A stretch of 64,000 nucleotides of DNA from Streptomyces sp. MspMP-M5 (lineage in GTDB: Bacteria; Actinomycetota; Actinomycetes; Streptomycetales; Streptomycetaceae), in contig NZ_KB891962.1 in NCBI RefSeq assembly GCF_000373585.1, forward strand, positions 124,001 to 188,000. Reading direction: 5' to 3'. A program made the position numbers and the translations under genes. Shown here one piece after another: positions 1 through 64,000 of this stretch. The first letter of the stretch is position 1. Every line of letters begins with the position of its first letter. Below the pieces are notes generated by a model. That model did not search any database, had not been told where the DNA came from, and was given only the letters and a program-made list of their open reading frames with translations.

Positions 1-329
1 TGGGCCGCAGTGTCTTTGAGGAAGAAACCGGCAGCACCGGCGGCGAGTGCCCGTGCGACGTTCTCATCGGTCGCGAAGCCGGTCAGCATGGCCACGACCG
101 GCGGGTCGTCGAGCTCCCGCAGTGCCGTCAGCACCTTCAGCCCGCAGACGTCGGGCATGTAGATGTCGACCAGCGCAACCTGGGGACGGTGTCGTACGGC
201 TTGGTCCACGGCCTCAAGTCCGTCACACGTCGCGGAGACGCGGATGTCGTCAGTGCTCTCCAAGATTCTTTGCAAGCCATACCGCAACAGCTTGTCGTCA
301 TCGACGACCATCACATTCACGGGAGGCAC
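1..329 (-). CDS. NarL/FixJ-type response regulator, receiver domain (3' end outside window)
   Basis: Reading down from a GTG at 329 (an alternative GTG is at 320) gives a canonical receiver domain. The acidic pair lies in VVDDDK, the phosphoacceptor Asp in LVDIYMPD, the conserved Thr in MLTGF and the Lys in FFLKD. This is about 105 residues. The expected LuxR-type HTH output domain lies beyond base 1. By family it is the cytoplasmic partner of a sensor kinase and a transcription factor; its targets are unknown. The DNA just upstream (340-370) is AT-rich for this genome and probably holds its promoter, but I could not fit confident -35/-10 boxes. Confidence 0.9.
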   Translation of the reverse strand, partial: MPPVNVMVVDDDKLLRYGLQRILESTDDIRVSATCDGLEAVDQAVRHRPQVALVDIYMPDVCGLKVLTALRELDDPPVVAMLTGFATDENVARALAAGAAGFFLKDTAA

Positions 330-820
330 AGACCCACTCGCCTATAAAGTAAAAAATCAGAACAATGATGCTCTGTGCACCTTAACCGATGCTTTACAGC
401 CACCTCTGGTCCCGGAGCGAGCAACGGAACGGCGGCGGGCTGCGTGGCCGTGGACCTCACTCTTCGGCGGGGCCTCGCCGGTGCTCCCGAACAACCGGAG
501 GGGGACCTGGTGAGCCTGCCGAGCTGGGTACGCAGCCGCTTGAGACGACCGCCGACCTTGTGGCTTCCGGGTGCGCGATGAGCTGCCCGACACCCGAGGG
601 TGCGCGAGTGGTGGGGGATGCCCTGCTCACCGGCCTGGGGCCGCGAGAAGGACGCGAACAACCGGGTGGCTCGTGATCGCACGGGCCGGACCAGCGAGTT
701 CCTCCGGCTTCAAAACGCCTCGGCCCCGGCAGTCTTGTCGCCTTCGGCAGGACGCCGGATCGGTCCGCCCCGCACGTTCTCCGAACAGAGGGTGCCCGCC
801 AGCAGCGGCGGCTGAAGAAG
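330..820. other. Region without a convincing gene
   Basis: The frames here are short, Arg/Pro-rich and match no family I recognise. The only notable stretch is the AT-rich block near 340-370, upstream of the response regulator. It may be decayed sequence, in keeping with the pseudogenes at 3-5 kb and 8-10 kb. Confidence 0.5.
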
Positions 821-1264
821 TCAGTCTGGGGTCGTCTCGATGAGCAGGCGAATACCGTCGATCAGCGCCTGCGCCTGCCCATCGGGCCAGTCCGCGATCC
901 GGCCCGCAAGGTGCCGGGTCAGCGTGTTGCGCAGCCCAGTGACCGTTGCGCGGCCCTTGGGCGTCAACGCGAGCAGGGTGGCCCGGCCGTCGCAGGGGTC
1001 GGGGCTGCGCTCGAGCAGACCCGCGCTTTCGAGCCGGTCGGCATAGCGACTTGCGCCGGATCGGTCGATGCCGACCTCGTCGGCCAGCCGCGCCGCCGAT
1101 TGCGGTCCGAGTCGAGCCAGCCCACTGAGCACCGGGTAGGTCTGACGATCGACACCCGCCGGTGCCGCGTCGAGGACCGCGTCGTAGAGCGCGCTCCGGT
1201 TGCGCCGCAGCAACAGCTGTCCCAGCGCTTGCTCCAGGTCCCGTGCCAAATCCGTATTCGCCAT
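821..1264 (-). CDS. MarR-family transcriptional regulator
   Basis: A 147-residue protein, typical MarR length. The winged helix-turn-helix covers about residues 50-105: recognition region IDRSGASRYADRLE, then the wing DPCDGRATLLALTPKG with the conserved Asp-Gly-Arg. I chose the ATG at 1264 because the in-frame extension upstream is Arg/His-rich, unlike the family, and would run into the divergent promoter. The gene faces a small ORF and a drug efflux pump across about 80 bp. That arrangement is standard for a MarR repressor controlling its pump and itself, relieved by a small ligand. The ligand cannot be told from sequence. Confidence 0.88.
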   Translation of the reverse strand: MANTDLARDLEQALGQLLLRRNRSALYDAVLDAAPAGVDRQTYPVLSGLARLGPQSAARLADEVGIDRSGASRYADRLESAGLLERSPDPCDGRATLLALTPKGRATVTGLRNTLTRHLAGRIADWPDGQAQALIDGIRLLIETTPD

Positions 1265-1310
1265 CCAACAATGATACGTGTGAAACGCACGGAATGGGCG
1301 TAGGGTTGTT

Positions 1311-1327
1311 GCGTGCAAGTCGCACGC
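1311..1327. promoter_or_regulatory. Inverted repeat, candidate MarR operator
   Basis: GCGTGC and GCACGC are perfect 6-bp arms around a 5-bp spacer, between the divergent MarR gene and the ORF/pump pair and about 20 bp before the latter's start codons. A weaker CGTG...CACG repeat lies near 1278-1292. Position and symmetry fit a repressor site. Operator function is inferred. Confidence 0.5.
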
Positions 1328-1346
1328 GCTTCTCTTGGGAGGTCTC

Positions 1347-1610
1347 ATGGTCATGGGTCATGTGCTGACCCGGCGGATCATCGGTCAGCCGGACGACGCT
1401 GTGGTCGACATCGCGCGCTACTTACAGCCGTCCGACGTTCAGGTCACCGATGGCGTCGTCAGCGACTACTCGGGGTTCGTCGAGCACATCACACCGGTTC
1501 TCCGCGGCACGTTGCTCGCCCTTGCGGACACCGAGCCTGCGACGCCGATCGGCGCGGGCGAGGTTGTTGAGCGACTGGCGGGCGCGCGGCGGACCGAGGG
1601 GGCGCGGTGA
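1347..1610 (+). CDS. Small hypothetical protein, TTA codon, coupled to efflux pump
   Basis: An 87-residue acidic protein with no family I recognise, no signal peptide and no membrane segment. GGGAGG at 1337-1342 can serve either ATG 1347 or ATG 1353. The stop overlaps the pump's ATG as TGATG, so the two are probably translationally coupled. Codon 26 is TTA (1422-1424), rare in Streptomyces and read by the bldA tRNA, so this ORF and perhaps the pump behind it may be expressed only late in growth. It could be a small accessory or regulatory protein of the pump. No function is assigned. Confidence 0.6.
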   Translation: MVMGHVLTRRIIGQPDDAVVDIARYLQPSDVQVTDGVVSDYSGFVEHITPVLRGTLLALADTEPATPIGAGEVVERLAGARRTEGAR

Positions 1611-3064
1611 TGACCGAGAGGCGTCGCAGCGCGCTGATCGGGCCGGTGCTGGTGCTGGCCACGCTGGTCTCCAGCATCATCAGCTCGTTCGGTGCTCCGC
1701 TGATCCCCACTGTTGCCCGCGCTTTTCATGAGTCGCTGAGCACGGCGCAGTGGTCGTTGACCGTGGCGCTGCTGGTCGGCGCGGCGAGTTCCCCGGTCCT
1801 GGGCCGACTCGGCGACGGTCCGCGACGGCGAGTGACGTTGCTCGGCGGCTTGGCTGTGGTCACGGTGGGCGGTGTCGTGGCTGCGCTGGCAGGCGGCTTG
1901 GGGACGCTGCTCGTCGGCCGTGGACTGCAGGGCGTCGGGCTCGGGCTGGCGCCGTTGGCGATGGCCACCGCCCGGGAAGAACTGCCGCAGGCCAAGGTCG
2001 CGCCGATGATTGCGCTGTTGTCGGTATCGGCGGGGGCCGGCCTCGGCGCCGGTTACCCGATCAGCGGGTTGCTCGCCGAGGCGTGGGGATTGGCGGGTGC
2101 GTACTGGTTCGGCACGATCGTGTCCGGCCTCGCGTTGATCTGTGTCGCCGCAGTCGTACCGTCGAGCGCGGGGCGTAGCGCCCCCAACCGGCTCGACTGG
2201 GCCGGTGCCGTGCTGCTCGCACTGGCGATGGTCGCCGCACTGGTGGCAACGGCCGAGGGGACACAGTGGGGTTGGGGTTCGCCGGCGATCAACGGCCTGT
2301 TGGCCGCCGGGGTAGTGCTCTTCGCGGTCTGGGCCGTGCAGCAGCTGCGCGCCGGGAACCCGCTGGTTCAGCTGCGTCTGTTGCGCCATCCATCCGTGCT
2401 TTCCGCCGATGCCTGTGCCGTGGTGCTCGGCGTCGCGATGTACATGGTGCTTTCGGGGGTGACGGAGTTCGTGCAATCCCCGCGCTCGGGCGGATTCGGG
2501 TTCTCCGCATCGGCCGTCGTGGCCGGCCTCGTCCTCATCCCCCTGTCCATCTTCATGCTGAGCAGCTCCCGCACCCTGCCAATCTTGGTGACATGCATAG
2601 GGATCCGGGCGGTGCTGACGCTGGGCTGCCTCGTAGCCGCGCTGGGCTGCGGATTCTTCGCGGTCTTCCATGGTGCCCTGTGGCAAGCCTTCGTCATGAC
2701 GGGTGTCCTGGGAGTGGGACTGGGCACCACCTTCGCCGCGATTCCCGGTTTGATCGTGCAGTCGATCCCCGCCCGGGAGACAGGTAGCGCCATGGGCTTC
2801 TACCAAGTGGTCCGCTTCACCGGCTTTTCCCTGGGCAGCGCGCTCACCGCCACCATCCTGGCCGCTCATGTCAGCGGCAACGGTCAGCCAACGGTGGGCG
2901 GTTACACCACGGTGCTGTGGTTCTCCGCCGGCTTCTGTGTCCTCGCCGCCGCCCTTGCCTGGTTCCTGCCCGCCCGATCCACCCGGCTCACGCCCGCAGA
3001 GAGCCTGCCCGCCGACGAGATCCGGCTACGGGGACAGACCGACAGCAACGACCTCTCGTCATGA
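1610..3064 (+). CDS. MFS drug/proton antiporter, DHA2-like
   Basis: 484 residues with many hydrophobic segments, consistent with the 14-helix DHA2 branch of the major facilitator superfamily. The loop after helix 2 carries the motif-A remnant GRLGDGPRRR (around residue 65), and helix 5 is Gly-rich (LSVSAGAGLGAGYPISGLL), as in antiporter motif C. Family role: proton-driven export of drugs or secondary metabolites across the cytoplasmic membrane. I chose ATG 1610, which overlaps the stop of the small ORF; a GTG at 1607 is also possible. A divergent MarR gene with an operator-like repeat is the likely regulator. The substrate is unknown. Confidence 0.9.
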   Translation: MTERRRSALIGPVLVLATLVSSIISSFGAPLIPTVARAFHESLSTAQWSLTVALLVGAASSPVLGRLGDGPRRRVTLLGGLAVVTVGGVVAALAGGLGTLLVGRGLQGVGLGLAPLAMATAREELPQAKVAPMIALLSVSAGAGLGAGYPISGLLAEAWGLAGAYWFGTIVSGLALICVAAVVPSSAGRSAPNRLDWAGAVLLALAMVAALVATAEGTQWGWGSPAINGLLAAGVVLFAVWAVQQLRAGNPLVQLRLLRHPSVLSADACAVVLGVAMYMVLSGVTEFVQSPRSGGFGFSASAVVAGLVLIPLSIFMLSSSRTLPILVTCIGIRAVLTLGCLVAALGCGFFAVFHGALWQAFVMTGVLGVGLGTTFAAIPGLIVQSIPARETGSAMGFYQVVRFTGFSLGSALTATILAAHVSGNGQPTVGGYTTVLWFSAGFCVLAAALAWFLPARSTRLTPAESLPADEIRLRGQTDSNDLSS

Positions 3065-3171
3065 GCAACCTCCGGCCGGACGACCCGCGTCGCCGCCTTT
3101 GCTCGTTCGTCCCTGCCGGTCCAGCACCTCAGCAGGTCTTGGTATCAATCCCCTCGAACTGTGGAGATCTT

Positions 3172-3529
3172 CTAAGCGGCCAGCCCCAGAGGGGAGTTGG
3201 CTTGGCGGTCATGTTCGTAGTCGATCGGGCTCCGGTACCCACACACGCTGTGCAGTCGGTGGGTGTCGTAGAACCCGGTGATCCAGGTGGCGATCTTCAG
3301 CCGGGCCTGGGTGCGGGTGGCGAAGGTGCGCCGGTGGACGTACTCAACCTTGAGGACGCTGTGGAACGCCTCGCTGACGGCGTTGTCGAAACACGAGCCG
3401 ACCCGGCCCATGGACTGCGTCACGCCCAGGCGCCGGCAGACCCGCCGAAAGCGTCGGGAGCAGTACTCGCTGCCGCGGTCGCCATCGGGCGTCGGGCAGG
3501 TCGCTGGGGTACGGCTTCCGCTGGCTCAC
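3172..3529 (-). mobile_element. Chimeric insertion-sequence scar: IS5-type start joined to IS3-type OrfB end
   Basis: A GTG at 3529 begins 16 codons typical of an IS5/IS4-type transposase start (SQRKPYPSDLPDARW). At about 3483 this switches to another reading frame encoding the last third of an IS3-family OrfB integrase: DGDRGSEYCS, then GSCFDNAVSEAFHSVLK with the final catalytic Glu, and a C-terminal FYDTHRLHSVCGYRSP block. No complete transposase or terminal repeats remain, so it cannot move itself. It records at least two insertions and a deletion. Confidence 0.8.
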
Positions 3530-3660
3530 GCGGTAGCGTGATCATGGATGCGGCGGACGGTGCTGTCCGTTGCCGTTGGGCGTTTCTGTCTGATCTTCAA
3601 ACCAGACGGGCTTCGTGTGCGAAAGCCGGAGCAAACGGGCGGCCACGTGCGCAGCTCGAT

Positions 3661-4008
3661 GGATGCGACCTCGCTCTCCCCGGCGACTTCGCCACCGTGC
3701 TCTTCATCGCCTACGCGCTCCTCCTGGTCTGCTGGCTCACCGCATCCCTGTGGATGGCCGTCGCCATCCTGCGCGGCACCACCTCCTTCCCTCGCTGGAT
3801 GTGCGCCGCCAATCCCGCCGTCTGCGTCCTTGTCGGCCAACTGCTCGCCAAGGGTGTCCCGGGCCCGGCGGGCATCCCGCTCCAAGGCGCCCAACTCAGC
3901 CTCGCCAACCTCCTGTTCTTCGCCTTGACCACTGCCACCCTATGGAACGCCCACCGTCGTAGGGCCGCAACGACGACGCCTGGGGATCACGCGCCACCAT
4001 GCCGGTAG
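3661..4008 (+). pseudogene. C-terminal remnant of a multi-pass membrane protein
   Basis: From about 3661 the frame encodes three strongly hydrophobic segments. The first is FATVLFIAYALLLVCWLT, one follows FPRWMCAANPAV, and the last is near ALTTATLWN. A short basic tail and a stop end it at 4008. No start codon or signal lies upstream: the frame fades into unrelated sequence next to the IS scar. The original N-terminus has therefore been lost. The family is unidentified; an uncharacterised actinobacterial integral membrane protein is likely. Confidence 0.5.
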
Positions 4009-4075
4009 CCACGGGTTTCGGAGGTGGGGCGTGGCTACCGCCGTACCGCGCCGTGAGCGGTGCGGCGCCCACCGG

Positions 4076-4364
4076 TCACCGTGACGAGGTGTGCGGGAAC
4101 CACGCCGTGGGCCGGGAGCAGGCCCGATGGTAGATCTGCTCGGCGGTGGCGTACTCGAACCTCGTGGTGATCCCCGCACGCGCGCAGGCCCGGGGGCGCG
4201 ATCACCGGGTTGGACGGCTTTGACGCCGGGGTGGAGTCGTCGGTCGCTGTTGCGGACGGCTCGGGGGTGGCTCCATCAGCATGCGCAACCGGGCCGGCAG
4301 TGAACAGGAAGGCGCCGGCAGAGATAGTGGCCAGAAGGGCTCTGGTCACGTGCTTGGGTATCAA
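4076..4364 (-). pseudogene. Small secreted protein gene with a probable frameshift
   Basis: A TTG at 4364, 8 nt after GGAG, starts a clear Sec signal peptide (MIPKHVTRALLATISAGAFLFTAGPVAHA) followed by a Thr/Pro/Ser-rich linker. Around 4192-4199, a run of C residues on the coding strand, the frame becomes Arg/His-rich. The alternate frame reads sensibly (GITTRFEYATAEQIYHRAC) and stops at 4076. This suggests a one-base indel. It may be an inactive gene or a sequencing error. Without the indel the frame would end at 4035. Confidence 0.55.
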
Positions 4365-4389
4365 GGGTTGTGCTCCGGAGTGGTGTCAA

Positions 4390-4590
4390 GGTTGTGCAGT
4401 CGTACTCCGTCAGGGCCGTACACGTTGAGTACACGTAGCCCTGACCGAAGCGGACGCCTTCCCGGGGGAGGAAAGACGTCAGTTTGGTGGCGAAGTTGTC
4501 GACGTTCTCGTAGCCGGCCTTCTTGTGGGTCCACGCGCTCAGTGCAAGGACGCCCTTGTCGTTCTTCGCATGGTGGATGCCGTAGACGTC
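4390..4590 (-). pseudogene. Orphan coding fragment cut by IS630 sequence
   Basis: This stretch encodes protein-like sequence (DVYGIHHAKNDKGVLALSAW ... REGVRFGQGYVYSTCTAL) with no start. Its 5' side is lost where IS630-derived DNA begins near 4585. Its 3' side runs into the signal-peptide gene in another frame. The family is not recognised. It is probably the C-terminal part of a gene destroyed by the insertion. Confidence 0.4.
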
Positions 4591-5016
4591 GGCGCCGCCC
4601 TGCAGTCGGTCCGCGCCGCCCGGCCCGACGGCGCCCCGATCTACATCATTTTGGACGACCGCTCCGCTCACACCGGAGCGGACATCCGCTGCTGGGCAAA
4701 GAAGAACCAGGTCGAGCTGTGCTTCACCCCGGCCTACGCCTCTTGGGTCAACCCGATCGAGGCCCACTTCGGCCCGCTGCGGCAGTTCGGCCTGGCGAAT
4801 TCACACCACCGCAGTCACCCGGCGCAGACCCAGGCTCTGCACCGCTACCTACACTGGCGCAACGCCAACGCGCGCCCTCCCGATGTCCTCGTCGCACAGC
4901 GCAAGGAACGCGCCCGCATCCGCAGCGAAAAGGGCATCCGCTGGGGCGGACACCCCTCGCCACCGCGGCATAAGGGACGCCCCACGGTAGAACCGATCGG
5001 GTTCGGGCGGGAATGA
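4582..5016 (+). pseudogene. IS630-family transposase, C-terminal fragment
   Basis: About 145 codons match the DDE_3 endonuclease end of IS630 transposases: SVRAARPDGAPIYIILDD with an acidic active-site residue, then CFTPAYASWVNPIEAHFGPL with the catalytic Glu, and a basic tail (RKERARIRSEKGIRWGG). The N-terminal HTH and first catalytic Asp are missing, so it is inactive. It abuts a gene fragment on the opposite strand, which marks the insertion or deletion junction. Confidence 0.82.
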
Positions 5017-5167
5017 TCCGGGTCAGTAGGCGCCCGGTGCGGTGCGCGCTGGGAGGCAGCGCCAATGCGCCCCTGCACGGGAGTACCGCCCGCCCCCTGG
5101 ATGCCGCCACCCTGGCCGGTAATCGATGGGGCCACCGCACCCCGCACGCAACGAAAGGGGTTCCGTC

Positions 5168-5722
5168 ATGCGCCTGCTCAACACCAAGAGAATCGCACCC
5201 GCCCCGGCGGTCGCGGCGATGCTGCTTGGCGCCGCCTTCCCCCTTGTGGGGCCAACGGTCGCGGCGGACGCATCGGTTCTCGACCTCAGTTGCCGGGGTG
5301 CGACGCAGGTGACGTACGACCCCGGCCTGACCCTGACGCCTCAGCGTGTCCACTTTCACGCGGTGAACCAACTCACCAGCTGCACCTCGCCCAAGGACCC
5401 CACGCTGACCAGCAGCCAGCCGTACATCATCGACGGCGACCTCGTCCTGTCGTGCGGGACTCCGCTGGACAACGGGCCGGCCACCCAGACCATCACCTGG
5501 AACAACGGCAGGTCCAGCACCTTCACCGGCTCGTTCACCACCTCGTCGGTCGGCGGTGTGCTGGTGGACACCTTTGTCGGCAAGGTGACAGCCGGCGAGT
5601 TCCAGGGAGACTCCGCCGAGCTCGTCTTCGACGAGTCCCAGCGGAATATGGCGCAGTGTGCCCAGCCCGGCGGGCTGAAGCGAGAGTCCGGGGTCCTCAG
5701 CTTGACCGTCCAGGAGCTGTAA
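5168..5722 (+). CDS. Secreted hypothetical protein
   Basis: 184 residues. ATG 5168 lies about 8 nt after AAAGGGG. The N-terminus is a Sec signal peptide: basic RLLNTKR, hydrophobic stretch, cleavage likely after AADA. The mature part is Thr/Ser-rich and beta-strand-like, with four cysteines (LSCRG, LTSCTS, LSCGT, AQCAQ) that could form two disulfides outside the cell. It resembles uncharacterised exported Streptomyces proteins, and I assign no function. It ends 60 bp before the CDPS-P450 gene on the same strand. Co-transcription is possible, but a role in that pathway is unsupported. Confidence 0.8.
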   Translation: MRLLNTKRIAPAPAVAAMLLGAAFPLVGPTVAADASVLDLSCRGATQVTYDPGLTLTPQRVHFHAVNQLTSCTSPKDPTLTSSQPYIIDGDLVLSCGTPLDNGPATQTITWNNGRSSTFTGSFTTSSVGGVLVDTFVGKVTAGEFQGDSAELVFDESQRNMAQCAQPGGLKRESGVLSLTVQEL

Positions 5723-5782
5723 CCCAGGGCCTCACGTCCTACGAGCCCCGGGGCAACCTCGTTTTGCCGGAGGTGCCGTGGC

Positions 5783-7735
5783 ATGAGTGAACCGCTCCTC
5801 AGTACCACCTTGACAGGCTTCGAGGCGCTGCCCTTCTGCGAGAACTGCCGCAGCGTCTTCGAACGCGGCGACCATCTGCTGATCGGCGTCAGCCCTGGGA
5901 ACAGCTATTTCACCCATCAGCGGATAGCTCAACTCGTGGCCTGGGCGAGGGAGTTCTTCGCAGCAGTGGACGTCGTGTACGCCGATCTGCAGGTCGAAGC
6001 CCAGTTCATGGCCTGCGGCTACCCTGCCGAGCAGGCGCTGCGTCGCGCCGCCAAGGAGGTCAAGGCCACGTATCGGCGGATTCACCGAGGCGTCCTGGAG
6101 GCGGATCGCAGCCGTGTACGGATCCACGCGCTCTCGGATTTCCTGTCTCACCCCGCCTATCGGCGACTGGGCCGGGCCGTCCGTGAGGCGCTGACTGGTG
6201 ACCGAGAGTTCCGTGAGGCCACCGAGGGCATGGCCCGGTCCTTCCTCAAGGCCCGGCTCGACCAGGGGCTCGCCCCCTCCGCAGAGCAAGTCGCCACCGG
6301 CGTCGAGTACATCGCGGCCGAGCTGCCGTTCCTCCTGAACACCCCGGCGCTGCTCGACGTCCCGTCCTCCGTCGCCTGCTACCACGTCGAACTCCACGTC
6401 ACTGCGGTGCTGTACGGCCGCGAGGGGGGTCTTCGGGCGGTCCCCGAGCAAGGCTACGCCGTAGTGCGCCCGGTGAGCCGACCGCAGACGGCGCTGCCTG
6501 ATCCGTCGACCACCCATCAGATGGAGAGCAGGATGACCACGACTACGCAGCCCGAGGCCGCCTTCCCGCTCTCCCGGCGCGGCGACGTCCTCCCAGAGCA
6601 GGCACACCTGCTGTGCGAGAAGCATCCGGTTGCCAGGGTCCGCACGATGACTGGGGACGTAGCCTGGCTGGTCAGCAACTACGCCCTGGCCAAGCAGGTC
6701 CTGGAGGATGAGCGGTTCAGTCTCAAGGACACCGCCAACCCAGGAGTGCCCCGTCAATACGCGCTGACCATCCCACCGGAGGTGGTCAACAACATGGGCA
6801 ACATCAACAGCGCTGGGCTGCGCAACGCCGTGATGAAGACCCTCTCGCCCCGCGCCGACAAGGAGTTGGCCGGCTGGCTGGAGACCGAGGCACACCAGCT
6901 CATCGACCGCCTCGTCGAGCAGGGCGCCCCGGGCGAGCTGCGAGACGGCTTCACCCAACCGTACTCGGCCGCCTTGCACTGCCGCCTGCTCGGGATACCG
7001 ACCGACGACTGGCGCCGGCTGATGTCCGGCATCGACGTCGCGTTCATCACCAGCCCCACGCCCTTCGAGGGGGCTGCTCACAACTGGTACAAGGACCTTC
7101 GCTACATGCTCGATCGGCTCAACGCCGACCCCGAGCCGACCGAGGGCCTGCTCGGCCGCTTCGTCGAACTCCGACGCTCCCCGGACGTCTGCGACCAGGT
7201 CAGCGACGAGCTGCTGGCCACCGTCGCCCTTTCGCTCTTCGGCGCGGGTGCGGTCTCCACCTCCTCCTTCCTGCTGCACGCGATCATCGCCCTGGCGCAG
7301 CGGCCCGAACTGGCCGAGCGCATCCGCCGGGAGCCGCCCGTCATCGACCGGGCGGTGGACGAGCTCCTCCGCTACAACCTGTCGATCGGTGACGCCCTGC
7401 CCCGGCTTGCCCTGGCGGACGTCCAGATCGGCGACGTGTTGGTCAGGACGGGAGAGCTGGTCCTCGTGCTGATCGAGGGGGCCAACTACGACCCGGAGGT
7501 CTTCCCCCACCCGGAACGGATCGACTTCGACCGGGAGCCCAACCCGCACCTCGCCTTCGGCGCGGGACGGCACTTCTGCCCTGCCTCGGCCATCGCCCGC
7601 ACGCACGCGCAGATCGCACTGACAGCACTGGTGCAGCGGTTGCCGGAACTACGGCTGGCCCTGCCGGTCGAGCAACTCGTCTGGCGACCGGGCTTCATCA
7701 AGCGCCTCCCGGAACGGCTTCCGGTCCTTTGGTGA
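5783..7735 (+). CDS. Cyclodipeptide synthase fused in frame to cytochrome P450
   Basis: One uninterrupted 650-codon frame; ATG 5783 is 8 nt after GGAGGT. Residues 1-230 are a CDPS, which uses two aminoacyl-tRNAs to make a cyclic dipeptide. Visible are nucleophile S37 and N40 in GVSPGNSYF, Y176 and E180 in YIAAE, and Y200-H201, matching the NYH subfamily (AlbC S37/N40/Y178/E182/Y202/H203). Residues 231-250 are a Pro/Ser/Thr linker. Residues 251-650 are a P450: I-helix GAGAVSTS (487-494), ExxR at E527-R530, heme loop FGAGRHFC with C599. The usual C-helix HxxxR reads SxxxR (S343, R347). P450s paired with CDPSs oxidise or couple diketopiperazines, often tryptophan-containing ones. That product class is inference here. 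Family members are normally two separate genes. Confidence 0.92.
   Translation: MSEPLLSTTLTGFEALPFCENCRSVFERGDHLLIGVSPGNSYFTHQRIAQLVAWAREFFAAVDVVYADLQVEAQFMACGYPAEQALRRAAKEVKATYRRIHRGVLEADRSRVRIHALSDFLSHPAYRRLGRAVREALTGDREFREATEGMARSFLKARLDQGLAPSAEQVATGVEYIAAELPFLLNTPALLDVPSSVACYHVELHVTAVLYGREGGLRAVPEQGYAVVRPVSRPQTALPDPSTTHQMESRMTTTTQPEAAFPLSRRGDVLPEQAHLLCEKHPVARVRTMTGDVAWLVSNYALAKQVLEDERFSLKDTANPGVPRQYALTIPPEVVNNMGNINSAGLRNAVMKTLSPRADKELAGWLETEAHQLIDRLVEQGAPGELRDGFTQPYSAALHCRLLGIPTDDWRRLMSGIDVAFITSPTPFEGAAHNWYKDLRYMLDRLNADPEPTEGLLGRFVELRRSPDVCDQVSDELLATVALSLFGAGAVSTSSFLLHAIIALAQRPELAERIRREPPVIDRAVDELLRYNLSIGDALPRLALADVQIGDVLVRTGELVLVLIEGANYDPEVFPHPERIDFDREPNPHLAFGAGRHFCPASAIARTHAQIALTALVQRLPELRLALPVEQLVWRPGFIKRLPERLPVLW
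6523..6535 (+). promoter_or_regulatory. Internal ribosome-binding site and ATG of the P450 half
   Basis: GGAG at 6523-6526 lies 6 nt before an in-frame ATG at 6533, which begins MTTTTQPEA, a plausible start for a stand-alone P450. The P450 could therefore be made both as part of the fusion and as a free 400-residue protein. This also suggests the fusion arose by loss of the CDPS stop codon. Confidence 0.5.
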
Positions 7736-7740
7736 ACCCA

Positions 7741-7784
7741 TGGCACTTGCTGACCCTCCATCTGGCACTTGCTGACCATCCATC
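7741..7784. repeat. Two tandem 22-bp repeats after the CDPS-P450 gene
   Basis: The unit TGGCACTTGCTGACC(C/A)TCCATC occurs twice head to tail with one mismatch, directly after the stop codon. Short repeated blocks of this kind occur at the ends of IS21-type elements, so this may be the end of a lost transposon. That link is a guess. The rest of 7785-8011 shows no gene. Confidence 0.6.
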
Positions 7785-8011
7785 GCGACCGCTGAAGTCT
7801 CGGCGACCGGCACCGCGGCGCCTCCTGCCATCGCAGCGGCTGGGGCTGCAGCCGGTTGCCTCCTCCGCCCGTCCGGTCCCGCGTACTGCGCAGGGCCGTA
7901 CGAGTTGGGGTGGGGAGCCTGATCTACCGACGCCAACAGCGCTCCCGGAGCTGCTGCTCGGGGGCTGTTGGGGACTTCCTGGTGAACTGAGAGGACGTCT
8001 GGGCGCACGGT

Positions 8012-8200
8012 TCACCGCGCGCTGTGCGGTGCCCAGCGACGTGTCATATCGGGCAGGCTCTCCATGTTGCGATCGCCGTCGTTGGTGTCCAGGACGGTGA
8101 AACCGTGGCGCTCATAGAACGCCCGGGCGCAGATGCGCGCGATCACGGCTGCATCTGCCGCTTCCGCGCATCGGATCCGAGCCCTGCCGTCCTCACTCAC
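8012..8200 (-). pseudogene. GNAT acetyltransferase with internal deletion
   Basis: 62 codons join a GNAT N-terminus (ARIRCAEAADAAVIARIC) directly to a GNAT C-terminus (FYERHGFTVLDTNDGDRNME). A working enzyme needs about 150 residues, and the acetyl-CoA-binding core strand and P-loop are missing. The frame is kept across the join, so a single clean deletion is likely. Not expected to be catalytic. Confidence 0.7.
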
Positions 8201-8268
8201 GTCGGGAACCTACAAGGCCAGCAGCGCCCCGCCCACTCCCTTCCCTTGCTTCGGATGCGCCTGTTAGC

Positions 8269-8301
8269 CTGCTCCATACCAAACCTTTTGGTATGGAGCA
8301 G
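8269..8301. promoter_or_regulatory. Perfect 33-bp palindrome, candidate TetR operator
   Basis: Arms CTGCTCCATACCAAA (8269-8283) and its exact reverse complement (8287-8301) flank a 3-bp CCT spacer. It ends 10 bp before the TetR start codon and overlaps the probable promoter and 5' leader. It has no T-run, so an operator for the adjacent TetR protein is more likely than a terminator. Confidence 0.75.
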
Positions 8302-8311
8302 AGGGGGCAGG

Positions 8312-8854
8312 GTGAGCGTGGAGAGATCGGCATGGCTGGACCAGGGCTTGACGTTGCTGGCGGAGCAGGGCGCCCCGGCGGTCACGCTGGAGCGACTGTG
8401 CGAGCGCATGGGCATGTCGAAGGGCGCCTTCTACCACCACTTCGGATCGATGCCGAAGTATCGGACCCGATTGCTCGACCACTTCGAAGCCAAGTGCACC
8501 ACGGCGATCATCGATGGGGTGGAAGCATCCGACATGCTGCCGGCCCGGGAGCGGCTGGACAGGCTCATGGCGGAAGCGACCAAGGCCGCCAGTCCCTCGC
8601 TGGAGGTAGCGATGCGGGCCTGGGCGAAACAGGATCCGGTAGCGGCGAGGGTGCAGGAGCGTGTCGACGCGACCCGCATCGGATATCTGCGTGATCTGTG
8701 CGAACAGGCCGGTCATGACAGACCGGACCAAATGGCCAAGCTGCTCTATCTGATGTTGGTCGGGGCAGAGCACCTCATGCCCCCGCTCCCGAAATCAGAG
8801 CTGCGCGACATGTACGAGCTGCTGATGCCGCTCCTGGACCGGCCGGCCTCCTGA
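8312..8854 (+). CDS. TetR-family transcriptional regulator
   Basis: 180 residues. The N-terminal HTH is clear: VTLERLCERMGMSKGAFYHHFGS, residues about 25-50. The C-terminal half is an all-helical ligand-binding domain. GTG 8312 lies just after GAGGGGG; GTG 8318 is an alternative. The extended frame upstream crosses the palindrome and is not protein-like. It is followed 49 bp later by a DUF6463 membrane protein on the same strand, so it probably represses a two-gene operon through the 33-bp palindrome. The ligand is unknown. Confidence 0.88.
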   Translation: MSVERSAWLDQGLTLLAEQGAPAVTLERLCERMGMSKGAFYHHFGSMPKYRTRLLDHFEAKCTTAIIDGVEASDMLPARERLDRLMAEATKAASPSLEVAMRAWAKQDPVAARVQERVDATRIGYLRDLCEQAGHDRPDQMAKLLYLMLVGAEHLMPPLPKSELRDMYELLMPLLDRPAS

Positions 8855-8903
8855 CTTGGCCGGCGATCGAGGTGGGTCCCTCATCCGGAAGGAACACAGC
8901 GTC

Positions 8904-9401
8904 ATGAACGCCTCCGCACGCCCGGAATTCTGTAAGTCCAACGCCAGAGGTCTCCGCCTCTGGGTGCCCCGCCTGATGCTCGCTGCCGCTGTGGTGCACA
9001 TGATGGTGGGCATCATCGCCGCGTACTCGCACTGGAGCGGAATCATCTCCGACGGGCTGTGGAACACGGTCCGCAATGACGACGACGCCCGCATGACGGC
9101 CCTGTGGTTCATGATCAGCGGGGTTGCCTTCTTCGGTCTCGGGCTCCTTGCCAGGAGGTCCGTGATCGCCACGGGCACGGTGCCTACGGAGACCGGATGG
9201 ATCCTGCTGGCACTTGGAATCCCGGTAGCAGTGCTGGAACCCGTCTCGGGCGGCTGGTCGTTGATCGCCATCGGTGTGCTGGCAGTTGTGGCGTCGCGGC
9301 GTGACCGTTCCACGACGGGCTTCGGCCGGTCGGCCGCTCAGCGAACGGGAGGGACAGCCGCGTCGGCCGCGGCCTCATGGAATACCGCCCCCTCCGAATA
9401 A
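8904..9401 (+). CDS. DUF6463-like integral membrane protein
   Basis: 165 residues. ATG 8904 follows GGAAGGA. Four hydrophobic segments are visible: LMLAAAVVHMMVGIIAAY, ALWFMISGVAFFGLGLLA, GWILLALGIPVAVLEP and SLIAIGVLAVVA. Family members are small four-helix proteins of unknown role. The Ser/Ala/Thr-rich tail after residue 135 looks non-conserved. Being next to and downstream of a TetR gene suggests it responds to the same signal. Confidence 0.75.
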   Translation: MNASARPEFCKSNARGLRLWVPRLMLAAAVVHMMVGIIAAYSHWSGIISDGLWNTVRNDDDARMTALWFMISGVAFFGLGLLARRSVIATGTVPTETGWILLALGIPVAVLEPVSGGWSLIAIGVLAVVASRRDRSTTGFGRSAAQRTGGTAASAAASWNTAPSE

Positions 9402-9497
9402 GCGCTCTGCGCCAGTAATCTGCCCACTGGCCAGCAGACTGTCTCCACGACCTGATCTTGGAGGTGGGGGCCGATACGACGTCCGCGTCGGTACGGC

Positions 9498-9788
9498 GTG
9501 TATGCCGAGGGGGTGGTGGTGGACCAGGAGCAGGCGCCGTCGGACGATTATGTGACGCCTGGCCTCGAGTTCACCGACCGGCAGGGCCGACCCGTCAGGT
9601 TTCTGGCCGCGGCGACAGGGACGGGGCTGGGGCTGGACCTCGGAACCCATGTGCCGGTCGTCTATCTGCCCGAACAGCCGGAGAATGCAAGGGTGTTCAT
9701 CCGGAAGCACCGCCGATCCCGGACCGTCGGCCTGTTTACCGGAGGCGTGCTCTTCCTCGGCGCCGCGGTGCTGGTCACGCTCAGGTGA
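9498..9788 (+). pseudogene. DUF3592-like protein, 5' truncated
   Basis: From GTG 9498 the frame encodes the extracytoplasmic part of a DUF3592-type protein (AEGVVVDQE, LEFTDRQGRPVRF, VPVVYLPEQPENARVF) and one C-terminal membrane helix (VGLFTGGVLFLGAAVLVTL). Family members also have an N-terminal helix before the AEG block. None is present, and the preceding sequence is not coding. It is probably a remnant; a short functional variant cannot be excluded. Confidence 0.55.
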
Positions 9789-10089
9789 ACCGCCACGTGA
9801 GCGGCCCACCGCCTCGCCAGACCGGTGCTGGACCGGTCGCCTGCGGGATCCAGGTACCCATGCCGGCCGGTGACGGGCCCCGGCGGCGTGCTGGTGGGCA
9901 CGGCACACCGTGGCAACGAGTCCGCGAGTACGGACGGCGCTTGGGCAAGGAGTACTCCGACGCCTACGTCGACAGCGAGGCGCTGACTCACCTCCTGGGG
10001 CAGCTCAGTATCGGTGAACTCATGCCCTACGCGAAGATCGGCTGGGCGCTCATGCGGTCGGGAACACGGCTGTCGAGCGAACGCGAAGG
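9789..10089. other. No identifiable gene; possible remnant
   Basis: A plus-strand frame ending at 10153 holds a protein-like patch (KEYSDAYVDSEALTHLLGQL followed by SIGELMPYAKIGWALM, around 9945-10060), but it has no start signal and matches no family I can name. Likely a fragment of a lost gene. Confidence 0.35.
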
Positions 10090-10113
10090 CGCAACCAGGA
10101 GTCCCTGGTTGCG
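10090..10113 (-). terminator. Hairpin downstream of the indigoidine operon
   Basis: CGCAACCAGG and its exact complement pair around an AGTC loop, about 50 bp beyond the last small ORF of the minus-strand operon. No T-run follows, which is common for Streptomyces terminators. Function is inferred from position. Confidence 0.5.
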
Positions 10114-10131
10114 ACCCTCGCGCGTGTCGTT

Positions 10132-10152
10132 CATGGACGCCCTTGGTCCATG
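10132..10152. repeat. Inverted repeat CATGGAC-n7-GTCCATG
   Basis: Perfect 7-bp arms separated by 7 bp, between the tiny ORF and the 10090 hairpin. It may add to termination or bind a protein. No further support. Confidence 0.35.
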
Positions 10153-10161
10153 AGGGTCGGG

Positions 10162-10326
10162 TCAGTCGTTGCGGTAGTTCGGTTCCTTGATCAGCAGATG
10201 CTGACGTCCGGTGACCTCCGGTCCGTAGACGGTGTCGAGCCAGTCGTGCGCGGCCACCGGCTCCAGAGCGATCGACACCGCGCCGTCGTAGGCGTGGAAG
10301 TGCTCTGTGACGGGCGATGGGGTCAC
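10162..10326 (-). CDS. Tiny ORF coupled to indigoidine synthetase
   Basis: 54 codons from a GTG overlapping the synthetase stop as GTGA, so translation would be coupled. The product is mildly acidic, without signal peptide or membrane segment, and contains EHFHAYDGAVSIALEPVAAH and a Tyr/Asn-rich tail ending NYRND. I recognise no family. It may be a small accessory peptide or the stump of a larger decayed gene. Its coupled start and the hairpin behind it argue that it belongs to the operon. Confidence 0.45.
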   Translation of the reverse strand: MTPSPVTEHFHAYDGAVSIALEPVAAHDWLDTVYGPEVTGRQHLLIKEPNYRND

Positions 10327-13300
10327 TTGCCGAGGCGGGTGCGAATCGCCGAGACGAGTTCGGCGATGCCCTGCTCCTTCAGCACGCTGTAGTGGTCGGC
10401 GTCCAGGTCGACCACCGTCGGGGAAGCGGCGGAGTAGCCGGAGCTGCCCTCGATGAACGAGTAGTCGTCCCCGGTGGCCTTGAAGAGGGTCACGGGCGCG
10501 TTCACGCGCCGCTCGGCCAGCTCGCGGAAGCTGTACTCGAACTCGTACGTTTCCCCGACGATCCGCGTGATCCTCCGGATCAGCTGCTTGCCCAGGGTGG
10601 GGAGCAGACCGTGGACGAAGGACACGAAGCTTTCCTCGTCCCGTGCCGCCTTGAGGCAGTGATTCAAGGCGGGCCCACTGATGGAGCCTGTGAAGACGGA
10701 GAAGAGGATGGTCACGTATGCCGGATTGCGGTACGAGGCATCACGCCCGTATTGCCTTCCGTCGGCCTGGCGGACCTTCGGATTGCCGGGGCAGATCAGC
10801 AGCAGGTTTTCCACCTGCTCGCCGGACTGCTCCAGCTGCCAGGCCGCTTCGAAGGCGACTCGGGCGCCGAAGGAGTAGCCCCAGAGGGTGTAGGGCCCCT
10901 CGGGCTGTACACGCCGGATCTCCGCCACGTCGGCGGCGGCCATCTCCCGGATGGTCGGGTAAGGGTGCTCTCCGTCGTTGATTCCGCATGCCTGTACCCC
11001 GTAGAACGGCCGGCCGAGCCCGGTGCGCCCACCCAGGAGGCGGAGGTTCATCGGATAGCCGCCCAGTCCCGGCCAGCAGAACACCGGGCTGCCCGCGCCC
11101 TGGTGCAGCGGCACCAGCCGTGCGGCTGGATCGGTCGAGTTGCCTTCGATCCGGGCCGCCAGCTCGGCCAGTTTCGGGCATGCGAAGACGACCTGGAGCG
11201 GGAGCTGCGTGCCGAACTCGCGGTTGATCTTGTTGACGAGCGCGACAGCGGTCAGCGAGTTCCCTCCGGCGGCGAAGAAGTCGTCCTCCACCGAGACGTT
11301 CTCGTATTTGAGCGCCTTCCCCCAGGCTTCGGCGAGCCACCGTTCGTGCCGCGTGGCAGGAGCCACGTACGGGGTCGCACTGCCCGCGGACCGCACGTCC
11401 TGGGAGGCGGCGAGGGCCTTGACGTCGACCTTCCCGTTCGCCGTCAGCGGCAGCCGGTCCAGCACCAGGACCCGGTTGGGGATCATGTAGTCGGGCAGGA
11501 CCTGGGCCAGCTCGTCCTTGATGATCTCCGCCGGGCCCTTCATGTGGACGGTGTCCTCGTACATGCCCTCGCTGCGGCTCTGCTCCTGGCTCACCTTGCC
11601 GCCGAGGAAGAAATACGAGGCGCCTGACCGGATGCCACAGGAGGCCAGGATGTCGTCGATGCGGCGGGCGGCCGGAAGCGGGTGACCGGTCTTGGAGCTG
11701 TAGCCCGAGGACATGAAGCCCAGCCCGAGGCCGTTGCGCTGCAGGTGGTGCAGCTTCTTGCCCAGGCTGATGTACTCCAGCCACGCCTCGTCGGCGCGGC
11801 TGACGGCGGTGATGCCGAAGCTCGCCCGCTCGTACACCTGCTGGTTGATGGCGATCACGTGCTTGGTCAGCAGCAGGGCGTCCGAGATGCGCTCCAACCG
11901 CCCGTCGGTGTAGCGGTATTGACCGGCCGGCAGGTCTGCCATCCGCCCAGGGTGGGCCTGGACGAAGACCTCGGTGGGGTCGGGATGCGGGGCGCCGTCG
12001 CCGGGGCGGATGTCGAACGTTCCGAGGTAGTAGTCCTCGGAGGCGACGTCCAGGCTGTCCTTGACGGACGGCCGGTGGCCCAGGGGCCGGATGCTGAGCC
12101 CGTACTCGGGCAGCACTTCCTCGAACACGCCCACCATATGCCCGGTCTCGAACTCCAGCACCTCCTGGATGTTGTTCTTGTACACCGGCTCGATCGCGCG
12201 CCTCTTGCCGGCGAAGTGCACCGACAGATACGGGAGATACGGGCCGGATCGCTTCGCGGACTCGCCGACCCGCACCAGGGTGTGGTCCGCGGGGTGGTAG
12301 TAGTACACGCCTGCATCCAGGCCGGCCACGCCTCCTGTCTCCAGGTACAGCTGTGTCGCGTACAGAGCCCCGGGGGAGGCGTAGGCGTACTTCGGCAGCA
12401 GCCGCTCGTCACTGCGGTACGCGCCGAACCAGCGCAGCATCTCGCCGAGTTCGGCGAACGTCAGCTCATCGAGGCCACGAGAGAGGCCGCCGCCCTTCGG
12501 CTCGGCGAGGAGTTCCAGCAGGTCCGCCCGGGTGACCTGGCCGCCGTCGTAGAAGCGGTAGGTCTTGCGGGCGAAGACCTCCCCGCGCTGGCGCTGCGTC
12601 TCCTGCCTGCCGGGCAGCTCCACGACCGTGCGGCCGGCGAGTTCCTCGCGGTCTCTCACACCAGGGTCGGACAGCTGCGCCTTCACCTGGAGCCTGCTGG
12701 CCTTCGACTGGTGGTGGGTGCCGTGGTTCCCCTGGTCCATCAGAGCTGCCTCCTTGGGGTTCAGCTCGATGCAGGCCACCAGGCTCTGAAAGCCGGTCCG
12801 CTCGTCGTCGGTGACGAGCGCGGCCGCATGCCGCACCCAGGGATGCTCCTCGATCGCCAGCGCGATCTCGTCCAGCTCGACGCGGTAGCCGCGCAGCTTG
12901 ACCTGGTTGTCGGCCCGGCCCGCGAACTGGATGGTGCCATCAGGGTTCCAGTACGCCAGGTCGCCGGTGCGGTAGAGCCGCTCGGTCGGGACGAACGGCG
13001 AGGGTATGAAGCGTTCCTGGGTCTGCTCGGGGCGGTGCAGATAGCCGCGGGCCAGTTGGATGCCGCCGATGTACAGCTCGCCGATCTCCCCGATGTCCAC
13101 CGGCGCCCGGTTCCGATCGAGGATGAAGCACTGGGTGTTGTCGACCGGCACGCCGATGGGGACCGTGCCCGGGCCGTCGTCGGCCGCGTCCGGGTCGACC
13201 AGGCACGCGGTGGCGTTGATGGTGCACTCGGTCGGCCCGTACAGATTGACCAGTGACGCCCACGGGAGATCGGCGGCGAAGGCGCGTGCGAGCCGCCAGG

Positions 13301-14153
13301 AGAGGGCCTCACCGCCGGAGAACACCCGTCGCAGCGTGCTGCACCGGTGGAACTCCTCGGTGTCCAGCAGTGCTTGGAGCAGGGTGGGCACGCACTGGAG
13401 CGCAGTCACCTCGTGCTTGACGATGGTTTCGATCACGGCCTCGGGGTCCCGGTAGATGCCCGGAGTGCCCATGACAACCTGGCCGCCTACCGCGGGGGCG
13501 AGGATCTCCCACTGCGCCGCGTCGAAGCTCATCGGCGTCTTCTGGAGCACCGTGGTGCCCTTGCCCAGGTGCCCGTAGGCGTGCATCCAGCGCATCTGGG
13601 ACATGATGCTGCGGTGCTCGATCATCACGCCCTTCGGTCTGCCGGTACTGCCGGAGGTGTAGATGACGTAGGCCAGGGCGTCCGGCCGCACCATCGCCGG
13701 GCTCATCCCGGCATGGTCTGCCGCGTCGGCCAGGGTGACGACCCGCGTCCCCGGCGGGGCGAGCTCCGCGACGCGCACAGCCAGGTGGGCCTGGGTGACG
13801 ATCACGCGGGTGCGGCTGTCCTCGATCATGTAGCGCAGCCGCTCTTCCGGGTACTCCGGGGACAGCGGCAGATAGGCGGACCCGGCGAACAGGATGCCCC
13901 ACACCCCGGTCATCAACTCCAGGGACGGCTCGACGAACAGGCCCACGCAGTCATCGGAGCCCACGCCCAGATCCCGTAGGCAGGCGGCCAGCCGACTGCC
14001 TGCCTGCTCCAGTTCCCGGTAGGTCAGGTGCTGGTCGTCGCAGACCACCGCGATGGCCTCGGGCTGCGCCTCGGCCTGCTCCCCGAGCAGGCCCGTCAGG
14101 CAACCGCCCGGATGAGTGTGGTGTATTCGTGCGCTGAACGGTGCGGTTGCCAT
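10323..14153 (-). CDS. indC: Indigoidine synthetase-type NRPS (A-Ox-T-TE)
   Basis: 1276 residues, close to characterised BpsA/IndC enzymes. Adenylation domain: YTSGSTGRPKG (165-175), YGPTE (305-309), YRTGDLA (394-400). A flavin oxidase domain is inserted near 480-870, between late A motifs (TYRFYDGG, SSGYSSKTGHPLPAARR); the A10 Lys follows in LPLTANGKVD (901-910). Carrier domain S966 in GGNSL. Thioesterase S1094 in GYSFG, D1229/D1230 and H1254. In this family two L-glutamines are activated, cyclised, oxidised and dimerised to blue indigoidine. ATG 14153 overlaps the exporter stop (TGATG). A 4'-phosphopantetheinyl transferase elsewhere must activate it. No indA/indB-type genes are adjacent. 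Confidence 0.95.
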   Translation of the reverse strand: MATAPFSARIHHTHPGGCLTGLLGEQAEAQPEAIAVVCDDQHLTYRELEQAGSRLAACLRDLGVGSDDCVGLFVEPSLELMTGVWGILFAGSAYLPLSPEYPEERLRYMIEDSRTRVIVTQAHLAVRVAELAPPGTRVVTLADAADHAGMSPAMVRPDALAYVIYTSGSTGRPKGVMIEHRSIMSQMRWMHAYGHLGKGTTVLQKTPMSFDAAQWEILAPAVGGQVVMGTPGIYRDPEAVIETIVKHEVTALQCVPTLLQALLDTEEFHRCSTLRRVFSGGEALSWRLARAFAADLPWASLVNLYGPTECTINATACLVDPDAADDGPGTVPIGVPVDNTQCFILDRNRAPVDIGEIGELYIGGIQLARGYLHRPEQTQERFIPSPFVPTERLYRTGDLAYWNPDGTIQFAGRADNQVKLRGYRVELDEIALAIEEHPWVRHAAALVTDDERTGFQSLVACIELNPKEAALMDQGNHGTHHQSKASRLQVKAQLSDPGVRDREELAGRTVVELPGRQETQRQRGEVFARKTYRFYDGGQVTRADLLELLAEPKGGGLSRGLDELTFAELGEMLRWFGAYRSDERLLPKYAYASPGALYATQLYLETGGVAGLDAGVYYYHPADHTLVRVGESAKRSGPYLPYLSVHFAGKRRAIEPVYKNNIQEVLEFETGHMVGVFEEVLPEYGLSIRPLGHRPSVKDSLDVASEDYYLGTFDIRPGDGAPHPDPTEVFVQAHPGRMADLPAGQYRYTDGRLERISDALLLTKHVIAINQQVYERASFGITAVSRADEAWLEYISLGKKLHHLQRNGLGLGFMSSGYSSKTGHPLPAARRIDDILASCGIRSGASYFFLGGKVSQEQSRSEGMYEDTVHMKGPAEIIKDELAQVLPDYMIPNRVLVLDRLPLTANGKVDVKALAASQDVRSAGSATPYVAPATRHERWLAEAWGKALKYENVSVEDDFFAAGGNSLTAVALVNKINREFGTQLPLQVVFACPKLAELAARIEGNSTDPAARLVPLHQGAGSPVFCWPGLGGYPMNLRLLGGRTGLGRPFYGVQACGINDGEHPYPTIREMAAADVAEIRRVQPEGPYTLWGYSFGARVAFEAAWQLEQSGEQVENLLLICPGNPKVRQADGRQYGRDASYRNPAYVTILFSVFTGSISGPALNHCLKAARDEESFVSFVHGLLPTLGKQLIRRITRIVGETYEFEYSFRELAERRVNAPVTLFKATGDDYSFIEGSSGYSAASPTVVDLDADHYSVLKEQGIAELVSAIRTRLGK

Positions 14154-15091
14154 CACAGCTCCCCTCGGCCGGACGGTACGTGGCGGGACGCATGAGTGAC
14201 GGGCGGCTCTTCGGCCGGCTCCTGGACACTGCGCCGCTGCCTGGGCTGCGCCAGGACAACAGCCGCGACGACGGCCGCGGCCCCGGTCATCTGCAAGGGC
14301 GTCAACGCCTGGCCCAGCACGACGTATCCGAGGACCGTCGCGGCCAGCGGGCTGGCGAACCCCAGGATCGACACCGCCAGCGCGGGCAGCCGTCCAATGC
14401 CCCGGAACCAGATGGCGTAGGCGAACAGCGCCCCGATCACGCCCAGGTAGGCGAACCCGGCGATGTTCGTGCCGGTGATGCGGCTGGGCAGCCCTTCGAC
14501 GACCAGCGTGACCGGTGCCAGGACGAGACCCCCGACAGTCAACTGCCAACCGGTGAACGTCACAACGCCCACACCGTCCGGCCGGCCCCACCGCTTGGTG
14601 AGCACGATGCCGGACGCCATGCAGACCGCGCCCGCCAGTCCGGCCAGGACGCCGACGGCATCCACCCCCGCCTGCGGCTGCAGGACGAGCAGCGCCACGC
14701 CCAGCACACCGAGCAGGCACGCCGCCAGCTGCATCGGCCGGATCCTGTCCTTCAACAGGAACGCCGCCAGCAGCAGCACGAGCATGGGCTGAAGCGCAAC
14801 CACCAGTGCGGCCACACCGCCGGGCAGGTGGTACGCGGCCACGAACAGCAGGTAGAAAAACGCGCCGATGTTCAGCACCCCCAGCACCAGGGCGCGCCAC
14901 CACCACACCCCACGCGGCAGCACCCGGCCGAACGCGAGCAGCACCAGCCCCGCCGGCAGCGCCCGCACCGTGGAGGCCAACAGCGGTCTGTCCGGCGGCA
15001 GCAGCTCCGTCGTCACCAGGTAGGTACTGCCCCAGACCGCCGGAGCCAGCGCCGTCAGGGCCGCGTCGAGCGCCAGCCGGTTGCCCTTCAC
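14153..15091 (-). CDS. EamA/DMT-family transporter coupled to indC
   Basis: 312 residues with about ten hydrophobic helices in two EamA repeats (ALTALAPAVWGSTYLVTTEL; LAGAVCMASGIVLTKRWG). GTG 15091 follows a GGGGG ribosome site. Family: drug/metabolite exporters in the cytoplasmic membrane. Its stop overlaps the NRPS start by one base, and both lie behind one promoter, so export of indigoidine, a precursor or a by-product is a reasonable inference. The C-terminal tail is charged (QRRSVQEPAEEPP). Confidence 0.9.
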   Translation of the reverse strand: MKGNRLALDAALTALAPAVWGSTYLVTTELLPPDRPLLASTVRALPAGLVLLAFGRVLPRGVWWWRALVLGVLNIGAFFYLLFVAAYHLPGGVAALVVALQPMLVLLLAAFLLKDRIRPMQLAACLLGVLGVALLVLQPQAGVDAVGVLAGLAGAVCMASGIVLTKRWGRPDGVGVVTFTGWQLTVGGLVLAPVTLVVEGLPSRITGTNIAGFAYLGVIGALFAYAIWFRGIGRLPALAVSILGFASPLAATVLGYVVLGQALTPLQMTGAAAVVAAVVLAQPRQRRSVQEPAEEPPVTHASRHVPSGRGEL

Positions 15092-15228
15092 CTGACCCCC
15101 GCAACCATGACCGGCCCGGCAGCTGCCACGACGGATTGCACGAATATGGGCACGATGAGCCCTCCGATTCGGGCGGGGCTAGCTAACGCCCTGCGTCCTC
15201 CGGCCCACACGGCGTGAACCCGCACCGG

Positions 15229-15258
15229 AGAATATGTGAGGCAAGGCTTACCTAACAA
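15229..15258 (-). promoter_or_regulatory. Promoter with iron box (DmdR/IdeR-like) for EamA-indC
   Basis: On the minus strand a -35 TTGTTA (15258-15253) and -10 TATTCT (15234-15229) are 18 bp apart. Between and overlapping them lies TTAGGTAAGCCTTGCCTCA (15255-15237), close to the DtxR/IdeR/DmdR consensus TTAGGTTAGGCTAACCTAA (about 14 of 19). An iron-bound repressor here would block polymerase, switching the operon on under iron limitation. The leader to the GTG is about 135 nt. Confidence 0.65.
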
Positions 15259-15261
15259 GCC

Positions 15262-15830
15262 TGTGAGTCGGTTTTCCTCTCGGGTGGCCCTCGGATTGAT
15301 CGACTCATGCCTCTCTGGCTTCGCCTCGTCGGGCGGCGCCGCAGCTCGGAAGGTACGGCGGCCCAGCACGTTGAGGTACGCGTGCTTGAGCGGGGAGAGC
15401 TCGGCGACGTCGTCGTGCAACTCGTCGGTGGCGTCCGTTTCGACACGTTGAGAATGATCCAAGCTCGCTGCGTGGCTGCGGCGTCGCCCAGGTGGCCGTG
15501 GGCCCGTGCTTCGATGGAGGCGAGACGCCGGCGCGCCACATGCTCCATACCCGCGAAGTGCTGCGCCTGGCGAGCCAGTTGGGCGACGCGCAGGGGCTGG
15601 CCGGAGAGGTACGCGATGTAGGCGAGTGTGCCACCGGCGAAGGCGCGCAGCGGGTTGAACCGGGCGGTCTCCCCGTACAGCGCGGCGGATCGTGACAGGC
15701 GGGTCGCGCCGTCGAGGGAGCCCAGGTCGAAGGCAGCGGTGGCGAGCAGCGCGCACGCCTGGCCCGCGATGATCAAGGTGATCCCCGCGATGGGCGGCAC
15801 GACAACCCCGTCAGCGCACACGCCATGTTG
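15262..15830 (-). pseudogene. Decayed TPR-containing regulator
   Basis: Helical-repeat sequence is clear in one frame down to about 15460 (ALLATAAFDLGSLDGATRLS, LAYIAYLSGQPLRVAQLARQ, RRRLASIEARAHGHLGDAAA). It continues sensibly in a second frame (DHSQRVETDATDELHDD, ELSPLKHAYLNVLGRRTF). That is a frameshift near 15460. The upstream HTH expected of XRE/TPR regulators is absent. The 3' end runs into the iron-box promoter. Non-functional by inspection. Confidence 0.65.
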
Positions 15831-16264
15831 ATGCCATGTGCGTGCCACTTCCACCGGCCAGTTGAGGTACGCGTGGGTGCACGCCAGACGGCACCCGGTG
15901 CGGCATAGCGATGACACCCGCCTTCCCGGGACGCTGTGCCAACCGTTGAGGCGCGCGTCCACCGGGCGCGTAGGCGCCTGGCCGCAGCAGCGCTGCCTGG
16001 CCGCCCGTCTGCGACTGCCCGTCTGCCGGTTTCCGGTGTCGGGTGTCGCGGTGGGCGCCGATGCGGGGGTGTCTCGCCGGCGCGGGGCGCCCCCTGGCGG
16101 AGTCCGCCGCGGATGCACCAGCGCGCGACCGGGAATCGTCGTCGGGATGCCCCGATCGAGTACGCTTCCCAGGCGTGCCGACGTGGCGCGCCTGGGAACG
16201 ACCGATCGGTGCCGGGCACCGGGCAGCGGCCCACGGGGGCCCAACATCAGCGGAGGAAGCGGCC
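15831..16264. other. Region without recognisable gene
   Basis: High-GC sequence between the decayed regulator and dedA. Frames are Arg/Pro-rich and unlike proteins. It probably contains the dedA promoter and lost sequence of the regulator's N-terminal half. Confidence 0.4.
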
Positions 16265-16927
16265 TTGCACATCCAGGAGTGGCTGGAGACGGTACCCGCC
16301 GTGAGTGTCTACCTCCTCGTGGGGTTGGTCATCGGGCTGGAGAGCCTGGGCATTCCGCTGCCCGGCGAGATCGTTCTCGTCAGCGCCTCGATCCTGGCCG
16401 CGACCCAGGACCACATCAACCCCTACGTGCTGGGTGCCTGCGCCTCCGCCGGGGCGATCATCGGTGACTCCATCGGCTACCTGATCGGTCGCAAGGGCGG
16501 CAAGCCGCTGCTGGCCTGGGCCGGCCGGAAGTTCCCCAAGCACTTCGGGCCGGATCATGTCGGCATGGCCGAGGCCAAGTTCGACAAGTGGGGCATGTGG
16601 GCCGTCTTCTTCGGCCGGTTCATCGCGCTGCTGCGGATCTTCGCCGGTCCGCTCGCGGGCGTGCTGAAGATGCCGTACTGGAAGTTCCTGATCGCCAACG
16701 TCCTCGGCGGCATCATCTGGGCCGGTGGTACCACGGCGCTGATCTACACCGTCGGTCTCGTCGCCGAGCCCTGGCTCAAGCGCTTCTCCACGTGGGGCCT
16801 GGCCGCCGCGGTGCTGTTCGGCATCGGGTCGTTCCTGCTCATGAAGTACCGGGCGAAGAAGGCCGCGGCGGCGCGCGAGGCGGCGGAGGCGGAGAAGTCC
16901 CCGGTCGCCGCGACCCGGGCCGACTGA
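16265..16927 (+). CDS. DedA-family membrane protein
   Basis: 220 residues. TTG 16265 sits 5 nt after GGAGGAAG. The DedA/SNARE-associated core is present: LESLGIPLPGEIVLVSASIL, GDSIGYLIGRKGGKP and FFGRFIALLRIFAGPLAGVLKMPYWKF, including the functionally important Arg/Glu membrane residues. Several DedA proteins act as polyprenyl-phosphate or phospholipid flippases coupled to the proton gradient. The exact substrate here is unknown. The C-terminus is a basic, Ala-rich cytoplasmic tail. A longer in-frame GTG extension exists but is not protein-like. A strong hairpin follows the stop. Confidence 0.9.
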   Translation: MHIQEWLETVPAVSVYLLVGLVIGLESLGIPLPGEIVLVSASILAATQDHINPYVLGACASAGAIIGDSIGYLIGRKGGKPLLAWAGRKFPKHFGPDHVGMAEAKFDKWGMWAVFFGRFIALLRIFAGPLAGVLKMPYWKFLIANVLGGIIWAGGTTALIYTVGLVAEPWLKRFSTWGLAAAVLFGIGSFLLMKYRAKKAAAAREAAEAEKSPVAATRAD

Positions 16928-16944
16928 ACCGGCCGGCGACGCAC

Positions 16945-17011
16945 CAACGAGCGCGGCGCCCCGGATGTCCACCTCAGAAGGGGCAGGACCTCCGGGGCGC
17001 CGCGCTCGTTG
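16945..17011. terminator. Long bidirectional hairpin between convergent genes
   Basis: Perfect 21-bp arms (16945-16965 and 16991-17011; CAACGAGCGCGGCGCCCCGG plus one base) surround a 25-nt loop. It lies just after dedA and before the end of the convergent small ORF, the expected place for a two-way terminator. Confidence 0.8.
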
Positions 17012-17096
17012 ATGCCGCATGCCGAGCATGGCAGGGGTGCATCCGTCGTGCTGTACGTGTCTCTGCGTGTCTGCTGCCGCCGGCCGGCCGGCGACG

Positions 17097-17306
17097 TCAC
17101 GGCATCTGCCAGGTGTCCGGTCCGCAGTCGCGCCACTCGATGACGCCGGTGTCGTGCCAGACGAAGCGTGTGGTGGAGAATCCGGCCCGGCGCAGGATGG
17201 CCGCCACGTCGCCGGGGCGCAGCGCCCGGCCCAGATCCTGGCCGTGGAGCGTGACGCGGCGGCCGCCGGTGCACGGCGGATGCACGATGACGGGGGCGCG
17301 TTTCAT
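17097..17306 (-). CDS. Small conserved Streptomyces hypothetical protein
   Basis: 69 residues beginning MKRAPVIVHPP. It resembles short proteins common in Streptomyces that carry a GGRRVTLHGQ segment followed by a predicted helix (GDVAAILRRAG) and a Trp/Asp-rich end (VWHDTGVIEWRDCGPDTW). No known function, no signal peptide. It is convergent with dedA and faces the shared hairpin. Confidence 0.7.
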   Translation of the reverse strand: MKRAPVIVHPPCTGGRRVTLHGQDLGRALRPGDVAAILRRAGFSTTRFVWHDTGVIEWRDCGPDTWQMP

Positions 17307-17476
17307 GCCTCCAGGATGCGACGGACCGGGTCCCTCCGCATTCCGACCGCAGTCGTAGCGTCACGTACGGTGTGGGGCAGCGGCACCGCCGATCCCACGC
17401 GCTCCGCTGTCCGCATGCACAAGGGCGCCGAACGGCCGTGCATCACGGGCCCGCCCCCTGCCCCACCCGTCGGGCA

Positions 17477-19408
17477 TCACGGCCCCGCGCGCAGCCGTGA
17501 GAAGAAGGGCTGGGAGTGGGGGTCGGAGGTGCCGCGCCGCCACCAGCGGGCTTCGCCGCCGAGTGTGCGGACGGGGGCGTCGGCGCGGATGCCGCGGCGC
17601 AGGGCGGCCAGCATGGTGCGGGCGCCCACGATGAACAGCGGGTCGCCGATCAGCTTCTTGGCGACCAGGGCCTTGCGGCAGGCCCGGAGGGCGGCGGCCG
17701 GGTCGCCGTGGGCGCGTTCGATGAGCGCGCGGGCGTAGAGGATCGTCGAGTGGAGCCAGAAGTCGCAGTCGGCGTGGCGGGATTCCCAGGCGCGGCGGGC
17801 CGCGGCCCGGGCCCGGCCGGCGTCGAGCGGGGCGAGCGCGATGGCGAGCAGCGCCCAGCTGTGGGCGGGCCCGGGGCCGAACCAGGTGTCCTTGGAGGAG
17901 TGCCGGGCGGCCTCCTCCAGGCAGGCCACGGCGGTCGTGATGTCCTCGCGATAGAGCGCCAGCACGGCGTGGGCGTGCGCGATACGGGCCAGGCCGTCGG
18001 TGTCCGCGTGCATCACGGCCGCCTTCCATGCCTGGGCGAGGAGGGGTTCCGCGGCCGCGGGGGCGTTCTCCTGGGCGGCGAGGTAGCCGGCCAGCCACAG
18101 GGCGCGGGCCCGCAGGGCGGTGTCTTCCCGGGCGAGTGCCAGCAGCCGGTCCAGATGGGCGCGGCCCTCGCGGCGGAAGCCGCAGGCCGCCCACTGGAAC
18201 CACAGGGAGACCGCGATCTCCAGGGCGGCGAGCGCGTCCTCGGCGTCCAGCGGGGGCCGGGTCAGCGCCGCGTCGAGGTGGTGCTGCTCGTCCTCGACGA
18301 GGCGGACCGCGAGCTGCTGTCCGGTGCCCTGCCAGGTGATCTGGGCCTCGGCGGCGAGGGCCGCGCACGCCTGCCGGAAGCGGCGCAGGGCCCCGGCCTC
18401 GTCACCGGTCTCGCGCAGCCGGGCCCGGCCGAAGTCCCGGGCGCCGCGCGGGAGTCGGTAGCGCGGCGGCAGCCCGGCCCCGGAGTCGGCGGTGACATCG
18501 GCGTCCCGTACGCATTCGAGGACGGAGGCGGCGCGCAGACGCTCCAGCGCGGCGTCGACGGCGGATGCAGGAACGTCACTGCGGGTACAGACGCACCCCG
18601 CGAGCCAGGGATCGAAGTCCCCGGGGAGGACCGAGAGGCAGTCCCAGACCCGGCGGTCGAGCGGGGAGCAGAGGGCGTAGCCGGCGGCGTGCGCGGCGTG
18701 CAGCGAGGTATGACGGGTGGTGGGGGAGGGCCCGGAGTAGTGCAACGGGCCCTCCAGGTCCAGCCGGGCGGCCAGTTGGGACAAGGTCATCCGGTCCAGT
18801 TGCCGGGCGGCCAGCCCGATGGCGAGTGGGCAGCCCTCCAGGGCCCGGCACACCGCGACCAGCAGTTCCGGGGCGGCGGGGCCGGTGCGTGCCGCCAGGA
18901 GTTCCACGGCCGGTCCGGCGATGCCCTCGCCGAGGGTCACCGGCAGCGGGGCGAGGGCGAGGATCCGTTCGCCGGGTAGTCCCAAAGGGCGGCGGGCGGT
19001 GGCGACGATCCGCAGGGCCGGTTCGGTCCGCAGCAGGCCCCGGACCAGGGCCGCGCAGGCGTCGAGCAGCGGGTCACAGTCGTCGAGGAGGAGGATCGTG
19101 CGGTGGGTGCGGCAGTGGCCGGCGAGGTCCTCGACGGTGCTCGGCGCGGGGAGGCCGGCGGCGCGGCGGAGGGCGCCGGGCAGGTCGTCCGCGGTCAGCC
19201 CGTCCCAGCAGGCGATCCGGAGGACGGCGCCGGGGCGGTCGGCGGTGTGTTCCTCGAGGACGGCCCGGGCCAGCAGGCTCTTGCCCACTCCGGCCGGCCC
19301 CGTCAGCGTGACCGGCGCGGCCCGGTCCAGCAGCCCGGCCAGCTGCTCGTGCTCGACCGCCCGCCCCACTACGCCGGGCAGCGGCCCGTGATCGGCCCAC
19401 GCGGTCAT
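17477..19408 (-). CDS. AfsR-like STAND ATPase without DNA-binding domain
   Basis: 643 residues. The Walker A is GPAGVGKS (near 38-45) and Walker B is ILLLDDCD (near 105). The NB-ARC-like middle holds a sensor Arg in VATARRPLGLPGER, and the second half is Ala-rich helical repeats of TPR type (residues 330-610). AfsR/SARP and LuxR-type STAND regulators share this ATPase-plus-repeats core but add an N- or C-terminal DNA-binding domain. None is visible here. It may signal by oligomerising with another protein. It stands alone with no operon partner. Confidence 0.8.
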   Translation of the reverse strand: MTAWADHGPLPGVVGRAVEHEQLAGLLDRAAPVTLTGPAGVGKSLLARAVLEEHTADRPGAVLRIACWDGLTADDLPGALRRAAGLPAPSTVEDLAGHCRTHRTILLLDDCDPLLDACAALVRGLLRTEPALRIVATARRPLGLPGERILALAPLPVTLGEGIAGPAVELLAARTGPAAPELLVAVCRALEGCPLAIGLAARQLDRMTLSQLAARLDLEGPLHYSGPSPTTRHTSLHAAHAAGYALCSPLDRRVWDCLSVLPGDFDPWLAGCVCTRSDVPASAVDAALERLRAASVLECVRDADVTADSGAGLPPRYRLPRGARDFGRARLRETGDEAGALRRFRQACAALAAEAQITWQGTGQQLAVRLVEDEQHHLDAALTRPPLDAEDALAALEIAVSLWFQWAACGFRREGRAHLDRLLALAREDTALRARALWLAGYLAAQENAPAAAEPLLAQAWKAAVMHADTDGLARIAHAHAVLALYREDITTAVACLEEAARHSSKDTWFGPGPAHSWALLAIALAPLDAGRARAAARRAWESRHADCDFWLHSTILYARALIERAHGDPAAALRACRKALVAKKLIGDPLFIVGARTMLAALRRGIRADAPVRTLGGEARWWRRGTSDPHSQPFFSRLRAGP

Positions 19409-19713
19409 CGGTCATCCCCAACCACGGCACAGTGCCGCGCACTTCCCTAGGAGCGACCCACGATGCCAGAACCGACCGCCGGGTAAACAGCGGACGGGGT
19501 TCACCGTTAGGGGGAAACCTGCTCGGCGGCTTTGACGTGGCGTTTCGTCTTGGTGCTGATACAGAACGGTAAACCCCAGGTCACGAAGGCGGGGGCGGCG
19601 TCGGGCAGCCGTGGGACCGATCTTAGAGTTATGGCTTTCGACCGGATTCGCGGTGGCACCGTGGTGTCCCGCCCGGCCCCACGTGCCTGCAAGTGCCTGA
19701 GGAGATCGTTCCG
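19409..19713. other. Intergenic region between divergent genes
   Basis: About 305 bp upstream of both the STAND ATPase (minus) and the lipoprotein esterase (plus). No gene recognised. Promoters for both are expected here, but I see no clear consensus boxes. Confidence 0.4.
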
Positions 19714-20727
19714 ATGAAGTCCGTGCGCGTCCGAGCTGCGGTGAGCGTGGTGGCCCTGGGGCTGCTGGCCGGGTGCGGCGGGCCGCAGCAGGACGTGGTG
19801 GACGCCTCGAACGTGCCGCGGCTGCGGGCCCACGCCGCGGACGCGGTCAACGGGCGGCCGCGCACCGTGATGCCGCAGGGGCCGCGCTCGGTGTTCACCA
19901 CGTATCGCACGACGGGCGACGACGGCAGCCAGGTGGTGCACACCAAGTGGCACGGCCGGGCGTCCGGCTACACCGGCGACGTCTGGGCCTGGGTGCCGCC
20001 GCAGTACAACCAGGCCAGGTACGCCCGGAGCGGCTTCCCGGTGCTGATCGCGCTGCCCGGGGCCTGGGGGTACCCGTCCAACTACTGGGCGGATGCGCCG
20101 TTCGCGCTGGAGGAGCGGCTCGCGGAGTGGTCGAAGGAGGGCAAGACGCTGCCGTTCATCCTCGTGATGCCGGTGCTCAACCCCCGCAAGACCTACTACG
20201 ACGGCAGCGATATCCCGGGGCAGCCCAGGATGGGGAGCTGGCTGACCAGGGACATGCCGGCGTTCGCCCGGGCCAACTTCCGCACGTATGCGTCACGGGA
20301 CGGCTGGGGCTTCATGGGCTCGTCGTCGGGCGGGTTCGCGGCGCTGAAGGCGGTGCTCAAGGAGCCGCAGCGGTTCAAGGCGGCGATCGTCAACGGTCCC
20401 GACACGGCTCCGGACTCGCCGCTGTGGAAGGGACATGCGGCAGAGAAGCTCGCCAACGATCCGCGGCATCTGGCGCGGCAGTTGACGGCGCGCGGCGGGC
20501 CGCAGGTCTACCTGGCCTTCGAGCTCGGCAGCAAGGAGGACGCGGTGCCCGATGTGAAGCGGTTCGTCAGCGGGTACACCGACGGGGCCCGTGGGCCGAT
20601 CCACTCCACGCTCTTCGAAATACCGGATGGTGTGCACAGTGGGCACACCTACATCAAGCGGATGCCCGAGTCGCTGCACTGGATCAGCGAGCAGATGCAG
20701 GGGCCGGTGGCGGCGCCCTCGGTCTGA
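19714..20727 (+). CDS. Lipoprotein esterase, Esterase D/antigen 85-like alpha/beta hydrolase
   Basis: 337 residues from ATG 19714, preceded by GAGGAG; an in-frame ATG at 19693 lies upstream of that site. The N-terminus has a lipobox (VVALGLLAGCGG), so the protein is likely lipid-anchored outside the membrane. The fold is that of esterase D/mycolyltransferases: LIALPGAWGYPSNYW, nucleophile in GFMGSSSGGFAALK, and a C-terminal His in GVHSGHTYIKRMPESLHW. The acidic triad member is probably in ELGSKEDAVPD. Substrates of such enzymes range from short acyl esters to cell-envelope glycolipids; this one is unassigned. Confidence 0.85.
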   Translation: MKSVRVRAAVSVVALGLLAGCGGPQQDVVDASNVPRLRAHAADAVNGRPRTVMPQGPRSVFTTYRTTGDDGSQVVHTKWHGRASGYTGDVWAWVPPQYNQARYARSGFPVLIALPGAWGYPSNYWADAPFALEERLAEWSKEGKTLPFILVMPVLNPRKTYYDGSDIPGQPRMGSWLTRDMPAFARANFRTYASRDGWGFMGSSSGGFAALKAVLKEPQRFKAAIVNGPDTAPDSPLWKGHAAEKLANDPRHLARQLTARGGPQVYLAFELGSKEDAVPDVKRFVSGYTDGARGPIHSTLFEIPDGVHSGHTYIKRMPESLHWISEQMQGPVAAPSV

Positions 20728-20754
20728 GGGATGAGCGTCTGAGGGATGAGCGTC
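20725..20754. repeat. Tandem 15-bp duplication over the stop codon
   Basis: TGAGGGATGAGCGTC occurs twice in a row. The first copy contains the esterase stop TGA. It is a simple slippage duplication with no visible function. Confidence 0.6.
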
Positions 20755-21418
20755 TGGCGGTCCGTCGGCGGCGAGTTGGCGGTGCGTCTCGGACAATCTC
20801 GTGCCGCCGAGGGTGCTCCGTGAGCCGCGTTCGACCGGCCGGGAACGGTCCGCGCAGGGCCGAGTGGCCGCCGGACGCGGCCTGTTGACGCCGCCGACCG
20901 CCGGTCGATGGCGGGGTGTTCGGCGGCGTCTTCCGGTGTGCGGCGGTGGGGTGATCGAGCTGCGTGGCACCCGGTGCCACCGATCCGGCCTGCGGATTCG
21001 TGGTGCGTTGCGTTCGTTGGCGCGCCGTTCGGAGTGCTAGCGGGTCGTCAGGAAGCGGCCCGACTCCTTGCGTCCCGGAGCCGTGCCGGGAGCCAATAGC
21101 CCCATAGGGGGCCTTTGTTGAATCTCCGTCAGGTGCCAGAACGTTACGGATCGCTGTTGGACTTGAGTCGATGGCGTGATGCTAAGATCATCGCACTTGC
21201 CAACCGGGTAGTCACCTGCTATGGCAAAAGGGAATTCCGCGCATTGGCCTGAGAAAATCGCCACCCCGGGGAGAGGTATGCCGTTAACCGGGCCCTCAGA
21301 GGCTTTCTGGCAGGCGACTTTGCGCGGCCGATCGTCTATTGTCTGGGGCCGTGCGTGATCATCCACACGGCAGCCGGGCATACGGCACCTGGTGGCTTCG
21401 TCCTCCGAAGAGAGACCT
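20755..21418. promoter_or_regulatory. Long leader/promoter region of the conservon operon
   Basis: About 660 bp without a gene. The last 300 bp are less GC-rich than the rest and hold AT-rich blocks such as GATGCTAAGATCATC near 21178-21192, which contains a -10-like TAAGAT. An inverted repeat TTGCCA/TGGCAA is at 21197-21227 (19-bp spacer). A promoter with regulator sites for cvnA is likely. The exact boxes are not certain. Confidence 0.4.
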
Positions 21419-22633
21419 ATGACGCAATATTTTCAGGATCCAGCGCTGTGGGCCTTGGTCGCTGGTACACCTGTCGCCGCTACCGCGATTATTCGTGGCC
21501 GGAAGAAGATCTCGGAGCTGAGCAAAGAAAAGCTTGAGCTGAAACAGCACTACGCGCAGCTGGAAGAGCACTACGCGGAGGCCGTGGAGGAGGCCAAGGA
21601 CCGCGCCGAGGAATCCACCAAGAACACCCTCAAGACTGCCATGCGGACGCTTCAGGGTCTGGCGAGCGAGCAGCAGCTGGCGATCTCCAAACTCCAGGAC
21701 GCCTACGGCGAGCATAAGATCCTGCAGGATCTGCTCGATATCGACCACATGAACTCGCAGTTCGCACGACGGGCCCAGTCCATCGCCGTGCTCTGTGACG
21801 GATGGCTCGGTCGGCGTCGTAACGACGCCTCGCTCTACGACGTGGTCCGCAGTGCAAAGGGCCGTATCCGGCACTTCACCCGCGTCGAGATCCGCTCGCA
21901 GAGCAATTTCGCCATCGTCAGCCGCGCCGTGGAACCGGTGGCGCTGGTCCTCGCCGAATTGCTGGACAACGCCACCAGTTATTCCGCGCCGGAGACGGTG
22001 ATCGAGATCAATATCCGCCCGGTACCCAAGGGCGTGTGCATCGTCGTGGACGACGCCGGTGTCGGCATGAACGAGGAGGAGAAGGCACGGGCCGGCCAGC
22101 TGCTTTCCAGCGGTAATTCCGCGAGTGTTTCCAGCCTCGGCAATCCGCCGCAGTTCGGCTTCACCGTCATCGGTGTGCTGGCCGCCCGCTACGGCTTCAC
22201 GGTCTCGGTCGACTCCACCTCGCCGTACGGCGGTGTGCGCGCGGTCGTCCTGCTCCCCGACGAGTTGCTCACGTCCCTGCGCGAACCCGAGGAGGGTCCT
22301 GCCGTGGCCGCGTCCGCCCCGTTGCCGCCCGAGAATCCTCCTGGTCAGCAGGGCCTTCCGACACCGGGCAGGCATCGGGCGCCGGCCCCTCCGCCGGGCT
22401 TCGGCGCCCCGGACGCCGACGCTCCGGACGTCGCCGAGACGACCGCCGGCGGGCTGCCGAAGCGCCGCCGCCGCGGAGCGATATCGATCGTGCCGCCGGC
22501 GGACGAGGGCACCCCCACTCCTCCGGCCCGCGACAGCGCCCGGACGGCGTCCGCCCTGGGCGCATTCCAGCGCGGTACGCAATCGGGCCGTCGTTCCACC
22601 CAAGCAAGCAGTGAAGGGCATGAGGTTCCGTGA
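21419..22633 (+). CDS. cvnA: Conservon sensor-like histidine kinase CvnA
   Basis: 404 residues. ATG 21419 is the start shared by family members (MTQYFQDPALWAL). A short hydrophobic N-terminal helix is followed by a coiled coil (residues 30-90) and a GHKL ATPase: N-box LAELLDNATSYSAPE, G1 VDDAGVGM, later FGFTVIGVLAARYG. No extracellular sensor or HAMP domain is present, so it is the short CvnA form. The tail is Pro-rich. In conservons, CvnA with B, C and D forms a membrane-associated complex likened to a eukaryotic G-protein receptor system. It overlaps cvnB by 4 bp. Confidence 0.93.
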   Translation: MTQYFQDPALWALVAGTPVAATAIIRGRKKISELSKEKLELKQHYAQLEEHYAEAVEEAKDRAEESTKNTLKTAMRTLQGLASEQQLAISKLQDAYGEHKILQDLLDIDHMNSQFARRAQSIAVLCDGWLGRRRNDASLYDVVRSAKGRIRHFTRVEIRSQSNFAIVSRAVEPVALVLAELLDNATSYSAPETVIEINIRPVPKGVCIVVDDAGVGMNEEEKARAGQLLSSGNSASVSSLGNPPQFGFTVIGVLAARYGFTVSVDSTSPYGGVRAVVLLPDELLTSLREPEEGPAVAASAPLPPENPPGQQGLPTPGRHRAPAPPPGFGAPDADAPDVAETTAGGLPKRRRRGAISIVPPADEGTPTPPARDSARTASALGAFQRGTQSGRRSTQASSEGHEVP

Positions 22634-23043
22634 ACTACGATCTGTCGTGGATGCTTGACAGTGCTCTGGAATTGCCTGAAGCGCAGCATGCCATCCTCGT
22701 CTCCGCCGACGGTCTGCTCATGGCCCGTTCGAAGGAGGTGGGCCGGGACCACGCCGACACGGTGGCCGCCGCGATGAGCGGTATGCAGTCGCTGAGCCGT
22801 ACGGTCGCCGATTTCTGCAACAGCACCGGTCCCGCGGTGCGCCCGCAGTGGCGGCAGACGCTGGTGGAATTCGACCACGGCTGGGTCTTTCTCATCTCGG
22901 CCGGTGAGGGCGCCTATCTCGCGGTCTCGGCATCGCCCGATGTCGACATGGCGGAAATCACGTTCCGGATGCAGCAGTTGGTCAGTCAGCTCGGCAAGGC
23001 GCTGACCAGCCCGCCGCGCGAGAGGGCCGATATCCAACCATGA
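22630..23043 (+). CDS. cvnB: Roadblock/LC7 protein CvnB
   Basis: 137 residues. GTG 22630 overlaps the cvnA stop (GTGA). The roadblock/LC7 fold is evident: LPEAQHAILVSADGLLMARS, then a helix AAAMSGMQSLSRTVADF, and strand VFLISAGEGAYLAVSAS. These are dimeric platforms that bind the small GTPase partner, here CvnD, and link it to CvnA. It overlaps cvnC by 4 bp (ATGA), consistent with stoichiometric translation. Confidence 0.93.
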   Translation: MNYDLSWMLDSALELPEAQHAILVSADGLLMARSKEVGRDHADTVAAAMSGMQSLSRTVADFCNSTGPAVRPQWRQTLVEFDHGWVFLISAGEGAYLAVSASPDVDMAEITFRMQQLVSQLGKALTSPPRERADIQP

Positions 23044-23420
23044 CGACCGATGACGAGCCGGAGCTGGTACACGAAGCAGCGGAATTAGTACGGCCGTACG
23101 TCATCACCAACGGCCGGGACCTTGTCGACGACAGCACGTTCACGTTGCTGACACTGGTCACCGTCGCTCAGGATCCGCCCCGGACCCAACCGCTCGACCC
23201 GGAGAAGCAGCGCCTGTTGGAGCTGTGCGCCGGGGGTTTTCTGTCGATCGCCGAGATAGCCGGGCACACCGGGCTGCCGGTGGGTGTCGCAAAGATTCTG
23301 GTGTGTGATCTCACGGAGGAGGGCCATCTCTATGTGCGCGCGCCCATCCCCAGCGCTCAGCTTGTCGAACGGCAAATCCTGGAGGAGGTGCTGAATGGGC
23401 TCCAGGCTCGCTTTGGATGA
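23040..23420 (+). CDS. cvnC: DUF742 protein CvnC, with TTA codon
   Basis: 126 residues, DUF742, predicted winged-helix fold: LELCAGGFLSIAEIAGHTGLPVG matches the signature, followed by ILVCDLTEEGHLYVRAP. Conservon C proteins are thought to bridge the B/D complex. Codon 16 is TTA (23085-23087), so full translation of this operon segment should depend on the bldA leucyl tRNA, tying it to development. The end overlaps cvnD by 26 bp in another frame. Confidence 0.92.
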   Translation: MTTDDEPELVHEAAELVRPYVITNGRDLVDDSTFTLLTLVTVAQDPPRTQPLDPEKQRLLELCAGGFLSIAEIAGHTGLPVGVAKILVCDLTEEGHLYVRAPIPSAQLVERQILEEVLNGLQARFG

Positions 23421-23985
23421 CGGTGTGTACCTGCGGAATTCGGTGCAGACCGCGGCCAAGATCCTCGTCGTCGGGCACTTCGCCGTGGGGAAGACCACGT
23501 TCATCGGAACCATGTCGGAGATTCCGCCGCTGCGCACCGAAGAGGTGATGACGCAGGCCAGCGCGGGCATCGACGATCTGCGGGCGGTGCCGGGGAAGAC
23601 CACGACGACGGTCGCCATGGACTTCGGGCGGCTGACGCTGAGCGAACGGCTGGTGCTGTACCTGTTCGGAACTCCCGGCCAGCAGCGTTTCGTTCAGGTG
23701 TGGGAGGACATGACGCGTGGGGCGCTGGGGGCGCTGATCCTGGTCGATCCGCAGCGTCTCGAGGAGTCCTTTCCTGTCATGGACCTGGTGGAACACTACG
23801 GCATCCCGTACGCCATCGCCGTGAACCGCTTCGACGGGACTCCGGAGCATTCGCTGGACGAGATCCGGGAGGCGCTCGACCTCCTTCCGGAGACACCGGT
23901 CGTCAACTGCGATGCGCGTGACCAGAAATCGTCGGCGGATTCTCTGATCACGCTGGTCCGCTATCTGCAGTCCCGCCTCAACTAG
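23395..23985 (+). CDS. cvnD: Small GTPase CvnD
   Basis: 196 residues. The P-loop is GHFAVGKTT (27-35) and G3 is FGTPGQQRF, with Gln-Gln in place of the usual signature. G4 reads VNRFDG rather than NKxD, as is usual for these MglA-like bacterial GTPases. It is the G-protein-like member of the conservon, switching between nucleotide states on the CvnA/B complex. It is followed 10 bp later by the first P450. Confidence 0.93.
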   Translation: MGSRLALDDGVYLRNSVQTAAKILVVGHFAVGKTTFIGTMSEIPPLRTEEVMTQASAGIDDLRAVPGKTTTTVAMDFGRLTLSERLVLYLFGTPGQQRFVQVWEDMTRGALGALILVDPQRLEESFPVMDLVEHYGIPYAIAVNRFDGTPEHSLDEIREALDLLPETPVVNCDARDQKSSADSLITLVRYLQSRLN

Positions 23986-23995
23986 GAGTGCCCCC

Positions 23996-25360
23996 ATGCA
24001 ATCTCATCCGGAATTCCAGACTCCGCCACCGGGTTGCCCCGCCCATGCCGATGGCATGCGAACGTCCCTGCACGGCCCGGAATTCGCCGCCGCGCCGCAC
24101 GCGGTCTACGAGCGGCTGCGGCAGTACGGCCCGAGCGCACCGGTCGAACTCGCCCCCGGGGTGGAGGCCGAACTCGTCACGGACTACGCGACGGCGCTGC
24201 AGGTGCTGCAGAACCCGGACGTCTTCGCGCGTGACTCCCGCCGCTGGCGGGCGCTCAACGAGGGCCGGGTGCCGCTCGACAGCCCGGTGCTGCCGATGAT
24301 GATGTACCGGCCGAACGCCCTCTTCTCCGACGGCGCCGAGCACATGCGGCTGCGGCAGTCGGTCACCGCGAGTCTGGCCAAGGTGGACACCCACCGGCTG
24401 GGCCGCCATGTCGGCCGCGTCGCCGCGTACCTCGTCGGCCAGTTCAGCAGCCGCGGCCGGGTCGACCTGGTCGCCGACTACGCCCAGCTCCTGCCGCTGC
24501 TGGTCTTCAACGACCTCTTCGGCTGCCCGGAGGAGATAGGCGACCGCCTCGTCTTCGGGATATCCGGCATCTTCGACGGGGTCGAGGCGGAGAAGGCCAA
24601 CGAGGTGCTGACCGAGGCGCTGAGGGAGCTGGTCGCCCTCAAGCGGCGCTCGCCGGGCGACGATGTGACCTCCTGGCTGACGCAGCATCCGTCCGGGCTC
24701 TCCGACGAGGAGATGGTCCACCAGCTCGTCACGCTGATCGCGGCGGGCACCGAGCCCACCCAGAACATCATCACCAGCGCCCTCCTGCTGCTGCTGTCCG
24801 ACGAGCGGTACGCCGGGGACCACAACACGGCCGGTCTGCTGGTCGACGACGCCATCAACGACGTGCTGTGGAACAGCGCTCCGATCGCCAACTACGGTGT
24901 GCACTACCCCGTGCGCGAGGTCGAGATCGGCGGGGCCAAGCTCGCCGCGGGGGACCCCGTGGTGATCAGCTTCGCGGCCGCCAACACCGACCCCGCACTC
25001 TCGACGGGCCGTCAGATGCTCAGCAAGCGCGCCCATCTGGCCTGGGGTGCGGGCCCGCACGCCTGCCCGGCGAAGGACCCCGCGACCCTGGTCGCCAACC
25101 TCGCCATCGAGAAGCTGCTCAATTCCCTGCCGGACATCGAACTCGCTTTGCCGACGGAGAGTCTGACCTGGCGGCCCGGCCCATTCCACCGTGCGCTCGA
25201 AGCGCTGCCCGCGCGATTTACTCCGGTCCGGCCGGAGCGGCGTTCGCCCGATTCCTCCGCATGGGGTCAGAGTGCGCCCGAGAATGCCCCGGCGCCGGGG
25301 AAGAGTGGGGCGCAAAAGGGCAAGTGGTGGAGTTCATTCCTGTCCTGGTGGAAGGTGTGA
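23996..25360 (+). CDS. cvnE: Conservon cytochrome P450 (CYP157-like), lacks ExxR
   Basis: 454 residues. The heme ligand is C357 in WGAGPHACPAKDPA and the I-helix is LIAAGTEPT (247-255), so the fold is P450. The K-helix ExxR, nearly universal in P450s, is absent: the equivalent position reads NDVLWN (288-293). CYP157-type P450s of Streptomyces conservons are known for such altered motifs, so this is probably that family rather than decay. The C-terminus has a Pro/Ser-rich linker and a Trp-rich basic tail (KGKWWSSFLSWWKV) that could bind membrane. Substrate unknown. Confidence 0.88.
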   Translation: MQSHPEFQTPPPGCPAHADGMRTSLHGPEFAAAPHAVYERLRQYGPSAPVELAPGVEAELVTDYATALQVLQNPDVFARDSRRWRALNEGRVPLDSPVLPMMMYRPNALFSDGAEHMRLRQSVTASLAKVDTHRLGRHVGRVAAYLVGQFSSRGRVDLVADYAQLLPLLVFNDLFGCPEEIGDRLVFGISGIFDGVEAEKANEVLTEALRELVALKRRSPGDDVTSWLTQHPSGLSDEEMVHQLVTLIAAGTEPTQNIITSALLLLLSDERYAGDHNTAGLLVDDAINDVLWNSAPIANYGVHYPVREVEIGGAKLAAGDPVVISFAAANTDPALSTGRQMLSKRAHLAWGAGPHACPAKDPATLVANLAIEKLLNSLPDIELALPTESLTWRPGPFHRALEALPARFTPVRPERRSPDSSAWGQSAPENAPAPGKSGAQKGKWWSSFLSWWKV

Positions 25361-25465
25361 TCTTTACGGCAGACTTAATGCGGCCGCGGTGCGTAAACGT
25401 TCAAGTGCGTGGGTAGTCAGGGCTGGTCCATCGGTTCTGGTGTCTTGAACGAAGGAGTTACCGCG

Positions 25466-26746
25466 GTGGAGCCCGGCATAGTTTCCCTGCGCACGTCCCC
25501 GGCTGTCGACCGGCGTTCCGTGGCAAGGCTGCTCTCCCGTCTGCGCACCCCGGACGGGCAGGCCAATCCCTTGCCGCACTACGCGGAAATCCGGTCGATG
25601 GGGGACGTCGTTCCGGCGCCCTGGGGTGGCTACCTGGTCAATTCCTATGGCCTGTGCGACCGGATCCTGCGGAGCAAGTCCTGGCTCGTGCCGGACAGTT
25701 CATGGCGCGCCCGGCAAGGCCGGACGCCGCGCTGGACGGCAGCCTCCTCACAGGAAATGGCCGCAATGCTGCCGGGACTCAACCCGCCGCACCACACTCG
25801 TGTGCGGCGGTCGGTGGGCAAGATATTCGACCGCCGTGCACTGGTCGATATCCAAAAATCCGTCGAGCGTTTCACCGAAGAACTCCTCGATGAACTCGAC
25901 GTGCAACTGAAGGACGGCGAAGCGGATTTTGGAGCCATTGTCAGTGACCAGCTGCCGGTGCTGACGATAGGGGACTGGCTCGGACTGCCGACCGCCGACT
26001 ACCCCTTGCTGCGATCCCTGACCCACGATCAGGTATTCGCCCAGGAGTTGCTTCCCTCGGCCAGTCAGCTCGCCCTCTCGGACGCTGCGACCGAGATTCT
26101 GCGCGAGTATTTCACCGCCCTGGTGAAGGAGCGCCGCAAGGCTCCGGGAGACGACCCGGTCTCGGGCTGGATCAGGACCTGGGACCACCTCGAACGGGAC
26201 CGGGAGAAAGCGGACGAGGCCGTCTACCGGCTGGTGCTGTTCGTGGTGCTGGCGGCGCTGGAGACCACAGCGAACCTGCTCTCCACCGCGGTGTGGCTGA
26301 TCACTTCGCATCCCCGCCAGATGGGATGGCTCCGTGCGCAACCGGAGAACATCCCCGCGGCCGTCGAGGAGGTCCTGCGCTACGACTCCCCGACGCACGT
26401 GGTGACCCGGGTCGCGGGCGAGGACACCGTGCTCGCCGGTGTGCCCGTCCGCAAGGACCAACTGGTGCACTGCATGGTCGGGGTGGCCAATCACGACCCG
26501 GCGCAGCACGTGGACCCCCACCTCTTCGACGCCCGGCGCAGGGCCGGCCACCTCAGCTTCAGCAGCGGCATCCACTACTGCCTCGGCTCCGCGCTGGCCC
26601 GGCTGGAGGCGCACACCCTGCTGACGGCCGTGCTCAGACGCTTCCCCGGACTGCGGCCGAGCCGGATGCCCGAATGGGCGCCGCGGGTGGCCTTCCGGCG
26701 GCTGCTCACCCTGCCCGTCGCCCAGGCGGGCGTCGGGGTGAGGTAG
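25466..26746 (+). CDS. Second conservon cytochrome P450 (CYP154-like)
   Basis: 426 residues from GTG 25466, 10 nt after GAAGGAG. Motifs: C-helix HHTRVRR (HxxxR type), I-helix LAALETTAN (262-270), ExxR at E302-R305 (EEVLRY), heme loop FSSGIHYCLG with C372. Unlike its neighbour this is a canonical P450. In Streptomyces, CYP157/CYP154 pairs often sit together in conservons. The I-helix Ala-Leu-Glu in place of Ala-Gly-x may alter oxygen handling. The substrate is unknown. It needs ferredoxin and reductase from elsewhere. Confidence 0.9.
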   Translation: MEPGIVSLRTSPAVDRRSVARLLSRLRTPDGQANPLPHYAEIRSMGDVVPAPWGGYLVNSYGLCDRILRSKSWLVPDSSWRARQGRTPRWTAASSQEMAAMLPGLNPPHHTRVRRSVGKIFDRRALVDIQKSVERFTEELLDELDVQLKDGEADFGAIVSDQLPVLTIGDWLGLPTADYPLLRSLTHDQVFAQELLPSASQLALSDAATEILREYFTALVKERRKAPGDDPVSGWIRTWDHLERDREKADEAVYRLVLFVVLAALETTANLLSTAVWLITSHPRQMGWLRAQPENIPAAVEEVLRYDSPTHVVTRVAGEDTVLAGVPVRKDQLVHCMVGVANHDPAQHVDPHLFDARRRAGHLSFSSGIHYCLGSALARLEAHTLLTAVLRRFPGLRPSRMPEWAPRVAFRRLLTLPVAQAGVGVR

Positions 26747-26755
26747 GAATCGAGC

Positions 26756-27520
26756 ATGATCGAAGACTTCAAGTCGCTCGTCGTCCGGACCGAAGGACCC
26801 GTGCTGACGGTCCGGTTGAACAGCCCGGAGACCGGCAATGCGCTCTCGGAGACGGTGCTGGACGAACTCCTCACCGTGCTGCGGGCGATACCGCACCAAC
26901 CCGGCATACGCGTGGTGATCCTCTCCGGCGCCGGCGCCGACTTCTGCCTGGGGGCCGACCGCCGGGAGTTCGCCGAGTCGCTCGCCGCCGACCCCACCGG
27001 AGCGGGCGTGCGCGTCGTGGGCGCCAAGGCGCGGCAGGTGTGCGACGCGCTCGCCACCACCGAGGCCGTCACCGTCGCCCGCCTGCACGGTGGGGTGATC
27101 GGCGCGGGGATCGGGCTGGCGCTCTTCTGCGATCTGCGGGCCGGGGCGGACAACTGCCGCTTCCGGCTGCCGGAGGCGGCACTGGGGGTGCCGCCCGCCT
27201 GGGGCGGGGTGCTGCCGCGGCTCATGCACGAGGCCGGCGCCGCCAAGGTGCGCGAACTGATCCTCACCGCGGACACCTTCGACGCCGCCACCGCCCAGCG
27301 GATGTCGATCCTCCACCAGGTCGTCCCCGAGGCGGAGCTGGACGGGGCGATCGCCCGCTGGATCAAGCCCCTGGTGCGGCGGTCGCCCACGGCGTTGCGG
27401 ACCGCCAAGCTCATGATGAACGCCTACGGGAACGCGCACCGGCTGGCGGACGCCACGCTGTTCGACGCGGAGCTGCTGTCCTCCGCGCTGAGCGCCGGTC
27501 ATCAGGCCCGACGGGACTGA
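26756..27520 (+). CDS. Enoyl-CoA hydratase/isomerase (crotonase family)
   Basis: 254 residues; ATG 26756 is 10 bp after the P450. The crotonase core is present: oxyanion-hole strands SGAGADFCLGADRREF and GGVIGAGIGLALFCDLRA, then FRLPEAALGVPP. Of the two Glu used by hydratases, one is plausibly in PEAALG; the other position is less clear, so an isomerase or other CoA-ester activity is equally possible. Its place at the end of the conservon operon suggests acyl-CoA chemistry linked to the P450 substrates. A hairpin follows at 27562. Confidence 0.85.
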   Translation: MIEDFKSLVVRTEGPVLTVRLNSPETGNALSETVLDELLTVLRAIPHQPGIRVVILSGAGADFCLGADRREFAESLAADPTGAGVRVVGAKARQVCDALATTEAVTVARLHGGVIGAGIGLALFCDLRAGADNCRFRLPEAALGVPPAWGGVLPRLMHEAGAAKVRELILTADTFDAATAQRMSILHQVVPEAELDGAIARWIKPLVRRSPTALRTAKLMMNAYGNAHRLADATLFDAELLSSALSAGHQARRD

Positions 27521-27561
27521 CCCCGTCCGGAACGGGATACGCAGACCCGACGCGGACCCGT

Positions 27562-27588
27562 CGGTGCGGCCCTGACCAGGCCGCACCG
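27562..27588. terminator. Hairpin between convergent crotonase and carbonic anhydrase genes
   Basis: CGGTGCGGCC and its exact complement surround a 7-nt loop in the 86-bp gap between convergent genes, a likely two-way terminator. Confidence 0.7.
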
Positions 27589-27606
27589 GTGGCGCGTCCG
27601 GAGCCG

Positions 27607-28173
27607 TCAGCCCGTGGGTTCCCCGGCCGGTGTGCCGTCCGCGGCGAGCGGGACCGCCGCGCGGTGGCGGGCGGCCAGCTCCACGTACACCGCGGCGTTC
27701 AGTTCGATGGACTCCCGCTCCTCCGCGGTCAGTTCCCGCCTGACCTTGGCCGGCACCCCGGCGACCAGTGAGCCCGGCGGCACCCGCATGCCCTGCGGCA
27801 CCAGTGCCTGGGCCGCGATCAGCGAACCCGCCCCGATGTGTGCCCCGTTCAGCACCGTCGCGCCCATCCCGACCAGTACGTCGTCCTCGACGGTGCAGCC
27901 GTGCAGGACGGCGTTGTGGCCGACCGAGACCCGTTCGCCGACCGTGACCGGGAAGCCGGGGTCCCCGTGCACCGTGCAGTTGTCCTGGATGTTGCTGTCG
28001 GCGCCCAGGACCACGGGGCCGCTGTCGGCGCGCAGTACGGCGTGATACCAGACGCTGGCCCCCGCGGCCAGGGTGACGTCGCCGACGACGACCGAGGTGG
28101 GCGCGGTGTACGCCCCGGGGTCGAGGTGCGGTGTCGCGCCGCCCACCGCCGCGATCAGTGCCCGTTCTGCCAT
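27607..28173 (-). CDS. Gamma-class carbonic anhydrase-like protein
   Basis: 188 residues. Left-handed beta-helix hexapeptide repeats run through residues 20-150 (VVVGDVTLAAGASVWYHAVL). The three metal-ligand histidines are recognisable in NCTVHGD and SVGHNAVLHG, as in the Cam/YrdA family. Family role: reversible hydration of CO2 or a related metal-dependent role; many members remain uncharacterised. The C-terminal helix after residue 150 is normal. It stands alone between a terminator and the divergent acyltransferase. Confidence 0.88.
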   Translation of the reverse strand: MAERALIAAVGGATPHLDPGAYTAPTSVVVGDVTLAAGASVWYHAVLRADSGPVVLGADSNIQDNCTVHGDPGFPVTVGERVSVGHNAVLHGCTVEDDVLVGMGATVLNGAHIGAGSLIAAQALVPQGMRVPPGSLVAGVPAKVRRELTAEERESIELNAAVYVELAARHRAAVPLAADGTPAGEPTG

Positions 28174-28317
28174 CTGCGCATCTCCTCGCCGGTTGAGTGC
28201 CGCGCCACCAGCACCGTAGACGACCGGTGCGCGGGGCGGACGGGGCGGCCGGGGGTGGGGTGAAGATCACAGCCCGGCGCGCGGCCGGTGGCCGGGCGCG
28301 CTGAGTACGGTGTGCGG

Positions 28318-29061
28318 GTGCCGATAAACCAGAACGTGTTCTCGTCCCTGACGGCCTGGCGGCGCCGGGCGGTGTCCCGCGCCGTCCACCGCGGGGCGCG
28401 CTGGGTGCGGGAGACCGGGGCGGTCACGGCCGAGCGCCCGGGCCCGTACCGCTTCCGCCGGATCGGCACCGGCACCCGGCTGGCCTTCCCGCAGGGGACG
28501 GTCTTCGGTGACCCCTGGATCGAGCTGGGCGCGCACTGCATCATCGGCCAGGACGTCACGCTCACCGCGGGCATGATGCCCGATCTGGACCTGGGCCCGG
28601 ACCCGATTCTGACGCTGGGCGACGGTGTGGTGCTGGGCCGCGGCAGCCATGTGATCGCGGACGTCCGGCTGACCGTCGGCGACGACTGCTTCTTCGGGCC
28701 CGGCGTCTACGTCACCACCACCAACCACAGTTACGACGACCCCGAGACGCCGATCGGCAGGCAGTGGCCGCGCAGTGAGCCGGTCGCCATCGGGCCGGGC
28801 GGCTGGATCGGTACCGGGGCGGTCATCCTCCCGGGCGCGCGGCTGGGGCGGAACGTGGTGGTCGCGGCCGGGGCGGTGGTGCGCGGCGAGGTCCCCGACC
28901 ACGCGGTGGTGGCCGGGGCGCCGGCCAGGATCGTCCGCCGCTGGGAACCGGCCACGGGCTGGCAGCCGCCGCTGCGCACGCCGGCCCCGGTGCCGATCCC
29001 CGAGGGCGTGACGCCGCAACAGCTGCTGGCCCTGGGGGAGTGGGAGAAGGCGGGCGGCTAG
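28318..29061 (+). CDS. Hexapeptide-repeat acyltransferase
   Basis: 247 residues. GTG 28318 (MPINQNVFSSLTAWRRR) is the family start. Left-handed beta-helix turns begin around residue 60 (GDPWIELGAHCIIGQDVTLT). TTTNHSYDDPETPIGRQ carries the catalytic-type His loop found in sugar/CoA O-acetyltransferases, then IGTGAVILPGARLGRNVVVA and VVAGAPARIV complete the coil. It probably moves an acetyl or acyl group from CoA to a hydroxyl. The acceptor is unknown. Confidence 0.85.
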   Translation: MPINQNVFSSLTAWRRRAVSRAVHRGARWVRETGAVTAERPGPYRFRRIGTGTRLAFPQGTVFGDPWIELGAHCIIGQDVTLTAGMMPDLDLGPDPILTLGDGVVLGRGSHVIADVRLTVGDDCFFGPGVYVTTTNHSYDDPETPIGRQWPRSEPVAIGPGGWIGTGAVILPGARLGRNVVVAAGAVVRGEVPDHAVVAGAPARIVRRWEPATGWQPPLRTPAPVPIPEGVTPQQLLALGEWEKAGG

Positions 29062-29141
29062 GGCGCGTTGGCCTCTTGGCCGTTGGCCGTTGGCCGTCCG
29101 GCCTGCCGTGCTCGGGTGGGCCGGCCCTCTCGGGGGCTCGG

Positions 29142-30011
29142 TCAGCCGTGGGATGCCAGGAGGAGGGAGCCGACCAGGGCGAGGGAGGCCCCGGCGGTCT
29201 GGACGGCGCGCAGGCGTTCCTTGAGGACGCCGAGGGCGGCGAGTGCGGTGACGACCGGGTACAAGGAGGCCAGGACCGCGGCCATGGTGACCGGGCCGTG
29301 CTGGGCGGCGACGGAGTAGGTGCCGTTGGCGGCGACGTCGGCGAGGCCGACGAAGGCGAGCGCGGGGAGCGACCCGCGCAGGGCGGACAGGCCGCCCTCG
29401 GGCAGCGCCGGGGTGCCGCGCCGGACCGTGGCGTACAGGGCCGCGCCGCCGACCGCCACATTGCACAACCGCTGGACGAAGAGGGCCAGGAAGAGGCCGG
29501 TGACGGTGGTGGACGCCTCCGCGATCAGGGCCATCACCGCGCCGAAGCCGAGCGCGGAGACCACGGTGAGCACGATCGTCCGGCGCTCGACGCTCGCCCC
29601 GCCCAACTGGGGGCCGCCGGCCAGGAGTACGCCGACCACCGCGACGGCCATGCCGGCGGCCTGGAGGAGCCCTGGCCGTTCGCCCGCGAGGATGCCGACG
29701 CCGAGCGGGACGAGGACGGTGCCGAGCGAGCCGAGCGGGGAGACCACGCCCATCGGGCCGAGGGCCAGCGCGCGGTAGAAGCAGAGCATCGCGGCGGGGC
29801 CGACGACGCCGGCCGCGACCGCGAACCACAGTTGTGGTCCGGCCTCCCGCCAGCCGCCGGTGGCCAGCACGATGCCGCCCAGTGCCAGGGCGGCCAGGGT
29901 CTGCGAGACCACCACGACGGTCAGGGCGTGCAGCCGCCGGGTGAGCAGGCCGCCGCCGAAGTCGGCGAGCCCCCACAGGAGGCTGGTGGCAAGGGCGAAG
30001 GCCGCGGTCAT
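29142..30011 (-). CDS. EamA/DMT-family transporter
   Basis: 289 residues with ten hydrophobic helices in two EamA repeats (FALATSLLWGLADFGGGLL; VSALGFGAVMALIAEASTTV). ATG 30011 is chosen because the in-frame extension crosses the promoter region and is not protein-like. The gene is divergent from an XRE-cupin regulator 118 bp away. Such pairs usually handle amino acids or amines: the regulator senses the metabolite and controls the exporter. The substrate is not deducible. Confidence 0.88.
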   Translation of the reverse strand: MTAAFALATSLLWGLADFGGGLLTRRLHALTVVVVSQTLAALALGGIVLATGGWREAGPQLWFAVAAGVVGPAAMLCFYRALALGPMGVVSPLGSLGTVLVPLGVGILAGERPGLLQAAGMAVAVVGVLLAGGPQLGGASVERRTIVLTVVSALGFGAVMALIAEASTTVTGLFLALFVQRLCNVAVGGAALYATVRRGTPALPEGGLSALRGSLPALAFVGLADVAANGTYSVAAQHGPVTMAAVLASLYPVVTALAALGVLKERLRAVQTAGASLALVGSLLLASHG

Positions 30012-30129
30012 GGAGGAACCTCGCAGTACAGTGAACCGGACGATGAAGTACAGCACACCGTAGTGCAATAAATTGAACCGCGGTAGCGAATATATTGACC
30101 TGCCACCACGACCCTGACTTGGACGGACC

Positions 30130-30702
30130 GTGACGGACCTCGACCAGCTCACGCAGGCGCTCGCCCGCAACCTCAAGCGCTGGCGCACCGAGCGCGGCTA
30201 CACCCTCGACGCGCTGGCGGCCCGGGCCGGCGTCAGCCGCGGCATGATCATTCAGATCGAGCAGGCCCGGACCAACCCCAGCGTGGGCACCACCGTCAAG
30301 ATCGCCGACGCGCTCGGCGTCAGCATCACCACGCTCCTCGACTACGAACAGGGCCCGCAGGTACGGGTCGTCGGCCCCGGCGAGGCAGTCCGGATGTGGT
30401 CCACGGAGGCCGGCAGCCACACCTCGCTCCTGGTGGGCGGCGAGGCCCCCGGCCCCTTCGAGATGTGGGACTGGCGGCTGATGCCGGGCGACGAGAGCGC
30501 CTCCGACCCGCATCCGCCGGGCACCGTCGAGCTGCTGCACGTCCGCTCGGGCACCCTCACCCTGCTCGTCGACGGCACCGCGCACGAGGTGGTCGCCGGG
30601 GCCTCGGCGACCTTCGAGGCCAAGGTCCCGCACGGCTACCGCAACGACGGCCGGGAGCCGGTGGAGATGACCATGTCGGTGATCATTCCGCCGCCCCGCT
30701 GA
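30130..30702 (+). CDS. XRE-family regulator with C-terminal cupin
   Basis: 190 residues. The HTH_3 covers residues 10-65 (LKRWRTERGYTLDALAARAG, VSRGMIIQIEQARTNPSVG). The cupin covers residues 105-185 (ELLHVRSGTLTLLVDGTAHE). These one-component sensors bind a small molecule in the cupin and repress adjacent transport or catabolic genes. The gap to the divergent EamA gene is AT-rich and contains AGTACAG twice (near 30023 and 30045), which may be part of its operator. Confidence 0.9.
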   Translation: MTDLDQLTQALARNLKRWRTERGYTLDALAARAGVSRGMIIQIEQARTNPSVGTTVKIADALGVSITTLLDYEQGPQVRVVGPGEAVRMWSTEAGSHTSLLVGGEAPGPFEMWDWRLMPGDESASDPHPPGTVELLHVRSGTLTLLVDGTAHEVVAGASATFEAKVPHGYRNDGREPVEMTMSVIIPPPR

Positions 30703-30711
30703 GGCCGTCGC

Positions 30712-31119
30712 TCAGCCCAGGCGGGGTATCTCGATCGCCGGGCAGCGGTCCATCACCACGGCGAGGCCGGCCGCGCGGGTGCGCCGGGCGGCGTCGTCGT
30801 CGATGACGCCGAGCTGGAACCAGACCGCCTCGGCGCCGATGGCGACCGCTTCGTCGGCGACGGGGCCGGCGAGTTCGCTGCGGACGAAGACGTCCACCAC
30901 GTCGATCTCGAACGGGACGGCGGCCAGCGACGGGTACCCCTTCTCCCCGTGCACGGTCTCGGCTCTGGGGTGCACGGGGACGATCCGCTTGCCGTAGCGC
31001 TGGAGCACGTCGGCGACGCCGTACGCGGCGCGCCGCTCGTTGGCGGACAGTCCCACGACCGCCCAGGTGTCGCCGAGTTCGGTGAGGACCCTGCGGATGG
31101 TGGCTTGTTCGGCGTGCAT
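30712..31119 (-). CDS. CoA-binding (Rossmann) domain protein
   Basis: 135 residues, full length for the CoA_binding_2 family (YccU-like): nucleotide-binding start WAVVGLSANERRAAYGVADV, then KRIVPVHPRAETVHGEKGYP, and ending VVMDRCPAIEIPRL with the conserved Cys. Binding of CoA or a related dinucleotide is assumed from the family; the physiological role is unknown. Its stop is 10 bp from the convergent regulator's stop. Confidence 0.88.
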   Translation of the reverse strand: MHAEQATIRRVLTELGDTWAVVGLSANERRAAYGVADVLQRYGKRIVPVHPRAETVHGEKGYPSLAAVPFEIDVVDVFVRSELAGPVADEAVAIGAEAVWFQLGVIDDDAARRTRAAGLAVVMDRCPAIEIPRLG

Positions 31120-31163
31120 AGGGGCTCCCGTCGTCCGTCGTCGTGCCCGGTGACCGGCGCGCG

Positions 31164-31198
31164 GCTCGGTGCTCGGTGCTCGGTGCTCGGTGCTCGGT
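31164..31198. repeat. Five tandem GCTCGGT heptamers
   Basis: GCTCGGT occurs five times without mismatch, upstream of the CoA-binding gene (start 31119). A perfect short tandem repeat of 7 bp can change length by slippage, which could alter spacing in the promoter region. Confidence 0.8.
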
Positions 31199-31291
31199 CA
31201 CCTTGGGCAACGGCCGGCGGGGCCGGCGCATTCCTCGATCGCTGCCCGAATGACGGGTCGTTCGGGACGACGGGGCGTCCGGGCAGCAAGA

Positions 31292-31323
31292 CGCCCCGCC
31301 CGAAGGGGAAGACGGGCGGGGCG
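31292..31323 (-). terminator. Hairpin after the type VII-associated gene
   Basis: CGCCCCGCCC and its exact complement around a 12-nt loop, beginning 13 bp after the stop of the minus-strand gene. No T-run follows. Confidence 0.65.
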
Positions 31324-31335
31324 GGTTCGGGGGCG

Positions 31336-32109
31336 TCAGCCGGTGCCGCGGGCCAGGCCGGCGGTGACGACGTCGCCGGCCGCCGCGGAGCGGGCCGGCT
31401 TGCCGATCGCGCGGCCGCCGACGACCGGTTCGGCCGGGCCGGCGCCGGTGCCCGGCCACCGCGCCGCGGCGGTGGCCGGCTCCCGGGCGGGCCGCGCGGT
31501 GCCGTCCGCGGCGGCCGGCGCCGCACGCAGCCGCTCGGCCTCCACGACCATGCTCACCGGCCCGGACGGGTTGACGTAGAGGGCGTGGCCCGGCGGCAGT
31601 TGCTCGACCAGTTCGGCCACCGGCCGCTGGTCGTAGAGCAGCCGCCCGGTCGACTCCAGGTGGGCGGCGGCGGTGTAGACGGGCACGACGGGGGCGCCCT
31701 CGGGGGAGGCCGCGGTCAGGGGCGCGCCGGTGGCGGTGACCAGGAAGGAGACCTCGGCGGCGGCCAGCTCCTCGTAGACCGCGCTCTCCGGGCCGTACCC
31801 GGTGGCGGACAGCTGCACCGCGCGGTCCACCGGGTCGGTGGGGTCCGCCCAGTCCAGCATCTGCGGCGACGGCCGGTACTCCGGGTTGTCCCGCCACTCC
31901 TCGATGGCCCCGTCCGGGCCCGACCGCCACTGGCCGATCACCGCCCACAGCGGGGGCGCCTCCGTGCCCGACCAGGTCAGGTCCACCATGGCCAGCCAGT
32001 GGTCGGGGGCCTCACGGGCCGCCTCGACGACCTCGGGCGGCGGCACCGGCATCTCGTCGCCGGTCACCGGAGCGCCGGCCGTCATCGCCGCCAGTGTGCT
32101 GTCGTCCAT
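31336..32109 (-). CDS. Type VII secretion system-associated protein (SseB-like)
   Basis: 257 residues from ATG 32109. The N-terminal half matches T7SS-associated proteins of actinobacteria (DHWLAMVDLTWSGTEAPPLW, IEEWRDNPEYRPSPQMLDW, DPTDPVDRAVQLSATGYGP). The second half resembles an SseB domain (PVVPVYTAAAHLE; LPPGHALYVNPSGPVSMVV). The Ala-rich tail looks disordered. No ESX/T7SS core gene (EccC, WXG100) lies in the window, so it is an orphan copy. Its molecular role is not established. Confidence 0.75.
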   Translation of the reverse strand: MDDSTLAAMTAGAPVTGDEMPVPPPEVVEAAREAPDHWLAMVDLTWSGTEAPPLWAVIGQWRSGPDGAIEEWRDNPEYRPSPQMLDWADPTDPVDRAVQLSATGYGPESAVYEELAAAEVSFLVTATGAPLTAASPEGAPVVPVYTAAAHLESTGRLLYDQRPVAELVEQLPPGHALYVNPSGPVSMVVEAERLRAAPAAADGTARPAREPATAAARWPGTGAGPAEPVVGGRAIGKPARSAAAGDVVTAGLARGTG

Positions 32110-32343
32110 CGAGCCCTCCGCCGAGCCGCCGTTCCGTTCCCGCCGGCCGTGCCTCCGTACGACGGGTCCCGCTGGGCCCACAGTGCCCATGGGGGCGGCG
32201 GACGTCTCCCCGACGCACCGCACGGGCGGCCCGGGTACGCCGGGTGGCGGTGCGCGGTCCGCCCGTACGGCGGACACCGCAGCGCGGCGCGGGGCGCCGG
32301 GTGCCCGGACCACCTCCGCGGGGCGGGCGCATAGGGTGGTCGG

Positions 32344-32970
32344 ATGCAGGACCAGTACCGGACGCCGGCCCGCGAGGGTGTCCACGAGATCGAGATCAGC
32401 AAGTCCCGCTTCCTCTGCGCGCTCGCACCGGTCGCGACGGAGGAGGAGGCCCAGGACTTCATCGCGCGCGTCCGCCGGGAGCACCCCACCGCCCGGCACC
32501 ACTGCTTCGCCTACGTCCTCGGGGCGGACGGCGGGATCCAGAAGGCCAGCGACGACGGCGAACCGGGCGGTACCGCCGGGGTGCCGATGCTGCAGATGCT
32601 GGTGCGGCGCGAGGTGCGCTATGTGGTCGCCGTGGTCACGCGGTACTTCGGCGGCATCAAGCTGGGGGCGGGCGGCCTGATCCGGGCCTACGGTGGCGTG
32701 GTCGGCGAGGCGCTGGATGTGCTGGGCACGGTCACCCGGCAGCGGTTCCGGCTGGTGACGGTCACCGTGGACCACCAGCGCGCGGGCCGGCTGGAGAACG
32801 ATCTGCGCACCACGGGGCGGGCGGTGCGCGAGGTGGCATACGGGGCCGAGGTCCGCATCGAGGTGGGGCTTCCGGAGGCGGAGGTGGACAGGTTCCGCGC
32901 CTGGCTGGCGGACACCACGGCCGGGACGGCCCGGTTGGAGCTCGGCGGGGAGGCGTACGGGGAGGTCTAG
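32344..32970 (+). CDS. yigZ: YigZ/IMPACT-family protein
   Basis: 208 residues. The UPF0029 domain is clear: EIEISKSRFLCALAPVATEEE, HHCFAYVLGADGGIQKASDDGEPGGTAGVP and TRYFGGIKLGAGGLIRAYGG. A C-terminal DUF1949 ferredoxin-like domain follows (residues 140-205). Homologues are linked to translation stress and ribosome-associated functions, not enzymatically defined. Monocistronic by context. Confidence 0.93.
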   Translation: MQDQYRTPAREGVHEIEISKSRFLCALAPVATEEEAQDFIARVRREHPTARHHCFAYVLGADGGIQKASDDGEPGGTAGVPMLQMLVRREVRYVVAVVTRYFGGIKLGAGGLIRAYGGVVGEALDVLGTVTRQRFRLVTVTVDHQRAGRLENDLRTTGRAVREVAYGAEVRIEVGLPEAEVDRFRAWLADTTAGTARLELGGEAYGEV

Positions 32971-33103
32971 GGCGAGGACGGCGGGAGCCGGGGCGGGGGG
33001 TTTCGGTCGGTACCGGTGCGCGGTGGCGGCGGGCGTGTCAGCCTGGGGCCCGCGGAACAGGCCGCGGCCGGCGTGGGTGCCGGCAGGGGAAGGGGCTTGA
33101 GGC

Positions 33104-34639
33104 ATGCCGGACCTCCTGGGTGAACGGGTGGGATTCGTCCGCCGGATCGGGCTGTTGCAGGCCACCGCGATCAACATGAGCCAGATGTGCGGCATCGGGC
33201 CGTTCGTGACGATCCCGCTGATGGTGACGGCGTTCGGTGGGCCGCAGGCGGTCATCGGGTTCGTGGCGGGTGCGGTGCTGGCGTTGGCGGACGGGCTGGT
33301 GTGGGCGGAGTTGGGGGCGTCGCTGCCGGGGGCGGGCGGCAGTTATGTGTATCTGCGGCAGGCGTTCCAGTACCGCACCGGGAAGCTGATGCCGTTTCTG
33401 TTCGTGTGGACGGCGATGCTGTTCATCCCGCTCGGGATGTCCACCGGCATCATCGGCTTCGTGCAGTACCTGGGCTATCTGTGGCCGGGGATGAGCCCGG
33501 GGCAGGGGGACGCGGTCGGGCTGGCCGTCACCGTCGGCGTCGTGGCGCTGCTGTGGGGTCGGGTGGAGCGGATCGCCCGGCTCGCGGTGGTGCTGTGGAC
33601 GGTGATGATCGCCGCCGTCGGCCTGGTGATCATCGCGGCGTTCACCCACTTCAGCCCGGAGCGGGCCTTCACCTACCCCGCGCACGCTGTGGAACTGACG
33701 GCCGGTCACTTCTGGGTCGGGTTCGCCGGCGGGCTCACCATCGGCATCTACGACTACCTCGGCTACAACACCACCGCCTACATGGGCGCCGAGATCAGGC
33801 GGCCCGGCCGCACCCTGCCGCGGGCCATCCTGTTCTCCATCCTCGGCATCATGGCGATCTACCTGCTGCTCCAGATCGGCACGCTGGGGGTCGTCGACTG
33901 GCGCGAGATGCTCGACCCGCACAGCACCGCCGGCTCCTCGGTGGCCTCCGCCGTCCTGGAGCGCACCTGGGGCCGGACCGCCGCGGGCGTCGTCACCGTG
34001 CTGATCCTCGTCACCGCCGTCACCTCCGTACTGACCGGTCTGCTCGGCGGCTCCCGGGTCCCCTGCGACGCCGCCCGGGACCGCGTGTTCTTCCGCCCGT
34101 ACGGGGCGCTGCACCCCCGCCACCGCTTCCCCGTCCTGGGGCTGCTGACCATGGGGGGCATCATGGCGGCGGGCTTCCTCCTGGGCCGGCACACCGATCT
34201 GGCCACCGTCATCCAGCTGCTGACGACGGTGATGGTGCTGGTGCAGGCGCTGGCCCAGATCGCGGCGGTCACCGTGCTGCGGCGCCGGCAGCCGGGGCTG
34301 CGCCGGCCCTACCGGATGTGGCTGTACCCGCTGCCGAGCCTGGTCGCGCTGGTCGGCTGGCTGGTGATCTACGGCTACGCGGACCGCAACGCCCCGGGCC
34401 GGCACCCCATCGAATGGTCGCTGGCGTGGGTCGCGGCGGGGCTGGTGGCGTTCCTGGTGTGGGCCCGGCGCGAGCGCGAGTGGCCGTTCGGGCCGAAGCG
34501 GATCAGTGAGGAGTATCTGGGCGGGGCGGATCCGGATGCGGAGATGGATGTGGAGGTGGACGCGGACCCGGATGCGGTTCCGGGTGCCGATGCGGGAGGG
34601 GCGGACGGAACGGCGGCGCCGCTCCCTCAGCCGGATTGA
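33104..34639 (+). CDS. APC-superfamily amino acid permease
   Basis: 511 residues, about 12 hydrophobic helices. The first helix carries the substrate-binding bend of the APC fold (ATAINMSQMCGIGPFVTIPL), and ELGASLPGAGGSYVYLRQAF is a family signature. A 45-residue acidic C-terminal tail (repeats of Asp-Ala/Asp-Pro) is unusual and likely cytoplasmic. Substrates in this family are amino acids or amines, taken up by proton symport or exchange. The specific one is unknown. Confidence 0.88.
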   Translation: MPDLLGERVGFVRRIGLLQATAINMSQMCGIGPFVTIPLMVTAFGGPQAVIGFVAGAVLALADGLVWAELGASLPGAGGSYVYLRQAFQYRTGKLMPFLFVWTAMLFIPLGMSTGIIGFVQYLGYLWPGMSPGQGDAVGLAVTVGVVALLWGRVERIARLAVVLWTVMIAAVGLVIIAAFTHFSPERAFTYPAHAVELTAGHFWVGFAGGLTIGIYDYLGYNTTAYMGAEIRRPGRTLPRAILFSILGIMAIYLLLQIGTLGVVDWREMLDPHSTAGSSVASAVLERTWGRTAAGVVTVLILVTAVTSVLTGLLGGSRVPCDAARDRVFFRPYGALHPRHRFPVLGLLTMGGIMAAGFLLGRHTDLATVIQLLTTVMVLVQALAQIAAVTVLRRRQPGLRRPYRMWLYPLPSLVALVGWLVIYGYADRNAPGRHPIEWSLAWVAAGLVAFLVWARREREWPFGPKRISEEYLGGADPDAEMDVEVDADPDAVPGADAGGADGTAAPLPQPD

Positions 34640-34640
34640 C

Positions 34641-34674
34641 GGCCTGACCGGACTGGCGGCCTGATCGGACTGGC
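34641..34674. repeat. Tandem 17-bp repeat after the permease
   Basis: GGCCTGA(C/T)CGGACTGGC occurs twice head to tail. It is followed by a short hairpin TGACGC-A-GCGTCA at 34687-34699 in the gap between convergent genes, which may act as a terminator. Confidence 0.55.
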
Positions 34675-34722
34675 GGACCGTTGGACTGACGCAGCGTCAA
34701 TCGACTGTGCTGGAAGGCGACT

Positions 34723-37131
34723 TCAACTGTCCGGCAGGGCGATGGTGCGCGTCGTGCCCGGGGCGACGGTGAAGGGGCGGCCGCACAGCCGGACGCGGAT
34801 CGCGGCGTGTTCCGAGTCCGGCACCGTGATCCGCACCGTGCGGTCGGCACGGATGCGCAGGTCGATGTCCCGGTGGCGGCGGTAGCGGATTCGCACGCCG
34901 AACTTGGACAGCTGGGGTAGCGGCGCCGGGTCCAGCCACAGGGCGCGGTCCCGGGTCTCCAGGCCGGTCATCCCACGCTGCACGAAGTCGACGGTGCCGG
35001 CCATCGCGCCCAGGTGGATGCCCTCCGCGGTGGTGCCGCCCTGGACGTCCGCGACATCGCCGGTGAGGGCCTCCGCGCAGTACGCCCAGGCGTCGTCCCG
35101 GCGCACCCGGGCCAGTACCCAGGCATGGACCACGGAGCTGAGCGTCGAGCCGTGACTGGTGCGCCGCAGGTAGTGGTCGACGGTCGCCCGCCAGCCGTCG
35201 TCGTCGAGGCGGTAGCCCAACTGCTCGAAGAGTCCGGCCAGTTCGGAGGGCGGGAAGAGGTAGCCGAGCATCAGCACGTCGGCCTGCTTGGACGCCTGGT
35301 AGCGGTTGACGCTGTCGCCCTCCGCCTCCAGGATCCGGTCCAGTCGCCGGATGTCGCCGTAGCGGGCGCGGTAGCCCGCCCAGTCGAGCTCGGCCAGCCG
35401 CTCGTAGCCCGCGAACTGGCTGATCAGGCCCCGGTGGAAGGGGACGTGCAGGCGGTGCGCGACGTCGTCCCAGTACTGCCGCTCGTCGTGGGCGAGCGCC
35501 AGCCGCTCGAACAGCGCCCGTCGTCGCGCCTCGGGCAGCCGGCGGCACAGGTCGAGTGCCCGCGCCAGCACCCAGGCGGCGGTGACGTTGGTGTAGGCGT
35601 TGTCGTCCAGACCGGGCAGGTCGGCGCCCGGATACGCGTCGTGGTACTCGTCCGGGCCGACCACCCCGCGGATGCGGTAGCGCGCGAGCGCCGGGTCCCA
35701 CTGGGCGCTCGCCGCCCAGAAGCGGGCGATCTCCAGCAGCATCTCGGCGCCCCTGGTGTGCAGGAACGCGGTGTCGCCGCTGGCCTGCCAGTACCGCCAC
35801 ACGTTGTAGGCGATCGCCGAACCGACGTGGTGCTGGAGGTGGGAGTGGTCCGGCAGCCAGCGGCCCGAGCGCGGGTTGAGGTGCAGCCGCTGGGTCTCCT
35901 CGCGGCCGTCGCTGCCGCTCTGCCACGGGTACATCGCGCCCGTCCGGCCCGCCTCGCGCGCCGCCCGGCGGGCCGCCGGCAGCCGCCGGTGGCGGTAGTC
36001 CAGCAGGGCCCGGGACACCTCCGGGAAGCGCAGGTTGAGAAACGGCAGCACGAACAGCTCGTCCCAGAAGACGTGCCCCCGGTACGCCTCGCCGTGCAGG
36101 CCGCGGGCCGGCACGCCGACGTCCAGCCGCGCGGTGTGCGGGGAGACCGTCTGGAGTACGTGGAAGACGTGCAGCCGCAGGAGCCGGCCGGGCTCGCCGG
36201 GGACGTCCAGCCGTACCTGCCGCCACAGGTGCTGCCAGGCGCGGTGGTGCGAGGCGAGCAGCCGGGGGACGGCCGGGGCGCGGCGGACCGCCTCCAGGGC
36301 CGCCGGGAGCGGCGCCGCGCGGGCCAGGTCGCGCGAGGTGTGCAGGGCCACCGTCTTGTCGACGGTCGCCGGGGAGCCGGGCCCGACGGGGACGGTGAAC
36401 ACCCGGCGGGCCGCGCGGGGCGCGAGGGCGGTGCGGGCGGTGCCGCCGCGCGGCGCGACCCGGGTGCGGGCGGCCAGTGCGATCGTGACGCCGGAGCTGC
36501 GGGTGCGGCACCGCAGCCAGAGGACGCCGTCGTCCGCCGCACCGGTCTCCCAGTCGGTGAGGTGGGAGTCGGCCAGGTCGCGGTAGCGGGCCACCCCGCT
36601 GTTGCGGACGTCGCCGTCCAGCTCCGCCGCCACCTCCACCTCCCCGGACCAGCCCTCGGCGGTGAACACCGCGCGCTGGACGGCGAGATCGGGCTCGCCC
36701 ATGTGCACCAGGCGGCGTTCGGTGACGGTCAGCCGCCGCCCGGCGCCGTCCTCGTAGGACGACCAGCGGGTCAGGGTGCCGCGGCGCAGGTCCAGTGTGC
36801 GGCGGTGGCCGGTGAGCTGGGGGTGGTCGGGGGAGAGCCAGGGGCCGGGCTCCGTGGCGTCCGCGGGGCGGATGCGATAGCGCAGCGGCAGCCAGTCGGG
36901 CAGGTTGACCAGGTCCTCGTTCTCCACCCGGAGGCCGCCGACGACGGAGGTCAGCCGGTTGTAGACGCCGGCGGCGTACGTGCCCGGGTAGTGGGTGGGG
37001 CCGCGCGGGGTCTCCGGGGCGGCGCCGCGGGTGGCGAAGCGGCCGTTGCCGAGCGTGCACAGCGCCTCCCGCAGCCGCTCGTCCTCGGGGACGTACCCCT
37101 CGTACGTCCAGGTCCAGGCCGGCGCCGTCAT
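34723..37131 (-). CDS. GH65 glycoside phosphorylase (maltose/trehalose phosphorylase type)
   Basis: 802 residues, the usual length for the family. Three GH65 parts are present: N-terminal beta-sandwich, (alpha/alpha)6 barrel around residues 330-720, and small C-terminal domain. GVVGPDEYHD carries the catalytic acid Glu and TSHGSTLS the phosphate-binding loop, so it is a phosphorylase rather than a hydrolase. It would split an alpha-glucoside with phosphate into beta-glucose 1-phosphate and sugar. Its start overlaps the stop of the upstream mutase by 4 bp, and that mutase would convert the product to glucose 6-phosphate. Confidence 0.92.
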   Translation of the reverse strand: MTAPAWTWTYEGYVPEDERLREALCTLGNGRFATRGAAPETPRGPTHYPGTYAAGVYNRLTSVVGGLRVENEDLVNLPDWLPLRYRIRPADATEPGPWLSPDHPQLTGHRRTLDLRRGTLTRWSSYEDGAGRRLTVTERRLVHMGEPDLAVQRAVFTAEGWSGEVEVAAELDGDVRNSGVARYRDLADSHLTDWETGAADDGVLWLRCRTRSSGVTIALAARTRVAPRGGTARTALAPRAARRVFTVPVGPGSPATVDKTVALHTSRDLARAAPLPAALEAVRRAPAVPRLLASHHRAWQHLWRQVRLDVPGEPGRLLRLHVFHVLQTVSPHTARLDVGVPARGLHGEAYRGHVFWDELFVLPFLNLRFPEVSRALLDYRHRRLPAARRAAREAGRTGAMYPWQSGSDGREETQRLHLNPRSGRWLPDHSHLQHHVGSAIAYNVWRYWQASGDTAFLHTRGAEMLLEIARFWAASAQWDPALARYRIRGVVGPDEYHDAYPGADLPGLDDNAYTNVTAAWVLARALDLCRRLPEARRRALFERLALAHDERQYWDDVAHRLHVPFHRGLISQFAGYERLAELDWAGYRARYGDIRRLDRILEAEGDSVNRYQASKQADVLMLGYLFPPSELAGLFEQLGYRLDDDGWRATVDHYLRRTSHGSTLSSVVHAWVLARVRRDDAWAYCAEALTGDVADVQGGTTAEGIHLGAMAGTVDFVQRGMTGLETRDRALWLDPAPLPQLSKFGVRIRYRRHRDIDLRIRADRTVRITVPDSEHAAIRVRLCGRPFTVAPGTTRTIALPDS

Positions 37132-37892
37132 CGGGCCGCCCCGGGGGCCAGCAGCTCGCCGGGGTCGGTGACCACCACGTCGGCGCCGCGGCGGCGCAGC
37201 TCGGCCGCGTGCCCCGGGGCGCCGCTCCGGTCGACGCCCACGACCAGGCCGAAGCCGCCGCGGCGGCCCGCCTCGACGCCGGCCTCGGCGTCCTCCAGCA
37301 CGGCCGCCTCCCGGGGCGGGACGGCCAGTCGCCGGGCCGCCTCGGCGAAGAGCGCCGGGTCCGGTTTGCCCGGCAGGCCCAGCCGCGCCGCCTCGTCGCC
37401 GTCCACCACCGCCGCGAACAGCTCCAGCAGTCCGGCCCGGGACAGCAGCTCGGTGGCGTGCCGGGACGCGGACACCGCGGCGCAGCCGACGCCCGCGCCG
37501 CGCAGCGCGTGCAGCAGCCGCACACTGCCCGGCCACACGGTCGCCCCCCGCTCCCGCAGCAGCGCGGTGTAGACCTCGTCCTTGCGGGCCGCGACCGCCG
37601 CCACGGTGCCGGTGCCGGGCGGGTCGCCGGGGGAGCCGGGCGGCAGCGCCAGGCCGCGGGAGGCCAGGAACGCGGCGGCGCCGTCCAGCCGGGACCGGCC
37701 GTCGACGTGGCGGAGGTAGTCGTCCACCGGGTCGAAGGGGCGCTGTCCGCCCGCGGCCGCCAGGCAGGCGTCGAACGCCGCTCGCCAGGCCGCAGCGTGC
37801 AGCCTCGCGGTGTCGGTGAGCACACCGTCGGTGTCGAAGACCACGGCCCGCACCGGGCGCAGACACGCGGCCAGCGGTGACGCGGCGGACAT
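37128..37892 (-). CDS. pgmB: HAD-family beta-phosphoglucomutase
   Basis: 254 residues from ATG 37892. HAD motif I is VVFDTDGVLTDT (with the nucleophile and acid/base Asp pair), cap domain YLRHVDGRSRLDGAAAFL is typical of beta-PGM, then KPDPALF and EDAEAGVEAGRRGGF. The reaction is beta-glucose 1-phosphate to glucose 6-phosphate. Its 4-bp overlap with the GH65 gene gives a two-step disaccharide phosphorolysis route. Confidence 0.9.
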   Translation of the reverse strand: MSAASPLAACLRPVRAVVFDTDGVLTDTARLHAAAWRAAFDACLAAAGGQRPFDPVDDYLRHVDGRSRLDGAAAFLASRGLALPPGSPGDPPGTGTVAAVAARKDEVYTALLRERGATVWPGSVRLLHALRGAGVGCAAVSASRHATELLSRAGLLELFAAVVDGDEAARLGLPGKPDPALFAEAARRLAVPPREAAVLEDAEAGVEAGRRGGFGLVVGVDRSGAPGHAAELRRRGADVVVTDPGELLAPGAAR

Positions 37893-38106
37893 GGCGGGTC
37901 CCTCCGGCAGCCCTGGTCGGCAACTCGTCCCTCCATGGCACCACGACATCCGCGCCGGGGCTGCTCCTGGCCGCCCGCGGGCCTGGCGGGCCCGGGCCCC
38001 CGGGGCACACGATGGAAGGGGCCGAGGGCGCGACCGGCCGCCGCGGTGCGGGCCCGGCGCCCGCCCGGCACGGCCACGGCCCGAGCGACGGAAGGCGGTG
38101 GGGACG

Positions 38107-38973
38107 ATGGAACTCCCCCTGGTCGTAGGCGTGGACGGATCGGACGCCGGGCTGCGCGCCCTGGACTGGGCGGTGGACGAGGCGGTGCGCCACGGCCTAC
38201 CACTGCGCCTGGTGTACGCGTCCCAGTGGGAGCGGTACGAGGGAGTGGCGCCGCGGGAGGACGCCCCCGAGGAGCAGGCGATGGCCGACCGGGTCGTGGC
38301 GTCCGCCGCCGAGCGCGCCGCCCGCCGCAACCCCGAGGTCGAGGTCTCGGTGCAGGTCCTGGCCGACGACCCGGTCGCCGCGCTGCTCCGCGAGGCGCCC
38401 TACGCCACCGCGGTCGTCCTCGGCTGCAAGGGGCGCGGGGAGTTCGCCGATCTGCTGCTGGGCTCGGTCAGTCTGTCGGTGGCGGCCCGCGCCCGGCATC
38501 CGGTGGTGGTGGTCCGCGGCGACCGGGCCGGGCTGGAGAGCGGCCACGACCGGGTGCTGCTCGGTGTCGGCGACACCGCCCAGGGGTCCGCGGCCGTCCG
38601 GTTCGCCTTCCGGGAGGCGGAGGCCCGCGGCTGCGTCCTCGACGCGGTGCGCGCCTGGCGCTGCCCCGCCTACGAGACCGCCGACCGCGCGCAGCGGGCC
38701 GCGGGGCCCGAGCACCACTACGAACACCAGGCGTCGGAGCTGGTCGACGCCGCGGTCGCCGAGGAGGCCGAGGCACATCCGACGGTGCACGTCCGGCGCA
38801 CCACCGTGGAGGGGCCGGCGCACAAGGTGCTGGTCCGGCGGTCCGCCGCCGCGGACCTGCTGGTGCTCGGCGCCCGGCAGCGGCACGGCCACTTCGGGCT
38901 GCAGCTGGGCCGGGTCGGGCACGCCGCGCTGCACCACGCGGCCTGTCCGGTCGCGGTGGTGCCGCGGGGCTGA
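38107..38973 (+). CDS. Tandem universal stress protein
   Basis: 288 residues with two Usp domains. The first holds the ATP-binding pattern G-x2-G-x9-GS (LGCKGRGEFADLLLGS, near residue 105). The second (LGARQRHGHFGLQLGRVG) is degenerate. ATG 38107 is preceded by GGAAGGCGG. USPs are cytoplasmic and rise in dormancy, starvation or hypoxia. It is divergent from the GH65/mutase pair, within a block of stress-type genes up to 41.8 kb. Confidence 0.88.
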   Translation: MELPLVVGVDGSDAGLRALDWAVDEAVRHGLPLRLVYASQWERYEGVAPREDAPEEQAMADRVVASAAERAARRNPEVEVSVQVLADDPVAALLREAPYATAVVLGCKGRGEFADLLLGSVSLSVAARARHPVVVVRGDRAGLESGHDRVLLGVGDTAQGSAAVRFAFREAEARGCVLDAVRAWRCPAYETADRAQRAAGPEHHYEHQASELVDAAVAEEAEAHPTVHVRRTTVEGPAHKVLVRRSAAADLLVLGARQRHGHFGLQLGRVGHAALHHAACPVAVVPRG

Positions 38974-39062
38974 GGCCGGCCGGTCGGTCGCGGCTCGGAC
39001 CCGCGTCGCCGGGCATCCGGCCGCGTCCGTGCGCACCCGGCCGGGTCAGGGCGCGCAGGCCC

Positions 39063-40424
39063 TCAGGCGTAGTGCTCGTACGGTGCCAGCACCGCCCGTT
39101 CGATCCGCCGCCGGACGTGCTCCGCGAGGGTGGCCAGCGGTGTGGAGACCGACGGCGGCACCGGGACCGGCGACCGGATGGCGCGGGCCGCCGCCGGCAG
39201 CTCCGCGAGGTCCGCCGCCAGCCGGGCCCGGGCGTCCGCCAGCGGGGTCCGCGGCGCACAGCGCACCCCGTCGCGCATCAGCGTCTCCAGCAGCGGCACA
39301 CTGCCGGCCGGCGCCGGCTCCTCGGCCAGCCCGATCACATCGCGGCAGCCCGGGTGCCGGAAGACCTGCTTCCGGCCGGGCGCGGTGACCTTCGCCGACG
39401 ACAGCTTCATCACCGGCCGGCCGTCGTACGCCACGAGCTTGTACGCCGAGTCGAGATACGGCGCGTCGGCGCTCACCCCGACCCGGGTGCCCACCGCGAA
39501 CACATCGATCGGCGCCCCGGCCCGCACCAGGTCGTCCACCGCGAACTCGTCCAGCCCGCCGCTGGCCACGATCCGCACCCCCGGCAGCTCCGCCCGGTCC
39601 AGCATCGCCCGGGCGCGGACCGCCAGCGCCCCCAGATCGCCGCTGTCCAGCCGGATCGACGCCCCCTCGGCGCGGTCCAGGGCGTGCAGCACCCGGGCCG
39701 CCGCGGCCACCCCGGAGTCGACGTCGTAGGTGTCCACCAGGAGCGTCACCGGCCCCGGGTGGGTCCGCAGGAAGGCGGTGAACGCGGCCTCCTCGTCCTC
39801 GAACGCCTCGATGTACGAGTGCGCCATGGTGCCCACCGCCGGCAGGCGTTCGGCGTGCGCCGCCGCGACGTTGCTGGTCCCCGCGAAGCCCGCCATCGCC
39901 GCCAGCCGCGCGGTGCGGAAGCCCGCCTCGGCGCCGTGCGTCCGCCGCAGCGAGAAGTCCACCACCGGCCGCCCGCGGGCCGCCAGGACGCACCGTGCGC
40001 ACTTGGCGGCGATGGCGGTCTGGTGGCTGAGCTGGTTCAGTACGAAGGTCTCGACGAGCTGGGCCTGCGGCAGCGGCGCGGTGATCTCCAGCAGCGGTTC
40101 GCCGGCCAGCACCACCCGGCCCTCCGGCACCGCCCGCACCTCGCCGGCGAAGCGCAGCCCCAGCAGCGGCGCCAGCTCCGCGACCGGCCGGCGCAGCGCC
40201 TCGGCGAACACCTCGACGTCCTCGGGCCCGATCCGGAAGCGGGAGAGGTAGTCGAGCACCGACTCCGCCCCGGCGGCGACCAGGAAGCCCCGCTCGGCGG
40301 GGAGTTCCCGGACGAAGCAGCTGAAGGTGGCCGGCCGGGTCATGCCCTCGCGCAGATACGACAGGGCCATGGTCACTTCGTACAGGTCGGTCGTGGTCGG
40401 ACCGGCCGTCGTCGCGTCCGGCAT
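39063..40424 (-). CDS. pncB: Nicotinate phosphoribosyltransferase
   Basis: 453 residues from ATG 40424 (MPDATTAGPTTTDLYEVTMA); an upstream ATG at 40466 is possible. Signatures include DFSLRRTHGAEAGFRTARLA, the active-site His in GTMAHSYIEAF, VDTYDVDSG and IRLDSGDLGALA. Reaction: nicotinate, PRPP and ATP to nicotinate mononucleotide, in the Preiss-Handler NAD salvage route. Found among stress-protein genes, as its PncB2-type paralogues are in actinobacterial dormancy regulons. Confidence 0.92.
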   Translation of the reverse strand: MPDATTAGPTTTDLYEVTMALSYLREGMTRPATFSCFVRELPAERGFLVAAGAESVLDYLSRFRIGPEDVEVFAEALRRPVAELAPLLGLRFAGEVRAVPEGRVVLAGEPLLEITAPLPQAQLVETFVLNQLSHQTAIAAKCARCVLAARGRPVVDFSLRRTHGAEAGFRTARLAAMAGFAGTSNVAAAHAERLPAVGTMAHSYIEAFEDEEAAFTAFLRTHPGPVTLLVDTYDVDSGVAAAARVLHALDRAEGASIRLDSGDLGALAVRARAMLDRAELPGVRIVASGGLDEFAVDDLVRAGAPIDVFAVGTRVGVSADAPYLDSAYKLVAYDGRPVMKLSSAKVTAPGRKQVFRHPGCRDVIGLAEEPAPAGSVPLLETLMRDGVRCAPRTPLADARARLAADLAELPAAARAIRSPVPVPPSVSTPLATLAEHVRRRIERAVLAPYEHYA

Positions 40425-40482
40425 CACCGGCTCCTTCCCGGGGCGGGCCGGGGCGGTGCGGCCCACGGGCCCGCGGGCGGTC

Positions 40483-40782
40483 TCAGGCCAGCTCGTCCGC
40501 CCAGCCGTAGAGGGTGCGCCGCTCGTGCCCCGGCGGCGCGGCGCCGGCGCCCGCCAGGTCGCGGTCCGCCAGCCGGATCAACTGCCCGGCGAGGTCCTTC
40601 ATGGCCCGGCCGGCCGCCAGCTCGTCCCCGATCACCGGGACGTCGGGGTCCTCGGGGTTGCAGCGGGCCCGGCCGTGCCCGGTCAGCGACCGGGTCCCGG
40701 TGTGCAGCTCCACCCGGGCCCGGGTCGTCCCGTCCTCCTCGGTGACGGTCAGCCGGACCGGCCACTCGGTGCTCTTCGCCAT
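40483..40782 (-). CDS. DUF1876 small protein
   Basis: 99 residues with the DUF1876 pattern: WPVRLTVTEEDGTTRARVEL, LTGHGRARCNPEDPDVPVIG, DELAAGRAMKDLAGQLI. The fold is predicted to be dsRBD-like. The function is unknown. Actinobacterial homologues commonly sit beside universal stress proteins, as here. It probably shares a transcript with pncB (58 bp downstream). Confidence 0.85.
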   Translation of the reverse strand: MAKSTEWPVRLTVTEEDGTTRARVELHTGTRSLTGHGRARCNPEDPDVPVIGDELAAGRAMKDLAGQLIRLADRDLAGAGAAPPGHERRTLYGWADELA

Positions 40783-40900
40783 GGCTCACCTCCGCGGTGT
40801 GCAGGGGCCGCGCCGGGCGGAATCCGCTCGTCGTCCCCTGCCACCCATTGTTGGAAGAAACCGCCCGGCCCGCCTGTCCGTGCGGGGCGCGGCGGACGGC

Positions 40901-41770
40901 TCACTCGTGCGGCACCAGCGCGACCGGGCACGGCGCGTGGTGCACCACCGCCTGCACGACGTGGCCGATCCGCGGCGCCGGGAAGCGCAGCTTGTGCCGG
41001 CGGCCGACGACCAGCAGCGCGGCGTCCGCGGCGTCCCGCAGCGCCGCCCGCACCGGGCCCTCCAGCTCGACCCGGGCGTCCACCGCGACCTCCGGGAACT
41101 TCTCCTGCCAGGGCCGCAGCGCGTCCGCCAGCTGCTGCCGGGCGTCCGCGACCGTCTGCTGCGCGGCGATCGGCTCGACCCCGCCGCCGCGGTTGTACGC
41201 GTGCGCGGGCAGATGCCGGCCGTGCACCACCCGCAGCGGGACGCCCCGCCGGGCCGCGCTCCCGAAGGCGAACGACAGCAGCGCCTCGCAGGGCTCGTGC
41301 AGGCTCAGCGCGGCCGTCACCGGGGCGCCGGGCGCCTGCGCCGCGGCGCCCAGCGGAGCCCGGACCAGCACCGTGGGGGTCTGGGTGTGCGCCACCACCT
41401 GGAGGCCGAGCTCGCCGATGGTGTAGCGCGCCACCACGCCCACGTCCCGTGACCCCAGGACCAGCAGCGACGACTGGCCGGCCGCCTCCTTCAGGGCGGT
41501 CAGCGGGTCGTCGGCCACCAGGGCCTCCTCCACCGGGAGGTCCGGGTGGCGGTCCCGGACGGCGGCCCGGGCCTCGTCGATGATCCGGTGCGGCCAGTAG
41601 TTCCGCTGGTCCTGGCCGTCCGGTCCGGGCTCCGGCTCCGGCCCCAGCAGCACCCAGGCGTGCAGCAGCCGCAGCCGGGCCCGCCGCAGCTCCGCCTCGT
41701 GGGCCGCCCACAGCGCGGCGGCGGTCGCCTCGGGTGTCCCGTCGACACCCGCGGTGATCACGTCCTGCAT
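40901..41770 (-). CDS. Tandem universal stress protein
   Basis: 289 residues from ATG 41770, two Usp domains. The ATP-binding loops are degenerate (GSRDVGVVARYTIGELG; VGRRHKLRFPAPRIGHV), so nucleotide binding is doubtful. The second ends in the usual HHAPCPVALVPH. It is probably co-regulated with DUF1876 and pncB on the same strand, in a set resembling OsdR/DevR-controlled genes. I did not find a convincing OsdR box. Confidence 0.87.
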   Translation of the reverse strand: MQDVITAGVDGTPEATAAALWAAHEAELRRARLRLLHAWVLLGPEPEPGPDGQDQRNYWPHRIIDEARAAVRDRHPDLPVEEALVADDPLTALKEAAGQSSLLVLGSRDVGVVARYTIGELGLQVVAHTQTPTVLVRAPLGAAAQAPGAPVTAALSLHEPCEALLSFAFGSAARRGVPLRVVHGRHLPAHAYNRGGGVEPIAAQQTVADARQQLADALRPWQEKFPEVAVDARVELEGPVRAALRDAADAALLVVGRRHKLRFPAPRIGHVVQAVVHHAPCPVALVPHE

Positions 41771-41939
41771 GACCTCACCTCGTTCCCGGTCCGCTCGCCG
41801 CCGACGGGCGCGGCGGCGAGCCGCATTTCCAGTCTCCGACGGACCGGCGCCCGGCACCGGGCGGGCGGCACCCGGCCGGGTGGCCCGGCGGCGCTGGAGC
41901 GGACCGAAGCGAGGGCCCGTGCCGTCCGGGTACGGCGGT

Positions 41940-42905
41940 TCAGGCCGGCGGAGGCGCCTCCTCCGGATGCTGCCGCCGCCAGCGCGCATGGGCCGGGCTG
42001 CCGGGGCGGGCGTCGAGATGGGCGGCGCGCACCCGCCGCAGCACCGCCTCCCCGTGCCGGGCGAGCGGGCCGTCGTGGTGCCAGGCCAGCAGATGCCGGT
42101 ACCACAGCGGGTTCCCGGCCAGCGGACGCACCGCGACCCCGGGCACCTCGATGAACGTGGCCTGACACAGGCTCACCGCCAGCCCCGCCCGGACGATCTC
42201 GACCAGCTGCCGCCCCTCGGCCTCGTAGGGGATGCGGAGACCGCGGCCGGTCCGGGCACAGACCGACGACCAGTGCTCGCGGGTGCGGTCGCCGTCCATA
42301 CGGGGCGCCGCCCAGTCCTCCTCGGCGAGCCGCTCCAGGGACACCTCCGCCGCGTCCGCCAGCGGATGGTCCGCCGGCAGCAGCGCGAAGAGCGGCTCGG
42401 TGACGAGCGGCTGCAGCAGCACCCCGTCGGGTGCCGTCGGCTCCTGGCCGGGGTGGGCGCCGAGGACGGCGACCTCCAGACGGCCGGCGCCGAGGTCGTC
42501 CAGCAGCGGCCCGGACGCGTGCTGCCCGCGCGCCGTCACCTCCGCGTCCGGCAGCAACTCCCGCACCGCCAGCAGGAGATGCCCGAGGAACGGGGTGCCG
42601 ACCGAGCCGACGCGGAGGCGGGTGGGGGCCGCGGCGCGGCGCGCGACCCGCTCGGTGTCGGCGAGGAGCTGGTCCACGCCCGGCAGGATGGCGTGCGCCC
42701 GGGCCAGCACCAGTTCGCCCAGCGCGGTGGGCGCCGAGCCGGCCCGCCGGCGGTCGAACAGCGCGCCGCCCAGGAGGTGTTCGATCCGCCGCAGCTGGGC
42801 GCTCAGGCCCGGCTGGGTCATGCGCAGCGCCGCCGCGGCCCGGGTGAGGCTGCCGGCCTCGGCGATCGCGCACACCACGCGCAGATGCCGTATCTCCAGA
42901 TCCAT
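41940..42905 (-). CDS. LysR-family transcriptional regulator
   Basis: 321 residues. The N-terminal HTH is LRVVCAIAEAGSLTRAAAAL RMTQPGLSAQ (residues 8-38). The rest is a periplasmic-binding-like effector domain (LRVGSVGTPFLGHLLLAVRE onward). It is divergent from a Xaa-Pro aminopeptidase gene across 118 bp, the classic LysR arrangement, so it probably controls that gene and itself. The effector is unknown. Confidence 0.9.
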   Translation of the reverse strand: MDLEIRHLRVVCAIAEAGSLTRAAAALRMTQPGLSAQLRRIEHLLGGALFDRRRAGSAPTALGELVLARAHAILPGVDQLLADTERVARRAAAPTRLRVGSVGTPFLGHLLLAVRELLPDAEVTARGQHASGPLLDDLGAGRLEVAVLGAHPGQEPTAPDGVLLQPLVTEPLFALLPADHPLADAAEVSLERLAEEDWAAPRMDGDRTREHWSSVCARTGRGLRIPYEAEGRQLVEIVRAGLAVSLCQATFIEVPGVAVRPLAGNPLWYRHLLAWHHDGPLARHGEAVLRRVRAAHLDARPGSPAHARWRRQHPEEAPPPA

Positions 42906-42933
42906 GAGCGGATGTTATGGACCGCCGGGAGGT

Positions 42934-42989
42934 TCCCGACAGGGTGTGCCGTCCCGCAGGCTCATGTGGCGTCCCGCCCCCTGTCGGGA
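42934..42989. promoter_or_regulatory. Spaced 11-bp inverted repeat between LysR gene and peptidase
   Basis: TCCCGACAGGG (42934-42944) and its exact complement (42979-42989) are 34 bp apart in the divergent promoter region. Spaced symmetric half-sites suit a LysR tetramer. A long-stem hairpin in the peptidase leader is an alternative. Confidence 0.5.
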
Positions 42990-43023
42990 GGGCGCCCCCA
43001 ACCCTGCCGACGAGGAGGAACCC

Positions 43024-44394
43024 ATGACCGGAGCCCGCCCCACCGCCTGGCACACCGTCAGCCACGATCTGCCCGTCTCGCCGGAGCTCGAACGGTTCCT
43101 GGCGGGCGGCTGGGCGCCCACGCCGCTGCCCGACGGGATCCGGCTGCCCGCCGCCGACCGCACCCCCGCCCGCCGCCGGCGCCTGTCCGCCCGCTTCCCC
43201 GGCGAACGGCTGCTCGTCCCCGCCGGGGACCTCACCGTCCGCTCCAACGACTGCGACCACCGCTTCCGGCCGCACAGCGCCTACGCCTGGCTCACCGGCC
43301 TGACCGGCGAGGACCAGGCCGGCCACGTGCTGGTCCTGGAGCCCGACGGGCCGCGGGGGCACGAGGCGGTGCTCTACCTGCGGCCCCGTTCACCGCGCAG
43401 TGACGGGGGCTTCTACCGGGACCGCCGGTACGGCGAGTTCTGGGTCGGCCGCCGCCCCGACCTCGCCGAGGCCGAGCGGATGACCGGCCTGCGCTGCGTC
43501 CACCTCGACGAACTCGGCGCGCTGCCCCCGGGTCGCAGCGCCGCCACCGACGGCGAACTCGCCACCGTCCTCAGCGAGTTGCGGCTGGTCAAGGACGCCT
43601 GGGAGATCGCCCAGCTTCAGCTCGCCGTGGACCACACCACCACCGGATTCGAGGACGTGGTCCGCGCGCTGCCGCGGGCCCTCGCCCACCCGCGCGGCGA
43701 GCGCTGGATCGAGGGCGTCTTCGGCCTGCGCGCCCGTGCCGAGGGCAACGGCACCGGCTACGAGACCATCGCGGCCGCCGGCGCACACGCCTGCGTCCTG
43801 CACTGGATCCGCAACGACGGCCCGCTGGACGCCCGGCAACTGCTGCTCCTGGACGCCGGCGTGGAGACCGACACCCTCTACACCGCCGACATCACCCGCA
43901 CCCTGCCCCTGTCCGGGCGCTTCTCCCCGGTGCAGCGCCAGGTGTACGACGTGGTGCTGGCCGCCCAGGAGGCGGGCATCGCGGCCCTGAAACCGGGCGC
44001 GCGGTTCCGCGACTTCCACCGCGCGGCGATGCGGGTGATCGCCGAGGGCCTCACCGACTGGGGCGTCCTGCAGACCCCCGAAGGGGACCTCCACCGCCGC
44101 TACACCCTCTGCAGCAGCGGCCACATGCTGGGCCTGGACCTCCACGACTGCGCCCGGGCGCGCGCCGCGGCCTATCTGGACGGGGTGCTGGAGGAGGGGC
44201 AGGTGCTGACCGTGGAGCCCGGTCTCTACCTCCAGCCCGACGACGAGACGCTCCCGCCCGCACTGCGCGGCATCGGCATACGGATCGAGGACGACCTGGT
44301 GATCACCGCCGACGGGGCACGGCTGCTGTCGGGCGCCCTGCCGCGGACGCCGGACGCGGTGGAGAGCTGGATGGGAGAGCTGACGGAGGGCTGA
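43024..44394 (+). CDS. pepP: Xaa-Pro aminopeptidase (M24B)
   Basis: 456 residues; ATG 43024 follows GGAGGAA. The N-terminal creatinase-like domain is followed by a pita-bread metallopeptidase. Metal ligands and signatures are visible: LLLDAGVETDTLYTADITRT (two Asp), SSGHMLGLDLHDC (His), LTVEPGLYL (Glu) and GIGIRIEDDLVI (Glu). It removes N-terminal residues preceding proline, in the cytoplasm. It is divergent from a LysR regulator that may control it. Confidence 0.92.
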   Translation: MTGARPTAWHTVSHDLPVSPELERFLAGGWAPTPLPDGIRLPAADRTPARRRRLSARFPGERLLVPAGDLTVRSNDCDHRFRPHSAYAWLTGLTGEDQAGHVLVLEPDGPRGHEAVLYLRPRSPRSDGGFYRDRRYGEFWVGRRPDLAEAERMTGLRCVHLDELGALPPGRSAATDGELATVLSELRLVKDAWEIAQLQLAVDHTTTGFEDVVRALPRALAHPRGERWIEGVFGLRARAEGNGTGYETIAAAGAHACVLHWIRNDGPLDARQLLLLDAGVETDTLYTADITRTLPLSGRFSPVQRQVYDVVLAAQEAGIAALKPGARFRDFHRAAMRVIAEGLTDWGVLQTPEGDLHRRYTLCSSGHMLGLDLHDCARARAAAYLDGVLEEGQVLTVEPGLYLQPDDETLPPALRGIGIRIEDDLVITADGARLLSGALPRTPDAVESWMGELTEG

Positions 44395-44539
44395 GCCCCC
44401 GCAGCGCCCAGGAGGCCGATGCGGGCCCCGGCACCGGCAGCGACTAGCGTGGTCGCCTGCGGAGACGCCCGCCCGGGTGGACAAGGGCCGGCGACGGTGT
44501 GGAAGGAGCGGAGAACATGCAGGTCGGAGCGGTGCCCCG

Positions 44540-45706
44540 GTGAGATTCCTGCACACCTCGGACTGGCACCTGGGCCGGTCCTTCCACCGCGTGAACCTCC
44601 TGGCCGCCCAGCGCGCGTTCCTCGACCACCTCGTCGAGACGGTCCGCACCCGGGACGTCGAGGCGGTGCTGGTCGCCGGCGACGTCTACGACCGCGCGGT
44701 GCCGCCGCTCGCCGCCGTCGAGCTCTTCGACGACGCCCTGCACCGGCTGGCCGCGCTCGGCGTGCCCACCGTCATGATCTCCGGCAACCACGACTCCGCC
44801 CGCCGCCTCGGCGTCGGCTCCGGACTGATGCGCCGGGCCGGCATCCATCTGCACACCGACCCGGCCGACTGCGCCACCCCCGTCGTCCTGGAGGACGCGC
44901 ACGGACCAGTCGCCTGCTACGGGCTGCCCTACCTCGAACCGGCCATGGTCCGCGACACCCTCGGCGCCCCGCGCGCCGACCACGCCGCGGTGCTCGGCGC
45001 GGCCATGGACCGGGTCCGCGCCGACCTCGCCGAGCGGCCCGCCGGCACCCGCTCGGTGGTGCTGGCGCACGCCTTCGTCACCGGCGGCACGGCCAGCGAC
45101 AGCGAGCGCGACATCACCGTCGGCGGCGTCGCCTCGGTCCCCGCCGCGGTCTTCGACGGCGTCGACTACGCGGCCCTCGGCCATCTGCACGGCTGCCAGA
45201 CCCTCACCGAACGAATCCGCTACTCCGGCTCGCCGCTCGCCTACTCCTTCTCCGAGGCCGCCCACCGCAAGTCGTCCTGGCTGATCGACCTCGCCGCGGA
45301 CGGCGGCGTGACGGCGGAGCGGGTGGACTGCCCGGTGCCCCGCCCGCTGGCCCGCCTCCGCGGCCCGCTGGAGCAGCTGCTGGACGACCCCGCGCTGGCC
45401 CGGCACGAGGACTCCTGGGTCGAGGCCACGCTCACCGACAGCTCCCGCCCGGCCGAGCCGATGGCCCGCCTGGCCAAACGCTTCCCGCACACCCTCAGCC
45501 TGGTCTTCGACCCCGACGAGGCCCCGGCCCGCCCCTCCGCCTCCTACGCCCAGCGGCTGCGCGGCCGCAGCGACCAGGAGATCGCCGAGGACTTCGTCGC
45601 CCATGTCCGCGCCGGCCGCGGCGCCGACGCCGCTGAACGCGCCGAACTCCGGTCGGCCATCGACGAGGTACGGGCCGCCGACGCCGTCGAGGAGGTGGCC
45701 CGATGA
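44540..45706 (+). CDS. sbcD: Exonuclease subunit SbcD
   Basis: 388 residues from GTG 44540 (MRFLHTSDWHLGRSFH). The Mre11-type phosphoesterase motifs are in order: DWHLG, GDVYD, GNHD, VLAHAFV and LGHLHG. With SbcC it forms the ATP-dependent nuclease that opens hairpins and processes blocked DNA ends. Its stop overlaps the sbcC start (ATGA). Confidence 0.94.
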   Translation: MRFLHTSDWHLGRSFHRVNLLAAQRAFLDHLVETVRTRDVEAVLVAGDVYDRAVPPLAAVELFDDALHRLAALGVPTVMISGNHDSARRLGVGSGLMRRAGIHLHTDPADCATPVVLEDAHGPVACYGLPYLEPAMVRDTLGAPRADHAAVLGAAMDRVRADLAERPAGTRSVVLAHAFVTGGTASDSERDITVGGVASVPAAVFDGVDYAALGHLHGCQTLTERIRYSGSPLAYSFSEAAHRKSSWLIDLAADGGVTAERVDCPVPRPLARLRGPLEQLLDDPALARHEDSWVEATLTDSSRPAEPMARLAKRFPHTLSLVFDPDEAPARPSASYAQRLRGRSDQEIAEDFVAHVRAGRGADAAERAELRSAIDEVRAADAVEEVAR

Positions 45707-48700
45707 GGCTGCACCGGCTGACCCTCACCGCCTTCGGCCCGTTCGCCGGCAGCCACACCGTCGACTTCGACCGGCTCGCCCGCGACGGCCTGTTCCTGCT
45801 GCACGGCCCGACCGGCGCGGGCAAGACCTCCGTCCTGGACGCGGTCTGCTTCGCGCTCTACGGCTCGGTGCCCGGCGCCCGGCAGAGCGGCCAGGCCCTC
45901 CGCAGCGACCTGGCCGACCCCGCCACCCCCACCGAGGTGGTCCTCGAACTCACCGTCGCCGGGCGCCGGTTGGAGATCACCCGGCTGCCCGAGCAGCCGC
46001 GCCCCAAGAGGCGCGGCACCGGCACGACGAAGGAGAAGGCGCAGAGCCGCCTGCGGGAGTTCGCCCCCGCTGCCGACGGTGCCCCGGACGCGGGGGAGTG
46101 GCGTGCGCTCAGCCGCTCCCACCAGGAGATCGGCGAGGAGATCGGGCAGCTGCTCGGCATGAGCAAGGAGCAGTTCTGCCAGGTGGTGCTGTTGCCCCAG
46201 GGCGACTTCGCGCGCTTTCTGCGGGCGGACGCGGAGGCCCGGGCCCGGCTGCTCGGGCGGCTCTTCGACACCCGGCGGTTCGCCGCGCTGGAGGACCAGC
46301 TCACTGCTCGCCGCAGGGCCGCCGCCGACCGGGTCGCGTCCGGCGACGAACGGCTGCTCGCCCTGGCCCACCGCATCGCCCAGGCCGCCGGCGACACCCC
46401 GGACCTGGCCGACCCGTCCGTCCCGGCACTAGCCGCCCGGCCCGCCGTGCCCGCCCAGGCCGGGCCCGCCGGCCGCGGCGCCCGTACGCCCCGCGGCACC
46501 GCACCGGCCCGCCCGGCGGACCCGGACGGCGCCGCCGCTCCCGGCCCCGGCGATCCCGGCTTCGCCGACGCGGTCCTGGCCCGGGCCGCCGTCGCCCGGT
46601 CCGGCGCGCGCGAACGCCTGGACATCGCCCGGGCCGCGGTCGCCGCCGCCGAGACCGCCGAACGGGCCGCGGCCGGGCGGCTGGAGGAGGCCCGTGAGCG
46701 GGACCGGCTCCAGCGCCGCCACGCCGACGCCCGGCAGCGCGCCGACCGGCTCGCCGCCCGCACCGAGGAACGCGACCGGCTCCGCACCCGGCTGGAGCGG
46801 GCCCGCGCCGCCGCCGAGGTGGCCCCCGTCCTCGACCTCCGCGACGCCGCCTGGCGGGAGCTGGCCGCCGCCCAGGACGCCGAACGCCGCCACCGCGCCC
46901 CACTGCCGCCCGACCTCACGGACGCCGAGGGTGACCAACTCGCCGCGCACGAAAGGGAGTTGCGCTCCACCCTCGGCTCCCTCTCCGCCGCCCGGCGGGC
47001 CGAACGGCGCGCCGCCGACCTCGTCCGGGAACGCGCCGGCCTCGACCGCGAGGCCCGCGCCGACGAACAGACCCTGCTGGACGCCGCGGAGTGGCTGGCC
47101 GACTGGGACGCCGCCCGCGAGGCCCACCGGCGCCGCATCGACGACGCCCAGGAAGCCGTCCGGCGCGCCGAACAGCTCGCCGCGCAGCTCGCCCCGGCCG
47201 CCGAGCGGCTCGCCGCCGCCCGCCGCCGCGACCGCATCGCCGCCGAACTCGCCGCGGCCGAACGGCAGTTGCTGGCCGCCCGGGAGCGCGCGGCGGCGGC
47301 CCACGAGCACTGGCTGGACCTCAAGGACCGGCGGCTGCGCGGCATCGCCGCCGAACTCGCCGCCAACCTGACGGCCGGCCGGCCCTGCGCGGTGTGCGGG
47401 GCCACCGCCCACCCGGACCCGGCGCGGGCCGGCGCCGGCCACGTCGACCGGGCGGCCGAGGAGGCCGCGCAGACCGCCCACCGCCGCGCCGAGGACGCCC
47501 GGCAGCAGGCGGAGGACCGCTGCCAGTCCGTCAAGGAGTCCCTGGCCGCCGCCACCGCTGCGGCCGGCGACACCCCGACTGCCGAACTCGCCGCCCACGT
47601 CGAGCAGTTGACGACGGAGGCGGACCACGCGCACGCCGCCGGCGCCCGCCTGCACGCCGCCCGCGAGGAACTGACCCGCGCCGAGCAGGAGTACGAGCGC
47701 CGCCGCGACGACCGCCAGCGAGCCGAGCGCCGGGCCGCCGCCCGCACCTCCCACCGCGAGGCCCTGGACCGCGAACGGGCCGCCCTGGAGGCCGAGTTGG
47801 CCGAGGCCCGCGGCGACTGCGCCAGCGTCGCCGACCGGGCGGCCCGGCTGGAGGCGCAGGCCGCTCGGCTCGCCGCCGCGGCCGAGGCGTCCCGCACTGC
47901 CGCGGCCTGCGCCGAACGCCTGAAGGAGGCCGACGCCCGGCTCTCCGACGCCGCCTACCGCGCCGGCTTCACCACCCCGCAGGACGCCGCCGACGCCGTC
48001 CTCCCGGACGCCGAACGCCGGGCTCTCCAGCAGCGCCACGACGACTGGCAGGCCGAGGCCGCCGCCGTCGCCGCCGAACTGGACCGTCCCGAACTCCGCG
48101 CCGCCGCGGCCCTGCCCGCCGTCGACCCGGACGCCGCCCGCACCGCCCACCAGGCCGCCGCGGCCCGGCTGCGCACCGCCACCACGGCCCTCGCCGCCGC
48201 CCGGGAACGTCACGCCGCCCTCGACCGGCTCTCCGCCGACGCCGCCGCCGACGCCCGCGCACTGGCCCCGCTGCGCACCGCCTACGACCGCATCGCCCGC
48301 CTCGCCACGCTGGCCGCCGGCACCTCCGCCGAGAACGAGCGCCGGATGCGGCTGGAGTCCTACGTCCTGGCCGCCCGCCTCGAACAGGTCGCGGCCGCCG
48401 CCACCGCCCGCCTGCACCGGATGTCCGCCGGCCGCTACACCCTCGTGCACTCCGACGAACGCGCCGGCGGGGCCCGCCGCTCCGGCCTCGGCCTGCACGT
48501 CATCGACGCCTGGACCGGCCAGGAACGGGACACCGCCAGCCTCTCCGGCGGCGAGACCTTCTTCGCCTCGCTCGCCCTCGCCCTCGGCCTCGCCGACGTC
48601 GTCACCGACGAGGCGGGCGGCACCCGGCTGGACACCCTCTTCATCGACGAGGGCTTCGGCAGCCTCGACGAGCAGACCCTCGACGAGGTCCTCGACGTCC

Positions 48701-48843
48701 TCGACGGCCTGCGCGAACGCGACCGCAACGTCGGCATCGTCAGCCACGTCCCCGACCTCAGAACCCGCATCCCCACCCAACTGGAAATCATCAAGAACCG
48801 CGCCGGCTCCACCCTCCGGCACCGGACACCGGCCGGCACCTGA
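45703..48843 (+). CDS. sbcC: Exonuclease subunit SbcC (Rad50-like SMC ATPase)
   Basis: 1046 residues. Walker A is LLHGPTGAGKTSVLDAVCFA (33-52). Long Ala/Arg/Glu-rich coiled-coil arms follow, with a zinc-hook-type CAVC in the middle (near 565). At the C-terminus are the ABC signature SLSGGETFFASLALALG and Walker B TLFIDEGFGSLDEQ. It partners SbcD. A Pro/Ala-rich low-complexity stretch (residues 240-290) interrupts the first arm and may be lineage-specific. Confidence 0.95.
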   Translation: MRLHRLTLTAFGPFAGSHTVDFDRLARDGLFLLHGPTGAGKTSVLDAVCFALYGSVPGARQSGQALRSDLADPATPTEVVLELTVAGRRLEITRLPEQPRPKRRGTGTTKEKAQSRLREFAPAADGAPDAGEWRALSRSHQEIGEEIGQLLGMSKEQFCQVVLLPQGDFARFLRADAEARARLLGRLFDTRRFAALEDQLTARRRAAADRVASGDERLLALAHRIAQAAGDTPDLADPSVPALAARPAVPAQAGPAGRGARTPRGTAPARPADPDGAAAPGPGDPGFADAVLARAAVARSGARERLDIARAAVAAAETAERAAAGRLEEARERDRLQRRHADARQRADRLAARTEERDRLRTRLERARAAAEVAPVLDLRDAAWRELAAAQDAERRHRAPLPPDLTDAEGDQLAAHERELRSTLGSLSAARRAERRAADLVRERAGLDREARADEQTLLDAAEWLADWDAAREAHRRRIDDAQEAVRRAEQLAAQLAPAAERLAAARRRDRIAAELAAAERQLLAARERAAAAHEHWLDLKDRRLRGIAAELAANLTAGRPCAVCGATAHPDPARAGAGHVDRAAEEAAQTAHRRAEDARQQAEDRCQSVKESLAAATAAAGDTPTAELAAHVEQLTTEADHAHAAGARLHAAREELTRAEQEYERRRDDRQRAERRAAARTSHREALDRERAALEAELAEARGDCASVADRAARLEAQAARLAAAAEASRTAAACAERLKEADARLSDAAYRAGFTTPQDAADAVLPDAERRALQQRHDDWQAEAAAVAAELDRPELRAAAALPAVDPDAARTAHQAAAARLRTATTALAAARERHAALDRLSADAAADARALAPLRTAYDRIARLATLAAGTSAENERRMRLESYVLAARLEQVAAAATARLHRMSAGRYTLVHSDERAGGARRSGLGLHVIDAWTGQERDTASLSGGETFFASLALALGLADVVTDEAGGTRLDTLFIDEGFGSLDEQTLDEVLDVLDGLRERDRNVGIVSHVPDLRTRIPTQLEIIKNRAGSTLRHRTPAGT

Positions 48844-48918
48844 CCGACTCACGGGCTGCCTTCGCGGCGTTACCCGGTACGTGTGCAGGCCGGCCGCACG
48901 AGATGGCAGAATCCCGCC

Positions 48919-49692
48919 ATGACTCAGAAGAACGGCCTGCTGTCCGGCAAGATTTCCCTGATTACGGGAGCGAGCAGCGGGATAGGCGCGGCAACCGCGA
49001 AGCTCTTCGCAGCAGAAGGCGCGGTGGTGGTGCTTACGGCCCGTCGGGTCGACCGCCTCGCTGCTCTCGTGGCAGAAATTCGGGAAACCGGCGCCGAAGC
49101 GTCGTACACGGCGATGGACGTCTCTCGCGACGAGGACGTGAAACGTGCCGTCGAATTCACCATGGAGAAATACGGGCGCTTGGATCTGGCGTTCAACAAC
49201 GCGGGCATCGGCTGCGATCAGGAGCCCATGCACCTGATGAAGCAGAACGCGTACGACGAAATCATGGACATCAACGTCCGCGGTGTCTGGCACTGCCTGC
49301 AACACCAGATCGCCGCGATGCTGCACGGCGGTGCGGGCGGATCCATCGTCAACAACAGCAGTGTCGCCGGACTGCAGGCAATTCCCGCCGGCGCACCCTA
49401 TATCGCCTCCAAGCACGCCGTCATCGGGCTGACCAAGGCAGCGGCTGCCGAATATGCGCCGCACGGTATCCGCGTCAATGCGGTGGCGCCCGGTACGACC
49501 CGCACGGAGATCATTGCCGGCTGGTTCGACCGGAATCCCGGGCTGGAGGAGCAGCTGCACCAGGCGACTCCCCAGGCCCGTACCGCCGAGCCTGACGAAA
49601 TCGCCCAGGCGGTCGCGTGGTTGTGCAGCGACCGCTCTTCTTTCGTCACGGGGACGGTGACGCCCGTGGACGGTGGATACACCCTGGTGTAA
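48919..49692 (+). CDS. Short-chain dehydrogenase/reductase
   Basis: 257 residues from ATG 48919. Cofactor motif TGASSGIG (17-24), NNAG (93-96), catalytic S148, Y161 and K165 (YIASK), and C-terminal DGGYTLV: a classical FabG-like SDR. It is convergent with the AfsA-type synthase gene. In some butyrolactone systems an SDR (for example BarS1) reduces the 6-keto group of the hormone precursor, so that is a candidate role here, by inference from position only. Confidence 0.88.
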   Translation: MTQKNGLLSGKISLITGASSGIGAATAKLFAAEGAVVVLTARRVDRLAALVAEIRETGAEASYTAMDVSRDEDVKRAVEFTMEKYGRLDLAFNNAGIGCDQEPMHLMKQNAYDEIMDINVRGVWHCLQHQIAAMLHGGAGGSIVNNSSVAGLQAIPAGAPYIASKHAVIGLTKAAAAEYAPHGIRVNAVAPGTTRTEIIAGWFDRNPGLEEQLHQATPQARTAEPDEIAQAVAWLCSDRSSFVTGTVTPVDGGYTLV

Positions 49693-49788
49693 CGCCCGGA
49701 CGTGGAAGATGCCCGCTTGCGCTGAGCCGGGCCTGGACCGGCTGTCTCTTTCGGGCAGCCGGTCGAGATCCGCAGCGGTCGCCGGACG

Positions 49789-50760
49789 TCAGCAGCTGGA
49801 GCTGGTGAGGACGGCGGTGAACGCCAACTCGCCGTTCTGACGGCCGGTTACGGACACCGCAGTGGCGCCCTCGGTCTCAGCGGAGACCGGGTGCGCTTCG
49901 ATCGAGCAAGGGCTGTCGAACTCGACGTAACGGTGAAAGGCTGTCTTGACGGTTTCCGCCCGGAAGGTCCTCGGCGACGCCGCCAGACGGGCGGCTTGCT
50001 GGGCGGCCTCGATCAGGACGAGGCCGGGGACGTGGTCGACGGGATGGTCGTACAGCGCGGTGTTCTGGAAGTCACTGCGCAGCAGCCACCGCCCGGCGTC
50101 GTCCGTGGGCGTGAGCACCACCTCGACATCGGTGGTGCAGTCCACCTGAGCCGGCGCGACGGGAGCCGACAGCGGTGGCTGGTCACTCACCGCCTCGGCG
50201 TGGTCGCCCCGGAGGCGCCGGAAGACGGCCGGAGGGATCCATTCGAAGCTGGTGGCCGCCGTGCCGACTTGCCGTCCGTCGAAGTGGATGCTCATCGTCA
50301 TCTGCAGACCGGTGATGGAACGGCCGCGCGACTTGGTGATCTCGCACCGGACATTAATAATCAGGTCGGCCGGTTTGTTTTCGCCGCCCAGAAAATCCAT
50401 GTCGAAGTCGAAGTCGAAATTGCGCAGCAGGACCGCATGACTCAGGGGGACCCCGAACTCCGTGTGTGCGAGCAGCAGTCCTGCCTGCCGTACCGTCTGC
50501 GCGACCGTCATGGTCCCGCTCCGGAAGTCCCGGCCCGGCACCTCGTTGCCCCGTGCCGGCCACCTGGCGGTGACCTGGTAATTCATGGCGCTGGAGCGCT
50601 GCCAGTCGGTGACCAACACGGAGTCGTCGCGTCGGAGATGGACGAAGCTCTTGAGCACGCTTGCGCTTCGTTCGATGCTCTGCGTCGCCGGGAGCGGCGA
50701 GCTCTCGTGCGGTGCGACAGAACGTTCCTTGTGGTCGAGCCTGAGCAATGGCCTGGACAT
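49789..50760 (-). CDS. afsA: AfsA/ScbA-family gamma-butyrolactone biosynthesis protein
   Basis: 323 residues from ATG 50760. It carries the two AfsA hotdog repeats of the family: residues about 35-165 (SFVHLRRDDSVLVTDW, FGVPLSHAVLLRNFDFDFDM) and 215-320 (LLRSDFQNTALYDHPVDHVP, GLVLIEAAQQAARL). The family condenses a beta-ketoacyl group from ACP with dihydroxyacetone phosphate, the first step to A-factor-type hormones. It is divergent from a receptor gene with an ARE-like operator in between. Confidence 0.92.
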   Translation of the reverse strand: MSRPLLRLDHKERSVAPHESSPLPATQSIERSASVLKSFVHLRRDDSVLVTDWQRSSAMNYQVTARWPARGNEVPGRDFRSGTMTVAQTVRQAGLLLAHTEFGVPLSHAVLLRNFDFDFDMDFLGGENKPADLIINVRCEITKSRGRSITGLQMTMSIHFDGRQVGTAATSFEWIPPAVFRRLRGDHAEAVSDQPPLSAPVAPAQVDCTTDVEVVLTPTDDAGRWLLRSDFQNTALYDHPVDHVPGLVLIEAAQQAARLAASPRTFRAETVKTAFHRYVEFDSPCSIEAHPVSAETEGATAVSVTGRQNGELAFTAVLTSSSC

Positions 50761-50812
50761 GGAGGACCCCCTCGGTACCTCGAGCAACAGCGCTTCGGCT
50801 GGCTGATGATAA

Positions 50813-50836
50813 GATACGTACTTACCGGTTTGATTT
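50813..50836. promoter_or_regulatory. ARE-like operator of the butyrolactone receptor
   Basis: ATACGTACTTACCGGTTTGA and flanks match the autoregulatory-element style bound by ArpA/ScbR-type receptors. It lies 50-75 bp from both the afsA-type start (50760) and the receptor start (50909), so one site could control both genes. Confidence 0.65.
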
Positions 50837-50908
50837 TCAATGCAGAGGTACACCACCACAGAGCACTCGCTCAAACGGGGAGGTGAGCCGCGTGCGGGAG
50901 GATCCGTC

Positions 50909-51586
50909 ATGGCGAGGCAGGCACGGGCGATACAGACGCGACGTCAGATCTTAGAGGCGGCGGGCGTTGTGTTCGACCAGCTCGGATACGAGTCCGCAAC
51001 CATAACCGAGATCCTCTCGCGGGCGGGCGTGACCAAGGGCGCCCTGTACTTCCACTTCGACTCCAAGGAATCGCTGGCCCGAGGCGTGCTCGCGGAGGCC
51101 GTCACCACCGAGGGCGTCCTCCCGCAGGAGTCCAAACTTCAGGAATGCGTGGACCTGGGCCTCGTTCTCGCGCACCGCGTGCCGCGAGAACCCATGCTGA
51201 GCGCTGCGATTCGCCTGTCGGCCGATCAGAAGGCCCGCACTCTGTTCGGCACTTCCTGGACGGCCTGGGCGAACCTCATGGGCGAGTATCTCGACCTGGC
51301 CAAGGCGCAGGGCGAACTGTTGCCGAACACCGTCCCGCAGGAAACGGCGATGATCATCGTCGCGGCATGGACCGGCGTGGAGATCGTGACCTCCGATCTC
51401 AAGGACGGCGAGTGCCTCGAACGCCGCATTTCCCGGCTCTACGATCACCTGCTGCCCAGCATCGCCGTGCCGGGTGTGCTGGCAAAGCTGGACACCTCGC
51501 CGGACCGCGGCGCCCGGATCTGGGAGGCACACCAGAAACAGGCTGCGGGAGCTGGTGGCACTCTCGATCTGCCGGCCTATGTCTGA
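50909..51586 (+). CDS. Gamma-butyrolactone receptor (TetR family, ScbR/ArpA type), TTA codon
   Basis: 225 residues from ATG 50909 after GGGAGGAT. The HTH is the highly conserved receptor type (ATITEILSRAGVTKGALYFHFDSKESLA). The ligand domain keeps the family Trp in VAAWTGVEIV, which contacts the butyrolactone. Codon 15 is TTA (50951-50953), implying bldA-dependent translation. The adjacent synthase gene supports a true receptor rather than a pseudo-receptor. Expected role: repress its own gene, afsA and antibiotic regulators until the hormone accumulates. Confidence 0.92.
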   Translation: MARQARAIQTRRQILEAAGVVFDQLGYESATITEILSRAGVTKGALYFHFDSKESLARGVLAEAVTTEGVLPQESKLQECVDLGLVLAHRVPREPMLSAAIRLSADQKARTLFGTSWTAWANLMGEYLDLAKAQGELLPNTVPQETAMIIVAAWTGVEIVTSDLKDGECLERRISRLYDHLLPSIAVPGVLAKLDTSPDRGARIWEAHQKQAAGAGGTLDLPAYV

Positions 51587-51686
51587 ACTGGCCCCCTCGG
51601 GCCCGCAGTCCGCGGCTTGAGCGGCGCGCGTCCGCGCAGTCGCACGGCACGTCCCGGCCCAGGCCCACCTGATTCACGTCGGCTCC

Positions 51687-52460
51687 TCAGTCGAGGGGGC
51701 ACGTCGTCCCGGGGCCGACCCGCAGGTTTCGAGTGGTGCCGCCTGTGGCGTGCGCAGGGGAGCCCGGCTGGGTCTTCCTGGCGCGGGGCACGGACCTGGC
51801 GAGGCCCGCACGGGGGCCGAGCACGCCGCCCGTGGTGTTGATGACCGACTCCGTGCCCACGAGTTCCAGCCTCTCGAACGCTTCTGGTCTGGCGAGTCCG
51901 GGCAGCAGGTGCCGCCAGAGGCCGGCCAGGGACTCTCTGGAGAGCCAGTCAGGGTTCTGCCGGCCGAGGGACTCGACTCCGACGGTGGCCGCCACGATCG
52001 TCGCCGTGGCGTCGTCGTGCGCCGCATCGGGAAACGCCGTCTGGTCGGCCACGGCTCGGGCCAGCAGCTCGTGGACGCAGGTGAACCAGCGCTCGCGGAG
52101 ATTGATGTCGAGCGCGTGCGGTGCCTCGGAGTTCAGGTGCAGGCCCGCGCGCACCACCACGTCCCAGCGGATGTGCTGCGCGTACACGTGGCTGATGTCG
52201 ATCAGTGCCTGAAGCGCCGAAGGGCTCTTGCGCCGGACGTGACGAGCCAGGCCCCGCAGCGTGCGGTCCGCCTCCTCCTCTACGGCTGCTGCCACGGCTG
52301 CCTTGGTGTCGAAGTGGAAGTACAGCGCCCCCGGGCTCACGCCGGCTCCGGAACTGATTCCGGACAACTTCGCGTGCGCGAAGCCATGTTGGTCGAACGT
52401 CTGCGCCGCGGAGCGGATCAGGGCGTTGCGCGTGGAGACGGCCCTCGCCTGCATCGTCAT
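51687..52460 (-). CDS. Second receptor homologue (ScbR2-like pseudo-receptor candidate)
   Basis: 257 residues from ATG 52460 (an internal ATG lies 6 bp on). The HTH AKLSGISSGAGVSPGALYFHFDTKAAV is clearly paralogous to the neighbour's. The ligand domain is diverged: AATVGVESLG replaces the Trp-containing AAWTGVEIV, so butyrolactone binding may be lost. Pseudo-receptors of this kind typically bind antibiotics or other signals. A basic, Gly-rich tail extends the C-terminus. It is convergent with the true receptor and has an ARE-like site about 100 bp upstream. Confidence 0.85.
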   Translation of the reverse strand: MTMQARAVSTRNALIRSAAQTFDQHGFAHAKLSGISSGAGVSPGALYFHFDTKAAVAAAVEEEADRTLRGLARHVRRKSPSALQALIDISHVYAQHIRWDVVVRAGLHLNSEAPHALDINLRERWFTCVHELLARAVADQTAFPDAAHDDATATIVAATVGVESLGRQNPDWLSRESLAGLWRHLLPGLARPEAFERLELVGTESVINTTGGVLGPRAGLARSVPRARKTQPGSPAHATGGTTRNLRVGPGTTCPLD

Positions 52461-52557
52461 CGGTGGCTCCTGCTCAAGGCATCCGGAGTGGCGAAACGAC
52501 GACGGCTTGCGCGACGGGGACGGGCGGCGAACGGAACGGCTGCAGCACCCCACCATC

Positions 52558-52580
52558 AAACCAACTAACCGGTTTCTTTT
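52558..52580. promoter_or_regulatory. ARE-like operator upstream of the second receptor
   Basis: AAACCAACTAACCGGTTTCT (within 52558-52580) has AAACC/GGTTT symmetry and resembles the ARE at 50813 and published receptor sites. It lies about 100 bp before the second receptor's start, so cross-regulation by either receptor is plausible. Confidence 0.6.
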
Positions 52581-52659
52581 CCAGGGTGCCGCCCGAATTG
52601 CTGCATGTCTGCACTCCTTGCGCCGCGGTCGAATCCGGGCAACGGGCAGGGACCTCGGG

Positions 52660-54063
52660 TTACCCGTGCACCGTCGACCTCGCTTCGGCGTAGGCCGCGC
52701 GGATGCGGTGACCGGTGGAGCCGTCGGCGGGTGCGGTGATGCGGCGGGACGCGGCAACGGGCCAGGGCGGTGGTTCGGGAGTGCCCGCCAGCGCCCAGGC
52801 GGCCTGGCGGGCGGCGCCGAGGGCGACGTACTCCTCCGGGGCGGGCACGGTGACCGGGGTGCCGAAGATCTCCGCGGCGATCTCGCCGACCACGGGTGCC
52901 TTGGCCGCGCCGCCGATGATGAGCACCCGGCGGGCCTCGACGTCCTGGTCGCGCAGCCGGTCCAGGGCGTCGGCCATGTTGCACAGCATGCCCTCGACGG
53001 CTGCCCGGGCGAGGTTCGGCGGGTGCATGTTCGCCTTGCGCAGGCCCATCAGGCTGCCGGCGGCGTCGGGGAGGTTGGGGGTGCGCTCGCCGCCGAGGTA
53101 GGGCAGGAGCACCAGTCCGCCGGCGCCGGGTTCGGCCTCGCGGGCGAGCCGGTCGAGGTCGTCGAGGGTGACGTCGAGCAGGCGGGCGGTGGAGCTGAGG
53201 ACCCGGGCGGCGTTGAGGGTGCAGACCAGGGGCAGGTAGCGGCCGGTGGCGTCGGCGAATCCGGCGACGGCACCGGTGGGGTCGCCGGTGGGGTGGTCGG
53301 CGACGGCGAAGGCGGTGCCACTGGTGCCGAGGGAGATCACCACGTCGCCCGGTTCGATGCCGAGGCCCAGGGCCGCGCCCATGTTGTCGCCGGTTCCCGC
53401 CGCGACCAGGGCGCCGTGCGGGGTGCGTCCGGCCGCCTCCAACGGGCCGAGGACCCGGGGGAGTCGGGCGGTGCGGCCGTCGAGGGCGAGGGCGAGCAGG
53501 TCGCGGCGGTAGGCGCCCTCGGAGGGTGACCAGTAGCCGGTGCCGGAGGCGTCGCCGCGGTCGGTGACCGGCTCGGCGCCGCTGCCGGGTCCGCCGCACA
53601 GGTGCCAGGTCAGCCAGTCGTGCGGCAGCAGGACGCGTTCGGTGCGGTCGGCGTGCTCCGGCTCGTGTTCGGCCAGCCAGCGCAGTTTGGCGACGGTGAG
53701 GGCGGCGACCGGGACCGTGCCGACCGCCTCGGCCCACTTCTCCGGCCCGCCCAGCTCGTCGACGAGGTCCGCGGCGGCCCGTGCGGAGCGGGTGTCGTTC
53801 CACAGCAGCGCGTCGCGTACCGGTGTTCCGGCGGCGTCCAGCGCCACCAGACCGTGCTGCTGGCCGGCGACCGCCAGCGCATCGACATGTTCCAGGAGGC
53901 CGTCGCCGGCCTCGCGGAGCGCCCGCCACCAGGCCGCGGGTGCGATCTCGGTGCCGTCGGGGTGGGCGGCGCGGCCCCGGTGGAGGACCTTCCCGGTGTC
54001 GGCGTCGCAGACGACGACCTTGCAGGACTGGGTAGAGGAGTCCACCCCGGCAACTGTGGGCAT
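52660..54063 (-). CDS. xylB: Xylulokinase (FGGY kinase)
   Basis: 467 residues from ATG 54063. Phosphate-binding loop GVDSSTQSCKVVV, substrate loop VAGQQHGLVALD and LLWNDTRS, the general-base Asp in AAGTGDNMGAALG, and SLGTSGTAFAV are all present, in line with bacterial XylB. Reaction: D-xylulose plus ATP to xylulose 5-phosphate. With the dehydrogenase upstream, it completes a polyol-to-xylulose 5-phosphate route. Confidence 0.9.
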   Translation of the reverse strand: MPTVAGVDSSTQSCKVVVCDADTGKVLHRGRAAHPDGTEIAPAAWWRALREAGDGLLEHVDALAVAGQQHGLVALDAAGTPVRDALLWNDTRSARAAADLVDELGGPEKWAEAVGTVPVAALTVAKLRWLAEHEPEHADRTERVLLPHDWLTWHLCGGPGSGAEPVTDRGDASGTGYWSPSEGAYRRDLLALALDGRTARLPRVLGPLEAAGRTPHGALVAAGTGDNMGAALGLGIEPGDVVISLGTSGTAFAVADHPTGDPTGAVAGFADATGRYLPLVCTLNAARVLSSTARLLDVTLDDLDRLAREAEPGAGGLVLLPYLGGERTPNLPDAAGSLMGLRKANMHPPNLARAAVEGMLCNMADALDRLRDQDVEARRVLIIGGAAKAPVVGEIAAEIFGTPVTVPAPEEYVALGAARQAAWALAGTPEPPPWPVAASRRITAPADGSTGHRIRAAYAEARSTVHG

Positions 54064-54106
54064 GACGATGTCGCTTCCGTGCAACGAATCGGGAGAAGTG
54101 GGGAGT

Positions 54107-55105
54107 TCAGCCCTGCGGGCGGATCTGGATCTTGCGGCCGGAGCCCTCGCGGAAGGTCTGGAGGGCGGCGCCGAAGTCGTCCAGCGGATAGCGGTGGGTG
54201 ATCATGGTGTCGGCGTCGATGACGCCCTTCGCCATCAGGTCCACCGCGCGCCCGAAGCTGTGCAGTACGGCCATCGACCCGACGATGGTGATCTCGTCGT
54301 TGTAGACCCGGAACGGCGAGAAGGACGCGGTGGCGGCGGACGGCGCTACGCCGAACTGCTGGAAGGTGCCGCCGCGGCGGACCCGGCCGAGGCCGTCCTC
54401 GATGACCGGGATCACGCCGGTGCAGTCGATGACGGTCTCCCAGCCCTGCGGGCGGTCCAGCTCCGCGGCGCTCACCGCGGTGGCGTCCGCGCCGAGCCGT
54501 TCGGCGACGGCCAGCCGGTCCGTGTTGAGGTCGACGACCGAGAGGGAGGCCGCGCCCGCGGTCCGGGCGAGCTGAAGCATCATCAGGCCCATGGTGCCGG
54601 CGCCGTAGATGAGGTAGTGGTCGCCGAGCCGGCGCGGCAGCACGTCGAAGCCGCGCACCGCGCACGACAGCGGCTCGATCAGGGTGCCCTGGCCGGCCTC
54701 GACGCTCGCCGGTAGCCGGTAGCAGTTGGCGGCGGGCACCTTGACGTACTCGGCCATCGCGCCGTCCACGGTGTCACCGATCGCGCCCCAGTTCTCGCAC
54801 AGGTTGCCCCGGCCGTTGGCGCAGTAGTGGCAGGCCCCGCAGAACAGCGACGGATCGACGGCGACCTGCTCGCCGGTGCGCAGCCCGGTCACGCCCGCGC
54901 CCAGCGCGACGACCTCGCCGGTGAACTCGTGGCCGGGAATGATCGGATACGGGGTGGGGGCGAACTCCCCCTGCACTATGTGCACATCGGTGCCGCAGAT
55001 GCCCACCGCGGCGGGGGCGACGACGACCTCGCCCGGACCGGGCGTCGGGTCGTCGACGGTGGTGACCTCGTACTGCCCGGGGGTGTGGATGACGACGGCA
55101 CGCAT
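54107..55105 (-). CDS. Zinc-dependent polyol/alcohol dehydrogenase (MDR family)
   Basis: 332 residues from ATG 55105. Catalytic zinc ligands: GICGTDVHI and PGHEFTGE. Structural zinc cysteines: CGACHYCANGRGNLC. Rossmann motif: YGAGTMGLMMLQLARTAG. By family it oxidises a sugar alcohol to the ketose with NAD. The xylulokinase 43 bp downstream suggests the product is D-xylulose, so xylitol or D-arabitol are the likely substrates (inference). Confidence 0.88.
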   Translation of the reverse strand: MRAVVIHTPGQYEVTTVDDPTPGPGEVVVAPAAVGICGTDVHIVQGEFAPTPYPIIPGHEFTGEVVALGAGVTGLRTGEQVAVDPSLFCGACHYCANGRGNLCENWGAIGDTVDGAMAEYVKVPAANCYRLPASVEAGQGTLIEPLSCAVRGFDVLPRRLGDHYLIYGAGTMGLMMLQLARTAGAASLSVVDLNTDRLAVAERLGADATAVSAAELDRPQGWETVIDCTGVIPVIEDGLGRVRRGGTFQQFGVAPSAATASFSPFRVYNDEITIVGSMAVLHSFGRAVDLMAKGVIDADTMITHRYPLDDFGAALQTFREGSGRKIQIRPQG

Positions 55106-55202
55106 GGACGTGGCCTTTCTCGGGGGTGGGTGGGGTGCGGAGGGTGTTGGGGGAAGCGCCCCGGGAAGGCGGGGGCCTCGGTCCGGCCGGGGACGGCTCG
55201 GC

Positions 55203-55994
55203 TCAGCCGTGGGGATCGACGGTGCGGATCTCCACGCCGAGGTCCCGGACGGACCGCAGCTCGCTCTCCGGGGTGTCGGTGTCGGTGACCAGCAGGTCGT
55301 AGCCGCCGGCGTCGCCGTACGGGTAGGTCGCGGTGCGGCCGAACTTGCTGTGGTCGACGGCCAGTACGGCGCGTTCGGCGGCCTGTAGGTACGCCTGCTT
55401 GGTCTCCGCGTACTCGCGGACCGGGTGGAAGAGCCGGCCGTCGCGGACCGAGGTCGCGGTGACGAAGGCGACCGTGGCACGGAGGTCCTGGAGCTGGCGG
55501 CGGACCTGCGGGCCGGCGCAGGACTCGAAGTCCTCGTAGTAGCGGTCGCCGAGCAGCGTCACCTCGGCGGGCGCGGCCGCGAGGAGGGAGGTGACGCGCA
55601 GCGAGTTGGTGATCACGCGGATGCCCTGGACGGCGGCGAGCCGGCGGGCGAGCGGGAAGAGCGTGGAGCCGCAGTCGATCAGCACCGTGTCGCCGGGCGA
55701 GACCTCTTCCGCGAGGGCGTCGGCGATGGCGGACTTGACCTCGACGTTGGCGTGCTCGCGAAAGCGCAGTGCGCTCTCCATGGCGACGTTGGAGAAGGCC
55801 GTCGCCACTCCGCGGCCCTTGCGCAGCAGTTGGCGCTCGTGGAGGTTGTCCAGGTCGCGGTGCATGGTCATCACGCTGACGCGCATCCGCTCGGCGAGGT
55901 CGGCGATGCGGATCTCGCCTTCCGCGGCGACCTGGCGCAGTACCGCCTGCCGGCGCTCCTCCACCTCGGCCTCGGAGCCGCGACTCGGTCGCAT
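55203..55994 (-). CDS. DeoR-family regulator
   Basis: 263 residues from ATG 55994. N-terminal HTH: IRIADLAERMRVSVMTMHRDLDNL. C-terminal sugar-phosphate sensor domain: DTVLIDCGSTLFPLARRL and LLGDRYYEDFESCAG. It heads the minus-strand dehydrogenase-kinase genes and is divergent from the MFS transporter. It therefore probably represses all of them until a phosphorylated intermediate binds. Confidence 0.9.
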   Translation of the reverse strand: MRPSRGSEAEVEERRQAVLRQVAAEGEIRIADLAERMRVSVMTMHRDLDNLHERQLLRKGRGVATAFSNVAMESALRFREHANVEVKSAIADALAEEVSPGDTVLIDCGSTLFPLARRLAAVQGIRVITNSLRVTSLLAAAPAEVTLLGDRYYEDFESCAGPQVRRQLQDLRATVAFVTATSVRDGRLFHPVREYAETKQAYLQAAERAVLAVDHSKFGRTATYPYGDAGGYDLLVTDTDTPESELRSVRDLGVEIRTVDPHG

Positions 55995-56049
55995 GGTGGC
56001 ACCCCGTTCCTTCCCCGGCGGTCCGTCCGCCGCGCTGCACTCTAAAACA

Positions 56050-56066
56050 TCACACACTTTATGTGA
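56050..56066. promoter_or_regulatory. TCACA-n7-TGTGA inverted repeat, candidate DeoR site
   Basis: Symmetric half-sites TCACA and TGTGA, 7 bp apart, in the AT-rich gap between the DeoR gene and the transporter. The symmetry and place suit an operator for the adjacent regulator. Confidence 0.55.
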
Positions 56067-56145
56067 AGCTCTTGAAATTCTCTGAGACCTTGTTCAGTCT
56101 GTTGGCCGTCCACGGGCACACGCCCGGCCCATCAGGAGGTCCCCC

Positions 56146-57453
56146 GTGCTCCACCCACCCCAACAGCGCGAACCGTCGCCACCCCGCAGCACCGTCCTCG
56201 GTATCCCCCGGGCCCTGATCTGGGGCTATGTCGGTGTCCTGCTCTTCATGATCGGCGACGGCGTGGAGACCAGCTATCTGCCGACGTTCTTCAAGACCGA
56301 CCTCGGCTTCGCGGAGGCGAGTGTCGGGATCATCTTCACGGTGTACGGGGTCACCGCCGCGGTGGGTGCGTTCCTGGCGGGCGGGCTCTGCGACCTGTGG
56401 GGGCCGCGCCGGGTGATGATGGCCGGGGCCGCCTGCTGGGCCGTCTGCCACACCCTGATGCTCGCGGTCGCCGTCCCCGCCCACTCCTACTGGCTGATCC
56501 TGTTCACCTACGGTCTGCGCGGCTTCGGATATCCGCTGTTCGCCTACGGGTTCATGGTCTGGATCATGGCGGGCGCGCCGGAACGGCAGCTCGGCAAGGC
56601 GCTCGGCTGGTTCTGGTTCTGCTTCACCATGGGCTACCCCGTCCTCGGCTCCGCGCTGGTCTCGCTCCTCAAGCCCGCGATCGGCTTCTACCACACCCTG
56701 TGGGTGTCCCTCGCGATGATCGTCGCGGGCACCCTGGTCGCGCTGCTCCTGCTGCGCGAACGCACCGGATTCCAGGGCCTGTCCAGGGGCGCGGAGCGGC
56801 CCGGCCTGTCGCGTACGTTCCTCGGTTGCTTCACCGTCATGTTCACCAAGCCGCGCGTCGGCATGGGCGCCGTGGTCCGGCTCATCAACACCACGTCGCA
56901 GTTCGGCGTGTGGGTCTTCGTCCCGCTCTTCCTCGTCGACCGGATCGGCTTCAGTGCGCAGGAGTGGGCGTCGCTGCTGATCGTGATGATGGTCAGCAAC
57001 CTCGCCTGCGTGGTGCTCTTCGGCGCGCTCGGTGACAGGTGGAGCCGGCGCAAGACCGTCGCCTGGCTCGGCGGTGTGGTCTCGGCGCTCGCCTGTCTGG
57101 CGCTGTACTACGTGCCCCGGGCCGCGGGCCACGACTTCCCGCTCGTCGCCGTCGCCGCGGGCGCGCTGGGCGTGGGCATGGCCGGGTACGTCCCGTTGCC
57201 CCCGCTCATGACCTCGCAGGACCCGGAGCGCAAGGGCCAGATCATGTCGGCCTACACGCTGGGCGCCGGCGCCAGCATGGCCTTCGGCCCGCTCATCGGC
57301 ACGCTCTTCATCGGCTCGATCGGCATCGGCGGCGTCCTGTGGATCTACGCCGTCCTGCATCTGCTCAGCACGGTGCTCGTGCTGGCCGTGAAGTCGCCCG
57401 GTGCGCCCGCGGAGCTCGGTACGTCCGTCGCCGCACAGCTGGTGGAGCAGTAG
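56146..57453 (+). CDS. MFS polyol transporter
   Basis: 435 residues; GTG 56146 is 5 nt after AGGAGGT. Twelve hydrophobic segments. Loop motif LAGGLCDLWGPRRVMM and a mid-protein LGDRWSRRKTV follow the MFS pattern of ribitol/arabitol transporters (RbtT/DalT type). Several acidic/polar residues lie in helix 1 (MIGDGVETSYLPTFF), as expected for polyol binding. It is divergent from DeoR and the catabolic genes, so uptake of the polyol degraded by them is the natural inference. Confidence 0.88.
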   Translation: MLHPPQQREPSPPRSTVLGIPRALIWGYVGVLLFMIGDGVETSYLPTFFKTDLGFAEASVGIIFTVYGVTAAVGAFLAGGLCDLWGPRRVMMAGAACWAVCHTLMLAVAVPAHSYWLILFTYGLRGFGYPLFAYGFMVWIMAGAPERQLGKALGWFWFCFTMGYPVLGSALVSLLKPAIGFYHTLWVSLAMIVAGTLVALLLLRERTGFQGLSRGAERPGLSRTFLGCFTVMFTKPRVGMGAVVRLINTTSQFGVWVFVPLFLVDRIGFSAQEWASLLIVMMVSNLACVVLFGALGDRWSRRKTVAWLGGVVSALACLALYYVPRAAGHDFPLVAVAAGALGVGMAGYVPLPPLMTSQDPERKGQIMSAYTLGAGASMAFGPLIGTLFIGSIGIGGVLWIYAVLHLLSTVLVLAVKSPGAPAELGTSVAAQLVEQ

Positions 57454-57488
57454 TCGGCGGGTCGTTGAACGGGCCGTACGGTAAATCC

Positions 57489-57533
57489 ATGAACAAAAGG
57501 GGCGTATCGGTCATCTCGGTCTACGGGGGCTAA
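57489..57533 (+). CDS. Possible 14-codon micro-ORF
   Basis: ATG...TAA encodes MNKRGVSVISVYGG. Its downstream half lies in a stem (AGGGGCG at 57498-57504 with CGCCCCT at 57540-57546), and a second hairpin follows. This looks like a leader-peptide/attenuator arrangement, but the next plus-strand gene is far away, so a chance ORF over a terminator is equally likely. The ribosome site is weak. Confidence 0.2.
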   Translation: MNKRGVSVISVYGG

Positions 57534-57569
57534 CTCCCGCGCCCCTCATGGCCCGGCCGCGGTCGGGCC
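57498..57569. terminator. Tandem hairpins between convergent MFS and Lrp genes
   Basis: Two perfect stems: AGGGGCG/CGCCCCT (57498-57546) and GGCCCG/CGGGCC (57550-57569). They lie in the 130-bp gap between convergent genes and probably terminate both. Confidence 0.5.
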
Positions 57570-57585
57570 GTCGGCCCCCGGCGGG

Positions 57586-58032
57586 TCAGGTGCGGACCGC
57601 ACGCCGGGGGACCGGTGAGGAGTACACGACGCTGGTGGCCACCTCGCCCAGGGTGCCGATCCGGCCCGACACCTCCTCCAGGTGCTTCATCGACCGCGCC
57701 GCGACCTTGATGAACAGGCAGTTCTCGCCCGTGACGTGATGCGCCTCCAGGATCTCCGGGGTGTCCGCCACCAGGTCCCGGAACGGCCGGCCGTCCCCGC
57801 CGGAGTGCCGCAGCCGGACGAACGCCAGCACCGGCAGCCCGACCCGCTCCGGGTCGATCACCGCCGCGTACCCGGAGATCACCCCGGACTCCTCCAGGCG
57901 CCGCACCCGTGCGGACACCGCACTCGGCGACATGTTCACCGCCCGCGCCAGCTCGGCGCGGCCCATCCGCCCGTCGTGCTGCAGGACGTCGAGGATGCGC
58001 CGGTCGGCGTCGTCAGGGGAGTATCCGGTCAT
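57586..58032 (-). CDS. Lrp/AsnC-family regulator
   Basis: 148 residues. N-terminal HTH: DDADRRILDVLQHDGRMGRA, ELARAVNMSPSAVSARVRRL. C-terminal RAM/ACT-like domain: DILEAHH-type region EILEAHHVTGENCLFIKVAA. Such proteins sense amino acids and control their transport or metabolism. No target gene is adjacent. Confidence 0.9.
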   Translation of the reverse strand: MTGYSPDDADRRILDVLQHDGRMGRAELARAVNMSPSAVSARVRRLEESGVISGYAAVIDPERVGLPVLAFVRLRHSGGDGRPFRDLVADTPEILEAHHVTGENCLFIKVAARSMKHLEEVSGRIGTLGEVATSVVYSSPVPRRAVRT

Positions 58033-58163
58033 CCCCGCTGTCTAGCAGGGGAGTCACCGGCAGAGCAAGGGTCTCCGGGGCACCGATGGGTGGGGCCTCC
58101 GAGGCCGCCGCGGCCGGCCATCACGGGAGGGCGGTGGCCGGCCGCGGGAGCAGGTGCCCCGGT

Positions 58164-59858
58164 TCAGAGGGCGGAGAGTTCGGTCAGCAGGTCGTCCAGG
58201 CCGAGCGAGCCCTGCGACAGCGCCGCCATGTGCCATGCCTTCAGGTCGAAGTCCGCGCCGTGCCGTGCGCGGGCGGCCTCCCGGCCCTGGAGCCAGACCC
58301 GCTCGCCGAGCTTGTAGCCGATCGCCTGGCCGGCCATGCCCTGGTAGCGGACGATCTCGCTCTCGACGAAGTCGGCCGGGCGGCTGCTGTGCGCGGCCAT
58401 GAACGCGTGCGCCAGCTGCGGCGTCCAGCGCTCGCCCGGGTGGAACGGCGAGTCGGCCGGGATCGCCAGCTCCAGGTGCATGCCGATGTCGATGATGACT
58501 CGGACCGCCCGCATCATCTGGGCGTCCAGATAGCCCAGCCGCCGCTCCGGCGTGGTCAGGAAGCCCAGCTCGTCCATGAGGCGCTCGGCGTACAGCGCCC
58601 AGCCCTCCACATTGGCGCTGACCATGCCGACCGAGGTCTGGTAGCGCGACAGCCGGTCGGCGACGTGCGCCCACTGCGCGAGCTGGAGGTGGTGGCCGGG
58701 CACCCCCTCGTGGTACCAGGTGGAGACCAGGTCGTAGGCCGGGAAGCGGGTCTGGCCCATGGTCGGCAGCCAGGTGCGCCCGGGCCGGGAGAAGTCCAGC
58801 GACGGCTGGGTGTAGTACGGGGCGGCGGCGCTGCCGGGCGGGGCGATCCTGGACTCCACCCGGCGGACCCGCTCGGCGAGGTCGAAGTGGGTGCCGTCCA
58901 GTGTGTCGATGGCCTCGTCCATCAGCGACTGGAGCCACTGCCGGGTCTCCTCGACGCCCTCGACCGCCTCGCCGTGCTCGTCGCACCAGGCCAGCGCCTC
59001 CCACGGGGTCCTGGCGCCGGGCAGCACCTTCTCGGCCTCGGCCTGCATCTCGCCCAGCAGCCGGTGGAACTCCGACCAGCCGTAGGCGTACGCCTCCTCC
59101 GGGTCGATGTCGGCGCCGTTGTAGTAGCGGGCGAGCCGGGCGTACCGCTCACGGCCGACCACGTCCGGCGCGCCCTCGATCGCCGGGGCGTAGACGTCCC
59201 GGAACCAGTCGCGCAGCTCCACCAGGGCGCCGCCGGCGGCCTCGGCGGCCGCGTCCAGCTCGGCGCGCAGCGACTCCGGGCCGGGGGCGGTGAACTCGGC
59301 GAACCAGCTGCGGCCGGTGCCGATCCACTCGTCCAACTGGCCGATGACGGTGGTCACCTGGAGCGGCCCGGCGGGGAGGTCCTGCTCCAGGCCGGCCTGG
59401 AGGGCGGCGCGGTAGCCGGCCAGCGCGGCCGGCACGGCGCGCAGCCGCCGGGCGATCGCCGCCCAGTCCTCCTCGGTGTCGGCGGGGTTGAGGATGAGCG
59501 CCTCGCGGACGTGGTGCAGCGGCGAGCTGAGGTTGCTGACGGTGCGCAGCCCCTCGCCGGCGTCGTGGACGGCGAGTTCGGCGGTGAGCCGTTCGCGCAG
59601 CAGCCGCGCGCAGACCGTCTCGGCGGGGCTGTCCGCGCCCGGCCGGGCCTCGGCCTCGGTGAGCCGGTCCAGGGTCGTACGGGCGAGCTGCGCCACTGCT
59701 TCCTGGCCCTCGGGCGAGAAGTCGGGGAGCCTGCCGGAGCTCTCGGGAACGCCGAGGAAGGTGCCGGTGATCGGGTCCAGTTCGACGAGGGCGTCGACGT
59801 AGGCGTCGGCGACCTGGCGGGGCAGCGGACCGCCCGCGGGAGTAGTGGTGTTGGACAT
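58164..59858 (-). CDS. DUF885 metallopeptidase-like protein
   Basis: 564 residues; ATG 59858 is preferred over 59867 because GAGGA then has proper spacing. The family's zinc site is present as WYHEGVPGHHLQ, with a later Glu in MVSANVEGWALYAERL. The fold is all-helical, and family members are probably cytoplasmic peptidases. Substrate not defined. Confidence 0.85.
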   Translation of the reverse strand: MSNTTTPAGGPLPRQVADAYVDALVELDPITGTFLGVPESSGRLPDFSPEGQEAVAQLARTTLDRLTEAEARPGADSPAETVCARLLRERLTAELAVHDAGEGLRTVSNLSSPLHHVREALILNPADTEEDWAAIARRLRAVPAALAGYRAALQAGLEQDLPAGPLQVTTVIGQLDEWIGTGRSWFAEFTAPGPESLRAELDAAAEAAGGALVELRDWFRDVYAPAIEGAPDVVGRERYARLARYYNGADIDPEEAYAYGWSEFHRLLGEMQAEAEKVLPGARTPWEALAWCDEHGEAVEGVEETRQWLQSLMDEAIDTLDGTHFDLAERVRRVESRIAPPGSAAAPYYTQPSLDFSRPGRTWLPTMGQTRFPAYDLVSTWYHEGVPGHHLQLAQWAHVADRLSRYQTSVGMVSANVEGWALYAERLMDELGFLTTPERRLGYLDAQMMRAVRVIIDIGMHLELAIPADSPFHPGERWTPQLAHAFMAAHSSRPADFVESEIVRYQGMAGQAIGYKLGERVWLQGREAARARHGADFDLKAWHMAALSQGSLGLDDLLTELSAL

Positions 59859-59960
59859 GCGGGCCATCCTCGTACGGATCGGCCCGTCGCGTCACCATCA
59901 TTCCGTCGGACGGGCCTGTCGCGGCCGGTGCGGCGCTCCTCCGGCACCGGCCGCACCGGC

Positions 59961-61364
59961 TCAGCCGTGCCGGGAGCCGTCCCGCAGGCGCAGCTGCGGA
60001 CCGTCCGCACGACGGGCGGGGAGGCCGCCGGGGCGTGCGGTGATCACCAGCGTGCCCTCCTCGATCTGGTAGTCCAGCGGCAGCCCCAGGCCGCGCATCG
60101 CCGCCACCATGCCGGTGTTGGACGCCTTGGTGATGGCGTAGACGCTCTCGCAGCCGGCCTCGGCGGCCATCGCGATCAGCCGCCGCAGCAGCTCCGTACC
60201 GATACCGCGCTGCTGCCAGGCGTCCTCGATCAGTAGCGCCACCTCGGTCTCGTCGCCGTCCCACAGCAGGTGACCGAGGGCCACCAGCCGCCCGGAGGCG
60301 GTCTCCACGGCCAGCGTGCGGCCGAACCGCGGGCTCAGCAGATGCCCGAGATAGCGGTCGGCGTCCCCGACCGGGCCGTGGTAGCGCTGCGCCAGCGTCC
60401 GCGGCGAGCAGCGCTGGTGCATGGCCCGGGCGGCGGCCAGATCGCCGGGGTCGGCGCGGCGGACGGTGATCTCGTTGCCCTCCGGCAGCGTGAGCACGTC
60501 GCGCCGCGGCGGTATGCGCTGGCCGAGCCGGGCGTCCAGGTCGACCAGCGCCCGCACCCGGGCGAACTCGGTGGGGGTGAACGGCAACTGCGGCCGTTCG
60601 ATGGTGAGCGAGCCCCCGGAGGGGTCGCGGAACTTCATGGTGTGCTCCTCCAACACGCCCTCTGCGGGCACTTCTTCGGCCTGCGGCTGGCCGGTCAGCG
60701 ACCGGGCCGGCACCGAGTGGATGGTGCAGCGACCCAGCAACTGCCGCAGTGCCAGTGGGAGTTCGGCGGAATCCAGGGCCGTACGGGTGGCCAGGCCCAG
60801 CATCCGGGTCGGCGCGTCGGCGAGGTCGTGCGCGTCGGCCCGCTCCAGCCAGGCGTCGCTGCCGCCGGCGCCGGTGATCGCGGCGGTCAGGTCGGCGGGC
60901 GCCAGGCCGGCCGGGGTGCGCAGCAGGAACTCGTCGACCGTCCCCGCGGACAGCGGGTGGGTCTGCAGGCTGAGGATGTCCACCCGCAGTGCGGCCAGTG
61001 CCGTGCACAGGACGGCGAGGCTGCCCGGTTCGTCGCGGACCGTGGTCCGCATCCGCCACAGCGCCGTCTCCGGGGCGCCGGCCTCGGCGGCGGGCCCGGC
61101 CGGCGCCGCGGTGGCGCCGGCGGCCGCGGGAACCGCCGGTGGTCGGGCCGTCTCCTGACGGCGTGCCCACCATTCCCGGCAGCCCGCCGCGGCCAGCAGG
61201 GCCGGCGCGGCGGCGCACAGCAGCAGCCGGCCGGACGGGCCGGGGACCAGGGCGTCGACGGCGGCATCGGCCACCGCCACGGCCGTGAACAGGGCGGCGA
61301 GCGCGACGGCGGCCCGGCGCCGGTCGGGGCGCCGGGCGGAACGGGCGGAGGTCGCTTCAGTCAT
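59961..61364 (-). CDS. ACT domain plus GNAT acetyltransferase with membrane helices
   Basis: 467 residues. Two N-terminal hydrophobic segments lie near 20-65 (AAVALAALFTAVAVADAAVD; LLLCAAAPALLAAAG). An ACT domain starts near 105 (MRTTVRDEPGSLAVLCTALA), and a GNAT domain covers 300-440 (ITVRRADPGDLAAARAMHQR; acetyl-CoA loop AWQQRGIGTELLRRLI). ACT domains bind amino acids and could regulate acetyl transfer to a protein. The membrane anchor is unusual for the combination. Confidence 0.85.
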   Translation of the reverse strand: MTEATSARSARRPDRRRAAVALAALFTAVAVADAAVDALVPGPSGRLLLCAAAPALLAAAGCREWWARRQETARPPAVPAAAGATAAPAGPAAEAGAPETALWRMRTTVRDEPGSLAVLCTALAALRVDILSLQTHPLSAGTVDEFLLRTPAGLAPADLTAAITGAGGSDAWLERADAHDLADAPTRMLGLATRTALDSAELPLALRQLLGRCTIHSVPARSLTGQPQAEEVPAEGVLEEHTMKFRDPSGGSLTIERPQLPFTPTEFARVRALVDLDARLGQRIPPRRDVLTLPEGNEITVRRADPGDLAAARAMHQRCSPRTLAQRYHGPVGDADRYLGHLLSPRFGRTLAVETASGRLVALGHLLWDGDETEVALLIEDAWQQRGIGTELLRRLIAMAAEAGCESVYAITKASNTGMVAAMRGLGLPLDYQIEEGTLVITARPGGLPARRADGPQLRLRDGSRHG

Positions 61365-61447
61365 GCGGACAGCCTCGCCGACAGGTGTTGCCTGGTCGCC
61401 AACACCTTGTGTCGGACGGGTAAAAGGCACCTTGGGCACATTGGCCT

Positions 61448-63034
61448 CTACTGTCCTACCCATCCCGGTTGCAGCGTTTTGGTGAACAACACCTCGCCGC
61501 CCTCCTGACACAGCCGCACCGTCAACTCCCCGCTTCCCCCGTCGATATCGACCTCGCCGAAATACTGCGGACTCTCCGCCGGGGAGACGTTCGCACGGTC
61601 CGGCGCCTTGATGAACGGCTGCGCCGGCCCGAAAGTTCCATCGAGCTTCACGGCCGGGAAACCGCCCGCGCAAAGCGGTCCGGACACGAACTCCCAGAAC
61701 GGCTCGAAGTCCTTGAACGCCGCCCGCTCGGGTGCGTAGTGCTGCGCCGAGGTGTAGTGCACGTCGGCCGTCAGCCACAGGGTGCCGGTGATCCGCCGGT
61801 GCTTGATGTGCCGCAGCAGCTCGGCGATCTGCAGCTCCCGGCCCAGCGGCGCCCCCGGGTCGCCCTGCGCCACCGCCTCGAAGTTCGCCGGGCCGTCCGT
61901 GACGACCAGCCCCAGCGGCATGTCCGCGGCGATCACCTTCCACACCGCCCGCGACCGCGACAGCTCCCGCTTGAGCCAGCGCAGCTGCTCGGCGCCCAGG
62001 ATGCCCTGCGGGTCGGCGGTCTGCCGGTCGGGGGAATTGGCGTTGCGGTAACGGCGCATGTCCAGCACGAAGACGTCCAGCAGCGGCCCGTGCCGCAGCA
62101 CGCGGTACACCCGGCCACGGGCGTCCGGCCGGAGCGTCCGGACCGGGAAGTACTCGCTGAAGGCGCGCAGCGCCCGCGCGGAGAGCACGTCGACGTCCTT
62201 GACGCGGTACCGGTCGTCGTCCAGCAGCTGGCCCGGATACCAGTTGTTGTGCACCTCGTGGTCGTCCCACTGGATGACCGTCGGCACCTGGGAGTTGAAC
62301 CGGCGCAGGTTCTCGTCCAGCAGGTTGTAGCGGAACGCGCCCCGGAACTCCGCCGGCGTCTCGGCGACCTTGGACTTCTCCTCCGTCGTGACGTTCCGCC
62401 AGATCCGGCCGTCCGGCAGCGTCACCCGCTCCGGGATCGGGTTGTCGGCGTAGATGTTGTCGCCGCTGCACAGGAAGAAGTCCGGGTCCCGGCGCCGCAT
62501 GTCCTCGTAGACCCGGTAGCCGCCGCGCTCGGGGTTGATGCCCCAGCCCTGCCCGGCCAGGTCCCCGGACCACAGAAAACGCATGTCCCGGCGCCGCTCG
62601 GGCGCGGTGCGGAACGTACCGGCCACCGGCTCGCCCGTGCGCTTCGGGTGGTCGGGGTCGGCCAGCAGTACCCGGTAGTGGACCTGCTCCCCGGCCGGCA
62701 GTCCGTGCAGCGCGGTCACCCCGGTGAAGTCCGTGCCGGGCCCCAGCAGCGGCCCCTGCCACGTACGGGCGTTGCGGAACGACTCGGTGGCGGCGGTCTG
62801 CACCACCATCCGGGCCGGCCGGTCGGACCGCACCCACACCAGGCCGGACGATGCGGTCACGTCACCGGCCTGCACGCCCCAGGAGGCGCGCGGCCGTCCG
62901 CTCCGTACCAGTGCCGGCGCGGCCGTCGCCGGCGTGGCCCCGGCCACCGCGGGCAGCGCCAGCGCCGCGGACCCGGCCGCCGCGCCCTGCAGGAGCGACC
63001 GCCGCCCGAAGCCGCCGCCGGAACCCTGGCCCAT
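61448..63034 (-). CDS. phoD: PhoD-type alkaline phosphatase, Tat-exported
   Basis: 528 residues from ATG 63034. Twin-arginine signal GRRSLLQGAAAGSAALALP with AxA cleavage near 38. An N-terminal fibronectin-like PhoD_N domain is followed by the metal-dependent core: SGDLAGQGWGINPE, LCSGDNIYADNP, IQWDDHEVHNNW and LTADVHYTSAQHY. It is a secreted Ca/Fe-type phosphodiesterase/phosphatase used in phosphate starvation. No clear PHO box was found upstream. Confidence 0.92.
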   Translation of the reverse strand: MGQGSGGGFGRRSLLQGAAAGSAALALPAVAGATPATAAPALVRSGRPRASWGVQAGDVTASSGLVWVRSDRPARMVVQTAATESFRNARTWQGPLLGPGTDFTGVTALHGLPAGEQVHYRVLLADPDHPKRTGEPVAGTFRTAPERRRDMRFLWSGDLAGQGWGINPERGGYRVYEDMRRRDPDFFLCSGDNIYADNPIPERVTLPDGRIWRNVTTEEKSKVAETPAEFRGAFRYNLLDENLRRFNSQVPTVIQWDDHEVHNNWYPGQLLDDDRYRVKDVDVLSARALRAFSEYFPVRTLRPDARGRVYRVLRHGPLLDVFVLDMRRYRNANSPDRQTADPQGILGAEQLRWLKRELSRSRAVWKVIAADMPLGLVVTDGPANFEAVAQGDPGAPLGRELQIAELLRHIKHRRITGTLWLTADVHYTSAQHYAPERAAFKDFEPFWEFVSGPLCAGGFPAVKLDGTFGPAQPFIKAPDRANVSPAESPQYFGEVDIDGGSGELTVRLCQEGGEVLFTKTLQPGWVGQ

Positions 63035-63242
63035 CTCGCACCTCCGTGATGCGTCCGATCTCGTCACGCCCCGTTCGTATCGCCACCCGGTGCCCTGCGG
63101 GCGAACTCCCGGTGAACACCGGCCGCATGACCCCGGATCGGACCAGCGTCCCAGGACCACCGACCGATCGCCAGGCGCCGTCCGCAACCCCTACGGTCCG
63201 ATAACGCGCCGCCGCCCGGCGGCCTCACGGAAGGCGACACCC

Positions 63243-63665
63243 GTGCCCGACCTCGGCACCGCATCCCTCCGCCTGGCCCGCCCGTCCCGCGACCTGGCCG
63301 CCGCCGGCCACTTCTGGCGGGACGGCCTGGGCCTGCGCGAGCTCTACCACCACACCTCCGAGGCCGGCGAGCACTCCCTGCTGATGCTCGGTCTGCCGGA
63401 CGCCACCTGGCACCTGGAACTCACCCTCGACCCCACGGGCGCGCTCCACCCGACACCCACCCCGGACGACCTCCTCGTCCGCTACCTGGCCGAGCCGGTC
63501 CCCGAGGACCTCGTCGCCTGTCTGGAGCGCTGCGGCGGCACCCGCGTCCCCGCCCACAACCCCTACTGGGACGAGTGGGGCGTCACGATCGAGGACCCGG
63601 ACGGCTACCGGCTCGTCCTGTCCACCCGCGACTGGAACAACGCCCAAGCCCTGGCCGTGCCCTGA
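63243..63665 (+). CDS. VOC-family (glyoxalase-like) protein
   Basis: 140 residues from GTG 63243. One VOC fold of two beta-alpha-beta-beta-beta units (RDLAAAGHFWRDGLGLRELY; WDEWGVTIEDPDGYRLVLST). Members are metal-dependent lyases, isomerases or drug-binding proteins. This short single-domain form would act as a dimer. Function not assigned. Confidence 0.85.
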   Translation: MPDLGTASLRLARPSRDLAAAGHFWRDGLGLRELYHHTSEAGEHSLLMLGLPDATWHLELTLDPTGALHPTPTPDDLLVRYLAEPVPEDLVACLERCGGTRVPAHNPYWDEWGVTIEDPDGYRLVLSTRDWNNAQALAVP

Positions 63666-63787
63666 CACCACCGCTCCCGCCCATCCCCCCGAAAACTGCG
63701 CGGCGCGGCCCGGCTTCCCGCCCGGGGGACGCCCGCCGGACGGCAATCCCGCTGGACAACGCGCGCATCGGCCGCTGGGATGGGACG

Positions 63788-64000
63788 GTGCAGAGCGAAC
63801 CCGCCGGCGACGCCACCGAAGTCTTCGAGGCCCACCGCCCGCTGCTCCACGGGGTGGCCTACCGCATGCTCGGCCGGGTGGCCGACGCCGAGGACGTGGT
63901 CCAGGACGCCTGGCTGCGCTGGTCCGCCGCCGACCGTGCCGAGGTGCGCGAACCGCGCGCCTATCTCGTCCGGATCACCACCCGGCTGGCCGTCGACCGG
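63788..64000 (+). CDS. ECF RNA polymerase sigma factor, N-terminal part (3' end outside window)
   Basis: 71 codons from GTG 63788 are visible. The sigma-70 region 2 is clear: LLHGVAYRMLGRVADAEDVV and DAWLRW, then PRAYLVRITTRLAVDR. This resembles the ECF41/SigJ group, whose members carry an extra C-terminal SnoaL-like domain instead of an anti-sigma partner. That domain would lie beyond the window. Confidence 0.88.
   Translation, partial: MQSEPAGDATEVFEAHRPLLHGVAYRMLGRVADAEDVVQDAWLRWSAADRAEVREPRAYLVRITTRLAVDR

Follow-up and report, generated by a model that had tools for sequence, protein, structure and literature searches.

A cyclodipeptide synthase and a GutD/PtmB-type cytochrome P450 in one reading frame of a Streptomyces genome: an orthologue of the gut and ptm gene pairs with a probably displaced stop codon

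In the gutA-gutD and ptmA-ptmB pathways, cyclo-Trp-Trp (cWW) is coupled to guanine or hypoxanthine (PMC13122648). GutA and GutD of Kitasatospora azatica, a cyclodipeptide synthase (CDPS) and a cytochrome P450, are 72.6% and 86.7% identical to PtmA and PtmB, respectively, and their expression in S. albus yielded cWW together with its guanine and hypoxanthine adducts (PMC13122648). The main product of CDPS 70 from Streptomyces sp. NRRL B-24484 is also cWW (PMC5816076). Both enzymes can also occur in one polypeptide: CDPS 71 of Streptomyces roseochromogenes DS 12.976, reported in 2018, combines a ~240-aa CDPS with a ~410-aa P450, and its isolated CDPS part was active, forming mainly cyclo-Trp-Tyr (PMC5816076). 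A fusion such as the initial annotation proposed for the locus described here thus had a published precedent.

The DNA analyzed (the window) is a stretch of 64,000 nucleotides from Streptomyces sp. MspMP-M5. On its forward strand, a single ORF of 650 codons (5783..7735) runs, as sequenced, without an internal stop and encodes a product of 650 aa with a predicted mass of 72.2 kDa. Residues 1-232 (5783..6478) constitute the CDPS domain, which matched Pfam PF16715 (residues 13-230, E 2e-76), TIGR04539 (262 bits against a cut-off of 45), and the PDB structures of Rv2275 and AlbC. The P450 domain (6533..7735, 400 aa, about 44.5 kDa when read from the internal ATG at 6533) ends with a TGA at 7733-7735; it matched Pfam PF00067 over residues 471-619 (E 5e-24) and, over its whole length, the PtmB structure 8yxt (residues 256-650, 755 bits), and solved homologues cover both domains. 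Direct counting located S37, N40, Y176, E180, Y200, and H201 in the CDPS, and the ELLR (ExxR) motif with E527/R530 and the FGAGRHFC motif with the haem cysteine C599 in the P450. Fold, profile matches, and these catalytic residues (S37/N40, Y176, E180, and Y200-H201) place the CDPS in the NYH subfamily. A complete NYH-type CDPS and a complete P450 in one uninterrupted frame, as a bifunctional fusion requires and as the initial annotation had described, were therefore confirmed, together with every residue it quoted.

The closest genes belong to two-gene loci of Kitasatospora and related strains, whose P450s are 81-88% and whose CDPSs are 61-70% identical to the respective domains. The window P450 shares about 85% identity with PtmB, and its score against PtmB, far beyond chance, is well above that against CYP121 (about 447 bits). 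In the P450 tree, it was nested within the Kitasatospora clade (100/99 support), among unfused genes, with its place read by eye. Orthology to characterized members, the haem cysteine, and the ExxR motif assign it to the GutD/PtmB type. In sequence, CDPS and P450 are the orthologues of gutA-gutD/ptmA-ptmB, whose two-gene pathway is known. One of the compared loci (L004) comes from strain NRRL B-24484; its CDPS is 66% identical to that of the window, and this locus presumably carries CDPS 70 itself. The window genome contains one CDPS and about 40 P450s. Its P450 groups with Kitasatospora-type genes, while the genome itself was placed in another genus (g1 vs g14), and a partial DDE_3 transposase remnant (4525-5016, forward strand) lies directly upstream of the CDPS locus; because of these two features, acquisition by transfer is suggested.

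Further upstream are a MarR regulator (821-1354, reverse strand) and an MFS transporter (1607-3064, forward strand). The ORF is preceded by a gene for a small protein (5126-5722, forward strand) that probably carries a signal sequence and gave no Pfam match; the genome encodes a paralogue 54% identical to it at another place, and a small number of other genomes contain weaker relatives. Downstream, a TetR regulator (about 8024-8854) and a DUF6463 membrane protein (8856-9401) are encoded on the forward strand, followed on the reverse strand by an NRPS-like ORF (10323-15104) in which AMP-binding, PP-binding, and thioesterase domains were recognized. On visual inspection, the two parts of its adenylation domain flank a stretch resembling an oxidase, an arrangement that may correspond to that of single-module indigoidine-type synthetases. 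No other typical diketopiperazine-tailoring gene was found within about 2.5 kb on either side of the pair, in agreement with the initial annotation, and a promoter scan found nothing.

The region between the two domains was compared with the junctions of Kitasatospora-type orthologues whose P450s are at least 80% identical. All 30 of these junctions separate two genes, which bears out the earlier statement that CDPS and P450 genes are usually adjacent but separate. In 26 of the 30, the CDPS gene ends in GCC-TGA, and the stop is followed by 29-250 nt of spacer, at the end of which stand a GGAG-type ribosome site and the start of the P450. The window retains all three elements on the same strand: GCCTGA at 6496-6501, GGAG (the presumed P450 ribosome-binding site; GGAG or AGGAG precedes the P450 start in orthologues) at 6523-6526, and the ATG at 6533, with both GGAG and ATGACCACGACT kept at the P450 start. 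In a blind MAFFT alignment, the window GCCTGA fell in the columns of the relatives' last codon and stop; its TGA (6499-6501) thus sits at the site of their CDPS stop but is one base out of frame. CCGCAG and GCCTGA lie 8 bases apart in the window; where a relative also has CCGCAG, the distance is divisible by 3. Measured from the TGA as the former stop, the window's spacer has 31 nt, which falls in the shortest class of relatives (29-36 nt). When the linker was shuffled with its dinucleotides preserved, GCCTGA arose in 4% of cases, so the hexamer alone would be weak evidence and not decisive; the former-stop reading is put forward because position, spacer length, and ribosome site agree. The simplest reading of the junction is a net loss of one base (modulo 3) just before the CDPS stop.

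The linker residues, V-S-R-P-Q-T-A-L-P-D-P-S-T-T-H-Q-M-E-S-R, take on a different meaning in this light. Because the out-of-frame stop, the spacer, and the ribosome site align with the relatives' junctions, the in-frame junction (6479..6532, residues 233-250) is read from the alignment as the CDPS 3' tail plus the former intergenic spacer, now translated. The notion of a designed linker is not supported, since its residues come from in-frame translation of what is spacer in the relatives, and the ribosome site and ATG of the P450 are still in place.

Fusions were sought at the level of the genus, family, class, and Kitasatospora type in overlapping sets of 393, 395, 395, 70, and 390 genomes. 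The window was the only complete CDPS-P450 frame among the matches listed in those searches, which could miss fusions with distant P450s; among these matches, covering several hundred CDPS genes, an intact fusion of the window's type was found in no other genome, and the fusion is accordingly not conserved in the lineage among the cases examined. In the Kitasatospora-like genus, the frames of all matched CDPS genes (33/33) measured 239-388 aa and could not accommodate a fusion. Two further in-frame junctions occurred among the several hundred CDPS genes, both in loci broken elsewhere: in genome G286, the frame continues from the CDPS into the opening portion of a P450 whose own frame is broken, and in G163, an intact P450 follows on from the second half of a frame-broken CDPS. 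Both retain the P450 ribosome site and ATG. Comparison of G163 with G252, two Streptomyces genomes with 96% identical junctions (L119 and L080), revealed that one deleted base turns overlapping genes into one frame. The three junctions are scattered on the tree; those of G286 and G163 arose independently of the window's, one of them clearly through a single-base deletion.

Other long frames were rejected as fusions. In the long frames around CDPS genes of G584, G684, G629, G694, G685, G459, G905, G036, G140, G198, G440, G828, G692, and G650, the CDPS lies at the C-terminal end of the frame and the extra length is upstream reading frame. For the long frames around P450s of G301, G333, G081, G134, G162, G308, and G386, the CDPS is in another frame, and for G241, G259, and G051, the stretch examined contained no CDPS. 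In Streptomyces loci such as L023, L053, and L080, the end of the CDPS gene frequently overlaps the P450 start, by 4, 11, or 20 nt, which suggests translational coupling, unlike the spaced Kitasatospora type.

Pocket positions of the CDPS were taken from PMC5816076, where a V/I-A pair at P1 positions 3 and 4 marks the Trp-accommodating group cW2X. The P1 pocket of the window CDPS reads L-G-V-A-L-F-L-A, with V65 and A67 as this pair, and cyclo-Trp-Xaa is the likely product predicted by analogy. The domain carries 7 changes at sites invariant in 30 compared clade members, the others having at most 2. Two of the changes are in the substrate pockets, F184L (P1) and P205H (P2); of 44 relatives compared, all or almost all have F at position 184 and P at 205. 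Since these changes lie in the pockets, the product may differ from cWW, perhaps in its second amino acid. The P450 showed no excess of unusual substitutions relative to its clade. For both domains, pN/pS ranked lowest or close to lowest in the clade; the CDPS and P450 domains are under purifying selection, and for this reason there is no sign of decay.

We consider it probable that the locus is a gutA-gutD/ptmA-ptmB-type operon of Kitasatospora type, residing in a Streptomyces genome, in which a net one-base deletion has put the CDPS stop out of frame. A deletion near the CDPS 3' end would displace the conserved GCC-TGA, and the CDPS frame would then continue across the former intergenic spacer and enter the P450 in frame. 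The CDPS part would use Trp-tRNA, with Trp or another aromatic amino acid probably serving as the second substrate, to give cyclo-Trp-Xaa. From the orthologues, the P450 would be expected to oxidize the indole and couple guanine or hypoxanthine to the Trp cyclodipeptide, giving a guanitrypmycin-like product, with ferredoxin and reductase supplied from elsewhere in the genome. A stand-alone P450 made from its own ATG at 6533, besides any fusion, is likely because GGAG and ATG are retained; it is possible that the fused protein is made in cells, which should then contain a 72-kDa fusion and a 44-kDa P450. The one-gene pathway envisaged in the initial annotation is better read as the known gut/ptm two-gene pathway with its first stop lost.

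The missing base could also lie in the data: the genome may really have two separate genes, with one base near 6490-6496 lost from the draft. The assembly is a draft of 120 contigs, one base would suffice, all close relatives have two genes, and both other in-frame junctions are in loci with a further frameshift, as poor sequence or decay would give. On the other hand, for every P450 match listed from the same assembly, the open frame spans 391 aa or more, so that small indel errors look rare, the site GGCGCTGCC contains no homopolymer run, and the neighboring 1593-aa NRPS-like ORF is intact. Because the listed P450 frames of the genome are open and the site is not homopolymeric, the sequence favors a real mutation, and we regard an error as unlikely, while giving it real weight. 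Rather less probable is a fresh bifunctional enzyme, created by the one-base loss, in which leaky internal initiation would also give free P450 and the pocket changes F184L and P205H would shift the cyclodipeptide.

If the mutation is real, it might indicate that the pathway, once transferred into this genome, is being lost. The transposase remnant, the 7 unusual CDPS substitutions, and the broken loci around the other in-frame junctions fit such a decay, but both domains are complete, their catalytic residues are intact, and pN/pS is not raised, which makes it improbable. Most doubtful is the view of the initial annotation that the ORF is a selected bifunctional enzyme whose fusion channels the cyclodipeptide to the P450. 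Its two intact domains with all catalytic residues and low pN/pS would suit this view, as would the known fusion CDPS 71 with its independently active CDPS part (PMC5816076). Against it stand junction residues that reproduce the relatives' spacer, ribosome site included, and the absence of a second intact fusion of this type among the genomes examined. Nor is channeling through a fusion needed, since the close two-gene orthologues work and make products as separate proteins (PMC13122648); substrate channeling is not supported here.

In this probable reading, the locus represents a two-gene pathway already known, with the first of its stops shifted by one base relative to the frame; its interest lies in the junction and does not extend to a new enzyme type. 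The loss of one base where cistrons are tightly spaced can mimic a fused biosynthetic enzyme in sequence data, and a comparison of the junction with orthologues, looking for an out-of-frame stop and a retained ribosome site, is needed before channeling is claimed. Provided that the frame exists in the genome and is translated, it offers a ready natural test of whether tethering CDPS and P450 changes the output; if the fusion is a fresh bifunctional enzyme, it would give a natural snapshot of how genes fuse in a tRNA-dependent pathway. The unusual pocket residues of its CDPS make the window member a candidate for a different cyclodipeptide.

Among described systems, gut24283 (GutA/GutD, Kitasatospora azatica) and ptm (PtmA/PtmB, K. 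mediocidica) have an orthologous CDPS and P450 in identical order, and the window P450 is about 82-85% identical to the K. mediocidica P450 gene. In both systems, however, the genes are separate and the CDPS stop is in frame, whereas the window's stop is one base out of frame and its CDPS differs at the two pocket residues. Rv2275/CYP121 of the mycocyclosin pathway of M. tuberculosis shares the two-gene logic of CDPS and P450, and its P450 is clearly related, at 446 bits; its substrate is cYY and the coupling is an intramolecular C-C bond formation. The window P450 is much closer to PtmB. CDPS 71, compared with the window by its published description alone, is likewise one CDPS-P450 polypeptide.
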